Below the pieces are notes generated by a model. The model was not told the DNA's origin, searched no databases, and saw only the letters and a list, made by a program, of their open reading frames with translations. From an uncultured Planctomycetia bacterium (GTDB lineage: Bacteria; Planctomycetota; Phycisphaerae; FEN-1346; JAACEH01): a stretch of DNA of 43,586 nt. Positions 1 to 43,586 of the stretch are shown piece after piece; the first letter of the stretch is position 1; each line of letters begins with the position of its first letter. The stretch spans positions 1-43,586 of the forward strand of contig CAIYVX010000046.1 of NCBI GenBank assembly GCA_903929765.1. Direction: 5' to 3'. The translations under genes and the position numbers were made by a program.

Positions 1-7
1 CGAACAT
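1..7 (-). CDS. Start of a gene that runs off the left edge
   Basis: On the minus strand an ATG (positions 7-5) is preceded at ideal distance by a near-perfect Shine-Dalgarno sequence, AAAGGAGG (20-13). Only the first two codons (Met-Phe) are inside the window, so the product cannot be named. The call rests on the ribosome-binding site and on a structured leader immediately upstream. The gene would be divergent from the rest of the left end. A chance SD-plus-ATG is the main alternative. Confidence 0.5.
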
Positions 8-12
8 ATTGG

Positions 13-63
13 CCTCCTTTCGTCTTGGGTTGTCTTGACAAACACCCTATCGACGAAGGGAGG
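13..63 (-). promoter_or_regulatory. Leader hairpin that would mask the Shine-Dalgarno of the left-edge gene
   Basis: In the minus-strand transcript, CCTCCCTTCGTC (63-52) can pair with GACGAAAGGAGG (24-13): 11 of 12 positions pair, with one C-A mismatch. The second arm contains the Shine-Dalgarno of the gene starting at 7. Inside the loop GGGT (47-44) can pair with ACCC (30-27), and TGTC (40-37) with GACA (34-31), so nearly the whole segment folds as one long hairpin. Such an arrangement is typical of RNA thermometers or of regulators acting on translation initiation. Neither class is proven; a terminator is less likely because no U tract follows. Confidence 0.5.
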
Positions 64-101
64 CTTTCTTCTTAAAATCGCTTAAGGAAGTGCCATTATA
101 T

Positions 102-117
102 GGTGTCCCCGGAATTC
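102..117. repeat. Left inverted copy of the GAATTCCGGGGACACC motif
   Basis: GGTGTCCCCGGAATTC reads as the inverse of the motif at 1147-1162 with one mismatch in 16. A partial second copy (CCCCGGAATTC) follows directly at 117-127. The two inverted copies bracket the AT-rich gene. GGAATTC..GGGGACACC motifs recur in many bacterial genomes near Y1/REP-associated transposases; this association is from memory and no such transposase lies here. Confidence 0.6.
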
Positions 118-199
118 CCCGGAATTCAAAGAAATAAATTATTCTAAAAATATTCAAAAATTAATTATTGAATTGTTTATATAAAACTAAAAATAAAAT

Positions 200-982
200 T
201 TACTTTTTTACAGGAACTGTAGCACTTCTTGTAACGCTAGAAAGATATTTTCTAGATGCACCTGCTAATGCAAGACCTACTAATCCTGCTGCAAATAAAT
301 CTCTTGTAGGATTTTCTGGAATAGTAACATCAACTTTACCTAAATCTGAACTAACACCATATGCTGGAAGAGTTGAAAGATCTCCAAGACTTCCATTATT
401 TATAGAAAATTGATTAACATAAGCCCATGTATCTCCAGAATCTAAGGTTAAATCTAAATGATGAGTTGTTGTATCAAATACATAAGACCCAATTTTACCA
501 TCTCCATCTGTATCAAATCCTGCAATTATTGAAGAAGGTTTTATCCCAGACAATAATCCAAAATGTCCTTCTATACTTGGACTAGAGTAACTTCCAAGTA
601 ATTCGGATGTTCCATTTTTTGTACTATTTTGTGAATCTGCATATCCGCAAGGTTCACCAAGGTTATTAATAAATGCTAAATGAGCTGTTGTTGTTGCTGG
701 ACTTTTATTTACTGTAAAATTTCCATAAGAGTTATTTACTCCAAATACTGAGACTCCTAAATTTGAAATAGCCATAACATTACTAAAAGAACTAAAATCT
801 CCAGTAATAACAGAAGCATTTGCTCTTTCACCAGAGCCAAGAACAGCTGCACCAGCAAGAACAAGTCCTGCTAATTCTTTCTTTGCTTTTGTTAAAACTG
901 ATAGGAAATTTGATTTCGCCCTGGCGTGCTGGATGGTCCGGGGGTGGGGGGTTAGGGGGGCGGGGGTGGCTTCGGGAATCAT
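200..982 (-). CDS. AT-rich gene for a secreted protein with a PEP-CTERM-like tail
   Basis: Predicted exported protein of about 260 residues; function not recognised. A signal-peptide-like stretch (Lys-Lys, then LAGLVLAGAAVLG, then an ANA-S site) is followed by a Ser/Thr/Gly/Asn-rich body with a DTDGDGKIG calcium-loop-like motif. The C-terminus has PEN, a hydrophobic segment (LFAAGLVGLALAG) and a basic residue pair, recalling PEP-CTERM sorting signals but with a further 12-14 residues after it. The start at 982 is chosen because GAGGG lies about 6 nt upstream; an ATG at 1117 is also open but lacks a ribosome site. Third codon positions are mostly A/T from about 915 downward, while the first 20-odd codons are GC-rich, so the reading frame crosses a compositional junction. 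That junction may be a real insertion, or a join that created the present N-terminus. Confidence 0.6.
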   Translation of the reverse strand: MIPEATPAPLTPHPRTIQHARAKSNFLSVLTKAKKELAGLVLAGAAVLGSGERANASVITGDFSSFSNVMAISNLGVSVFGVNNSYGNFTVNKSPATTTAHLAFINNLGEPCGYADSQNSTKNGTSELLGSYSSPSIEGHFGLLSGIKPSSIIAGFDTDGDGKIGSYVFDTTTHHLDLTLDSGDTWAYVNQFSINNGSLGDLSTLPAYGVSSDLGKVDVTIPENPTRDLFAAGLVGLALAGASRKYLSSVTRSATVPVKK

Positions 983-1146
983 TTTTTGTCCCTCATACAT
1001 GCCCAAACGGGCCGCCAAGGGGGCGAATGCAGCCAGTTTGGCGGTTTTCACGATTTCGCTGAGGCCCGGAGGCCGTCCCCAGGCAACGTAGAGACAATAT
1101 ACCCCCGATTTCGGCATAAGTCAAGTGCCGAAGTGGCAAGGGACGC

Positions 1147-1162
1147 GAATTCCGGGGACGCC
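1147..1162. repeat. Right inverted copy of the GAATTCCGGGGACACC motif
   Basis: GAATTCCGGGGACGCC is the inverse partner of 102-117 (15 of 16 identical) and is followed by TTACTTAT. It abuts the IS66 remnant. Together the two copies delimit about 1.06 kb containing the AT-rich gene. Confidence 0.6.
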
Positions 1163-1170
1163 TTACTTAT

Positions 1171-1365
1171 ATCCTTGTGGTTCAGGACCGCCAGTTCCCC
1201 CAGGGCACCCGCTACGAGCGCGACCGGCGCTGGTGCGAACGCATCTGGACCGCCGTAGCCACCTGAGCCCGCCAAGACCGCTCGGTCTTCGGTTGCCTCC
1301 ATCAAACCCTCGCCACCCACTACGCCGGCCTGCCCGCCCCGTCCCTATTGCCCGCCGGGGCGTGA
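1171..1365 (+). pseudogene. IS66-family transposase, C-terminal remnant
   Basis: One frame reads QFPQGTRYERDRRWCERIWT, then a TGA stop, then a continuation ending in APSLLPAGA and a stop. The G-T-R..RWCERIWT block and the terminal PSLLPAG are hallmarks of the IS66 transposase C-terminus. Only about 65 residues remain, with an internal stop where the family usually has Cys, so it is a dead fragment. It begins right after the GAATTCCGGGGACGCC motif. It is evidence that this region has hosted insertion sequences. Confidence 0.75.
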
Positions 1366-1400
1366 ACGGCTACACATAATAAATGGCCCAACATTACCGC

Positions 1401-1436
1401 AACTCCAGTGAACACTCCAATGAAAACTCCAGTGAA
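1401..1436. repeat. Three tandem 12-bp repeats upstream of the tsaC promoter
   Basis: AACTCCAGTGAA, CACTCCAATGAA, AACTCCAGTGAA lie head to tail, ending 16 bp before the -35 box at 1453. The placement suits an activator binding site, but replication slippage would leave the same pattern. Confidence 0.6.
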
Positions 1437-1452
1437 ATCGTCCCGATTCGCC

Positions 1453-1481
1453 TTGACAGCCATTTTCCACTTCCCGATAAT
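1453..1481 (+). promoter_or_regulatory. Sigma70-type promoter for tsaC-phosphatase and rpiB
   Basis: TTGACA (1453-1458), a 17-bp spacer and GATAAT (1476-1481) match the consensus at 11 of 12 positions. Transcription would begin near 1488, about 38 nt before the start codon at 1526. Confidence 0.65.
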
Positions 1482-1525
1482 TCCTTATCGAGCAACTCTC
1501 AACGGAAACGGAGTTCGTCGCCGAA

Positions 1526-2668
1526 ATGGAAACCAGGGTCGTCAAATGCCCGCAGGGGGCCGATCTGCAAAGTATTGTCCGCGAGGCGGCCGAGTTGCTG
1601 CGCGCCGGACAACTGCTGGTCTTTCCGACCGAAACGGTCTACGGTGTCGCAGCGTCGGCGGCCGGCCGCGAGTCTATCGAGCGGTTGCGGGAGGTCAAGG
1701 GCCGCTCAGAAGGCAAGCCGTTTACGGTGCACCTGGGCGACCCGACCGGAGCCGAGGGCTATGTGGACCAGGTGCCGCGCATCGCCCGGCGGTTTATGCA
1801 GAAGACCTGGCCGGGGCCGCTCACGCTGATCCTGGACGCGCCGCAAGTTTTCGACCCGGAAGTCTGGCGCCGCCATTGCGGCGGCCTCTTGCCACCCATC
1901 CCGGAGTTTGTGTACCATGAGGGCACGGTCGGGTTGCGTTGCCCGGCGACCGACGTGACGCACGAGGTACTCAGGCAGTGCGGCGTGCCGGTCGTGGCCT
2001 CCAGCGCCAACCGTGCCGGCCGGCCGCCGCCGCTGGACGCGGCGGCGGCGCTCGCGGAACTCCGGGGCCTGGTGCCCCTGGTGCTCGATGCCGGACCGGC
2101 CCGCCATGCCGCGCCCAGCACGATTGTCCGCGTCGAGGGTGAGCAGTGGACCGTGATTCGTGAAGGCGTGCTTTCGGAGCGGTATTTGCGGAAAATCCTG
2201 AGCCGCACGATTCTCTTTCTCTGCACCGGCAACACCTGCCGCAGTCCCATGGCCGAGGCCTTTGCCAAGGTCGAGGCGGCGCGGCGTCTGGGTTGTGCCG
2301 TGGAGGAATTGGAAGCGCGGCACGGAATCGTCATTGCTTCGGCCGGAGTCTTTGCCCCGCCGGGGCGCGACGCCTCGGACGAGGCCCGGGCCGAGGCCAC
2401 GAGCCGCGGGGCCAGCCTCGAAGAACATCGGACCCGGCCCTTGTCCGCCGAGCGGATTCACGAAGCCGACGCCGTGTTCTGCATGACAAGGACTCATCGC
2501 GATGCCGTCCTGGCTCTGGCTCCGGAGGCCGGCGCCAAAACTTTTCTGCTCGACCCCGACGGGCGGGACATCGAGGATCCCCTGGGTCGCGGGCCGGAAG
2601 TCTACCGCCGCTGTGCCGAGCAGATCGAAACCGCGGTTCGTAAACGTATAGAGGAGATATTTACATGA
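1526..2668 (+). CDS. L-threonylcarbamoyladenylate synthase fused to low-molecular-weight tyrosine phosphatase
   Basis: Two-domain fusion of 380 residues. Residues about 12-215 are a TsaC/YrdC-Sua5 domain (FPTETVYG near 33-40, the KxR..KPF motif near 59-66, SSANRAG near 155), which makes threonylcarbamoyl-AMP for the t6A37 modification of tRNAs reading ANN codons. Residues about 227-380 are a low-molecular-weight protein tyrosine phosphatase/arsenate-reductase fold, with P-loop CTGNTCRS (catalytic Cys233, Arg239) and an Asp-Pro near 352. The start has a good upstream promoter. It overlaps rpiB by 4 nt (ATGA), so the two are translationally coupled. Similar YrdC-phosphatase fusions are known; what the phosphatase half acts on is unknown. 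Confidence 0.9.
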   Translation: METRVVKCPQGADLQSIVREAAELLRAGQLLVFPTETVYGVAASAAGRESIERLREVKGRSEGKPFTVHLGDPTGAEGYVDQVPRIARRFMQKTWPGPLTLILDAPQVFDPEVWRRHCGGLLPPIPEFVYHEGTVGLRCPATDVTHEVLRQCGVPVVASSANRAGRPPPLDAAAALAELRGLVPLVLDAGPARHAAPSTIVRVEGEQWTVIREGVLSERYLRKILSRTILFLCTGNTCRSPMAEAFAKVEAARRLGCAVEELEARHGIVIASAGVFAPPGRDASDEARAEATSRGASLEEHRTRPLSAERIHEADAVFCMTRTHRDAVLALAPEAGAKTFLLDPDGRDIEDPLGRGPEVYRRCAEQIETAVRKRIEEIFT

Positions 2669-3174
2669 AGATTGCCATCGGCAGCGATCACCGTGGCTTC
2701 CCGGCCAAGGAACACGTCAAACGGTTCCTGGCCCAGATGGGCCACGAAGTGCTCGACTGCGGCACACACAGCGACGCGCCCACGGATTATCCCGACTATG
2801 CCGTGCCCGTCTGCAAGACCATTCAGGACGGCAAAGCCGAGCGCGGCGTACTCCTCTGCGGCTCCGGCATCGGCATGTGCATGACGGCCAACAAGATGCG
2901 CGGCATCCGGGCCGCCCTCTGCCACGACGAACTCACCGCCGAGATGAGCCGCCGGCACAACGACGCCAACGTCCTTTGTCTGGCCGGGGACCTGCTGGGC
3001 GACGAGTTGATCCGCCGCATCGTTGAAATCTGGGTGCGCACCGCCTTTGAGGGCGGACGCCACGAGCGCCGGGTCAAGAAAATCATGAAAACCGAGTGTA
3101 TGGAAGAGGCCGCTCCTCCCGTTGAGCCGAAGGAAAAGCCGGCCAAGTCGCCGCGGGGTTCCAGAAAAGCCTGA
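2665..3174 (+). CDS. rpiB: Ribose-5-phosphate isomerase B
   Basis: Interconverts ribose-5-phosphate and ribulose-5-phosphate in the pentose phosphate pathway. RpiB/LacAB signatures are clear: GSDHRGF at 6-12, active-site Cys65 in LLCGSGIGM, RGIRAALC at 79-86, and SRRHNDANVLCL at 95-106. The protein is 169 residues; about 25 residues at the C-terminus (Pro/Lys/Glu-rich) extend past the usual fold and look disordered. The start overlaps the stop of the preceding fusion gene. It ends 16 bp before the convergent potassium-channel gene. Confidence 0.93.
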   Translation: MKIAIGSDHRGFPAKEHVKRFLAQMGHEVLDCGTHSDAPTDYPDYAVPVCKTIQDGKAERGVLLCGSGIGMCMTANKMRGIRAALCHDELTAEMSRRHNDANVLCLAGDLLGDELIRRIVEIWVRTAFEGGRHERRVKKIMKTECMEEAAPPVEPKEKPAKSPRGSRKA

Positions 3175-3190
3175 CCGGCAAGCCGAAATG

Positions 3191-3877
3191 TTACGTCGGC
3201 AGCTTGGCCAGGTTTTCGACCGCGCCCACCAGAACCAGGATGTCGTCCGGACGGATGACCGTGTCGGCCAGCGGCACGTCGATGATTTCTTCCTCGTGCG
3301 TCTGAACACCGTCGGACCGCGTGGCGGCCACCTGCTTCTTGATCGCCACCAGGTTCACGCTGAACTTCTTCCGCAGATCAATCTGGCCGAGCGTTTTGTT
3401 GTGGAACTGTTCCGGCGCCTTGACCTGGACCAGACTGTGGCCCTCGGTCAGGGCGATGTACTCGAACAGGTCGGGGTTGGCCAACTGGTAGGCAAAACGG
3501 ACCGCCGTCTCTTCCTCGGGGCAGATGATCTGGTCGACCCCCAGACGCGACAGGACACGTGCCTCCAGCGGTTCGCTAGCTCGGGCCACCACGCGGGCCA
3601 CGCCCAGTTCCTTCAGTGCCGCCGTGATCAGAACCGCCGTCCCGAAATGATGGTCGCCGATGGCAATCACCGCTGTTTCCACCTTGTGAATGTCGTGGGC
3701 CTTGAGGGCCTTCGCCTCAGTGGCGTCCAGGCAGACCGCCCGGGTCACGACTTCGCGGATCTGCTCCACGACCTCCGGCCGCACGTCCACGGCGACAACT
3801 TTCTGTCCGTGCTCGGACAGGTCCGCCGCCAGACGCCGACCGAAACGCCCCAAGCCTATCACGGCGAATCGGATCAT
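3191..3877 (-). CDS. TrkA/KtrA-family potassium uptake regulatory subunit
   Basis: Cytoplasmic gating subunit of a Trk/Ktr potassium transporter, 228 residues. It has an N-terminal Rossmann (RCK_N) domain with GLGRFG at 8-13 and an acidic residue ending the second strand (VAVDVRP), then a C-terminal TrkA_C domain from about residue 140. The ATG at 3877 is chosen because GGGAG lies about 10 nt upstream and TrkA homology begins exactly there; the frame stays open further upstream but that is hisI territory. It lies 13 bp after hisI, probably in one transcript. The membrane partner (KtrB/TrkH) is not in the window. Confidence 0.9.
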   Translation of the reverse strand: MIRFAVIGLGRFGRRLAADLSEHGQKVVAVDVRPEVVEQIREVVTRAVCLDATEAKALKAHDIHKVETAVIAIGDHHFGTAVLITAALKELGVARVVARASEPLEARVLSRLGVDQIICPEEETAVRFAYQLANPDLFEYIALTEGHSLVQVKAPEQFHNKTLGQIDLRKKFSVNLVAIKKQVAATRSDGVQTHEEEIIDVPLADTVIRPDDILVLVGAVENLAKLPT

Positions 3878-3890
3878 GGTCGCGGCTCCC

Positions 3891-4277
3891 TTATTTCTTG
3901 TACGTCGCCTGCGGATCGAAAACCTTCTCACCTTCTTCGACCCACCGCCCCTGGCGCAGATGCCAACTGAAACAACTCCGGTATCCCGTGTGGCATGCGC
4001 CGCCCGTCTGGTGTACCATGATGCGCAAGACATCTTTGTCGCAATCCGTGCTGATCGAAACCACTTCCTGCGTGTGGCCGCTTTCCTCGCCCTTCATCCA
4101 ATACTTCTTCCGGCTGCGGCTCCAGAAATGGGTCTTGCCCGTCTCGACTGTCGATTTCAGACTGGCCGGATTCATCCAGGCCACCATCAGCAACTCCCCG
4201 CTCGTGGCGTCCTGCACCACCGCGGGAATCAGGCTCTGCTCGTTGAACTTCAGTTCGGCAATCGCTTCGTCCAGCAT
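3891..4277 (-). CDS. hisI: Phosphoribosyl-AMP cyclohydrolase
   Basis: Third step of histidine biosynthesis: opens the purine ring of phosphoribosyl-AMP. At 128 residues it is the single-domain form without HisE. Family motifs are visible: VAWMNP near 32-37, HFWSRSR near 50-56, the metal-binding DCDKD, and zinc ligands in CHTGYRSCF. An AAGGA ribosome site sits upstream of the ATG, and a TATAAT lies at 4337-4332 on the same strand without a clear -35. It is followed closely by the TrkA gene. No other his genes are in the window. Confidence 0.93.
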
Positions 4278-4374
4278 TGTTATTCCTTTTTCAAGGGTGG
4301 CTCAGCCGCACAAATCCGCTCTTCCACAACAATTATAACCCCACCCCCGGCAGGCGGCTATTATTTATTGAACG

Positions 4375-4397
4375 TAGGGTGTGTGCTTGCACGCACC
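4375..4397. repeat. Hairpin repeat of the GGTGYGTGC..GCACGCACC type
   Basis: TAGGGTGTGTGCTTGCACGCACC forms a 9-bp stem with a TT loop. The same unit appears twice more at 17680-17770. It lies 7 bp past the recG stop, between recG and hisI, so it may end recG transcription, though no T tract follows. Confidence 0.65.
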
Positions 4398-4403
4398 AAA
4401 TCA

Positions 4404-6473
4404 TTATCCGACCTCGATCAACTCCATCGTCCGCCCATACCGCGCCAGGAGCGAGTGCCGCACTTCTTGATGTTCCGGCCGGGACAAGTCGGAGTCCTGC
4501 CGCACCAGGGCCGACGCCTCGTCGCGCGCCAATTGCAGCAGGTCGTAATCGGCGATCAGGTCGCCGATGCGCAGTTCCGGCAGGCCATGTTGCCGCGTGC
4601 CGAAAAATTCTCCCGGACCGCGCAACCGCAAGTCCTCCTCGGCAATGCGAAAGCCGTCAGTCGTCTCAATCATGACCTTGATGCGGCTGGCCGCAATGTC
4701 ATTCCCTGGATCGGCCACCAGGTAACACATGCCGCTGTTGGCCCCGCGCCCCACCCGGCCGCGCAGTTGGTGCAACTGGGCCAGGCCGAATCGCTCGGCA
4801 TGTTCGATAATCATAATTGTCGCATTGTGTATGTCAATCCCGACCTCGATCACAATGGTCGAGACCAGAATCTGGCTCCGGCCCGTGCGAAACTCCTCCA
4901 TCACCGCGTGCTTCTCTTCGCTGGTCATGCGGCCGTGGAGCAGGGCGACCCGGAATTCCGCAAAAACTTCCTTCTGGAGCCGCTCGGCCTCCTCGGTCGC
5001 CGCCTTGAGATCGCTGTTGTCCGTCTCCTCCACCAGCGGGCAGACCACGTAGGCTTGCCGGCCGTCCCGTACCTCCATCCGCACTTCCTCGTACATTTCC
5101 AGAGCTTTGCCCGGCCGCACCCAGCGCGTCGCCGTCGGCTGCCGCCCCGGCGGCATCTGATCGATCACGCTCACGTCCAGGTCGCCGAAAACGGTCAGGG
5201 CCAGCGTCCGCGGAATCGGCGTCGCCGTCATCACCAGGTAATGCGGCCGCATCGGCTTGTCGCTCTCGGCGTTTCGCCAGCGCGACTCGGCCCGTTGGAG
5301 TACGCCGAACTTGTGTTGCTCGTCCACCACCACGAACCCGAGGTTGCGGAAAGTCACGTCCTGCTGAATCAGGGCCTGGGTGCCGATGACGATGTCAACC
5401 TCGCCGGAGCGAATCCGGGCCAGGGCCGCCTGTCGCTCTTTCGTCGACAACGATCCCGTCAGCAGCAGCCAGCGGACCCGTGACCCGACCAGGTATTTCT
5501 CAATGTTGGCGAAATGTTGTTCCGTCAGGATTTCCGTCGGCGTCATGATGGCCGCCTGACAGCCCGCCGCCACCGCCGCCAGCACGCCGTACAGCGCGAC
5601 CACCGTCTTGCCGCAGCCCACGTCGCCCTGCAGGAGCCGCGCCATCGGCACCGCCTGGGCGATGTCCGCCACGATCTCGGACAAGGCCCGGTCCTGCGCC
5701 GCCGTCAGGGCAAACGGGAACCGCCGCCGAATGTGCTCGTCCACCTTCGGGCTGACCGGAATGACCGGGGCGTCCTGATGCCGCCGGGCGTTCCGGCGCC
5801 GCATGGCCACGGCCAGTTCCATCAGAAAAAACTCCTCGAAGACCATGCGCCGCCGGGCCGGAGCGATTTTTTTCAGGTTCGTCGGCTGATGGAGATCCTT
5901 GATCGAAGCCCGAGCGCTGGGCATGGCCAGCCGCTTGAGGTCGCTCGGCGAAAAAAGTTCCGGCGCTTCGCCCAGGCAACAGTCCAGCGCCGTCGCCGCG
6001 GCCCGGGCAATCGTGCGGCTCTGGAGGCCCTCGGTCGCCGGATAAGTTACCACAATCGGCGCTTCGTCCTCTTCGCCCGCGACGCCCAATTCGTGGAAGC
6101 TCGGGTGCTGCATCTGCATGTGCCGCTTGTAAAGCATCACCCGCCCGGTCAACCGATAAGTTTTTCCGGGATGAATCTGATCCTTCAGGTAGGCCGCATT
6201 GAACCAGACCACTTTGACGCTGCCCGTCTGGTCGGCGAAGGCTGCCTCGACGTTTTTCCAGTGGGCCACGCGGACTTCCAGGCACTCGGCGATAATGGTT
6301 TGTTTCTCGCCGCTCTCAAGCTTCAGGACCGGGCAAATGTCGCTGCGGTCTTCGTAGCCGCGCGGGAAAAGGTAGAGCAAGTCGCGCACGGTCTCGACCC
6401 CCAGGCGGCGAAACATCTCCGCCCGGGCCGGCCCCACGCCTTTGAGAAATTGTACCTGGTCGTCGATTCGCAT
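4404..6473 (-). CDS. recG: ATP-dependent DNA helicase RecG
   Basis: Branched-DNA translocase that remodels stalled forks and Holliday junctions; 689 residues from ATG 6473. The wedge/OB domain lies at about 60-130, Walker A GDVGCGKT at 283-290, the DEQH box (VVVDEQHKFG), motif III MTATPIPRT, and helicase-C with HGRM and the QLRGRVGRG arginine-finger motif. The TRG-like region (GPGEFFGTRQHG) follows. The ATG at 6473 is preferred over an upstream TTG (6497) because AAGGTGA precedes it. It is a complete single-copy repair gene, followed by the hairpin repeat at 4375. Confidence 0.95.
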   Translation of the reverse strand: MRIDDQVQFLKGVGPARAEMFRRLGVETVRDLLYLFPRGYEDRSDICPVLKLESGEKQTIIAECLEVRVAHWKNVEAAFADQTGSVKVVWFNAAYLKDQIHPGKTYRLTGRVMLYKRHMQMQHPSFHELGVAGEEDEAPIVVTYPATEGLQSRTIARAAATALDCCLGEAPELFSPSDLKRLAMPSARASIKDLHQPTNLKKIAPARRRMVFEEFFLMELAVAMRRRNARRHQDAPVIPVSPKVDEHIRRRFPFALTAAQDRALSEIVADIAQAVPMARLLQGDVGCGKTVVALYGVLAAVAAGCQAAIMTPTEILTEQHFANIEKYLVGSRVRWLLLTGSLSTKERQAALARIRSGEVDIVIGTQALIQQDVTFRNLGFVVVDEQHKFGVLQRAESRWRNAESDKPMRPHYLVMTATPIPRTLALTVFGDLDVSVIDQMPPGRQPTATRWVRPGKALEMYEEVRMEVRDGRQAYVVCPLVEETDNSDLKAATEEAERLQKEVFAEFRVALLHGRMTSEEKHAVMEEFRTGRSQILVSTIVIEVGIDIHNATIMIIEHAERFGLAQLHQLRGRVGRGANSGMCYLVADPGNDIAASRIKVMIETTDGFRIAEEDLRLRGPGEFFGTRQHGLPELRIGDLIADYDLLQLARDEASALVRQDSDLSRPEHQEVRHSLLARYGRTMELIEVG

Positions 6474-6607
6474 CGGCTCTATGTCACCTTGTAACAACCG
6501 GCGGGGGAATCGTCAATGTGCCGGCGAGAAATCCGCGCATAAATGCGGCGACGACCGTTCGGCCGCCGCCGCAGGAAAATCTCTGCCGCCCTGGTCCGAT
6601 GCTCGGA

Positions 6608-7102
6608 CTACGGAGTCTTCGATGCCGGAGTCTTCAGTTCCGGAATCTTCAGTTCCACGCCCTCGTCCACCACGTCGAGCGACTTCACGCCCGGCTTGTC
6701 CTTGTTGGCCTCGAAGATTTTCTTCGCGTACCTGGCGTGACCATAGACCTTCTTGGCGATGCTGCTGAAGGTGTCGCCCTTTTGCACCTTATAAGTGCTG
6801 ACTGTGGCCTTGGGCGTGCCGGTCGTCGTATCTTTCGTCTTGGTCACGGCCGACTTCTTGGGCGTCGTCGGCGGCGGAGTTACGTCCTTAACGGTCTTGG
6901 GCGCAGGCGTCGTCGGCGTGGCGATGATCGGCGGAGTCGTCGTCGGCCCCTTGGGCATCGTCGAATCCTCATACGGCGCACTCTCGCCCGGAGCCACGCC
7001 GATGGTCGGCGGCGGCGCCGGCTTCTTCGCCTGATCTCCACAACCCACCAATCCAACTGCGGCCACCATGGCCAACAACACAAGCACGGAACTGAGTTTC
7101 AT
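6608..7102 (-). CDS. LysM-domain lipoprotein
   Basis: Exported lipoprotein of 164 residues. A signal peptide with lipobox LVGC places the lipidated Cys at 21. A long Pro/Thr/Lys-rich linker (about 25-100) follows, then one LysM domain (YKVQKGDTFSSIAKKVYG, about 104-145), which binds peptidoglycan or chitin-like glycans. It is likely an envelope-anchored protein crossing the periplasm to the cell wall. Its own promoter is visible at 7217-7244, and the leader carries a short hairpin (7120-7136) near the ribosome site. It is 134 bp upstream of recG. Confidence 0.85.
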   Translation of the reverse strand: MKLSSVLVLLAMVAAVGLVGCGDQAKKPAPPPTIGVAPGESAPYEDSTMPKGPTTTPPIIATPTTPAPKTVKDVTPPPTTPKKSAVTKTKDTTTGTPKATVSTYKVQKGDTFSSIAKKVYGHARYAKKIFEANKDKPGVKSLDVVDEGVELKIPELKTPASKTP

Positions 7103-7216
7103 GGCAGCATCTCCTAACGAACCCTCTCGAAGGGTTCAAAGATTCTGTCCGGCCATTTTTCATCGGGCGGAATCACCATGATTGGCCCGGGCCGGTTTCC
7201 CTTTTGAATTGTCTCT

Positions 7217-7244
7217 ATCTTACTTCGCCGCCCCGACCTGTCAA
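7217..7244 (-). promoter_or_regulatory. Sigma70-type promoter for the LysM lipoprotein
   Basis: On the minus strand TTGACA (7244-7239), a 16-bp spacer and TAAGAT (7222-7217). The start would fall near 7210, giving a leader of about 107 nt that contains the AACCCT..AGGGTT hairpin. Confidence 0.5.
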
Positions 7245-7247
7245 TTC

Positions 7248-8060
7248 TTATCCGCCGGAGATTACGACCAGCAGCCGCCGCAAAATGTCCGCCTCCGGCA
7301 CACGGGCGAAAATCAGCAGGGCGATGAACATCCCCGTATACAGATCATAAACCAGCGTCATCCGCGGCCGGTCAAAAAAGATCAGGGCCTTCAGCACCCC
7401 GAACACGCCCCGGCGCGGGCCTTCGGGGCCTCGGTCCATCAGGATTCGCCGGGCGTAAAGCAATCGCTGCAAGGCCGTCAGTCCGGCCGCGAGGCCTAAC
7501 TCCCATAATAGCATCGGCAAATTGTGGGCCAGAGTTCCAATTAACATGGCGGCGTTCCGTTCGCCGCGCTGCCAGAACCCTACGCTGCATTCGGCCATCT
7601 CGTGTTTGGCCCGGGCCCGGATGTAACTGATCAGCGTGCCGTTCAGTGTTCCCAGGATCGCCAGGAAGGCGAAAGTCAGGTTGATCTGGCCGCCGTGGCC
7701 GGCCGGCCAGGTGCCCACGAAGTAGTAGCCCAGCCCGGCGAACAGGGCGAAGTCGGCGATCCGGTCGCAGGTCGAATCGAATATGCCGCCGAACTTCGAT
7801 CCCCGACCCCCGATCCGGGCCACGGCCCCGTCGAGCATGTCGCCCGACGCCGCCCCGATCTGGCATAACGCCGCCGCCGTCCAGTACCGCTCGCCCAGCC
7901 CCAGGCACGCCCCGGCCGCGATGCTGAAGGCCAGCCCGGCCAGTGTCACTATGTTTGGCGTCACGCGGAGTCGCACCAGGCCGCGGGCAATGTGATCCCG
8001 GGCCCAGATGAATCCGCCGCCAATGTAAATAGAGGCCACCTTCAAGGCGCCCGTCTCCAA
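7248..8060 (-). CDS. CDP-alcohol phosphatidyltransferase, probably inositol-lipid synthase
   Basis: Integral membrane enzyme that transfers a phosphatidyl group from CDP-diacylglycerol to an alcohol; 270 residues with about six hydrophobic segments. The CDP-alcohol signature is intact: D..DGAVAR, then G..FDSTCDR (near residues 75-100). It lies 18 bp after inositol-1-phosphate synthase in the same direction, so the likely acceptor is inositol-1-phosphate, as in the phosphatidylinositol-phosphate synthases of actinobacteria and archaea. The family also makes phosphatidylglycerol-phosphate, so the substrate is inferred from context. Confidence 0.85.
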   Translation of the reverse strand: METGALKVASIYIGGGFIWARDHIARGLVRLRVTPNIVTLAGLAFSIAAGACLGLGERYWTAAALCQIGAASGDMLDGAVARIGGRGSKFGGIFDSTCDRIADFALFAGLGYYFVGTWPAGHGGQINLTFAFLAILGTLNGTLISYIRARAKHEMAECSVGFWQRGERNAAMLIGTLAHNLPMLLWELGLAAGLTALQRLLYARRILMDRGPEGPRRGVFGVLKALIFFDRPRMTLVYDLYTGMFIALLIFARVPEADILRRLLVVISGG

Positions 8061-8078
8061 TCCGGTTGGTCTCTCGGC

Positions 8079-9188
8079 TTACCGTTCGCGCTCGTTGGAA
8101 ATGAATTCCTCGACCATCTGCCGGGCCTCGTTGTCGGTGAATTGGCGCGGCGGATGTTTCATCGTATAGGCGGCGATGCTGGTCAGCGGGCCGCCCACCT
8201 TCCGATCGCGGGCCACCTGGCAGCAGCGGATGGCGTCGATGGCCACGCCCGCCGAGTTCGGCGAATCCTCCACGCTCAGTCGGGCCTCGATGTGCAGCGG
8301 AATCCCGCCGAAGCCCCGACCTTCCATCCGCAGGAAGCAGATCTTCTGGTCCTTGATCCACGGCACATAATCCGCCGGCCCGATGTGTACCTGGTCCGCC
8401 GGCAACGGCACCGGCAACTGGCTCTGCACCGCTTCGGTCTTGGAAATCTTTTTCGAGGCCAGCCGCTCGCGTTTGAGCATGTTGAGGAAGTCGGTGTTAC
8501 CGCCGACGTTAAGCTGATACGTCGCATCCAGCGCCGCCCCGCGTTCGACGAAGAGTCGCGTCAGCGTCCGATGGAGAATCGTCGCTCCGATCTGAGCCTT
8601 GATGTCGTCGCCGACGCAGGGAATGTTCCGTTTGGCGAACTCGCCCGCCCATTTGGCGTTGCTGACGATAAACACCGGGATGCAGTTCACGAGGCTCACC
8701 CCCGCCTCCAGGCAGGCCGCAACCACGGCCTCGGTCGCCCTCTGGCTGCCAACCGGCAGGTAGTTGACCAGGATCGCCGCCCCGGAATCCTTGAGTACCT
8801 TGGCCATGTTGACCGGCTTGACCTTTGCCGGCTCGAACCGTTGGGCTTCGGGATAATCTTTCATGTGTTCCGCGACACCGTCCAAAACCGGCGCCATCTG
8901 CACTTTGACCTTCGAGCGCGGTATCGGCCGCATGATATCCTTGGTGCAATTGGGAGCTGCAAAGATCGCCTTGTCCACCGTCTGGCCGACCTTGCGCCGG
9001 TCGATGTCGAATGCCGCCACAACCTTTATGTCGCCCGGCGCGTAGGGGCCGATCCGGTAGTGCATCAACCCCAGGCTTTCTTCGTGGTGGTTCTTGCGGT
9101 TTTCGAGATCATAATAGGCCAGACCCTGAATCAGGCTTGAGGCACAATTGCCGACTCCATTGACGGCTAAGCGGATGCACTTCGGCAT
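8079..9188 (-). CDS. ino1: Inositol-1-phosphate synthase
   Basis: NAD-dependent conversion of glucose-6-phosphate to myo-inositol-1-phosphate; 369 residues, the short actinobacterial/archaeal form. The N-terminal NAD-binding motif is VNGVGNCASSLIQG (near 9-22). Central family motifs follow: NYLPVGSQ, GDDIKAQIGAT and NVGGNTDFLNM. A GAAGG ribosome site precedes the ATG. It is first in a two-gene unit with the phosphatidyltransferase, under a strong promoter at 9252-9280. Together they support inositol phospholipid synthesis. Confidence 0.93.
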   Translation of the reverse strand: MPKCIRLAVNGVGNCASSLIQGLAYYDLENRKNHHEESLGLMHYRIGPYAPGDIKVVAAFDIDRRKVGQTVDKAIFAAPNCTKDIMRPIPRSKVKVQMAPVLDGVAEHMKDYPEAQRFEPAKVKPVNMAKVLKDSGAAILVNYLPVGSQRATEAVVAACLEAGVSLVNCIPVFIVSNAKWAGEFAKRNIPCVGDDIKAQIGATILHRTLTRLFVERGAALDATYQLNVGGNTDFLNMLKRERLASKKISKTEAVQSQLPVPLPADQVHIGPADYVPWIKDQKICFLRMEGRGFGGIPLHIEARLSVEDSPNSAGVAIDAIRCCQVARDRKVGGPLTSIAAYTMKHPPRQFTDNEARQMVEEFISNERER

Positions 9189-9251
9189 GTCTGTCCGACC
9201 TTCTTTCTACTGCGGCTGATAAATAAACGCTGGCTCAGGAAGGAAATCGCC

Positions 9252-9280
9252 AATCTAGCACTTCGGCGACGCGGTGTCAA
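9252..9280 (-). promoter_or_regulatory. Sigma70-type promoter for ino1 and the phosphatidyltransferase
   Basis: Minus strand: perfect TTGACA (9280-9275), a 17-bp spacer and TAGATT (9257-9252). The leader to the ino1 start is about 55 nt. Nothing else is recognisable between here and 9408, where a TTGACA with a weak TATACC (9429-9434, spacer 15) may serve the next gene on the plus strand. Confidence 0.6.
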
Positions 9281-9483
9281 TAATGCCCGTCACCTAGTTT
9301 TCCAAAACGTCCTCCAACGGCTTCTGCCACACTTGGCCCAAACAGGCCAGCCTCCTCACCAGGTGTTCACGATGTTTGTGGCGATTACCAAACGCTGCCG
9401 AAATGATTTGACATTGGTGCAGCACCGCTATACCGTAAACGGGGCTAGTGTCTTGAAAGACAAATTTGAGGAAAGGGGTCTCC

Positions 9484-11040
9484 ATGCTTGGGATTCATCG
9501 ACGTGGTGTTCCGGTCGTTGCGGCGGTCGTGCTGCTGGCTTGGGCTGTACCGGCGTTGGCGGCGGAAGTAAAAGAGGTAACGCAATACGGCATTACCTGG
9601 ACCTTTGATCACCCGGTGCAGGCCGGGCAGTTCGTCACCGGCGACTGGTGGGTCATCGGCCCGGTGACGGTCACGTCGATCACGCCCACGCCCGGCCCGG
9701 CCACGCCCGACGACAAGATCGAGACCCCGAAGAACCAGTGGGGCGACACCAGCCTGCGCAACGATCAACGCATGCGCAACGGCTCGATGATCGTCCTCAA
9801 GGCCGGCGACAAGCAAGGCTACGACTCGCGCAGCGATTCCTACGATCCGGCGCTGAGCGTGCAGTTGCCCGTCAAGCTCGAGCCGAACCGTTCGCTGATC
9901 AGCACGATCAGCAACCGCACGGTGCCCGTGGCGAACTTCGCCGAGAAGATCATGTGGCCCTCGGAGAAGACGTGCCAGAACGTGCTCCAGACCGCCGCAG
10001 TGCTGACGGTTTTGGCCGAGGCTCCGCCGGTCGACGCCTTCCGCCCGCCGTACGCCGGCGCCGCCAAGCCCATCTACCGCGCCGGCCAACTCAAGTGGAA
10101 CCTGCTCAAAAAGCTGTCCGCCCCGGAGGTCAAGGACAAGGCCTACACGCCGTTCTACCAGCTTCGGCTGCCCGGCGACTGGGAACAGATGGAGCGCTAC
10201 TTCCAGCGACCGTGGCTGGAGCACATGTGCAACTGGGAGCAGCAGCAACTCAACCCCAGTGAGAACCAGCCCAACTACGGCCGCGAGTACGGTCGCCTGG
10301 TGTCGATGGCCAGCCTCATGCTGAACCTCGACGTGCCGCAGAAACGCAAGGAGAAGCTCCTGATCGGGCTGGTGCAGTACGGCATCGACGTCTTCGGCGT
10401 AGCCAAGGTCGGGGGCCAGTGGAACTGGGGCGGCGGCCACACCAGCGGCCGCAAGTGGCCAGTGGTCTTCGCCAGCCTGATGCTCGAGGCACCCGAGATC
10501 CGCAAGCTGCCCGAGACCGCGGTCTTCCACGAAGACGCCCAGACCTACTACGGCACTGGCTGGTTCGGCCAGACGGCCCTCTACTGGATGGTCGTTCATC
10601 ACGGCCGCAACGCCCATTACGAAGAAAATCCGCCCGAGAAGTGGGACGAGTGGGACAAGCACTCCGAGGGCTATCGCGTCTCCTGCAACGCCCAGGCCTG
10701 GGTCGGCACGGCTCTGGCGGTGCGGCTCATGGGGGCGATCGCGGTCTGGGACCATGACGCGTTTTTCGACTACTGCGACCGCTGGATGGCTCAGGATGAT
10801 CCCAACGCCGCCAACCGCGGCTCCAACAAGCGGCCCAGCGCTGAAGGCAATACCTTTGACCCGTTCATCGACGGCATGTGGCACGCCTATCGTGCCGGCG
10901 CCCCGGAGCAGAAGATGGCCGGCAACCCACGCATGTTTGTCTGGGACGGCACCGGCTATGGCTTCAAGTGGCGGCCCAACCCCAAGCCCGATGCCAAGGC
11001 CGTCGCCGACCATGTGGCAGAGGTTCGCAAGGAACACTAA
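9484..11040 (+). CDS. Secreted protein of unknown function
   Basis: A protein of 518 residues, not recognised. The N-terminus is a standard signal peptide (HRRG, a hydrophobic run, ALA-AE cleavage near residue 26). A beta-rich domain of about 100 residues follows, with ITWTFDHPVQAGQF and DWWVIGP. From about residue 190 onward it is rich in Trp, Tyr and His with many helical segments (WNWGGGHTSGRKWP, FGQTALYWMVVHHGRN), recalling the (alpha/alpha) toroids of polysaccharide lyases and glycosidases; this is a guess from texture. The ATG at 9484 is chosen because GAGGAAAGGGG lies just upstream. It is monocistronic. Confidence 0.8.
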   Translation: MLGIHRRGVPVVAAVVLLAWAVPALAAEVKEVTQYGITWTFDHPVQAGQFVTGDWWVIGPVTVTSITPTPGPATPDDKIETPKNQWGDTSLRNDQRMRNGSMIVLKAGDKQGYDSRSDSYDPALSVQLPVKLEPNRSLISTISNRTVPVANFAEKIMWPSEKTCQNVLQTAAVLTVLAEAPPVDAFRPPYAGAAKPIYRAGQLKWNLLKKLSAPEVKDKAYTPFYQLRLPGDWEQMERYFQRPWLEHMCNWEQQQLNPSENQPNYGREYGRLVSMASLMLNLDVPQKRKEKLLIGLVQYGIDVFGVAKVGGQWNWGGGHTSGRKWPVVFASLMLEAPEIRKLPETAVFHEDAQTYYGTGWFGQTALYWMVVHHGRNAHYEENPPEKWDEWDKHSEGYRVSCNAQAWVGTALAVRLMGAIAVWDHDAFFDYCDRWMAQDDPNAANRGSNKRPSAEGNTFDPFIDGMWHAYRAGAPEQKMAGNPRMFVWDGTGYGFKWRPNPKPDAKAVADHVAEVRKEH

Positions 11041-11360
11041 AAAACTATCAGTACTGTCCGGTTATAAGTCGATAGGGAAACCGGTAAGCTTGGGAAACTT
11101 GGACAGTCACATATTTCTGTCCATCTGTTGTCGTTTTTGCGGCCGACCTACGGCCACGCGGTCGCAACCGACGGCCCAGGGTCGTCTGACGGCCACGCAC
11201 CCTACCCAGCGACCGGCTGCGCCCCATCCGGTCACGAAGCGCCACCAGAGTCTCGCCGTCCTCTCCCTGTCCCCCCGGTTTTCCCCGGTAGAAGCATGGT
11301 TCTCGTGGCTTAACTGCCGTCCTGGCCCAAAGATGCGTCAAAACCGCCATTATTTTCAAG
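11041..11360. other. Gene-free stretch with a nested inverted repeat
   Basis: No convincing gene is seen. Just after the stop codon, ACTGTCC (11053-11059) and GGACAGT (11101-11107) face each other, with CCGGTT (11058-11063) and AACCGG (11079-11084) between them. This could be a transcript end or the edge of a degraded mobile element. The rest is GC-rich with no preserved domain in any frame. Confidence 0.4.
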
Positions 11361-11389
11361 TTGATCGCCCGGAGGGCCGATAGTATCAT
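11361..11389 (+). promoter_or_regulatory. Promoter for the HTH-receiver gene
   Basis: TTGATC (11361-11366), a 17-bp spacer and TATCAT (11384-11389). The leader to the start at 11473 is about 75 nt. Confidence 0.55.
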
Positions 11390-11472
11390 TGTGAAGATAG
11401 GGAAGATGGCTAAGACGCAGGAAATGCCTGGGGCCGGTAGGGGTAGTCTCTGACAGAGAAAGGGCAGCTAAG

Positions 11473-12036
11473 ATGAAGGAAGTATTTAGCACCGGCGAGG
11501 CCGCCAGAATCTGTCAGGTCAGCCAGCAAACCATTATCCGCTGTTTCGACGCCGGGCGTCTGAAGGGTTTTTACGTGCCCGGCAGCCGCTTCCGTCGCAT
11601 TCCGCGCGACGCCTTGATGCGTTTTATGAAGGAAAACAGCATCCCGTTGGGCAACCTTGACAGCGGCAAAAAGAAAATTCTTATAGTCGATGATGAAGCC
11701 GAAATTGTCGATATGTGGGTTGACGTACTCGACCGCGACGGCCGCTTCGAGGTCAAGACGGCCAGTTGCGGCTACGATGCCGGCCTGCTGACCGAGCAGT
11801 TCCGCCCCGACCTGATCGTCCTGGACTTCCTTCTGCCCGACATCAACGGCAAGGTCGTCTGCGAAAAAATTCGCGCCATGGAAGATCTGGCCGAGACCAA
11901 AATCATCGCCGTCAGCGGCATGATCGAAGAGGACAAGATAAAGGAACTCTATGCTGCGGGCGTCGATCTGTTCATGCAGAAGCCGTTTCGGATCACCGAG
12001 TTGGTCGCGAAAATCGGCGAGATGTTGAAAGTCTGA
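11473..12036 (+). CDS. Response regulator with N-terminal excisionase-type HTH
   Basis: 187 residues with the DNA-binding part first: an excisionase/MerR-like helix-turn-helix at about 4-52 (FSTGEAARICQVSQQTIIRC, then a wing with GSRFRRIPRDAL), a short linker, and a receiver domain at 68-187. Receiver residues are intact: Asp73/Asp74, phospho-acceptor Asp118 (LIVLDFLLPD), Ser148 and Lys170 (MQKPF). Most response regulators have the reverse order. It likely receives phosphate from the histidine kinase encoded next. It heads a four-gene plus-strand signalling block. Confidence 0.88.
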   Translation: MKEVFSTGEAARICQVSQQTIIRCFDAGRLKGFYVPGSRFRRIPRDALMRFMKENSIPLGNLDSGKKKILIVDDEAEIVDMWVDVLDRDGRFEVKTASCGYDAGLLTEQFRPDLIVLDFLLPDINGKVVCEKIRAMEDLAETKIIAVSGMIEEDKIKELYAAGVDLFMQKPFRITELVAKIGEMLKV

Positions 12037-12053
12037 GATCGGGTGTGAATTCA

Positions 12054-12152
12054 GGGTGCCACGCCTTGTCCCCCGGCTGTACGGGGGCAGGGTGTGCGAA
12101 GAAGAACACACTTTGGTCCCGACTTCGTCGGGCCTTCAAAGTGTGGCACCCG
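12054..12152. repeat. Palindromic repeat element, intergenic copy
   Basis: GGGTGCCAC (12054-12062) and GTGGCACCC (12142-12150) are inverted ends. Inside are two hairpins: CCCCCG..CGGGGG near 12071-12088, and CACACTTTG..CAAAGTGTG enclosing CCCGAC-TTC-GTCGGG (about 12108-12145). The second half (12101-12152) is closely related to a segment inside recQ at 36756-36807. It fills most of the gap between the HTH-receiver and kinase genes. Confidence 0.75.
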
Positions 12153-12219
12153 AAAACGGATTTCCAGGAGATGACAGGAGCGGCCGCCAGGCTCGACTCC
12201 TGAGCAGTGGAGGGGACGG

Positions 12220-14496
12220 ATGGACGGGCTTAAGGTACGCAAAGTCCAGTTGATTATCGACCAGATTGACAGCCTGCCGACGCTGCCGGCCGTGGCGGCG
12301 CGCGTCCTGGCCCTGGCCTCCAGCGACGATGCCTCGGCCCGCGATCTGACCCAGATCATCGAAAGCGATCCCGCCCTCACCAGCCGCATTCTGGCCTTGG
12401 TCAACAGCGCCACCTTCGGCCGCGCCAAGTCTGTGGCCGCCGTCAACCGCGCCGTCACCCTGCTGGGGTTCGAGGCCGTGCGCAGCAGCGTTCTGTCGCT
12501 CAAGGTCTTCGATCTCTTCAGCCGCCGGGGGACCGAGGCGGCGAAGACGGCCTTTGACCGGGTCAGTTTCTGGAAGCATTCGCTCGCTGTGGCTGCGGCG
12601 GCGCAACTGATCGCCCGTCGCGTGCGCGGCGTTTCTCCGGAGGAAGCCTTTGTCGCCGGCCTGCTGCACGACCTGGGCAAGGTCGGCCTCGACTACGCCC
12701 TGCCCAAGACCTTCGACCAGGTCATCCGCAGCGTCCAGAACCGGCGTATTTCCTTCATGGACGCCGAGAATCGCATCCTCGGTCTCGATCACGCCGTGAT
12801 CGGCAAGCGCCTGGCCCAGAACTGGCAGTTCCCGGAAGCGCTCGTCAACGTCATCTGGCTTCATCATCAAAGTCCGGCCCATCTGCCGGAAAACCTGGCC
12901 GGCGCCCGCATGGTTCAGATCGTCCACCTGGCCGATCTCCTGGCCCGCCGGCAGCGCATCGGCCTGACCAGTCCCATCCTCGACGCCTCGGCGGTGACTA
13001 CGGCGGCCGAAGGATTGAGCCTGCCGCTGGAACAGGTCGAAGCCGTCGAAAAAGGCCTGCACGCTGTCGTCGCCGAGCAGGTCCAGATCATGGGCCTCGA
13101 GCAGACCGGCGAGAAAGATCTCTTCTACGAAAGCCTCCAGAGCGCCAACGGCGAACTCGGCGTCATCAACCAGCGGCTCATGACCACGAGCGCCCGGCTC
13201 GAACAGGAAAAACGTCACGGGGAAATCCTCATCCGCCTGGGCGGCGACGTCGGCGCCGCTGCGACTTTGCCGGCCCTCCTTTCCGCCACGGCCGATGCCG
13301 TCATGCTATGGGCCGAAGCCGAGCGTGCCGCCGTTTACGTCGTGGATCAAGAGCGCGCCTTCGTCGAGGGCCTCGTCCGGGACCACGACGGCTCGACCCT
13401 CGAACATTTCGTCTTTGACAGCGCCCAGAGCGACGTCACGCCGATGCTCGCCGATTCGGCCGTGGACGCCGGGAATGAATTTGGCCGGGCCGAAGTGCGC
13501 GAAGGCTGGCTCTTTGAACGCGTCGGTCGGTTGTTGGGGCAGGGGCCGTTCTACACCCTGCCGCTCAGCCTTGCCGGCGAACGGTTGGGCGCGGTCGTTT
13601 TTCCCGACGCCGGACGCAATCCCGAAATGCCGTCCGCCGATGCTCCCAAGCTGTCCGCCATGGCCGCCACAGCCGCCTTGGCCATCAGCCGCCTGAGGGA
13701 ACGCGAGCGGCTGGTCGCCCTGGTCGAAAGTCTGGCCGACGCCAATCGCCGCGCCGCCGAAGCCCAGGCGGAAGCCCAGCGCCGCCGCAATCTGGCCAGC
13801 GTTGGAACAATGGCCGCCGGCGCCGCCCATGAAATCAACAATCCCCTGGCCGTTATCAGCGGCCGGGCCCAGATCCTCGCCGAAAACGAACGGGACGAGG
13901 GTCGCCGCAAGGGCCTCCAGATCATTGTCGAACAGGCCGAGCGAGCCTCCGGCATCATCAGCGAATTGATGGCTTTCGCCCGACCGCCCGTCCCGGTTTT
14001 TGTTTCGGCGGACCCCTGCGCCGTCGTCCGCAAGGCCGTCGAATCGCGGGCCTCCGCCGTCGCTGATGCCGGAATTGAACTGGTCACCGAATTTTCCCCC
14101 GACGTGCCCGCCGTCACTCTCGACAGCCGCCAGGTGCAATGGGCCATCGAGGAACTCATCGCCAATGCCGCCGCAGCCACCGAGCGCGGCGGACGCATCA
14201 CTGTTCGCGCCGACTATCAGCCGTCCGGCCGTCAACTGGTTCTCTCCGTGACCGACACCGGCTCCGGCATGGACGATCAGACGCTGGCCCGGGCCTGTGA
14301 CCCGTTCTTCTCCGGTCGCCGCGCTGCCGGCCGCGGCCGCGGCATGGGCCTCACGAAGGTCCAGCGCGTCGCCGAGTCGAACCTCGCTGAGTTGCAGATT
14401 GAAAGTGCCGCCGGCCAGGGCACCAGCGTCCGCCTCGCCTTCGATCTCAAAGAGCAGCCCGCGCCGTCGCAAACCGTAGTCAAAGCTGCCGTGTGA
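12220..14496 (+). CDS. HDOD-GAF-histidine kinase
   Basis: 758-residue cytoplasmic sensor kinase. An HDOD domain at about 8-215 (SLPTLPAVAARVLAL, SATFGRA, HDLGKVGLD) is followed by a GAF-like domain (about 330-490), a coiled coil, then HisKA with AAHEINNPL (His537) and HATPase_c with N-box ELIANAAAA, G1 DTGSGMD and G2 GRGRGMGL. HDOD proteins often integrate stress or cell-cycle inputs; here the HDOD module sits on a kinase. A GGAGGGGA ribosome site precedes the ATG. Its likely partners are the HTH-receiver upstream and the receiver-HD protein downstream. There is no transmembrane segment. Confidence 0.9.
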   Translation: MDGLKVRKVQLIIDQIDSLPTLPAVAARVLALASSDDASARDLTQIIESDPALTSRILALVNSATFGRAKSVAAVNRAVTLLGFEAVRSSVLSLKVFDLFSRRGTEAAKTAFDRVSFWKHSLAVAAAAQLIARRVRGVSPEEAFVAGLLHDLGKVGLDYALPKTFDQVIRSVQNRRISFMDAENRILGLDHAVIGKRLAQNWQFPEALVNVIWLHHQSPAHLPENLAGARMVQIVHLADLLARRQRIGLTSPILDASAVTTAAEGLSLPLEQVEAVEKGLHAVVAEQVQIMGLEQTGEKDLFYESLQSANGELGVINQRLMTTSARLEQEKRHGEILIRLGGDVGAAATLPALLSATADAVMLWAEAERAAVYVVDQERAFVEGLVRDHDGSTLEHFVFDSAQSDVTPMLADSAVDAGNEFGRAEVREGWLFERVGRLLGQGPFYTLPLSLAGERLGAVVFPDAGRNPEMPSADAPKLSAMAATAALAISRLRERERLVALVESLADANRRAAEAQAEAQRRRNLASVGTMAAGAAHEINNPLAVISGRAQILAENERDEGRRKGLQIIVEQAERASGIISELMAFARPPVPVFVSADPCAVVRKAVESRASAVADAGIELVTEFSPDVPAVTLDSRQVQWAIEELIANAAAATERGGRITVRADYQPSGRQLVLSVTDTGSGMDDQTLARACDPFFSGRRAAGRGRGMGLTKVQRVAESNLAELQIESAAGQGTSVRLAFDLKEQPAPSQTVVKAAV

Positions 14497-14515
14497 TTTT
14501 GTCGGATACGCGCCA

Positions 14516-14710
14516 ATGACGCTTAATCAGCAGAAGTTCTTCTACGTGGCTTGTGTTTTCGGAGGATTGTTGCTCGCCTCGATAGTTATGTACTTTATCT
14601 TCCTGGAGGACGGAGGAAAACGCAGATACGCCACTTATGCCATCGTCCTGTGTCTGGCCTGTGCCATCGCTTTTGCCTTGAACCGATGGCGTAATCGTGG
14701 AAGTGAATAA
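14516..14710 (+). CDS. Small two-helix membrane protein
   Basis: 64 residues with two hydrophobic helices (about 8-28 and 40-56) separated by a charged loop (EDGGKRR), and a basic C-terminus (NRWRNRGSE). Not recognised. It sits 19 bp after the kinase and 62 bp before the receiver-HD gene, so it is probably co-transcribed. No clear ribosome site is visible. Tail-to-head spacing and helix pattern support a real gene, but a chance frame cannot be excluded. Confidence 0.55.
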   Translation: MTLNQQKFFYVACVFGGLLLASIVMYFIFLEDGGKRRYATYAIVLCLACAIAFALNRWRNRGSE

Positions 14711-14772
14711 CTGAACCGCGCCGAAACTATCGCCCCGGGCTTCTTCGCCGACGCCCGCCAGGAGAATACCTA

Positions 14773-16293
14773 ATGCCCGATGCCGCGATTCTGATCGTCG
14801 ACGACGAGAAGGAAATCTGCGAACTCCTCGCCGACTGGCTCACCCAGGACGGCCAGTGGTCGGTCGATTACACCACCGAGCCGCGCCGTGCCCTGGAACA
14901 GGTCAGCCAGGGCGGCTACGACCTGATGATCACCGATCTGCGCATGCCGCAAATGGACGGCCTCGCCCTGGCCCGCGAGGCCCGCGGCCTGCAACCCGAC
15001 CTGGGCGTTATCGCCATCACCGGCTACGGCTCCATCTCCTCCTCGGTCGAAGCCCTGCGGCTCGGCGCCGCCGATTATCTTCAGAAACCGTTTCGCGTCG
15101 AAGATGTTCGCGCCGCCGTTTTCCGCGCGCTGGCCAACCGTGGCCAGGCGGCTTCCGCCTCTACCGAAGATGATGAATCCCTCACCGAAGCCGGCGAATC
15201 TGCCGCCGACCAGATCACCCACGACAATGCCGTTCTGTCCGCCCGCAACGCCGAGTTGGCCAAGCGGCTCGAACTCGTCAGCCGCGACCTCACCTTGTTG
15301 CAACAGCGTCTCGCCGGTCACGTCGCCGATTTGGAAATGCGCTGCGACGTGTCCGATCTGCTCGAAGGCCAGCGGCGCGTAGATCAGATCGTCGGCACCG
15401 CTCTGATGGTTCTGCGCAAACGCCTGCCCGGCGCCGAACATGCCATCGCCCTCCTCGAACGCCGCCCGGCCCGCGTTACCGCCCTGGCCACCATCGACGG
15501 CGCCGACGTGGTCATGAATCTGGCCGAGCATCCGCTGTCGCGCGGCCTGCTTCGGGCCGTGCTGAAACGGTCGCAGCCCGCCCTGATCGAAGATCTGGCC
15601 ACTTCAGCGGTTCTGGGCGACGTTAAAAAATGGATTACCTGCCAGGGCAGCCTGCTCGTGCTGCCCTTAGTCGGCAACGGTCGCGTGCGGGCCGTGGCCA
15701 TTGTTCGCCGCGACGAAACCGGCACGGCCTTCGGCACCAACGAGGTCCAGCGCATTCTGCCCTTGTGCCTGGAGGTCGGTCGGGCGCTCGATGTGGCCCA
15801 GGCCATGAACCGTCAGCAGCAACACACTTTCGAGTGTCTCAAGCAGATTGCCGAGTCGCCCGAGCAGGGCGAGGCCTCGGGTCACGCCCGCCGCCTCACG
15901 CATTGCGTCGTCGCCCTCGGCCGCGAGATCGGCCTGCCTGAGGATCGCATCGACGTGCTCAAACAAGCCGCCGCCCTCCACGACATCGGCGGCATCTTCA
16001 ATGGCCCGGAACACGGCGAGCGCGGCTGGCTACTTCTGCGTCCTCTCCGCTTTCTCCGCGACGCCGCCGAACTGATTCGCACCCATCACGGCGTTGTGGC
16101 CTCGCCCGACGTTTCGCTGGCCGAGCAGCAGGTTCTCGCCGCCGCCGAGGGTTACGACGAACTGACGCACGACGGCCCGCACGGCCCGGCCCAAAGACCC
16201 GATGAAGCCCTCGCCACCCTCCGCCGCGCCTGCGCCTTCAACGACGACATCCTCAGGGCCATGAAACACTACGCCGTCCGCGCCGCGGTTTAA
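14773..16293 (+). CDS. Response regulator with GAF-like and degenerate HD-GYP-like domains
   Basis: 506 residues. The receiver at 4-125 is intact (Asp10/Asp11, Asp55 in MITDLRMP, Thr83, Lys105). A coiled coil (about 150-200) and a GAF-like domain (about 205-350) follow, then an HD domain from about 375. His403-Asp404 are in AALHDIGG, HH in RTHHGVV, and a late acidic EGYDELT. HD-GYP phosphodiesterases have HDIGK and a GYP loop; here the Lys is Gly and no GYP is seen, so c-di-GMP hydrolysis is doubtful. It is probably an output or scaffold partner of the kinase at 12220. Confidence 0.85.
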   Translation: MPDAAILIVDDEKEICELLADWLTQDGQWSVDYTTEPRRALEQVSQGGYDLMITDLRMPQMDGLALAREARGLQPDLGVIAITGYGSISSSVEALRLGAADYLQKPFRVEDVRAAVFRALANRGQAASASTEDDESLTEAGESAADQITHDNAVLSARNAELAKRLELVSRDLTLLQQRLAGHVADLEMRCDVSDLLEGQRRVDQIVGTALMVLRKRLPGAEHAIALLERRPARVTALATIDGADVVMNLAEHPLSRGLLRAVLKRSQPALIEDLATSAVLGDVKKWITCQGSLLVLPLVGNGRVRAVAIVRRDETGTAFGTNEVQRILPLCLEVGRALDVAQAMNRQQQHTFECLKQIAESPEQGEASGHARRLTHCVVALGREIGLPEDRIDVLKQAAALHDIGGIFNGPEHGERGWLLLRPLRFLRDAAELIRTHHGVVASPDVSLAEQQVLAAAEGYDELTHDGPHGPAQRPDEALATLRRACAFNDDILRAMKHYAVRAAV

Positions 16294-16325
16294 CTGTACT
16301 AACCGTTTCTTCCAAAATTAGGACG

Positions 16326-16415
16326 GGTGGCATGGCGGCGGCGTTTGCCACCATGTTTCGCCAACGCACCACTCGGCTATTTCCTTTGCATCCATAACGC
16401 CCCGACCGCTAGAAT
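16326..16415 (+). promoter_or_regulatory. Hairpin and promoter upstream of the thioredoxin-like gene
   Basis: GGTGGCA..TGCCACC (16326-16352) forms a 7-bp stem just past the signalling block and may help end its transcript. TTGCAT (16386-16391), an 18-bp spacer and TAGAAT (16410-16415) look like the promoter of the gene at 16463. Confidence 0.45.
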
Positions 16416-16462
16416 GGCGACCGGTCGCATTTTATTAGCCACGAAATCGAAAGGGACGAACC

Positions 16463-17665
16463 ATGACCGCGAAGCACGGAACTACGACTACCGTTTGGAC
16501 CACGATGCTTATCCTGGCCGCCGTGGTCGTCCTGGTGACGGCTGCGGGCACGAACGCCCAGACTGCCCCGGTGAGTAGCACGGCGGTTGCTCCAGCGACG
16601 GTCATTGCCGTCCCGCCCGCCGCTGCGGCCAAGTCCGATGCTCCCGCCTCGGCGGTTGCCCCTGAGCCCAAGAAAGATGTTAAAGAAAATCCCGCCGACG
16701 CCAAGGATTATTGGATCGACAATCTCGACCAGGGCAAGAAGGTGGCCAAAGAGCAGGGCAAGTCCATCTTCATCGATTTCACCGCCGGCTGGTGCCAGTA
16801 TTGCAAAATGATGGATGCCAACACCTATCCCGACGCTGCTGTGCAGAAGTCGTTGGCGAACTTTGTCCGCGTCCGCCTCGACGCCGACAAAGAAAAGGAT
16901 CTGACCGAGCAGTACAAGGTTGACGGTTTGCCGACGCTGATCGTCGCCGACGCTTCCGGCAAGACGATGGCCCGTGTTGGTTCCTACCTGCAGCCCAAGG
17001 CCATGCTCGAGTTCCTCGGCGACGTGACCGCGTTCGTTGCCGCCAGGGAGAAGTTGACTAAGGACTCAAAGAATCTGGAAGCGGCCTTCATCGCGGCCGA
17101 CAAGTCGATGTCTATGGAACTGACGAACGAAGAGCGGCTGAAGCTGGTCGCCTCGGCCCTCGATCTGGCGCCCCCGACCGACGGGGCCAAGCGGTCGAAG
17201 CTGCTTTTGTCGCGCGGCTATCTGACGGCCATGGGCGAGAACGGAAAAATCGAAGACGCCATCAAGGATTTCGAGGCCGCCGCCACAGCCGATCCCAAGA
17301 ATCAGGCTGGCGTCAATGAGGAGGCCTCCTGGATTCTGCTCCAGGCCCGCTATAAACAGAAGAAGAATACGGAGGAACTGTGGAAGGGCGTCACCGCCTG
17401 GCTGGCCGCCCATCCGCGCGACCAGATGAAGAACGCCGACATCAGAACGCAGGCCCTCGGCCTCCAGTTCCGCCTGGCCGCCGAACGCGAGGACTTCGCC
17501 ACGGCCATCAAGGCCCTGCAAACCCTCAAGGCCGAGAACAAGGATTTGCCAAACCAGGACCAACTCGACGCGGCCATCGACCAGCTCAAGGAACAACTCA
17601 AGGCCCAGGAAGAAGAGGCCAAGGCCGCCAACACGAAGTCCGGCGAGCCGGCACCGAAGCCGTAA
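16463..17665 (+). CDS. Envelope thioredoxin-fold protein
   Basis: 400 residues. A hydrophobic N-terminal segment (about 12-30) is a signal peptide or anchor, followed by an Ala/Pro-rich linker to about 75. The thioredoxin-like domain (about 82-190) has active site WCQYC (Cys111, Cys114) and cis-proline Pro157, resembling the thioredoxin-7/DsbD-gamma group. The C-terminal 200 residues are helical and TPR-like (SKLLLSRGYLTAMGENG, AIKDFEAAATADP). It probably acts as a periplasmic disulfide reductase or chaperone. AAAGGGA precedes the ATG. It is monocistronic and convergent with uvrA. Confidence 0.85.
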   Translation: MTAKHGTTTTVWTTMLILAAVVVLVTAAGTNAQTAPVSSTAVAPATVIAVPPAAAAKSDAPASAVAPEPKKDVKENPADAKDYWIDNLDQGKKVAKEQGKSIFIDFTAGWCQYCKMMDANTYPDAAVQKSLANFVRVRLDADKEKDLTEQYKVDGLPTLIVADASGKTMARVGSYLQPKAMLEFLGDVTAFVAAREKLTKDSKNLEAAFIAADKSMSMELTNEERLKLVASALDLAPPTDGAKRSKLLLSRGYLTAMGENGKIEDAIKDFEAAATADPKNQAGVNEEASWILLQARYKQKKNTEELWKGVTAWLAAHPRDQMKNADIRTQALGLQFRLAAEREDFATAIKALQTLKAENKDLPNQDQLDAAIDQLKEQLKAQEEEAKAANTKSGEPAPKP

Positions 17666-17679
17666 CGCACGGCCTTATG

Positions 17680-17770
17680 TAGGGTGCGTACTTGCACGCA
17701 CCAATCCTAGCCGCGTGGCTGCAAGCAGCCACCCTACATAACTGATGGTGCGTGCAAGCACGCACCCTAC
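17680..17770. repeat. Array of three hairpins between convergent genes
   Basis: Three successive stems: GGTGCGT..ACGCACC (17683-17702), GTGGCTGC-AA-GCAGCCAC (about 17715-17732), and GGTGCGTGC-AA-GCACGCACC (about 17747-17766). The outer two are inverted copies of one unit, also present at 4375-4397. The array occupies the whole gap between the thioredoxin-like gene and uvrA and could end both transcripts. Confidence 0.75.
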
Positions 17771-17772
17771 AA

Positions 17773-20577
<2,805 letters not shown>

Positions 20578-20636
20578 CTGTCGCCTCCCGCCTTCACCTG
20601 GCCCTCTTGACTGTTTATGGCCGAGGTAAACACCAT

Positions 20637-20666
20637 ATTCTAGCATTACCGCGGGATTTCGGCCAA
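20637..20666 (-). promoter_or_regulatory. Promoter for uvrA
   Basis: Minus strand TTGGCC (20666-20661), an 18-bp spacer and TAGAAT (20642-20637). No recognisable LexA box lies next to it. Confidence 0.45.
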
Positions 20667-20747
20667 GAGAATAGCGGCGGGGTGGTATGGTTTAGCGTTT
20701 TGCAGGCCATGACAAATACCTGTCCGTTTCCATAAAGTTAAAGGCCG

Positions 20748-20825
20748 TATAGTCCGATGATGTTTTCAGAGAAGTCTGGGGAAAGTGCCACAGCGGCTCT
20801 AGCGAGCCTGCCGGGGGCAGTTTCC
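20748..20825 (+). promoter_or_regulatory. -10 box and structured leader of the HDOD-GGDEF gene
   Basis: TATAGT (20748-20753) would start transcription near 20760, giving a leader of about 100 nt. Within it GGAAAGTGCC (20780-20789) pairs with GGCAGTTTCC (20816-20825), 9 of 10 positions, enclosing GGCTC-tagc-GAGCC (20795-20808). It does not match GEMM-type c-di-GMP riboswitches as I know them. A clean AAGGAG (20850-20855) follows before the ATG. Confidence 0.4.
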
Positions 20826-20861
20826 GTTTTTCCGGGTTGTCACAGCCTCAAGGAGTCTTGG

Positions 20862-22427
20862 ATGCAGGAAAAGGCTCAAGCCGTCATCGCCCGTTGCCGG
20901 AATCTGCCCACCATTCCCGCCATTGCGCTCGAAGTGCTGCGTATGTCGCGCGAGGAGGAAGTGGACCTCCGCAAAATCGCAGACGTGATTTCCCGCGATG
21001 TCGCTCTCAGCGGCCGCATTCTTAGCGTCGTCAACAGCGCCTTTTACGGTTTGCCGCGCAAGGTCAGCAACGTCAACCAGGCCGTGGTCATGCTCGGCCT
21101 GGCCAGTGTCAAGACGCTGGCCCTGGGCTTCTCGCTGGCCATGAACATCATGGAAAAAGAGGAAAGCGACCGCCTCGACGCCTTCTGGCGGCGCAGCCTC
21201 TATTTCGCCGTCGCCGCCCGCTCGTTCGCCGAACGCAAGTGTCCGATCATTCGCGAGGAAGCCTTCACCGCCGGACTGCTGGCCGACGTCGGCACGCTGG
21301 CCATGTTCGAGGCCTTCGCCGAAAAGTACGCCCCGTTCGTCGTCACCGCCGGGCGCACCCACTCCAATATCCTCGAAGCCGAACGCAAGGCCTTCGACAC
21401 CGACCACCAGGAAGTCGGCCTCTGCATGGTCGAATCCTGGCACCTGCCGGAACTACTGACGATTCCCGTGGCCCATCATCATGAGGCCAACGGCTGCGGC
21501 CAGGTCGAACCGATGGTCGCCGACCTGGGCGGCGTCCTCTACACGGCCAACCTGTGCGCCGAAACCTTCTGCGGCGATCCTGGCAAGGCCTCCATCGAAA
21601 GTTTTGAATCGGCCGCTCAAAAGATCCTGGGCATCGAGCAGGCCACTTGTCGCGCTCTGGTCGAAAATCTCCATACCAACGCCGAGGAAGTCGCCCGGTT
21701 GCTCGATATCAAGATTCCCGAAGCGACCAGTTACACCCAGATCGTCCAGCAGGCCAACGAGGAACTGACCCGCCTGACGCTGGCCAGACAGCAGCAGGTT
21801 CACAAGATCGAAGAGAACCATCGCCAGGCCACTTCGCGCGTCCTGGAACTCGAAGAATCCAACCGCCAGTTGTCCCAGAAAGCCAATACCGACGCCATGA
21901 CCGGCGTCTACAACCGCCGCTTCATGGAAGGGTTCCTCGAACGCGAAATCGCCCGCCACACCCGCTTCCGCCGGCCCTTGAGCGTCCTGTTCATCGACGT
22001 GGACCACTTCAAAAAAATCAACGACCGCTACGGCCACCACGCCGGCGACGAAGTGCTCCAGCGCGTCGCCCAGTTACTCCGCGCCGCCACGCGCGAAGTC
22101 GATTGCCTGTGCCGTTACGGCGGCGAGGAATTCGTCTTGACGCTGCTCGAAACCGAGATGTGGGGCGCCAGCCAGGTGGCCGAAAAAATCCGCCGCCTCA
22201 TCGCCTCCTGGGCCTTCGAGTGCGAGGGCCAGGCCGACGCCATTCACGTCACCGTCAGCATCGGTGTCGCTTCGATGAACCCCAACCGGCCCGTCGACAA
22301 GGGCCTCCTGATCCAGATGGCCGACGAGTCCGCCTATGCCGCTAAGAACGACGGTCGCAATTGCGTCTGTGCGATGCGCCGCCGCGTCAGCCCCCTGGCC
22401 CCCAGCGAAACTGCCGCCGCCACCTGA
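20862..22427 (+). CDS. HDOD-GGDEF diguanylate cyclase
   Basis: 521 residues. The N-terminal HDOD domain (about 5-215: LPTIPAIALEVLRM, NSAFYGLPRKVSNVNQAV, ADVGTLAMFEAF, AHHHEANG) is joined by a coiled coil to a C-terminal GGDEF domain (about 340-505) with DTLTG-like DAMTGVYNRR, FIDVDHFKKIND, and active site RYGGEEF. GGEEF is catalytically competent, so it should make c-di-GMP. The ATG at 20862 has AAGGAG 6 nt upstream; an earlier ATG at 20757 is poorer. It is divergent from uvrA. A PilZ protein at 32327 could be a downstream effector. Confidence 0.9.
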   Translation: MQEKAQAVIARCRNLPTIPAIALEVLRMSREEEVDLRKIADVISRDVALSGRILSVVNSAFYGLPRKVSNVNQAVVMLGLASVKTLALGFSLAMNIMEKEESDRLDAFWRRSLYFAVAARSFAERKCPIIREEAFTAGLLADVGTLAMFEAFAEKYAPFVVTAGRTHSNILEAERKAFDTDHQEVGLCMVESWHLPELLTIPVAHHHEANGCGQVEPMVADLGGVLYTANLCAETFCGDPGKASIESFESAAQKILGIEQATCRALVENLHTNAEEVARLLDIKIPEATSYTQIVQQANEELTRLTLARQQQVHKIEENHRQATSRVLELEESNRQLSQKANTDAMTGVYNRRFMEGFLEREIARHTRFRRPLSVLFIDVDHFKKINDRYGHHAGDEVLQRVAQLLRAATREVDCLCRYGGEEFVLTLLETEMWGASQVAEKIRRLIASWAFECEGQADAIHVTVSIGVASMNPNRPVDKGLLIQMADESAYAAKNDGRNCVCAMRRRVSPLAPSETAAAT

Positions 22428-22433
22428 GCGCTT

Positions 22434-22679
22434 TCAGGCCGACTCCGCCTCCCGCAGCAACTTCTCAATCTCTCCCACGCCCAGAACTTGGCCCGCCGCC
22501 ACCACCTTTCCGTCCACCACCAGCGCCGGCGGTATCATCACGCCCAGGGCCAGGATGTCGTCGATCTTCGTCACCTTTTCGATGGTGCAGTCCAGTCCCA
22601 GCGCCCGCACCGCCTGTTCCACGTTCTCCGCCAGCCGCCGGCACTGGGCGCAGCCCGGACCGAGAATCTGAATCTTCAT
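22434..22679 (-). CDS. Small thioredoxin-like redox protein
   Basis: 81 residues of the MTH895/redox-active disulfide type: MKIQILGPGCAQCRR (CxxC at Cys10/Cys13), then VMIPPALVVDGKVV with the cis-proline and G(V)GEIEKLL. The start at 22679 matches the family's usual beginning. It lies 4 bp after the permease gene on the same strand; permease plus small thioredoxin is a recurrent pair. It is convergent with the GGDEF gene, 6 bp between stops. Confidence 0.85.
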   Translation of the reverse strand: MKIQILGPGCAQCRRLAENVEQAVRALGLDCTIEKVTKIDDILALGVMIPPALVVDGKVVAAGQVLGVGEIEKLLREAESA

Positions 22680-22683
22680 CTTC

Positions 22684-24054
22684 TTATCCCCACCAAGTTC
22701 CGTAAATCGTTCCCGCCGCCGCCGATAGCACGACAACCAGCAACACATAGACCAGCGTTTTGCGCGTGCCCATGATGCTCCGCACCACCAGAACCGTCGG
22801 CAGGCTCACCGCCGGCCCGGCCAGGAGCAGCGTCAGGGCCGGCCCGCGACCCATGCCCGCCGTCTCTAATCCTTGCACAATCGGCACTTCCGTCAGCGTG
22901 GCGAAGTAAGTCACCGTGCCCAGCACCGCCGCGAAAAGATTGGTCCAGAGAGGCCAGACGGCCCGCACGGCCGCTTCCCACGTTCCACCAGTCAGGCCCG
23001 CGCCGGCCAGAAACGCCTCCGGACTGGCCCCCAGCAACATCTCGACGAACCGCCGGGGAATCAGCCCTTCGTTGCCCACCCGGCCGAACAGGCAGCCCGC
23101 CACAAACACGCCGACCGCCAGGAGCGGCAGCATCTGCTTCGTGAAATCCCAAGTCGCCGCAAACCATTCCCCCGCCTCGCCGCGATCCGGCGCGATCAGC
23201 GCCGAAAGTCCGACGATGGCCGCCGCTCCGGCGAACACCGGCTCCCGCGGAAACAAAATCGCCAGCGCCGCCGTCGGCACCGCCGCCAGGACCACCTTCC
23301 ACCACGACAGTCCGAGCCACCGCACCATGGCCACGGCGAAAATCGCCGCCAGCGCGCCGCTGGCGATCCATCGCGGCGCCACCAGCGCCGCCGTCCAACT
23401 CTGCGCCGGGTCCGGTTCGCAACAATTGGCCGAAACCAGTACGCCCACGAGCGGCACGAACAGCACCGCCGTCTGCCACGGTTTTCTTTTTGGCTCCGTC
23501 GCAACTGGCGCCGGCGCCGCGGCCATGCGATCCGCCTCCTCGCGGCGAAACATCAGTTGCATGGCCACGCCGATCACCAGGCTCAGCCCGACGGCCGCAA
23601 TCGCCCGCGCCGCCGCCAACTGAAACCCCAGCACGCGCGCCGTCAGCACCAGGGCCAGGATGCTGATCGCCGGTCCGACGTAGAGAAACGTCGTCGCCGG
23701 CCCCAACCCCGCCCCCAGCCGATAAATCCCGGCAAAGAGCGGCAACACCTTGCACGAGCAGACCGACAGTACCGTCCCCGAGACCGCGGCCACGGTGTAG
23801 GCCGCCAGCTTGTTGGCCCCCGCCCCCAGGTACTTCATGATCCACGCCGGCCCGATGAAAGTCGTGATCGCCCCGGCCACAAACAGCGCCGGCAGCAGAC
23901 GCAGAATCACCTGCTCCTGCGCGTACCACTGCACCAGCCCCAGTCCTTCCGTCACGGCGTGGCCCGACGGCTCAGGGCCGACCGGCAGGCAGAGACAGAC
24001 CAGGAACAGGCCGACCGCCAGAACTATTTTCCACCACTCACGTTTCCAGTTCAT
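22684..24054 (-). CDS. DUF318/ArsP-type permease
   Basis: 456-residue polytopic membrane protein with about ten hydrophobic helices. PF03773-like features: VCSCKVLPLFAGIYRLGAGL (paired Cys near 98-100), FLYVGPAISILAL, a long hydrophilic middle loop, and a second half with VTYFATLTEVPIV and GPALTLLLAGPAVSLPT. Members of this family include organoarsenical exporters (ArsP), but many have unknown substrates. The linked CxxC protein suggests a thiol-reactive or metalloid substrate. The inverted repeat at 24066-24140 lies right upstream of the start. Confidence 0.82.
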   Translation of the reverse strand: MNWKREWWKIVLAVGLFLVCLCLPVGPEPSGHAVTEGLGLVQWYAQEQVILRLLPALFVAGAITTFIGPAWIMKYLGAGANKLAAYTVAAVSGTVLSVCSCKVLPLFAGIYRLGAGLGPATTFLYVGPAISILALVLTARVLGFQLAAARAIAAVGLSLVIGVAMQLMFRREEADRMAAAPAPVATEPKRKPWQTAVLFVPLVGVLVSANCCEPDPAQSWTAALVAPRWIASGALAAIFAVAMVRWLGLSWWKVVLAAVPTAALAILFPREPVFAGAAAIVGLSALIAPDRGEAGEWFAATWDFTKQMLPLLAVGVFVAGCLFGRVGNEGLIPRRFVEMLLGASPEAFLAGAGLTGGTWEAAVRAVWPLWTNLFAAVLGTVTYFATLTEVPIVQGLETAGMGRGPALTLLLAGPAVSLPTVLVVRSIMGTRKTLVYVLLVVVLSAAAGTIYGTWWG

Positions 24055-24065
24055 TCAGTACACCT

Positions 24066-24140
24066 GTGCCACGGTCGGCTTGGCCGACCGTGCGAGTGTT
24101 CACCGATATTAACACGGTCGAGCAAAGCCGACCGTGGCAC
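24066..24140. repeat. Perfect 16-bp inverted repeat with inner stem
   Basis: GTGCCACGGTCGGCTT (24066-24081) and AAGCCGACCGTGGCAC (24125-24140) are exact inverses; GGCCGACCGTG and CACGGTCGAGC give further inner pairing. It resembles the GTG(T)GGCAC-type hairpins at 12054 and 34504. It is placed just upstream of the permease start. Confidence 0.7.
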
Positions 24141-24147
24141 AACCATG

Positions 24148-24196
24148 AAAAAAGCAATGGGCCGCACAGACGCCTTCACGGCGTCCCAGCGGCCCA
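24148..24196 (-). terminator. Rho-independent terminator of the exported-protein gene
   Basis: On the minus strand GGGCCGC (24195-24189), an inner GACGCC..GGCGTC stem and GCGGCCC (24165-24159) are followed by ATTGCTTTTTT (24158-24148). This is the clearest intrinsic terminator in the window. Confidence 0.75.
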
Positions 24197-24234
24197 TCAC
24201 ACTACACCCGCACTCGCGGTGAATCAAGAATCAG

Positions 24235-24681
24235 CTATTGCGCCGGGGGCGCCGCGGGCGTCACAGGAACGACCGGTACTGCTTCGGGCGTCGGAGTCGA
24301 GGGCGTTACTGGAGCCGCAGGAGCCTGATGGTGCTTATGACCAACCTTGGCTACCTTGGTCGTGCCCGAAATCCGCATAGCCGTGCCGTTGACCACCCGG
24401 GCACGAATCCGCTCACCGATCGTCAGGTTGGCCAGGGCGACCTTCTGCCGGTCCACGCGAACCTTCGTGTTCGCATCGGCCGTGATCGTCGTGCTGCCCT
24501 TGCGGTTATGGATCACGATGGTTGTGACCCCGCCGTTCGTCGTTATGCTTGTGATCTTCCCGTGAACACCTGACCCGTCGAGGCCCGCCTTGTTGTGCTG
24601 CCCGCTTGCCACTGCCATCCCCGCGCCGGCCAGAATCACCACTGCCGCCGCCACTGCCCCGATCACCATAAACCGCTTCAT
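24235..24681 (-). CDS. Small exported protein, DUF5666-like
   Basis: 148 residues. A signal peptide (MKRFMVIG, hydrophobic run, AVASG near 27) is followed by a beta-rich domain of about 65 residues (GKITSITTNGG, TTITADANTKV, LTIGERIRARV) resembling DUF5666 / OB-like extracellular domains, then a His-containing and Pro/Ala/Thr-rich tail. Function unknown. The ATG at 24681 is chosen for AAAGGAG upstream. A weak promoter (TTGACT 24744-24739, spacer 15, TATTAT 24723-24718) precedes it, and a strong terminator follows at 24148. Confidence 0.75.
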   Translation of the reverse strand: MKRFMVIGAVAAAVVILAGAGMAVASGQHNKAGLDGSGVHGKITSITTNGGVTTIVIHNRKGSTTITADANTKVRVDRQKVALANLTIGERIRARVVNGTAMRISGTTKVAKVGHKHHQAPAAPVTPSTPTPEAVPVVPVTPAAPPAQ

Positions 24682-24849
24682 AGACAACGCTCCTTTCCTG
24701 GGTTCCAAGTTTCCGACATAATACCACTTGCACGGTAAAGTCAAACGAAAATGGGCCGCAATTATTGCACCATACCGGGCGTGCTATTCCCACTCAATTT
24801 CGTGGTCTCCCGTCATTTGCCGACATGAGACATAGGCCGCACCATGGCC

Positions 24850-24878
24850 TTGTCTGTTATGGTCGGACTCGTTAGAGT
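24850..24878 (+). promoter_or_regulatory. Promoter for the methyltransferase-UbiA pair
   Basis: TTGTCT (24850-24855), a 17-bp spacer and TAGAGT (24873-24878). The leader is about 32 nt long. Confidence 0.4.
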
Positions 24879-24916
24879 AACTCTGTGGAGTTTCCATCGG
24901 ACTTTGAGAGTTTGTC

Positions 24917-25783
24917 ATGAGCAACCGTCATTGGCTCGCCTTTGTCTATCGCCTGGTTCGTCTGGCCGGCCGGCCGTCGGAGGCCACGTCCGAGTTGATT
25001 CGTTCGAGTTACGACCGCATCGCCGGCGGCTACGACGCGGCTTGGACCGATCACATGCGCGGCCTGTCGTTGGAACTGCTGGACCGTCTGACGCCCCCCT
25101 TCGGAGCCCGCTGCCTTGATCTGACCTGTGGCACCGGCTTCGTCGCTGCCGAACTGGCCCGCCGGTGCGGCACGCGGCCGGTCGGCGTCGATGCCTCGGC
25201 CGGCATGCTCGACGTGGCCCGGCGGGAGCATGGGGCGACCTGCGATTTCGTCGTCGCCGATGCTCTCGAATATCTGCGTGCTCAGCCCGCCGGTTGTGCC
25301 GACATCGTCACCTGCGGCTGGGGCCTGGGCTACATCCGCCCCTGGAAAGTGCTCGGCCAGATCGTCCGCGTCCTCCGTCCGGGCGGTCAAGTCGCCATCA
25401 TCGACAACTCACTCTTTTCGCTCTGGCGCGTCATCTGGTGCGCCACCAAAACTTTCGCTGAGCGTCCGGAAGCGCTGGACCACGTGATGAAGGTTCGCTT
25501 CCTGCCGGGCAGCCGCACCCTGGCCTGGATGATGGCGGCGCGGGGCCTGCGCCCGACGTACACCGCCGACGGGAGCAAGAGCTACGTCGTGGCGACCGGG
25601 GACGAAGCCATCGCCCGATTGACGGCCACCGGCGCGGCCGCCGGCTTCGAGTTTGCCGCCCGGCCGGAGATGAAGGACGAGATTTTTTCGCGTTTTGCCC
25701 GGAACCTCGAACGCGACTGCTCCGGTCCGGCGGGCCTTGAAATTACGCATCGCTATCTGGCGGCCATTGGGCAGAAACGATGA
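24917..25783 (+). CDS. Class I SAM-dependent methyltransferase
   Basis: 288 residues. It has a UbiE-like Rossmann methyltransferase core: motif I LDLTCGTGFVA near 62-72, an acidic residue after strand 2 (VGVDASAGML), and VVADALEYL, with the strand-4 region ADIVTCGWGLGYI. The N-terminus (SSYDRIAGGYDAAW) is typical of the UbiE/COQ5 style. It overlaps the next gene (UbiA family) by 4 nt, so methylation probably accompanies prenyl-acceptor synthesis, perhaps of a quinone or lipid. The substrate is not determinable. Confidence 0.85.
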   Translation: MSNRHWLAFVYRLVRLAGRPSEATSELIRSSYDRIAGGYDAAWTDHMRGLSLELLDRLTPPFGARCLDLTCGTGFVAAELARRCGTRPVGVDASAGMLDVARREHGATCDFVVADALEYLRAQPAGCADIVTCGWGLGYIRPWKVLGQIVRVLRPGGQVAIIDNSLFSLWRVIWCATKTFAERPEALDHVMKVRFLPGSRTLAWMMAARGLRPTYTADGSKSYVVATGDEAIARLTATGAAAGFEFAARPEMKDEIFSRFARNLERDCSGPAGLEITHRYLAAIGQKR

Positions 25784-26613
25784 TCGATCTGCTGCGACTA
25801 TGCCGGCTTTATTATGCCGTGCCGATGGCTCTGGCTTACACCCTGACGGTCTATTATGCCCGCGGCGGCCAGGTCGATGGCTTTTGGCCGCAGATTGAGC
25901 TATCGACGGCGGCGCTGGCCCTGGTCATTGCCGCCGCCTATGTGCTGAACGACGTGTGGGATTGCGCGGTCGACCGCCGCGCCGCACTCGACCGTCCGAT
26001 AGCCGCGGGCCGCACGAGCCGGCGCGCCGGGGCGATCTGGGGCAGCGGCCTGTTGTTGGCGGGCCTGGCCCTTGGCGTTTTGTGTCGCTGGCAATTTCTG
26101 GCGGCGCTGGCCACCGTGGCCGTAGCCCTGGTGCTCTATGATCTCCTGTCCAAGCGGCTCGGTGTGGGCAAGCAACTCCTGGTGGCGGCGCTCCAGACGA
26201 GCATCTATCCTTTGGCTCTGGCCGAAGCCGGCGGCGCGGTCGGCCGGCGGGCGGGTTCGCTGGCGATCTTTCCGATCTGGTTGTTCCTGACGTCATTCGG
26301 TTATGAAGTGCTCAAGGATCTTCGCGACCGGACCACCGACCCGCCGTTGGCCGGTGGCACGACCGCCATTCAGCGCCGCCCCGACCGGTGGCGAATGATT
26401 GCCGCCGCGGCGATCCTGGGCGCCGTGCCGCTGCTGGTCGGACCATATCTCACGGGCTGTGGCTGGGTTTACCTGGCCATTGCGGCGACTGGTGCCGGCT
26501 TGGCCCTGGCCTCGGTTTTCCTGCCCGTTCGCTGGGCGATCCGTTGCGTCTACGCCGAATGCTTCATGGTCGGCTTGGCCGCCACGGTCGATGTCATTGT
26601 TTTTGGCTTTTAG
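25780..26613 (+). CDS. UbiA-family prenyltransferase
   Basis: 277-residue membrane protein with about eight helices. First Asp motif NDVWDCAVD (near 51-59), followed by DRPIAAGRTSRR; second motif DLRDRTTD. This is the UbiA superfamily that transfers polyprenyl groups to aromatic or glycerol acceptors. It is translationally coupled to the upstream methyltransferase (ATGA). Its 3' end overlaps the convergent radical SAM gene by 20 bp. It could serve quinone, heme O/A-like or archaeal-type lipid chemistry; the sequence does not decide. Confidence 0.87.
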   Translation: MIDLLRLCRLYYAVPMALAYTLTVYYARGGQVDGFWPQIELSTAALALVIAAAYVLNDVWDCAVDRRAALDRPIAAGRTSRRAGAIWGSGLLLAGLALGVLCRWQFLAALATVAVALVLYDLLSKRLGVGKQLLVAALQTSIYPLALAEAGGAVGRRAGSLAIFPIWLFLTSFGYEVLKDLRDRTTDPPLAGGTTAIQRRPDRWRMIAAAAILGAVPLLVGPYLTGCGWVYLAIAATGAGLALASVFLPVRWAIRCVYAECFMVGLAATVDVIVFGF

Positions 26614-27799
26614 AACCGTTGGCCAGCAACCGGCGATAACCTTCTGGCAGGGGCTCGGCGGTGGCACAGCGCGGGCAGATGGCCTCGCTTTGCCCGCGGG
26701 GCAGCGGGAGCGCAGCGCCGGCCGGGAACTTTCCGGCCAACTGGCCCATCAGGCAACCGCAGCGCGGCCGTGGGAAGAACTCGGCCATGCGCTGCCAGAC
26801 GGCGGCCAGCGGTTCCGCGGCGACGTTGCCGAAGCTCATCGGCGAAAGGTCGCAGGGGCAGACTTCGCCGTCGGCGTCGATGAACAGGTGATGGTAGCCG
26901 GCGCCGCAGCCGAACAGGGCGTCCGATTCAAGATAGGCGAAAGAGTTGACGGCCGGGCCGTGGCGATGGCGGTTGTGTTGCACATGAAAATCCGCCAAAG
27001 CCCGCAGCTCCGCGTCCGTAAGCATGGCGGCGCCGCAACCGGCCAAACCGCCGGTGGCCACCGGAGCGAGAAGGCGGAACTCGCCGACGCCCCATTCGGT
27101 TCCGAGCAGGTACAACCGTTCGAGTTCGCCCGAGGCGATTTTTTCGCGAAAGCCGACGGTCGAGATGGCCGTATACAGGCCGACCTCGCGGCAGGCAGCC
27201 ACGGCGGCGCGGGCCTCCGCAAATGAGCCGCTCACGCCGCGCACGGTGTCGTGCGCCGTCGGGTCGGCCGATTCGATTCCCACGGTGACGCAGGTCGTCC
27301 CGGCCTGCCGTAGCGTTTCGGCCCGCCGCCGGTCCAGGCCGTGGCCGGTCGTGAAGACGATGGTGGCCAGTTCCGGTCCTGCGGCGGCGATCAGTTCTTC
27401 GAGGTCCGCCCGCAACAGCGGCTCGCCGCCGGTCAGGCCCAGCGTGCAGGTTCCCAGTGCTTTGATCTCCGCGATTAATTTCAGCAGCCGCTCGGTGGGT
27501 AAGGCGGCGCGCGAACGTCCGCCGTAGCTGCAATGGGCACAGTGAAAGGGGCATTCGGCGCTGGTGGCCAGATAGACCGAATACGGCACGCGCCTCCGGG
27601 CCACCACGGCGGCGCAGAACCGCTCGAAGGCTGGCGAGGGCCAGGGCGGAAAGAAGGTGTTGATGCGCACGCCGCCGGCAAAACGGTGCGGCTTCTCGTT
27701 GCGCATTTTGCGGAAGAGGTACCAGAGATGCCCCGCCGGTACGCGGCCCAGCAGGGGGAGGAACATGCGGAGAATGGTGAGCGTGCCGGGACGGGTCAC
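26594..27799 (-). CDS. Radical SAM/SPASM-type protein
   Basis: 401 residues from GTG 27799. The radical SAM cluster motif is CPFHCAHC near 79-86, followed by GLTGGEPLL and the SAM-binding VGIESADP. A C-terminal Cys-rich part (GCGAGYHHLFIDADGEVCPC..., then CGCLMG and CPRC) is SPASM-like and would bind extra iron-sulfur clusters. The GTG overlaps the stop of the upstream membrane-protein gene (GTGA), implying coupling; the frame is open to 27859 but that would lie inside that gene. SPASM enzymes often mature peptides, but no obvious precursor peptide is seen here. Confidence 0.85.
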   Translation of the reverse strand: MTRPGTLTILRMFLPLLGRVPAGHLWYLFRKMRNEKPHRFAGGVRINTFFPPWPSPAFERFCAAVVARRRVPYSVYLATSAECPFHCAHCSYGGRSRAALPTERLLKLIAEIKALGTCTLGLTGGEPLLRADLEELIAAAGPELATIVFTTGHGLDRRRAETLRQAGTTCVTVGIESADPTAHDTVRGVSGSFAEARAAVAACREVGLYTAISTVGFREKIASGELERLYLLGTEWGVGEFRLLAPVATGGLAGCGAAMLTDAELRALADFHVQHNRHRHGPAVNSFAYLESDALFGCGAGYHHLFIDADGEVCPCDLSPMSFGNVAAEPLAAVWQRMAEFFPRPRCGCLMGQLAGKFPAGAALPLPRGQSEAICPRCATAEPLPEGYRRLLANGSKSQKQ

Positions 27800-28347
27800 G
27801 GGGCGGAATCCTCGGTCTTTACTACTCCTCGGGGAAAGATTCTGCGGCAAATCGCCCACCAGATAAACCCGCAGACCAGCCCGCAGATCAGTCCGGCGCC
27901 AATGCCGAAGATCGATCCCCCAGTTACATCACCCCAGAAACGAGAAAAATTAGAGCCTGCGGTTGCCAGGCCCAGGTGAAGAACCACTGTAGACGTGATG
28001 CCGGCTGCGACTCCGAGCCATATTCCATGAAACACCAGTGCCGCCGAAGGTGAGCCGCGCTTACGCACGTTTCGGTTGGTCAGCCGCGTCATCGCCAGTG
28101 ACCAGCCGAACCCTACAAGCAATCCTCCGACGGCCCCCAAGGTCATTCCAGTTCCTGTAAGCACATTAATCACAGGATGGGGTTGGTCAAACGGAGGCGA
28201 TAAAAACGTGTCCCGGTTATCATACCACCAGCCCGCCAATTTGCCGAAGAAGCCGCCGACCAGAGCGCTGACCAGGCCGACCAAGATAGACAAAATAATT
28301 CCGGCACGGCGAGAAACGGATGGGGAACTTGATTCTTCAGGGGGCAT
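27796..28347 (-). CDS. Membrane protein, paralogue of the next
   Basis: 183 residues with four hydrophobic helices (about 14-38, 64-86, 105-128, 145-170). Not recognised. The last helix (GLICGLVCGFIWWAICRR) closely matches the neighbour at 28359 (GLGLICGFVWWAVCR), and VVLHLGL matches FLHLALT, so the two arose by tandem duplication. The stop overlaps the radical SAM start, linking them in one operon. Confidence 0.78.
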   Translation of the reverse strand: MPPEESSSPSVSRRAGIILSILVGLVSALVGGFFGKLAGWWYDNRDTFLSPPFDQPHPVINVLTGTGMTLGAVGGLLVGFGWSLAMTRLTNRNVRKRGSPSAALVFHGIWLGVAAGITSTVVLHLGLATAGSNFSRFWGDVTGGSIFGIGAGLICGLVCGFIWWAICRRIFPRGVVKTEDSAP

Positions 28348-28358
28348 ATCGCCTTCTC

Positions 28359-28886
28359 CTATTGCGGCGGCACTTCAACAAATTCTGATGGATTTCTCAC
28401 AGCCGTGCGGCAAACGGCCCACCAGACGAAGCCGCAGATCAGGCCGAGGCCGAGTCCGGAGGGAACGCCTAAGAACAGGCCCGATAAGGTATTTTCACCA
28501 AGATTTGACCATTTGCCAGTAAGGATGGTCAGGGCGAGGTGCAAGAAGATCGTGGCGGCGATGCCAACCAGGAACCCATTAACAATTCCGGAAGCGATAA
28601 CGCTTGACGACACGCGACCGGTCTTTGTTAATTTCTTGAAAGTTGACCGCCGCATGGCCCAAGACCAGAGGAGTCCCGCACCAATACCCGCCAAAGTACC
28701 GAAGATGATTCCCGATCCAATGATGGACAAATCCTGAATTTCTTTAAACGTTGGACCCTGCCAGTGTATCCCGCCATAAAGAAGGCTGGCGGCCAGCCAG
28801 CCGCAGAAGCCGCTCAGGGCGGCCGAGGCGGGGACGACGAAGAGTTGCAGACAGAAAAAAGTTTTTTTCAGGCGTTTGGTGGGCAT
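28359..28886 (-). CDS. Membrane protein, paralogue of the previous
   Basis: 175 residues with four predicted helices. AAAAGGAG precedes the ATG at 28886. It is the first gene of a three-gene minus-strand unit with its paralogue (11 bp downstream) and the radical SAM gene. Not recognised. Glycine-rich helices (GTLAGIGAGLLWSW, GVPSGLGLGLICG) suggest close helix packing. Confidence 0.76.
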   Translation of the reverse strand: MPTKRLKKTFFCLQLFVVPASAALSGFCGWLAASLLYGGIHWQGPTFKEIQDLSIIGSGIIFGTLAGIGAGLLWSWAMRRSTFKKLTKTGRVSSSVIASGIVNGFLVGIAATIFLHLALTILTGKWSNLGENTLSGLFLGVPSGLGLGLICGFVWWAVCRTAVRNPSEFVEVPPQ

Positions 28887-28967
28887 GGGCTTCTCCTTTT
28901 CGGAATCCGACCCAAGGTACGATATCCCCGGCCTGCATCGATGTCCATTCTAAAGCGGTAATGCGAC

Positions 28968-28996
28968 TTGCCCGCCGCGCAGACCGTTGTTATAGT
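28968..28996 (+). promoter_or_regulatory. Promoter of the dehydratase-like operon
   Basis: TTGCCC (28968-28973), a 17-bp spacer and TATAGT (28991-28996). The leader is about 45 nt to the ATG at 29048. Confidence 0.55.
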
Positions 28997-29047
28997 TGCT
29001 ACGACAGTGTCAGCGGCGGAGTCTGCCGGATTCTGACAGGGAACCAC

Positions 29048-30061
29048 ATGGTCGATTTACCTGATCTACGCGAGCGCGTCGGCCTCACCGGCACGGTGCC
29101 CATCGAGGTGCTTTACGCCGCCGGCCGCCGACCGCTCGACCTGAACAACGTCTTCATTACCGGTCGGCCCCTCGACGACATTCACGCGGCCGAAAGCTCC
29201 GGCTTTCCAATCAACTGCTGCTCCTGGATCAAGGGGCTTTACGGCGTCGCCCGCCGCCTCGGCCTGCGCGACGTTGTCGGTGTGGCCCAGGGCGATTGCT
29301 CCAACACCAGCGCCCTGCTCGAAATCTGGGCTTCCGAGGGGCTGGGCGTCTACGACTTCGAGTACCCCGTGCCGCCGTTGCGCCCCCGGCTCGAAGCCTC
29401 CATCGCCGACTTCGCCCGCCGCTTCGGCGCCACGCTCGACCAGGCCGAGCAGGTCCGCCGTCGCTTCGAGGGGATTCGCCAACTCCTCGGCCGCCTCGAC
29501 GAACTCACCTGGCAAACCGGCCAGGTCACCGGCCTCGAGAATCACCTCTGGCTCATCGGCGCCAGCGACTTCGGCGGCGATCCCGATGACTATCTGGCCC
29601 GCCTCACCGTCTTTCTCGATCAGGCCCGCGCCCGTCCCGAAACTCAGACCCCCCTCCGCCTCGGCTATCTCGGCATCCCGCCCATCTGCGACGGACTATA
29701 CGAGTTTCTGGAGAGTTTCGGTGCCGCCGTCGTCTTCAATGAATTTCAGCGCCAGTTTGCCATGCTCCCGCCGGCCCGCGACCTCGTCGAACAGTATCTG
29801 GCGTATACTTACCCCTATGGCGTTGAGGCCCGGATTGACGATATAATTCAAGCGGTCCGGACTCGCCGTCTCGACGGCCTGATTCACTATGTGCAGAGTT
29901 TCTGTTTCCGTCACATTCAGGACCGGCTGATCCGCGAGGCCGTGAGCGTGCCCGTGCTGACGTTGGAATATGACCGGCCCGGCCGGCTTGACGGTCGCAG
30001 CCGCACCAGGCTCGAAGCGTTTCTCGAATTACTCCACGCTGCCCCAAGGAACCGTGCATGA
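29048..30061 (+). CDS. 2-hydroxyacyl-CoA dehydratase family protein
   Basis: 337 residues, HgdB/FldB/BcrB-like. Features: INCCSWIKGLYG (Cys57/Cys58), AQGDCSNT (Cys84), PPICDGLYEF (Cys214), SFCFRHIQDR (Cys286) and a C-terminal YDRPG..SRTRLEAFLE. In the family, cysteines at these kinds of positions bind a [4Fe-4S] or double-cubane cluster used for hard reductions. Neither a second subunit nor the usual ATPase activator (HgdC/BadF type) is adjacent, so it may act with a partner elsewhere or be a stand-alone double-cubane protein. It overlaps the next gene by 4 nt. The start is the ATG where homology begins. Confidence 0.85.
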   Translation: MVDLPDLRERVGLTGTVPIEVLYAAGRRPLDLNNVFITGRPLDDIHAAESSGFPINCCSWIKGLYGVARRLGLRDVVGVAQGDCSNTSALLEIWASEGLGVYDFEYPVPPLRPRLEASIADFARRFGATLDQAEQVRRRFEGIRQLLGRLDELTWQTGQVTGLENHLWLIGASDFGGDPDDYLARLTVFLDQARARPETQTPLRLGYLGIPPICDGLYEFLESFGAAVVFNEFQRQFAMLPPARDLVEQYLAYTYPYGVEARIDDIIQAVRTRRLDGLIHYVQSFCFRHIQDRLIREAVSVPVLTLEYDRPGRLDGRSRTRLEAFLELLHAAPRNRA

Positions 30062-31155
30062 ACCAGAAAGCAAAAAAATATCTCTGGCTGGCCGTTCGCC
30101 TGATCGTCAGCGGCGCTTGCGTGGCCTGGGTGCTCAAGAGCATCCATCTCCGCGACTACCAGCTTCCCGACGGCCAGCCCATGCGCGGTCTCGGCCACAT
30201 CTTCCGCGATGTTTTCCTTCAGGGAAATTGGCCCTGGTTCCTCCTGGCCATCGTCATCTACCTGGCTTCCCCCGTTTTCTGCGCCTGGCGCTGGCAATTG
30301 TTGCTGCGCATTCAGAATATTCACATCCGGCTCCGCGACGCCTTTCGGCTCACCTACATCGGCTTCTTCTACAATGCTTTCATGCCCGGCGCCACCGGCG
30401 GCGACGTGATCAAGGGCTATTTCGTCACCCGCATCACCGAACACAAGGCCGAAGCCGTCACCACCGTCTTACTCGACCGCATCATCGGCATGGTCGCCAT
30501 GGCCATCTTGTGCGTCGGGGCCTTGCTCTTCAAGTGGAACGACCCGGCCATCTTCTCGCCCCTCAATTTCCTCCACCTGGTCAATGTCTCGGCCCGTACC
30601 ATCATCCTCGGTTTTCTGGCCGTCGCCGTTGTCGGCGGACTCATCTATTTCTCCCGACGCTTGCGGCGTTGGTTCTTCGTCGATCGCATCATCGCCCATT
30701 TGCCCTTCCGCGACCTCTTTGCCCGCCTCGATGCCGCTCTGTTCGTCTACCGCTACCACCACGGCCCGTTGCTCATCACTATTGCCCAGTCCTGGGGCGC
30801 CCACCTCTTCAGCATGGCCAACGTCTACTTCTGCGCCCTGGCCCTCGGCCTCCATCCCAACCCCGTTTACTTCATCATCTTCATGCCCGTCATCTGGATC
30901 ATCTCCGCCTTTGTCCCCGCGCTCGGCGGCCTGGGCGTGACCGAGGGCCTCTGTGCCCATTACTTCACCGCCGCCGTCCTCCTGACCTCCGACCCCAAGG
31001 AAGCCGCGGTCTTCGCCGTCGCCATGGCCCTCCTCTCGCGCATCGCCCAGTTCATCTGTCTCCTGCCCGGCGGTGTGATCACCGCCGTTCACCCCGAAAT
31101 CTCCGCCGCCGAAGCCCAGCGCCAATTGAAAGCCACGGAGCCGTCCGATGGCTGA
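30058..31155 (+). CDS. UPF0104/LPG-synthase-like membrane protein
   Basis: 365 residues with about eight transmembrane helices, of the lysylphosphatidylglycerol synthase TM/UPF0104 (AglD-like) family. Signature stretches: YIGFFYNAFMPGATGGDVIKGY near 97-118, and PALGGLGVTEG near 283-293. Such proteins are suspected lipid flippases or scaffolds; none here carries the aminoacyl-transferase domain. It overlaps the upstream dehydratase-like gene by 4 nt and the downstream PHP gene by 8 nt, so all three are translated together. Confidence 0.85.
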   Translation: MNQKAKKYLWLAVRLIVSGACVAWVLKSIHLRDYQLPDGQPMRGLGHIFRDVFLQGNWPWFLLAIVIYLASPVFCAWRWQLLLRIQNIHIRLRDAFRLTYIGFFYNAFMPGATGGDVIKGYFVTRITEHKAEAVTTVLLDRIIGMVAMAILCVGALLFKWNDPAIFSPLNFLHLVNVSARTIILGFLAVAVVGGLIYFSRRLRRWFFVDRIIAHLPFRDLFARLDAALFVYRYHHGPLLITIAQSWGAHLFSMANVYFCALALGLHPNPVYFIIFMPVIWIISAFVPALGGLGVTEGLCAHYFTAAVLLTSDPKEAAVFAVAMALLSRIAQFICLLPGGVITAVHPEISAAEAQRQLKATEPSDG

Positions 31156-32182
31156 CCGTGAATACGCCGGCGCCATCCATGTCCACACCGCGTTCAGTGA
31201 CGGCGGCACACCAGCCGAGGCCATCCTCGACGTCGCCGCCCACGTCGGACTCGACTTCGTCGTCCTGAGCGACCATAAAACAGCCGGCGTCCGCCGCGCC
31301 GGGCTGGTCGGCTGGCACGGGCGAACCCTCTGCCTCTGCGGCCCGGAGGTCGGAGAACTCAGACGCCCGCATTTTCTCGCCCTCGGTCTGACCGACCCGG
31401 AGTCGTTGGAGGGCCTCTCGCCGAAGGCTGCGCTCGAAGCCGCCCAGAACCGTGGCGCACACAACTTCATTGCTCACCCCCACGCCGCCCGCCTCCGCGG
31501 CTTGCAGCGCAAACCAGTAGATTGGTCCGACTGGACCGCCACCGCCTTCTGCGGAATTGAAATCTGGTCCTACGTTCACGATGTCTTCGACCGGGCCGTT
31601 CCCTGGCGACTGCCCCTGGTCGCTCTCGCCCCGCGACGCCTGATCACCGGCCCGCGGCCGGAAACCCTTGCCCTCTGGGATCGCCTCGGCCTCTCGCGGC
31701 GCGTCGCCGGACTCGGCGCTCTCGACAACCACGCCCACATGCTCCTGGGCCTCTTCGAGGTCTATCCTCACGCCGACGTTTTCGAAACCATTCGCACCCA
31801 TGTCGTCTGCCCCGAACTCCCCGCCGACGGCGCCGCTGGCGCTGCGGCAGAAACGGCCCTGATCGACGCTCTCGCCGCCGGCTCGGCCTTCGTCGCCTTC
31901 GACGCCTGGGCCGACTCCTCCGGCTTCCGCTTCGCCGCCGAAGGCCCCGGCGCCACGCTTTCCTTCGGCCAGGAAACCCGCTTCGCCCCAGGCTGGCATC
32001 TTCATGCCCAATTACCCCGGCCCGCCGACCTGACGATTCTCCGTGACAGCCTGCCCGTCCTTTCGCTCCGCAATACGCGCACGGCTGACCTGGCCGTCGC
32101 CGGCCCGGGCGTCTATCGTCTCGAAGCCCGGCTCAACGGTCGCCCCTGGATTTTCTCGAATCCGATTTACTTTCGCCCCTGA
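31148..32182 (+). CDS. PHP-domain metal-dependent hydrolase
   Basis: 344 residues. The PHP phosphoesterase core has IHVHTAFSDGG (His11, His13, Asp18), LSDHKTAG, EVGE..HFLALGL, FIAHPHAAR and LDNHAH, i.e. a full set of metal ligands. The C-terminal 90 residues form a beta-rich extension (GATLSFGQE, LDGRPWIF-type ending), a common companion of stand-alone PHP proteins. It is the last gene of the operon. Substrate unknown (nucleotide, histidinol-phosphate-like or lipid-linked phosphate). Confidence 0.85.
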   Translation: MADREYAGAIHVHTAFSDGGTPAEAILDVAAHVGLDFVVLSDHKTAGVRRAGLVGWHGRTLCLCGPEVGELRRPHFLALGLTDPESLEGLSPKAALEAAQNRGAHNFIAHPHAARLRGLQRKPVDWSDWTATAFCGIEIWSYVHDVFDRAVPWRLPLVALAPRRLITGPRPETLALWDRLGLSRRVAGLGALDNHAHMLLGLFEVYPHADVFETIRTHVVCPELPADGAAGAAAETALIDALAAGSAFVAFDAWADSSGFRFAAEGPGATLSFGQETRFAPGWHLHAQLPRPADLTILRDSLPVLSLRNTRTADLAVAGPGVYRLEARLNGRPWIFSNPIYFRP

Positions 32183-32216
32183 GGTCGGTATCTTTTGTCG
32201 CTGTTGTTCCTGTTTC

Positions 32217-32250
32217 ACCCCTCTCCCTTGGGAGAGGGTGGGTGAGGGGT
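32217..32250. repeat. CCCCTCTCCC hairpin repeat, copy 1
   Basis: CCCTCTCCC-TT-GGGAGAGGG forms a 9-bp stem, then TGGGTGAGGGGT. Two more copies lie at 33097 and 33712. It is positioned after the PHP gene. Confidence 0.75.
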
Positions 32251-32326
32251 TTATGTTCTGTGTGTTAGACGGCGGGTCTTGTCCTGCCGTGACTTGGGTG
32301 CCCTCGCGCTGGAGTGGAAAACTCTC

Positions 32327-33094
32327 GTGACTCCGACCAACCAACTTGACCCCGTAACCTCTCGCGCCTTGCTGCGCACCGCCGCCGAAAAAAATCTCTC
32401 CCTCGACCTCGTCCGCCTTCTCGACGACGGCGCCGACACCTGCCGCTCCCGCTTCGTCGAATCGCCCAGGCACGACCTGACCATCGAGGTTCCCTCGCGC
32501 CAGGGCCACCTCGTCCCGATACGCGATGGTGAGCAGGTCGAGATCTATTTTCGCCTCGACGACCAACGCTACTTTTTTTCCAGTTCCGTCACGGACCGCG
32601 CCGAAGTCCCGCTTTCCAATCGCGTCAATCTGCCGGTCCTGGTTCTGACGCCGCCGCTCGTGGTCGAAAAACGCCAGCGCCGCCGCTATTACCGCGCCAA
32701 CATGAGAGCCGGGCGTCTCCTGGCCAAAATTTGCCTGCCGACCGACGACGCCAAGCCGCGCCGCAAGCCCGACCTGTCACTCGTGGTCGCCGACCTTAGC
32801 GCCGGCGGCATGCGGCTGTCCTTCGACGGCACGCTCGCCCTTTGTCCACTCCAGCCCGGCCAGTTGCTTACGCTGACGTTCCTTTTTGGCCAACCCGAAA
32901 AACCAGCCACGCTTGAGGCCCGCGTGCAACACGTCACTTCGATCGCCGACGGGGTTGTCCACATCGGTCTCGAGTTTGTCGCCCTGGGCGAGTCGCGCGA
33001 AGGCCGTGTCCTCCAGGACCGCATCCGCCGCTTTGTCGCCGAACGCGAACGCGAAGAACTCCAACGCCTCAGTGACTTGAAAGGCTCGGAATAA
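32327..33094 (+). CDS. PilZ-domain protein, YcgR-like
   Basis: 255 residues from GTG 32327 (a TTG at 32279 is the alternative; GGAG lies 12 nt before the GTG). The N-terminal YcgR-like domain (about 5-110) is followed by PilZ with RRRYYR (Arg119/Arg123) and DLSAGGM (156-162), the two c-di-GMP-binding motifs. It should bind c-di-GMP, probably to control motility or the cell surface. The GGDEF protein at 20862 is a possible source of the messenger. It is flanked on both sides by copies of the CCCCTCTCCC repeat. Confidence 0.85.
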   Translation: MTPTNQLDPVTSRALLRTAAEKNLSLDLVRLLDDGADTCRSRFVESPRHDLTIEVPSRQGHLVPIRDGEQVEIYFRLDDQRYFFSSSVTDRAEVPLSNRVNLPVLVLTPPLVVEKRQRRRYYRANMRAGRLLAKICLPTDDAKPRRKPDLSLVVADLSAGGMRLSFDGTLALCPLQPGQLLTLTFLFGQPEKPATLEARVQHVTSIADGVVHIGLEFVALGESREGRVLQDRIRRFVAEREREELQRLSDLKGSE

Positions 33095-33096
33095 TT

Positions 33097-33144
33097 ACCC
33101 CTCTCCCTTGGGAGAGGGGGGCCCTTCAGGGCCGGGTGAGGGGT
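33097..33144. repeat. CCCCTCTCCC hairpin repeat, copy 2
   Basis: Same arms as copy 1, with an extra GGGCCCTTCAGGGCC palindrome before GGGTGAGGGGT. It starts 2 bp after the PilZ stop codon. Confidence 0.75.
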
Positions 33145-33198
33145 TGATGCTCTGTGCGTGAAAGTAGGGGCTCGTCGAAAAGAATCACAAATAATTAT

Positions 33199-33726
33199 AT
33201 GAAAAAAATACGGCCACTCTTCCGCATCCTCCCCACGCCGCACGGCCCCATGTCCATCGTCGCCCGCGGCCAGGCGCTCATTGGCGTCGCCCTGCCGCAC
33301 AAAACCCGCGCCGCCCTTGTCCGTGAAATCGCCGACCGTTGGCCCGACGCTGTTTCCTCCGCCCGCCTCCTGCCCCGCCTTTGCCGTGAAATCCGCGACT
33401 ATTTCGCCGGTCGCGCCACTCGCTTTACGATCAAGGTCGATTTAAGCGACCGCTCCGAATTCCAGCGCCGCGTCCTGGCCGCCTGCCGCCGCATTCCCGC
33501 CGGCTCATTCCTCACCTACGGCGAACTGGCCCGCCGGGTCGGACGCCCTGGCGCCGCCCGTGCCGTCGGCCGCGCTATGGCCACGAATCCCGCGCCGCTC
33601 ATCATTCCCTGCCACCGCGTCATCTCCTCCACCGGCGCCCTCTGCGGCTTCAGCGCCGCCGGCGGCCTCGCCCTCAAGCGCCGCCTCCTCGACCACGAAA
33701 AATGTTTTTTCACCCCTCTCCCTTGA
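33199..33726 (+). CDS. ogt: Methylated-DNA--protein-cysteine methyltransferase
   Basis: Suicide enzyme that removes O6-alkyl groups from guanine; 175 residues. An N-terminal ribonuclease-like domain is followed by the HTH and the active site IIPCHRVI (Cys near 149), plus AARAVGRAMATNP and the asparagine hinge. The ATG at 33199 is preferred (homology begins there), although no strong ribosome site is seen. The last codons and the stop (FFTPLP, TGA) are written by the CCCCTCTCCC repeat at 33712, so the natural C-terminus has been altered by the repeat. Confidence 0.9.
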   Translation: MKKIRPLFRILPTPHGPMSIVARGQALIGVALPHKTRAALVREIADRWPDAVSSARLLPRLCREIRDYFAGRATRFTIKVDLSDRSEFQRRVLAACRRIPAGSFLTYGELARRVGRPGAARAVGRAMATNPAPLIIPCHRVISSTGALCGFSAAGGLALKRRLLDHEKCFFTPLP

Positions 33727-33750
33727 GGGGAGAGGGTAGGGTGAGGGTGT
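33712..33750. repeat. CCCCTCTCCC hairpin repeat, copy 3, overlapping the ogt 3' end
   Basis: CACCCCTCTCCCTTGAGGGGAGAGGG..GTGAGGGTG; the arms match copies 1 and 2, but the loop is TTGA. That loop supplies the ogt stop codon. Confidence 0.7.
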
Positions 33751-33773
33751 TGCTGTTTCTTTTTCTTTTGAAG

Positions 33774-33859
33774 CCCCCAGCACTGCTGGGGGACGCTGTT
33801 TCTTCTTCTGTTTTTGTTGCTGCTGTGCCTGAAGTCTGAAGCCTGAAGCCTGAGGTCTG
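33774..33859. repeat. Hairpin and 7-bp tandem repeats upstream of tRNA-Arg
   Basis: CCCCCAGC-act-GCTGGGGG (33774-33792) is an 8-bp stem followed by a pyrimidine-rich run, a possible terminator for ogt. Next, CTGAAGT, CTGAAGC, CTGAAGC, CTGAGGT (33829-33856) are four tandem 7-mers ending 15 bp before the tRNA promoter. Confidence 0.55.
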
Positions 33860-33871
33860 CTTTCCAAAAGC

Positions 33872-33899
33872 TTGACTTTCTGCCATGCCGTGGTAAACT
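33872..33899 (+). promoter_or_regulatory. Promoter for tRNA-Arg and tadA
   Basis: TTGACT (33872-33877), a 16-bp spacer and TAAACT (33894-33899). The start would be near 33906, 15 nt before the tRNA. Confidence 0.6.
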
Positions 33900-33920
33900 C
33901 CGCATCTTGTCGCACCGAGT

Positions 33921-33997
33921 GCGCCCATAGCTCAACTGGATAGAGCGTCGGCCTACGAAGCCGAAGGTTACAGGTTCGACTCCTGTTGGGCGTACCA
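33921..33997 (+). tRNA. tRNA-Arg (anticodon ACG)
   Basis: Full cloverleaf: acceptor GCGCCCA/TGGGCGT, D arm GCTC..GAGC, anticodon stem TCGGC/GCCGA with loop CTACGAA (anticodon ACG), T arm ACAGG-TTCGACT-CCTGT, and encoded CCA. A34 of this tRNA is the substrate of TadA, whose gene starts 23 bp downstream. Confidence 0.95.
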
Positions 33998-34020
33998 CTT
34001 TTTCCCCGCCTGGAATTGCC

Positions 34021-34491
34021 ATGCTCGAACCCACCGACGAAACCTTCATGGACGTGGCCCTCCGCGAAGCCGCGACGGCGCGCGACGCCGACGAGGTGCC
34101 TATCGGCTGTTGCATTGTTCGCGACGGCCGCGTCATTGCCCGGGCTCACAATCAGCGCGAAACCCTCCACGACCCCACCGCCCACGCCGAAATGATCGCC
34201 ATCATCCAGGCCGCCGAGGCCCTCGGCGACTGGCGGCTCCTGGGCACCACGCTCTACGTCACCCTCGAACCCTGCCCGATGTGCGCCGGGGCCATCGTCC
34301 TGGCTCGCATTCCCCGCGTCGTCTTCGGCGTCCGCGACCCCAAGGCCGGCGCTGTCCGCACGCTCTATCAGATTCTCGAAGACGACCGCCTGAACCACCG
34401 CGTCCTCGTCGCCGAAGGCGTCCGGTCCGACCAGTGCCGCGCCGCCCTCCAGGAATTCTTCCAAGCCAAGCGGGCTGCGGGCGAAAAATGA
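34021..34491 (+). CDS. tadA: tRNA-specific adenosine deaminase
   Basis: Deaminates A34 to inosine in tRNA-Arg(ACG), letting it read CGU, CGC and CGA. 156 residues: zinc ligand and proton-shuttle motif HAE (55-57) and PCPMCAGA (Cys85, Cys88), with VPIG and DPKAGAV also typical. The gene begins 23 bp after the 3' end of the tRNA-Arg(ACG) gene, probably on the same primary transcript. A guanine deaminase is the nearest alternative, but the motif spacing and context favour TadA. Confidence 0.93.
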
Positions 34492-34503
34492 TTTCTTCTT
34501 CTG

Positions 34504-34588
34504 GTGTGGCACAGCCGCCTTCGGCTGTGCTGCTTTTTACTTCACACCCGAGGCGGGTGTGCCACATTCCCAGCCGGGGGCGGCTGGG
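34504..34588. repeat. Array of three hairpins between tadA and recQ
   Basis: CACAGCCG-cctt-CGGCTGTG (34510-34529), CACACCCG-agg-CGGGTGTG (34543-34561) and CCCAGCC-ggggcg-like loop-GGCTGGG (34569-34588). The leading GTGTGGCAC and the internal GTGCCACA echo the ends of the elements at 12054 and 24066. Confidence 0.7.
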
Positions 34589-34631
34589 CCACTTGATTCT
34601 CCAGCGATACCCGGATACTCTGTCTGCCGCC

Positions 34632-37298
34632 ATGAGCGAGAACCTCAATACCGACCCGCCCCTGCCCCCCGCCGTCCTGGAAACGCTCCAACGCGCCTTC
34701 GGTCACACCGCTTTTCGCGGCGGCCAGGAATCGGCAGTTCGTTCCATCCTCGCCGGCCGCAGCGTCCTCGCGGTCATGCCCACCGGCAGCGGCAAGTCCC
34801 TTCTCTACCAGTTGCCCGCCCTCCTTTCCGACGGTCTGACCCTGGTCGTCTCGCCCCTGATCGCCCTGATGAAAGACCAGGTGGACGAATTGACGCGCCG
34901 CAAAATCCCGGCCACTTTCATCAACTCCAGCCTCGGCCTCGCCGAACAGCGGGAACGCATCGAGCAATGTCGTCGCGGTCAGATTCGCCTGCTCTACGTC
35001 GCCCCCGAGCGGTTCCGCAGCGAGAGTTTCGTGGCCATGATCCGCCAGGCCCGCATCAGCCGCATGGCCGTCGACGAGGCCCACTGCATCAGCGAATGGG
35101 GCCACGATTTCCGCCCCGATTACCGCCGCCTCAAGGACTTCCGCCAGGCCATGGGCCGGCCGCCCGTCACCGCCCTCACGGCCACGGCCACGCCGCGCGT
35201 CCAGAAGGACATCGTCGAGTCGCTCGGCCTCTCTCCCGCCGAGATTGACGTTCACGTCCACGGTTTCGACCGTCCCAACCTGGCCCTCCGTGTGGTCGAG
35301 GTCGGAAACGACAAAGACAAGAACATCTGGGTCTGCCGCTACGTCCGCGAGCACGCCGGTTGCGGCATCATTTACGTCGGCACGCGGCAGGTCGCCGACG
35401 ATCTGGCCGAAGCCGTCCGGGCCGTCGAGCCGCGCACCGTCGTCTACCACGCCGGCCTCGACCCCGACCAGCGCGTCCGGGCCCAGGAAGAATTTCTCGG
35501 CGGCCGCGCCCGCCTGGCCGTCGCCACGATGGCCTTCGGCATGGGCATCGACAAGCCCGACATCCGCTTCGTCCTGCACTACCATTACCCGGCCTCGGTC
35601 GAACAGTATTACCAGGAGATCGGCCGCGCCGGCCGCGACGGCCAGCCTTCCGAATGCGTTCTGCTCTACTCCTCCTCCGACCGACGTCTCCGCGAATTTT
35701 TCATCGATCTCAGTTACCCCTCGCGCGAACAGGTCCGCAACGTCTACCAGACGCTCACGCAACTTCCTGCCAATCCGATTCTCCTGACCTACCGCGAAAT
35801 CGCCGACCAGTGCGAGGGGCGCCTCAAGGACGGCCAGGTCGGCGCCTCCATCCGCCTCCTCGACGCCGCCGGTGTCACCCGGGTTTTGGCCGAAGACCCG
35901 CCCGCCTGGATTACCATCGACCGGCCCGGCGCCGAGATTCTCCCCAAGCTGCGCGGGCAGAACCAGCGGCCCGTCTTCGAGGCCCTGGCCTCGGCCTTCG
36001 ACCTCGAAACGCCCGGCCGTTACAGTGTGGAACTGTGGCCGCTCGGCCGCGCCGCCGGACTGTCGGACGATCAGGTCCGCCGGGCTTTGGCGGCGCTCGA
36101 CGAGGCCGGCCACCTCCGCTACGAACCTCCGCCGCGCGGCCGGGGCATCGAAAAACTCGTCGATCCCGCGCCGCCCTTTGACCGCGTCGCCATCGATTGG
36201 GCGCGGCACGACAGCCGCCGGCAGATCGAGGAAGAGAAACTCGATGGTATCGAAAACTACATCACCAGCGACGCCTGCCGCCGGTCGACGATTCTCCGCT
36301 ATTTTGGCGAAGAGCCGCGCGACGGCTGCGGCACCTGCGACCGTTGTCGCCAGCCGGCCGCCGCATCACGCTCCGGCGGCGACATCCTGGACCGACGCCC
36401 CGAAATCGCCCGCCCGGTTCTCGTCTGCGTCAGCCACTTGCGTTTTCCTCTTGGCGTCGGCCGCGTCGCCCAGATCGTCACCGGTTCCCGTGATTCCGAC
36501 CTGCTGAGTTGGAAGCTCGACCGCAATCCGTCCTACGCCACCGTCTCCGCCCGCCAGGACGCCGTCAAACCGGTGATCGAACAACTCATCAAGTCTGGCT
36601 ACCTGAAGCGCGATAACGAAGATCCGCGCCGGCCCGTAGTCGCCCTGACCAAACGCGGTCAGGCGGCCGTTGAAAAAATCGAGGCAGCGGGTCTGATGGA
36701 GTCGGGGCGGAAGAAGAAGCAGGGGGTTGAAGTTCAACGTTCCAGGGGGGACAAAGAAACACACACTTCGGCCCCGGCTGTGCCGGGTCTTCATAGTGTG
36801 GCACCCGGAAAGAATAGTGAATCGCCCGGAACAGTACCTGCTCAAACTTCCGCCCGCCCCGGCGCCGGACCCTATCTCGAAGACCTGCTCCGCAACCTCC
36901 TCGTCGCCAAGCCCGACGACGCCAAGCCGATGATCGAGGCCCTGCGGCTCTTCAATCCCCGCCACGTCGCGGCGTGCCTCGAATCTCCCGTTCTGATCGG
37001 TTCGCCGCAGACCCGGGCCAGGGCCTTCTGGATTCTCGGCGAAGTCTGCGGACTGCATGGCCTGAATCTTATCGTCCGCGCCGCCGCCGACCAGGAAGTC
37101 AACGTCCGCCGCCTGGCCGCCTCGGCCCTGGGCAAAGCCGTCGCCGAACAATGTGCCGCCATGCTCCTCTTGAGGCGCGAGGCGGCGGCGGTTCGCCAGG
37201 TGCTTCAGACCCTCGTGGCCGACACCAATCCGCAGGTCAGCCAGTACGCCCGGAAATCTCTGTCCATCCTGCCCGACGATCCAGGTTTGCCGGAGTAA
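34632..37298 (+). CDS. recQ: RecQ-family DNA helicase with C-terminal HEAT-like extension
   Basis: 888 residues from ATG 34632. Helicase core: Walker A PTGSGKS (50-56), DEAH (148-151), TATATPRV, and the QEIGRAGRDG arginine-finger motif. The RQC zinc site follows (CRRSTILRYFGE ... CGTCDRC), then a winged-helix part to about residue 690. Residues about 709-726 are encoded by a palindromic repeat (36756-36807) inside a polar linker. The last 140 residues look like HEAT-type helical repeats (ARAFWILGEVCGL, VRRLAASALGKA) in place of the usual HRDC domain. No ribosome site is clear. Confidence 0.88.
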   Translation: MSENLNTDPPLPPAVLETLQRAFGHTAFRGGQESAVRSILAGRSVLAVMPTGSGKSLLYQLPALLSDGLTLVVSPLIALMKDQVDELTRRKIPATFINSSLGLAEQRERIEQCRRGQIRLLYVAPERFRSESFVAMIRQARISRMAVDEAHCISEWGHDFRPDYRRLKDFRQAMGRPPVTALTATATPRVQKDIVESLGLSPAEIDVHVHGFDRPNLALRVVEVGNDKDKNIWVCRYVREHAGCGIIYVGTRQVADDLAEAVRAVEPRTVVYHAGLDPDQRVRAQEEFLGGRARLAVATMAFGMGIDKPDIRFVLHYHYPASVEQYYQEIGRAGRDGQPSECVLLYSSSDRRLREFFIDLSYPSREQVRNVYQTLTQLPANPILLTYREIADQCEGRLKDGQVGASIRLLDAAGVTRVLAEDPPAWITIDRPGAEILPKLRGQNQRPVFEALASAFDLETPGRYSVELWPLGRAAGLSDDQVRRALAALDEAGHLRYEPPPRGRGIEKLVDPAPPFDRVAIDWARHDSRRQIEEEKLDGIENYITSDACRRSTILRYFGEEPRDGCGTCDRCRQPAAASRSGGDILDRRPEIARPVLVCVSHLRFPLGVGRVAQIVTGSRDSDLLSWKLDRNPSYATVSARQDAVKPVIEQLIKSGYLKRDNEDPRRPVVALTKRGQAAVEKIEAAGLMESGRKKKQGVEVQRSRGDKETHTSAPAVPGLHSVAPGKNSESPGTVPAQTSARPGAGPYLEDLLRNLLVAKPDDAKPMIEALRLFNPRHVAACLESPVLIGSPQTRARAFWILGEVCGLHGLNLIVRAAADQEVNVRRLAASALGKAVAEQCAAMLLLRREAAAVRQVLQTLVADTNPQVSQYARKSLSILPDDPGLPE
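36756..36807. repeat. Palindromic repeat element, copy inside recQ
   Basis: It aligns with 12101-12152 along its whole length: CACACTTCGG, CCCCGGC-tgt-GCCGGG, TCTTCATAGTGTGGCACCCG. The inner stem pair A-T of the intergenic copy is G-C here, keeping the pairing. It is read as codons in the recQ linker without breaking the frame. Confidence 0.75.
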
Positions 37299-37311
37299 TC
37301 GCGAGTGTAAG

Positions 37312-38829
37312 ATGAACGTCCTTTTTGTCAGACCTCCGCGGCACTATTGGCCGCTCCTGTCTCCTGCGGGGGCGTTCTGGCAGCCGCTGGCCTTCGCCTG
37401 CCTGGCGGCAGCGGTGCGACGCGACTTGCCGCGAGCCTCGGTCGGCGTCCTCGACGCCCCGATTCTGAAAATGGGCTGGCGGTCGATTGAAAACGCCTTG
37501 GCGGCCGCGCGGCCCGATGTGGTCTGCATCGGCGATGAAGTCTCGGCCTCGGGCGAGGGCCTGCGCCTGGCCCGCCTCGCACGTTCGCAAAATCCGCGAG
37601 TCTGTATCATCGCCGGTGGACATTTTTTCGGCCCGATGGCGCCGGAAATCATGGCCGATCAGCCCGTAGATTTCATCGTACGCGGCGAGGGCGAGCGCAC
37701 CCTGGTCGCCGTACTCCAGCGGTTGCTCGACGCCGGCTCATGTGACGCCGCCAGGGCAGGGGAGGCGATTTCCGGCGCGGTGTTCCGCGCCGCCGACGGC
37801 CAGATCGTCGATGGTGGCATGCCGGAACTGATTGCCAATCTCGACACGCTGCCGCTGCCCGCCTGGGATCTCCTGCCGATGCCGCTCTATGGTGCCCGTG
37901 CCCGTTCGCATCGCCTGATTGCCACGCTCGAACATTCGCGCGGCTGCGTCGGCTCCTGCTCCTTCTGCAACCTCTGGCGGCAGATGGGTCAGCCCGTCGG
38001 TTCCGGCGACAACGTCCGCCCGCTCTATCGCACCAAAAGCCCCGAACGCTCCTTCGAGGAGGTCCGGCTGCTCTACGAAAAATTCGGCCGGCGGACTTTC
38101 TGTTGGACCGATCCGACCTGGAACGGTTCGCCCGAATGGACCGACCGGTTCTGCGACTTGATCCTGGACTGGGGCCGGCCGATTGAGATGGTGGCCTGGC
38201 TGCGGGCCGACGGCGTCGTCCGCGATGCGGCCTCGCGCCTGCTCGACAAACAGGTCGCCGCGGGCCTGCGGCGCGTGATGATCGGCCTGGAGCGGCCGTC
38301 GGAGGCAGAGTTGGCGACCCTGGGCAAGTGCGGCTGCGGGCCGGAAGTTTCGAGCCGAGCGCTGGAACTTCTCGGCGGTTATTCACAGGTTTACACCATC
38401 GCCTCGCTCCTGTTCGGCCTGCCCGACGAGTCGCCCGAATCGGCCGCGGCGCTGGTCCGCTACGCCGGCCTGGCCGACGCCACGTTGCTGCTGCCCTTGA
38501 CGCCCAATCCCGGCACGCCCGAGTGGCGGGCGGCGCGGCAGGCGGGCGATCTCGATTGCACCGACTATTCGCAGTACAATTTCCTCAACCCGGTCCTCCG
38601 TACGCGCCGCTATTCCGTCGCCCAGGTCCGGCGACTCTACGGCCGGACGCTGGCCCGCTATTCGCTGCGCCGCGTCGGCTTTTGGTTGCGTCAGTTCTTC
38701 CGGCCGACGAATCGGGTTAGGGCGGGCCTCGACGTGCGGCTCGGCTGGCGGGCGGCGCGGCTGGCCGCCAAAGGACTCTTTTCTCGCGGGCCGATTCTCG
38801 AAGCCCGTCCGAATTGGTATGATGACTGA
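37312..38829 (+). CDS. B12-binding-type radical SAM protein
   Basis: 505 residues of the BchE/HpnJ-like class. The N-terminal Rossmann region is B12-binding-like (MNVLFVRPPR, then a GDEVSASGEG stretch, IIAGGHFFGPMA, VRGEGERT), but the DxHxxG cobalamin-ligand motif is not evident. Radical SAM cluster motif SRGCVGSCSFC near 207-217, then GLERPSEAEL. The C-terminus has basic, amphipathic segments. Members modify hopanoids, tetrapyrroles or lipids. It starts 13 bp after the recQ stop. Confidence 0.85.
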   Translation: MNVLFVRPPRHYWPLLSPAGAFWQPLAFACLAAAVRRDLPRASVGVLDAPILKMGWRSIENALAAARPDVVCIGDEVSASGEGLRLARLARSQNPRVCIIAGGHFFGPMAPEIMADQPVDFIVRGEGERTLVAVLQRLLDAGSCDAARAGEAISGAVFRAADGQIVDGGMPELIANLDTLPLPAWDLLPMPLYGARARSHRLIATLEHSRGCVGSCSFCNLWRQMGQPVGSGDNVRPLYRTKSPERSFEEVRLLYEKFGRRTFCWTDPTWNGSPEWTDRFCDLILDWGRPIEMVAWLRADGVVRDAASRLLDKQVAAGLRRVMIGLERPSEAELATLGKCGCGPEVSSRALELLGGYSQVYTIASLLFGLPDESPESAAALVRYAGLADATLLLPLTPNPGTPEWRAARQAGDLDCTDYSQYNFLNPVLRTRRYSVAQVRRLYGRTLARYSLRRVGFWLRQFFRPTNRVRAGLDVRLGWRAARLAAKGLFSRGPILEARPNWYDD

Positions 38830-38870
38830 ACGGGTCTAAATCCACAGTAACCATAAACAGGAGAAAGTCC

Positions 38871-40130
38871 ATGACGGCGAAAAAGACGACGGCTCTGGCG
38901 GTGTTGCTGTTGGTGAGTGTGGTGGCCTACCTCCTGGCCTGCTCCCAGGCTACTTGGTCGCCAGACGGAAAGCGGATTGCGTTTGTGGATCAGTATGGCG
39001 ATCATGAGTGGATACTTTCGGTCTGGGATACCGAGGCGGCGACACTCCACCGGCTGCTGAAATCGACGACCGGAATGGGACCGCCGTCCTGGTCGCCCGA
39101 CGGCAAGCAATTGGCCGTGGTGAACTTCACCGACCTCAAGACACCGGAAAATGGCGATGCCGGACATGCTTTCCGGCTTTATCTGGTGAGTCCAACCGAT
39201 GGCACGCCGCGGCTCTTGGGCGAGACGAACGGACCGGCGGCAAAACCATCGGACAAGAGCATATTCGAACCTTGTCCGCAGTGGACCGAAGGTGGCAAAA
39301 TGATCGCCTGGCCGATCCCCCAGACATCGCAAGTGCGGTTGGTGGATGTCGAATCCGGTCGGGTGGTGAAAATAATCGACAATGCACTCGACCCTGTGAT
39401 TTCGCCATCGCGGAAACTTATGGCTATGTTGGAACCTGCGGATAGCAAGTCGGGTTATGTGGCGGTCATGGACTTGGAAAAAATGGAACGGCGAACAATA
39501 CTGCGAATGCCGACGGCCGAGTTCCGGGTCAAAGCGACAGAGGCACTGACTTGGTCGCCGGATTCGTCGCAAATTCTCATTGCGGGGTATCCGATGAAGA
39601 AGGCCGAGACACCCCAAAACGAAGCGGAACAGTGGGTTGCAGACGAGACCTGTTCGATCTGGACGGTGACGGTGAGCGACGGCAAGGTCGCTCCTCTTGG
39701 CAAGCAACTTCCAGGCGAGGTCAGTTCGCTCGACTGGGCACTCAAAGGCGGGCATATCGCCATGACCATGAAGGTCAAGGCTTCGCAGGGCGATAAAGGG
39801 AATAGTGAGCACAACGGCGTTTGGCTGATGAAGGCGGACGGGACAGAACTGAGGCGCATTGATCCTACCCGAGGCGAAAAGGACCTGGCTATATTCCCAA
39901 CCTTTTCGCCGGATGGGTCGCGGCTCACTTATCGCCTCATGCAGGACAAAGACCAGGATCCAGGGATGACGGTCCTTATTTATGACCTCGCGACGGGGAA
40001 GGAAAAGTCATTTTATTCGGAGGCGGGGCAGAAGATGCTGCCTGAGTTTAACCCGCCCGCCGTGAGCGACACATCGGCCGCGTCGGCTATGTCGGCCACT
40101 TCGGCCGCTTCCGCCGCGCCGGCGAAGTGA
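38871..40130 (+). CDS. WD40-like beta-propeller lipoprotein (PD40 repeats)
   Basis: 419 residues. The signal peptide ends in lipobox LLAC (Cys about 24). Repeated WSPDGK-type blades (TWSPDGKRIAFV, SWSPDGKQLAVV, TWSPDSSQILIA, TFSPDGSRLTYR) identify TolB-type PD40 propeller repeats. AGGAGA precedes the ATG. The C-terminal 20 residues are a Ser/Ala-rich run written by TCGGCC-like microrepeats (about 40073-40125). It is likely an envelope binding protein; partners unknown. Confidence 0.85.
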   Translation: MTAKKTTALAVLLLVSVVAYLLACSQATWSPDGKRIAFVDQYGDHEWILSVWDTEAATLHRLLKSTTGMGPPSWSPDGKQLAVVNFTDLKTPENGDAGHAFRLYLVSPTDGTPRLLGETNGPAAKPSDKSIFEPCPQWTEGGKMIAWPIPQTSQVRLVDVESGRVVKIIDNALDPVISPSRKLMAMLEPADSKSGYVAVMDLEKMERRTILRMPTAEFRVKATEALTWSPDSSQILIAGYPMKKAETPQNEAEQWVADETCSIWTVTVSDGKVAPLGKQLPGEVSSLDWALKGGHIAMTMKVKASQGDKGNSEHNGVWLMKADGTELRRIDPTRGEKDLAIFPTFSPDGSRLTYRLMQDKDQDPGMTVLIYDLATGKEKSFYSEAGQKMLPEFNPPAVSDTSAASAMSATSAASAAPAK

Positions 40131-40143
40131 CTTTGAGAAAAAA

Positions 40144-40761
40144 ATGCTTGAGAGTTTCTTCTCTCATTTCTGTCACCAGTCGCCCGACCGGAGTTTCTGG
40201 ATCGCCGGACAGGCATTGCCGTTCTGCCAGCGCTGCGCCGGCTTCTACGCCGGGGCCGTGACGGCGGCGATGTTTTTCGCCAGTTTCGGTCGCCGCCAGC
40301 GCGGTTTGGCCCCGATGTGGCTCATCGTTCTCAATGTGCTTTTCGTCCTGGCCATGGGCGTCTTCGGCTTTTCGCTCATCGAACAACCGCCGCTTGGCCG
40401 CTACGCCACCGGCGCTGCTTTTGGCAGCGCCATCGTCATCCTTTCCTGGCCGTTCGTCCTGGCGCGGCTCGCGGCCTGCAAACTCGCCGCCTGGAGCGCC
40501 GCCGATCAGGTCCGCTACTTCGTTTTTCTGGCGGCGCTCGCCGACCTCCCATTCGTGGCAGCGCGATGCGACTCTGCTGCCGTGCGTATCGCCTGGAGTA
40601 TAATCGGAATAGTCGGCCTGGCCCTGGCCCTCGCCCTGCCCAACCTGTTGGCGGCGCAACTTCTGTTGCGTGTCTCCCTGGATCACCGCCGCCGAGCCGC
40701 CACCGTCCTGGTTGCCGCAGCGCTCGTGGCCGGCGAACTGGTTCTGATTTCAGTCTGGTGA
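40144..40761 (+). CDS. DUF2085-family membrane protein
   Basis: 205 residues with about five hydrophobic helices. CHQSPDRSF (Cys10) near the N-terminus and PFCQRCAGFYAG (CxxC near 28-31) are the DUF2085 signature. Function unknown; the conserved Cys/His set suggests metal or redox chemistry at the membrane surface. It follows the lipoprotein gene by 13 bp. Confidence 0.85.
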   Translation: MLESFFSHFCHQSPDRSFWIAGQALPFCQRCAGFYAGAVTAAMFFASFGRRQRGLAPMWLIVLNVLFVLAMGVFGFSLIEQPPLGRYATGAAFGSAIVILSWPFVLARLAACKLAAWSAADQVRYFVFLAALADLPFVAARCDSAAVRIAWSIIGIVGLALALALPNLLAAQLLLRVSLDHRRRAATVLVAAALVAGELVLISVW

Positions 40762-40791
40762 CGCCCGTGATCGGGCCGTGAAAGGTTACTT

Positions 40792-40995
40792 ATGAATGAT
40801 TCGCCGATTACCGAACGCGACCGCCGCCGCGCTGCCGCCTGTCTGAAATGTCCGGTTTGCCGCCGCGCCCGCGTCCGCCAGCGCGGCCTGGCTTTCTGGT
40901 TCGTCAAAAAAGTCGAGGGCCGACTTTGCCCCAACTGCATCGCCTACGAAAAGGTCTATGGCCGCAAGCCCCACGAACCGCTTCCGCCGGCCTAA
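40792..40995 (+). CDS. Small zinc-ribbon protein
   Basis: 67 residues with CPVC near 20-23 and CPNC near 46-49, a compact four-cysteine zinc-ribbon. Basic in between (RRARVRQRG). Function unknown; it could bind nucleic acid. It is 30 bp after the DUF2085 gene and its last 4 bp overlap the convergent umuC. Confidence 0.7.
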
Positions 40996-42254
40996 CCCCG
41001 ACACGAAGCCCGCAGCAATTCCTGCCAGCAGGTGGTGTAGCGCGGCGAGTGATGTTCCCGCCGCATCTGCCAATCCTGGCCAAATCCGCACGAAGCCGCG
41101 TGGACCGTATCGTCGCCCAACCGCCCGTTGATGTGGTCCAGGGCCGCCATCAGCCGCCGGGACCGCTCGCGGTCCGCCGTCTCGAACAGCGTCAACTGTA
41201 CGGCGTCGGCTCGCGACAACTCGGTGAGCGTGACGCCGGCTTTCTTGTAGACGTGGCCTGGCCGGAAGAGACGTTCCAGAATGGCCACGGCCCGCCCCAG
41301 GAGCAGGGGGGTGTCGGCGGTCGGTTCCTGAAGTTTGACGCCGTCCGAGCCGCAGTGCTGCGGCTGATCCGGCCGAAACCGGTTGGTGAGAATGAACACG
41401 CTCACCCGCCCGGCCACGGCCCCGGCCTGCCGGAGTTTCTCGGCCGCCGTCGACAGGTGAACCGAGACCGCCGCCCGCAACTCGTCCAGCGACTCGACCG
41501 GTTTGCTGAACGAGCGCGACCGCACAATCGACTGCGGCAAGGGCACGCCCTGCACCAACGGCAAACTCGCTATGCCACGCAGTTCCATCGCGGTCCGCAC
41601 GCCGCCGACGGTCATCACGCGACGAATCCAAGCCGGGTCGGTGTCACGCAATTGTCGGGCGGTCGAGAGGCCCGACGCCTGAAGCTTCCGGGCGTATTGC
41701 GGGCCGACGCCCCAAACCTCTCCCACGGCGGTCGCCTCCAGAGCTCGCTCGATTTCCGCCGCCTCGGCCAGCAGCACCACGCCCTCGGGCGACTTCTTGG
41801 CCAGATGTCCCGCCACCTTGGCCAAAGTCTTGGTCGAGGCCAGGCCGATGGACACCGGGATGCCCGTCCACCGCAGGACCGTGCGGCGAATCTCGCGCCC
41901 GTAAGCGGCCAGGTCGCGGCCACGGAAACCGTCCAAATCGAGAAACGCCTCGTCGATGGAATAAATTTCCAGGTCCGGCGAAAACCGGGCCAGCGTGGCC
42001 ATCACCCGCCGCGACATGTCCCCGTACAGAGAATAGTTGGACGAGCGCACCACCACGCCGTGGCGCCGCACCAGGGCGGCGATCTGGAACAGCGGCCGCC
42101 CGCGCACCAGGCCGAGGGCCTTGGCCTCCGCCGACAGGGCTACCACGCAACCATCGTTATTTGATAAGACAATTACGGGCCGCCCCAGCAGCGCCGGGTC
42201 GAAGACCCGCTCGCACGAAACATAGAAACTGTTGCAATCGACCAGTGCAATCAT
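40992..42254 (-). CDS. umuC: DNA polymerase V catalytic subunit
   Basis: Y-family translesion polymerase of 420 residues. [20 protein letters not shown] start, [10 protein letters not shown] catalytic acids near 99-108, helix-hairpin-helix ([16 protein letters not shown]), the thumb and little finger, and the UmuC-type C-terminal region. It is intact. It is second in a umuD-umuC operon, with 5 bp between the genes. It is normally induced by DNA damage and active with UmuD'. Confidence 0.93.
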
Positions 42255-42259
42255 GGCTC

Positions 42260-42697
42260 TTAGTATAAGCGGTGGATGACGTAGCGGCAGACGCCCCAGA
42301 TCTGCAGCCCCGTCTCGCGGTTGACCTCCAGCGGTTGGTAGGCCTCGTTTTCGGGCAACAGCAGCAACCGGTCGCCGCGGCGCCCGAGACGCTTGACCGT
42401 GGTTTCGCCGTGGACCACCGCGATGACGATGCTGCCGCTCTGGGGTTCGACGGAGCGGTCGACGATCAGGAGGTCGCCGTCGTGAATGCCCGCGTTGATC
42501 ATCGATTGGCCGCTTACGCGGACGAAGAACGTGGCCGGCGGGTTGGCGATCAGATGCTCGTTGAGGTCCAACTGGCCCTCGATGTAATCGTCAGCCGGCG
42601 AGGGAAAGCCCGCCTCGGCCCTGGCGGCATAAAAGGTCAGGGCTTGCCGCGGCGGCGTCGACGCCGGTGCCTGGATGACAGCTATTTTCGTGGCCAT
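42260..42697 (-). CDS. umuD: DNA polymerase V accessory protein, LexA-like self-cleaving
   Basis: 145 residues from ATG 42697. Peptidase S24 features: cleavage dipeptide Ala29-Gly30 in AEAGFPSP, catalytic Ser65 in SGQSM and Lys102 in TTVKRL. RecA-stimulated self-cleavage would yield UmuD' for UmuC. An ATG at 42715 is also in frame, but the -10 box TATAAT lies between the two, so the shorter form is favoured; the predicted mRNA then begins at the start codon itself. Confidence 0.92.
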
Positions 42698-42703
42698 GAC
42701 GGC

Positions 42704-42732
42704 ATTATATCTCATAGCCTAACAAAAACCAA
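42704..42732 (-). promoter_or_regulatory. umuDC promoter, predicted leaderless
   Basis: Minus strand TTGGTT (42732-42727), a 17-bp spacer and perfect TATAAT (42709-42704). Counting 7 nt on puts the transcription start at about 42697, the A of the umuD ATG. No ribosome site is visible upstream. Confidence 0.6.
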
Positions 42733-42760
42733 ACTTATTCCAACGCCGGGTAAATTGCTC

Positions 42761-42799
42761 GCCGTAATTACGACAGTAATTGCACGCAGTAGTTGCAGA
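42761..42799. repeat. Three 13-bp direct repeats upstream of umuDC
   Basis: GCCGTAATTACGA, CAGTAATTGCACG, CAGTAGTTGCAGA lie head to tail. The last two share 10 of 13 bases, and the first keeps the GTAATT core. They sit about 30 bp upstream of the -35 box, a place for a damage-responsive or other regulator. It does not look like the CTG-N10-CAG or GAAC-N4-GTTC LexA boxes. Confidence 0.55.
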
Positions 42800-43082
42800 T
42801 CTGCTTGACTGTCACGCATCCCTCGGCTACAGTATGTGTTCTAGGTTGACATCAACTGTGCTGGTCTGGGACAACCCGGTAGCCCCGTAGAGTAGTGGCG
42901 GTGTGGTTTTCCAAGACTCCTGAAAAATGTATCGCGATGAGTTTCTTGATAATAGTTTAGCTTTCGCCGAGCATTTTTGGGGCATAACGGGCTCTGTGGT
43001 TTTCGTCAGCGCAAGAATATGTTTTTGATGGCCTTCTGATCGGCGACGTAACTGTTTGTTGCATAAGTAGTAGTGGTTGTGT
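42800..43082. other. Gene-free stretch before tRNA-Ser
   Basis: No supportable gene, and the composition is closer to even than in the flanking genes. TTGACA at 42846-42851 has no matching -10 box at the usual distance. I could not identify the tRNA-Ser promoter. Confidence 0.4.
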
Positions 43083-43172
43083 GGAGAGGTGCCAGAGCGG
43101 TCGAATGGGCCGGTTTCGAAAACCGGTGAGCCCATTAGGGTTCCGGGGGTTCGAATCCCTCCCTCTCCGCCA
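43083..43172 (+). tRNA. tRNA-Ser (anticodon CGA)
   Basis: 90 nt with encoded CCA. Acceptor GGAGAGG/CCTCTCC, anticodon stem CCGGT/ACCGG around TTCGAAA (anticodon CGA), a long variable arm as expected for serine tRNA, and T arm GGGGG-TTCGAAT-CCCTC-like. It reads UCG. An inverted repeat and an IS256 fragment follow downstream, so its 3' end may be an integration neighbourhood. Confidence 0.93.
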
Positions 43173-43182
43173 TATATATTAC

Positions 43183-43225
43183 TAGACTACTATGTATGAG
43201 ATATATGTCATATATGTGTAGTCTA
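43183..43225. repeat. AT-rich inverted repeat downstream of tRNA-Ser
   Basis: TAGACTAC (43183-43190) and GTAGTCTA (43218-43225) are exact inverses around an alternating AT-rich core with ATATATG..CATATAT symmetry. It may end the tRNA transcript or mark an insertion junction. From 43226 to 43503 I see no gene. Confidence 0.6.
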
Positions 43226-43503
43226 TGTGTGTGTTTGTGTTGTCTGGTTCTTTGTTCCTTGTCCGGTGAAGGCCCCTTGGCGCTCCGGTTCGCAAAACCC
43301 CCTTCCCTGCGGCCGACGTCGAGCAGCCGCTGGAACTCTCGGGCCGGACGTCGGGAAACAGCATTGTGCTTCCTTCTGGTGACCTCATTTGTTACTCCAG
43401 TTATAATCGGTTAGAGTACGCAATTGCAGCGACCGATGGCGCTGGTGGCAAAGCAACTTTTTTTCTGTAAATTCATTTCCGGGCCGTCTCTCGTAACAGT
43501 GGC

Positions 43504-43586
43504 TTAGGCGTTCTCCGATTCTGTTATGGTCAGATAAACTTTTCCCGTTTCCCATTCTTCGCTTTGTTCCATCAGCACGGCGGTCA
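43504..43586 (-). mobile_element. IS256-family transposase, C-terminal end running off the window
   Basis: Minus-strand frame entering at the right edge reads TAVLMEQSEEWETGKVYLT and a short tail to a TAA at 43506-43504. The EQSEEWETG.VYL block is the typical end of mutator/IS256-type transposases. Only 26 residues are present. The element's inverted terminal repeat should lie between about 43400 and 43500, but I could not identify it. A contig ending inside a multicopy IS is a common assembly outcome. Confidence 0.72.

Follow-up and report, generated by a model that had tools for sequence, protein, structure and literature searches.

Known repetitive extragenic palindromes (REPs) carry GTAG or GTGG at the foot of the hairpin (PMC8266576, PMC6006769). 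Intragenic cases have been described for GTAG and CGTC REPs, often in DNA-repair genes and sometimes two to a gene, in hosts that include PVC bacteria (Di Nocera et al. 2013, PMC3733652). The best-known palindromes within genes are the Rickettsia palindromic elements (RPEs), of about 150 bp (reviewed in PMC10969869). Class 3 of the TnpA_Y1 transposases, which occurs chiefly in Planctomycetes, Acidobacteria and Proteobacteria, is linked to palindromes with the foot CnGA (PMC6006769). Since both intragenic REPs and Rickettsia RPEs have been published, the phenomenon itself is known; what is new here is a tag family, its association with RAYT genes across genomes, and the set of proteins that host it.

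We analyzed a 43,586-nucleotide contig from an uncultured Planctomycetia bacterium (the window), in which a palindrome lies within a gene for a recQ-family helicase (Table 1). The palindrome is a REP, and its family is marked by the foot tag GGGTGC(C). Altogether, it is very probable that a REP of this family, spread by a RAYT, entered a linker of recQ in frame, was tolerated there and subsequently decayed.

Table 1. Coordinates of the features discussed, in positions of the window
Feature	Position	Strand	Basis
REP unit, type A, inside recQ; 60 bp = 20 codons, DKETHTSAPAVPGLHSVAPG	36750..36809	+	unit edges over 87 copies, sequence, frame
Imperfect hairpin; outer stem CACACTTCG/CATAGTGTG (two pairs broken), inner stem CCCGGC/GCCGGG	36762..36800	+	fold and pair counts
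Foot tag GGGTGCC of the hairpin, conserved beside related RAYT genes	36800..36806	-	tag comparison at RAYT loci
recQ-family helicase gene	34632..37298	+	Pfam, NCBIfam, alignment, structure model
Inverted REP doublet, REPIN-like, intergenic	12054..12151	.	sequence, fold, copy list

The REP family and its hairpin

In the 3.83-Mb genome the 11-mer GTGTGGCACCC has 174 exact matches, against 0 for a reversed control, and AGTGTGGCACCC with at most one mismatch has 197, against 8. The family comprises 176 distinct copies, retrieved from the genome with their surroundings; a search for strict palindromes at a set spacing finds 2 copies only and grossly undercounts it. Further copies, on whose existence the original prediction had staked itself, are thus present in large numbers. 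The hairpin core of 39 nt falls within the 20-65 nt of a short, high-copy REP palindrome. The copies fall into two subtypes, to which the outer arms CACACTTTG/CAAAGTGTG and the end GTGTGGCACCC are common. Type A (89 copies) reads CACACTTTGG-CCCCGGC-loop-GCCGGGG-CTT-CAAAGTGTG and has an asymmetric internal loop. Conservation of the flanks over 87 copies delimits a type-A unit of about 60 bp, GACAAAGAA...CACCCGGA; the majority of such units are open in five of the six reading frames. Type B (87 copies) reads CACACYTTGCCC... and frequently forms inverted doublets, numerous pairs being spaced by about 89-100 bp. On the strand where the tag lies 5' of the hairpin, the tag is GGGTGC(C) and the foot GTGC. 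The family has this tag in place of the GT[AG]G tetranucleotide that precedes the hairpin foot in the GTAG superfamily, and so falls outside it; nor does it have the tag of CGTC REPs. Rfam yielded two tRNAs and nothing else in the window, so the element is not a described RNA family; the tRNA genes lie at 33921-33994 and 43083-43169.

The original prediction had aligned a 52-bp stretch of recQ with an intergenic element at 12101-12152. This match is real and far above chance, and two of its boundaries change. The conserved unit in recQ is longer than 52 bp, with the matching REP core at 36762-36806, and the intergenic element is not a unit on its own but the right half of an inverted doublet. 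The latter joins a type-B half (about 12054-12096) to a type-A half (core 12107-12151), folds at -30.9 kcal/mol (z = -5.0) and, as two inverted REPs with a short spacer, has the make-up of a REPIN; the recQ copy is a singleton.

Comparison of 31 distinct type-A copies, pair by pair, provides strong support for the hairpin. Bases pair in 95.8% of cells, and double compensatory changes occupy 16 cells, compared with 4.2 +/- 1.6 in shuffled alignments, none of which (0/500) reached 16. The covariation score of 0.128 was likewise equaled in 0/500 shuffles, and most of the signal was lost when partners were slid by one column. The inner stem is CCCGAC/GTCGGG at 12.1 kb and CCCGGC/GCCGGG in recQ. 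The earlier reading of this difference as a paired change that keeps the structure is borne out: it is one of the compensations seen across the family, in alignment columns 16-23, where 20 rows have G-C and seven have A-U. Covariation over copies, which it had proposed to model, exceeds that of the shuffles. Folded alone, the 12.1-kb copy has z = -3.6. The recQ copy folds only weakly as DNA (z = -1.6), and among 87 type-A copies it is the only one in which two pairs of the outer stem are broken.

In-frame copies in recQ and other genes

The RecQ protein is laid out as DEAD, Helicase_C, RecQ_Zn_bind and RQC domains, the linker that bears the REP, and a HEAT-like helical C-terminal domain. In a structure model of the C-terminal 410 residues, the REP peptide falls within residues 218-266, a long segment with pLDDT below 50 (about 30), and the site is apparently an unstructured linker. 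This agrees with the original view that the segment is translated as part of a polar linker, in frame and over 20 codons. In most of the RecQ-HEAT homologues examined, the RQC part is succeeded by a second winged-helix domain, then by a Pro/Ala-rich linker and the HEAT-like part; the RecQ of the window lacks this second winged helix. Comparison with relatives, which the prediction had named as a check, gave no sign of a linker ancestral to all of them: the REP segment is missing from all full-length RecQ-HEAT homologues examined (L042-L044, L071-L076, L079 and L080). These homologues mostly carry the second winged helix at that place, so that a clean empty site was not found among them, and in a genome of the same family (G001) a close orthologue of recQ is missing (best match 48%). 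Immediately 5' of the likely recQ start, at about 34500-34560, the open frame VAQPPSAVLLFTSHPRR suggests a further palindromic repeat of translated appearance. Among named records, the nearest come from metagenome-assembled genomes of Planctomycetota, and the host is called a planctomycete on this ground.

Copies within other genes were called by a codon-usage test on either side of each copy, together with inspection and domain searches. Including recQ, there are about 16 in-frame sites in 15 genes. The hosts are recQ, smc, rsmH, the gene for the CCA tRNA nucleotidyltransferase (a tandem pair), mfd, a U32 peptidase gene (two sites), and genes for a radical SAM/B12 protein, an MqnE-MqnC fusion, an FtsX-like permease, two Kdo/WaaP-like kinases, a ParB-like protein, two membrane proteins and one uncharacterized protein; the ParB-like, membrane and uncharacterized proteins have no Pfam match and are named by inspection only. 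In G001, nine of these sites, in eight genes whose proteins are 48-73% identical, are empty: those in SMC, RsmH, Mfd, the CCA-adding enzyme, the U32 peptidase (both sites), the radical SAM/B12 protein, the FtsX-like permease and one membrane protein. At these nine sites the copies are therefore RPE-like, inserted in frame and absent from the relative's genes. One such site reads GFLPLDSL-RSGVPHFVPAGFIAGQSVSSDGTPCPQTAGGQGVAPTFEP-LDVSQYPGVVARA here and GFLPLDTL-RRPAQGPGAA-SFPGVVARA in G001. The sites in the ParB-like protein, the kinases, the MqnE-MqnC fusion, the second membrane protein and the uncharacterized protein were called from the codon model and domain matches.

The original prediction held that a mobile or replicating structured element had apparently entered a coding gene. 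The empty sites, together with a RAYT gene that lies between family members (see below), support mobility and entry into genes, whereas for recQ we infer the event, because most relatives carry a second winged helix and not a short empty linker. Its further proposal, that the insert was tolerated because the frame was kept, gives a likely reason, but one that acts jointly with the apparently unstructured site.

Several hosts merit separate mention. The Pfam SMC_hinge match spends 151 residues on 116 positions, and the SMC insert is missing from other relatives besides G001. The hinge loop that holds a REPIN here has unrelated inserts in the smc genes of G005 (L296) and G002 (L297), and may be a permissive site. 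The Mfd insert (L021:949-3012) spans 58 residues, compared with 5 in G001, and seems to combine two repeat families, a palindrome coding for GQSPVPT and a type-A REP. In the gene for the CCA-adding enzyme (L257:1050-2621) the REP-containing insert is tandemly duplicated, which gives about 77 extra residues relative to G001.

The family is mostly intergenic. Copies fell within genes in 20/167 cases (12%), compared with 437/835 random positions (52%) in the identical test, a depletion which indicates that most insertions into genes were lost or never fixed. The same codon test placed none of the 30 copies in G001 within genes, and a few of 16 sampled copies in G051 are possible in-gene sites; the in-gene load is thus not uniform. 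A separate palindrome family of G051, CACACCTGCAAACGCCGCAGGTGTGGCACCC (L363-L377), shares the GTGTGGCACCC end, and some of its copies are possibly in frame in genes.

RAYT genes and the tag

The genome has eight Y1_Tnp matches. One RAYT, at L038, has 178 aa and the motifs HFH and YIHNNP, and scores 100.3 bits against NCBIfam NF047646 (cut-off 80). Its gene lies between inverted type-B copies at L038:1210 (-) and 1906 (+), the arrangement of a REPtron. The flanking copies are type B, not type A as in recQ; the outer arms and tag are common to both types, and we infer that this RAYT mobilizes the two alike. The RAYT genes closest to it, those of G053 (57% identity), G030 and G051, lie between palindromes that have different stems but the same TGGCACCC/GGGTGCCA end, as does a RAYT on C17 of G001. 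RAYT loci in the other relatives mostly have no palindrome tagged in this way. From this distribution, the family was most likely spread by a RAYT-type HuH transposase. Our search of open-licence papers found nothing on the tag GGGTGCC together with a REP and a transposase.

RAYT genes also occur within coding genes. The valS reading frame (L036:337-3216, equivalent to G000 C82:71100-73979) holds a whole RAYT of about 190 aa in frame, with its HuH and Tyr motifs kept, directly before the conserved ITVATTRPETMLGD segment; it is framed by a different translated palindrome family, CACGGGC...GCCCGTG. The same arrangement is found at the same position in G051 and G033 (loci L380, L384), making three genera in all, and their RAYT parts are 54-57% identical to the copy here. 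ValRS of other relatives lacks the RAYT, and among open-licence papers we found nothing on a transposase inside a planctomycete valyl-tRNA synthetase. In G055 (L293) a RAYT lies in frame within a long DNA methylase-like reading frame and is framed by the translated repeat VVQASSLPS..AGKMPAPQ. It is conceivable, if doubtful, that the RAYT and REPs of this lineage have adapted to coding genes, with in-frame REP linkers and whole RAYTs in essential genes as transposase-bearing, non-splicing counterparts of inteins.

Proposed history and relation to described systems

We envision a scenario in which a RAYT-type HuH transposase acts on the single-stranded hairpin and so spreads the REP as singletons and inverted doublets. 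One copy would have landed in the flexible segment that joins the RQC domain of RecQ to the HEAT-like domain. The unit measures 60 bp and has no stop in the recQ frame; for this reason it would be translated, as a polar linker containing Pro and Gly, and tolerated. Drift of this copy could then have cost it the two pairs of its outer stem.

We considered and rejected the idea that the recQ segment is a low-complexity linker ancestral to this RecQ subfamily, its likeness to the repeat being convergent. That it sits between domains, in a Pro/Ala-rich linker that differs freely from one homologue to the next, fits this idea, but its closest relatives in the genome, two other copies, are just three edits away over a 45-bp match, its conserved flanks and tag agree with the REP family, and none of the homologues examined has it; we regard convergence as extremely improbable. 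A RAYT-driven spread must also be weighed against gene conversion, template switching at hairpins or a transposase since lost. The mobility of the family is read from sequence, no RAYT directly frames type A, and CGTC REPs have no dedicated transposase (PMC3733652), all of which leave room for such routes. Against them stand the family-framed RAYT in this genome and the co-occurrence of tag and RAYT in others, and we consider spread by these routes unlikely.

A separate question is whether in-gene copies were retained for a function, with an RNA or DNA hairpin regulating the gene or the peptide serving as a selected linker. Six of the seven type-A in-gene sites are read in one frame, as HTLAPxxPGLQSVAPG, though most copies could be read through in five of the six frames. 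This bias is equally explained by selection against harmful peptides, and the decay of the recQ hairpin, the depletion of copies in genes and the functionally unrelated hosts all argue against a retained function, which appears quite unlikely. We favor the model in which a RAYT-spread REP was tolerated in recQ.

The tag is unreported in the literature searched and ties this REP family to a RAYT clade over several genomes. With its dense collection of in-frame copies in conserved proteins, nine of them at sites that are empty in a relative, the genome extends the short list of mobile DNA tolerated in working proteins, and annotation pipelines should expect such inserted peptides. How a RAYT reads its tag, and how foreign peptides come to be accommodated in constrained proteins such as SMC, RsmH and the CCA-adding enzyme, become testable questions.

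Like GTAG and CGTC REPs, the elements described here are short, tagged, high-copy palindromes that occur as singletons and inverted dimers, frame a RAYT and lie in frame in a minority of cases; unlike them, they have the tag GGGTGC(C) rather than GTAG/GTGG or CGTC, their stems differ, and the hosts set against theirs are smc, rsmH, the CCA-adding enzyme gene, mfd and the MqnE-MqnC fusion (PMC3733652). With REPIN/TnpA_REP systems they share inverted doublets, tags at the outer ends and an HuH/Y1 transposase, as well as the bulged stem of group 2 REPs, but they differ in the tag and in that our knowledge of them comes entirely from genome sequence (PMC3116915, PMC8266576). TnpA_Y1 class 3 and subclass 2.6 similarly include RAYT-like genes flanked by palindromes without a GTAG foot, although here the tag reads GGGTGC and the Y---NP motif of the RAYT, YIHNNP, is that of class 2 (PMC6006769). 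As with RPEs, palindromes lie in frame in unrelated housekeeping genes and are translated into short peptides; in contrast to the RPEs of about 150 bp, the units here are about 60 bp, or doublets of about 98 bp, and come with a candidate RAYT (PMC10969869).
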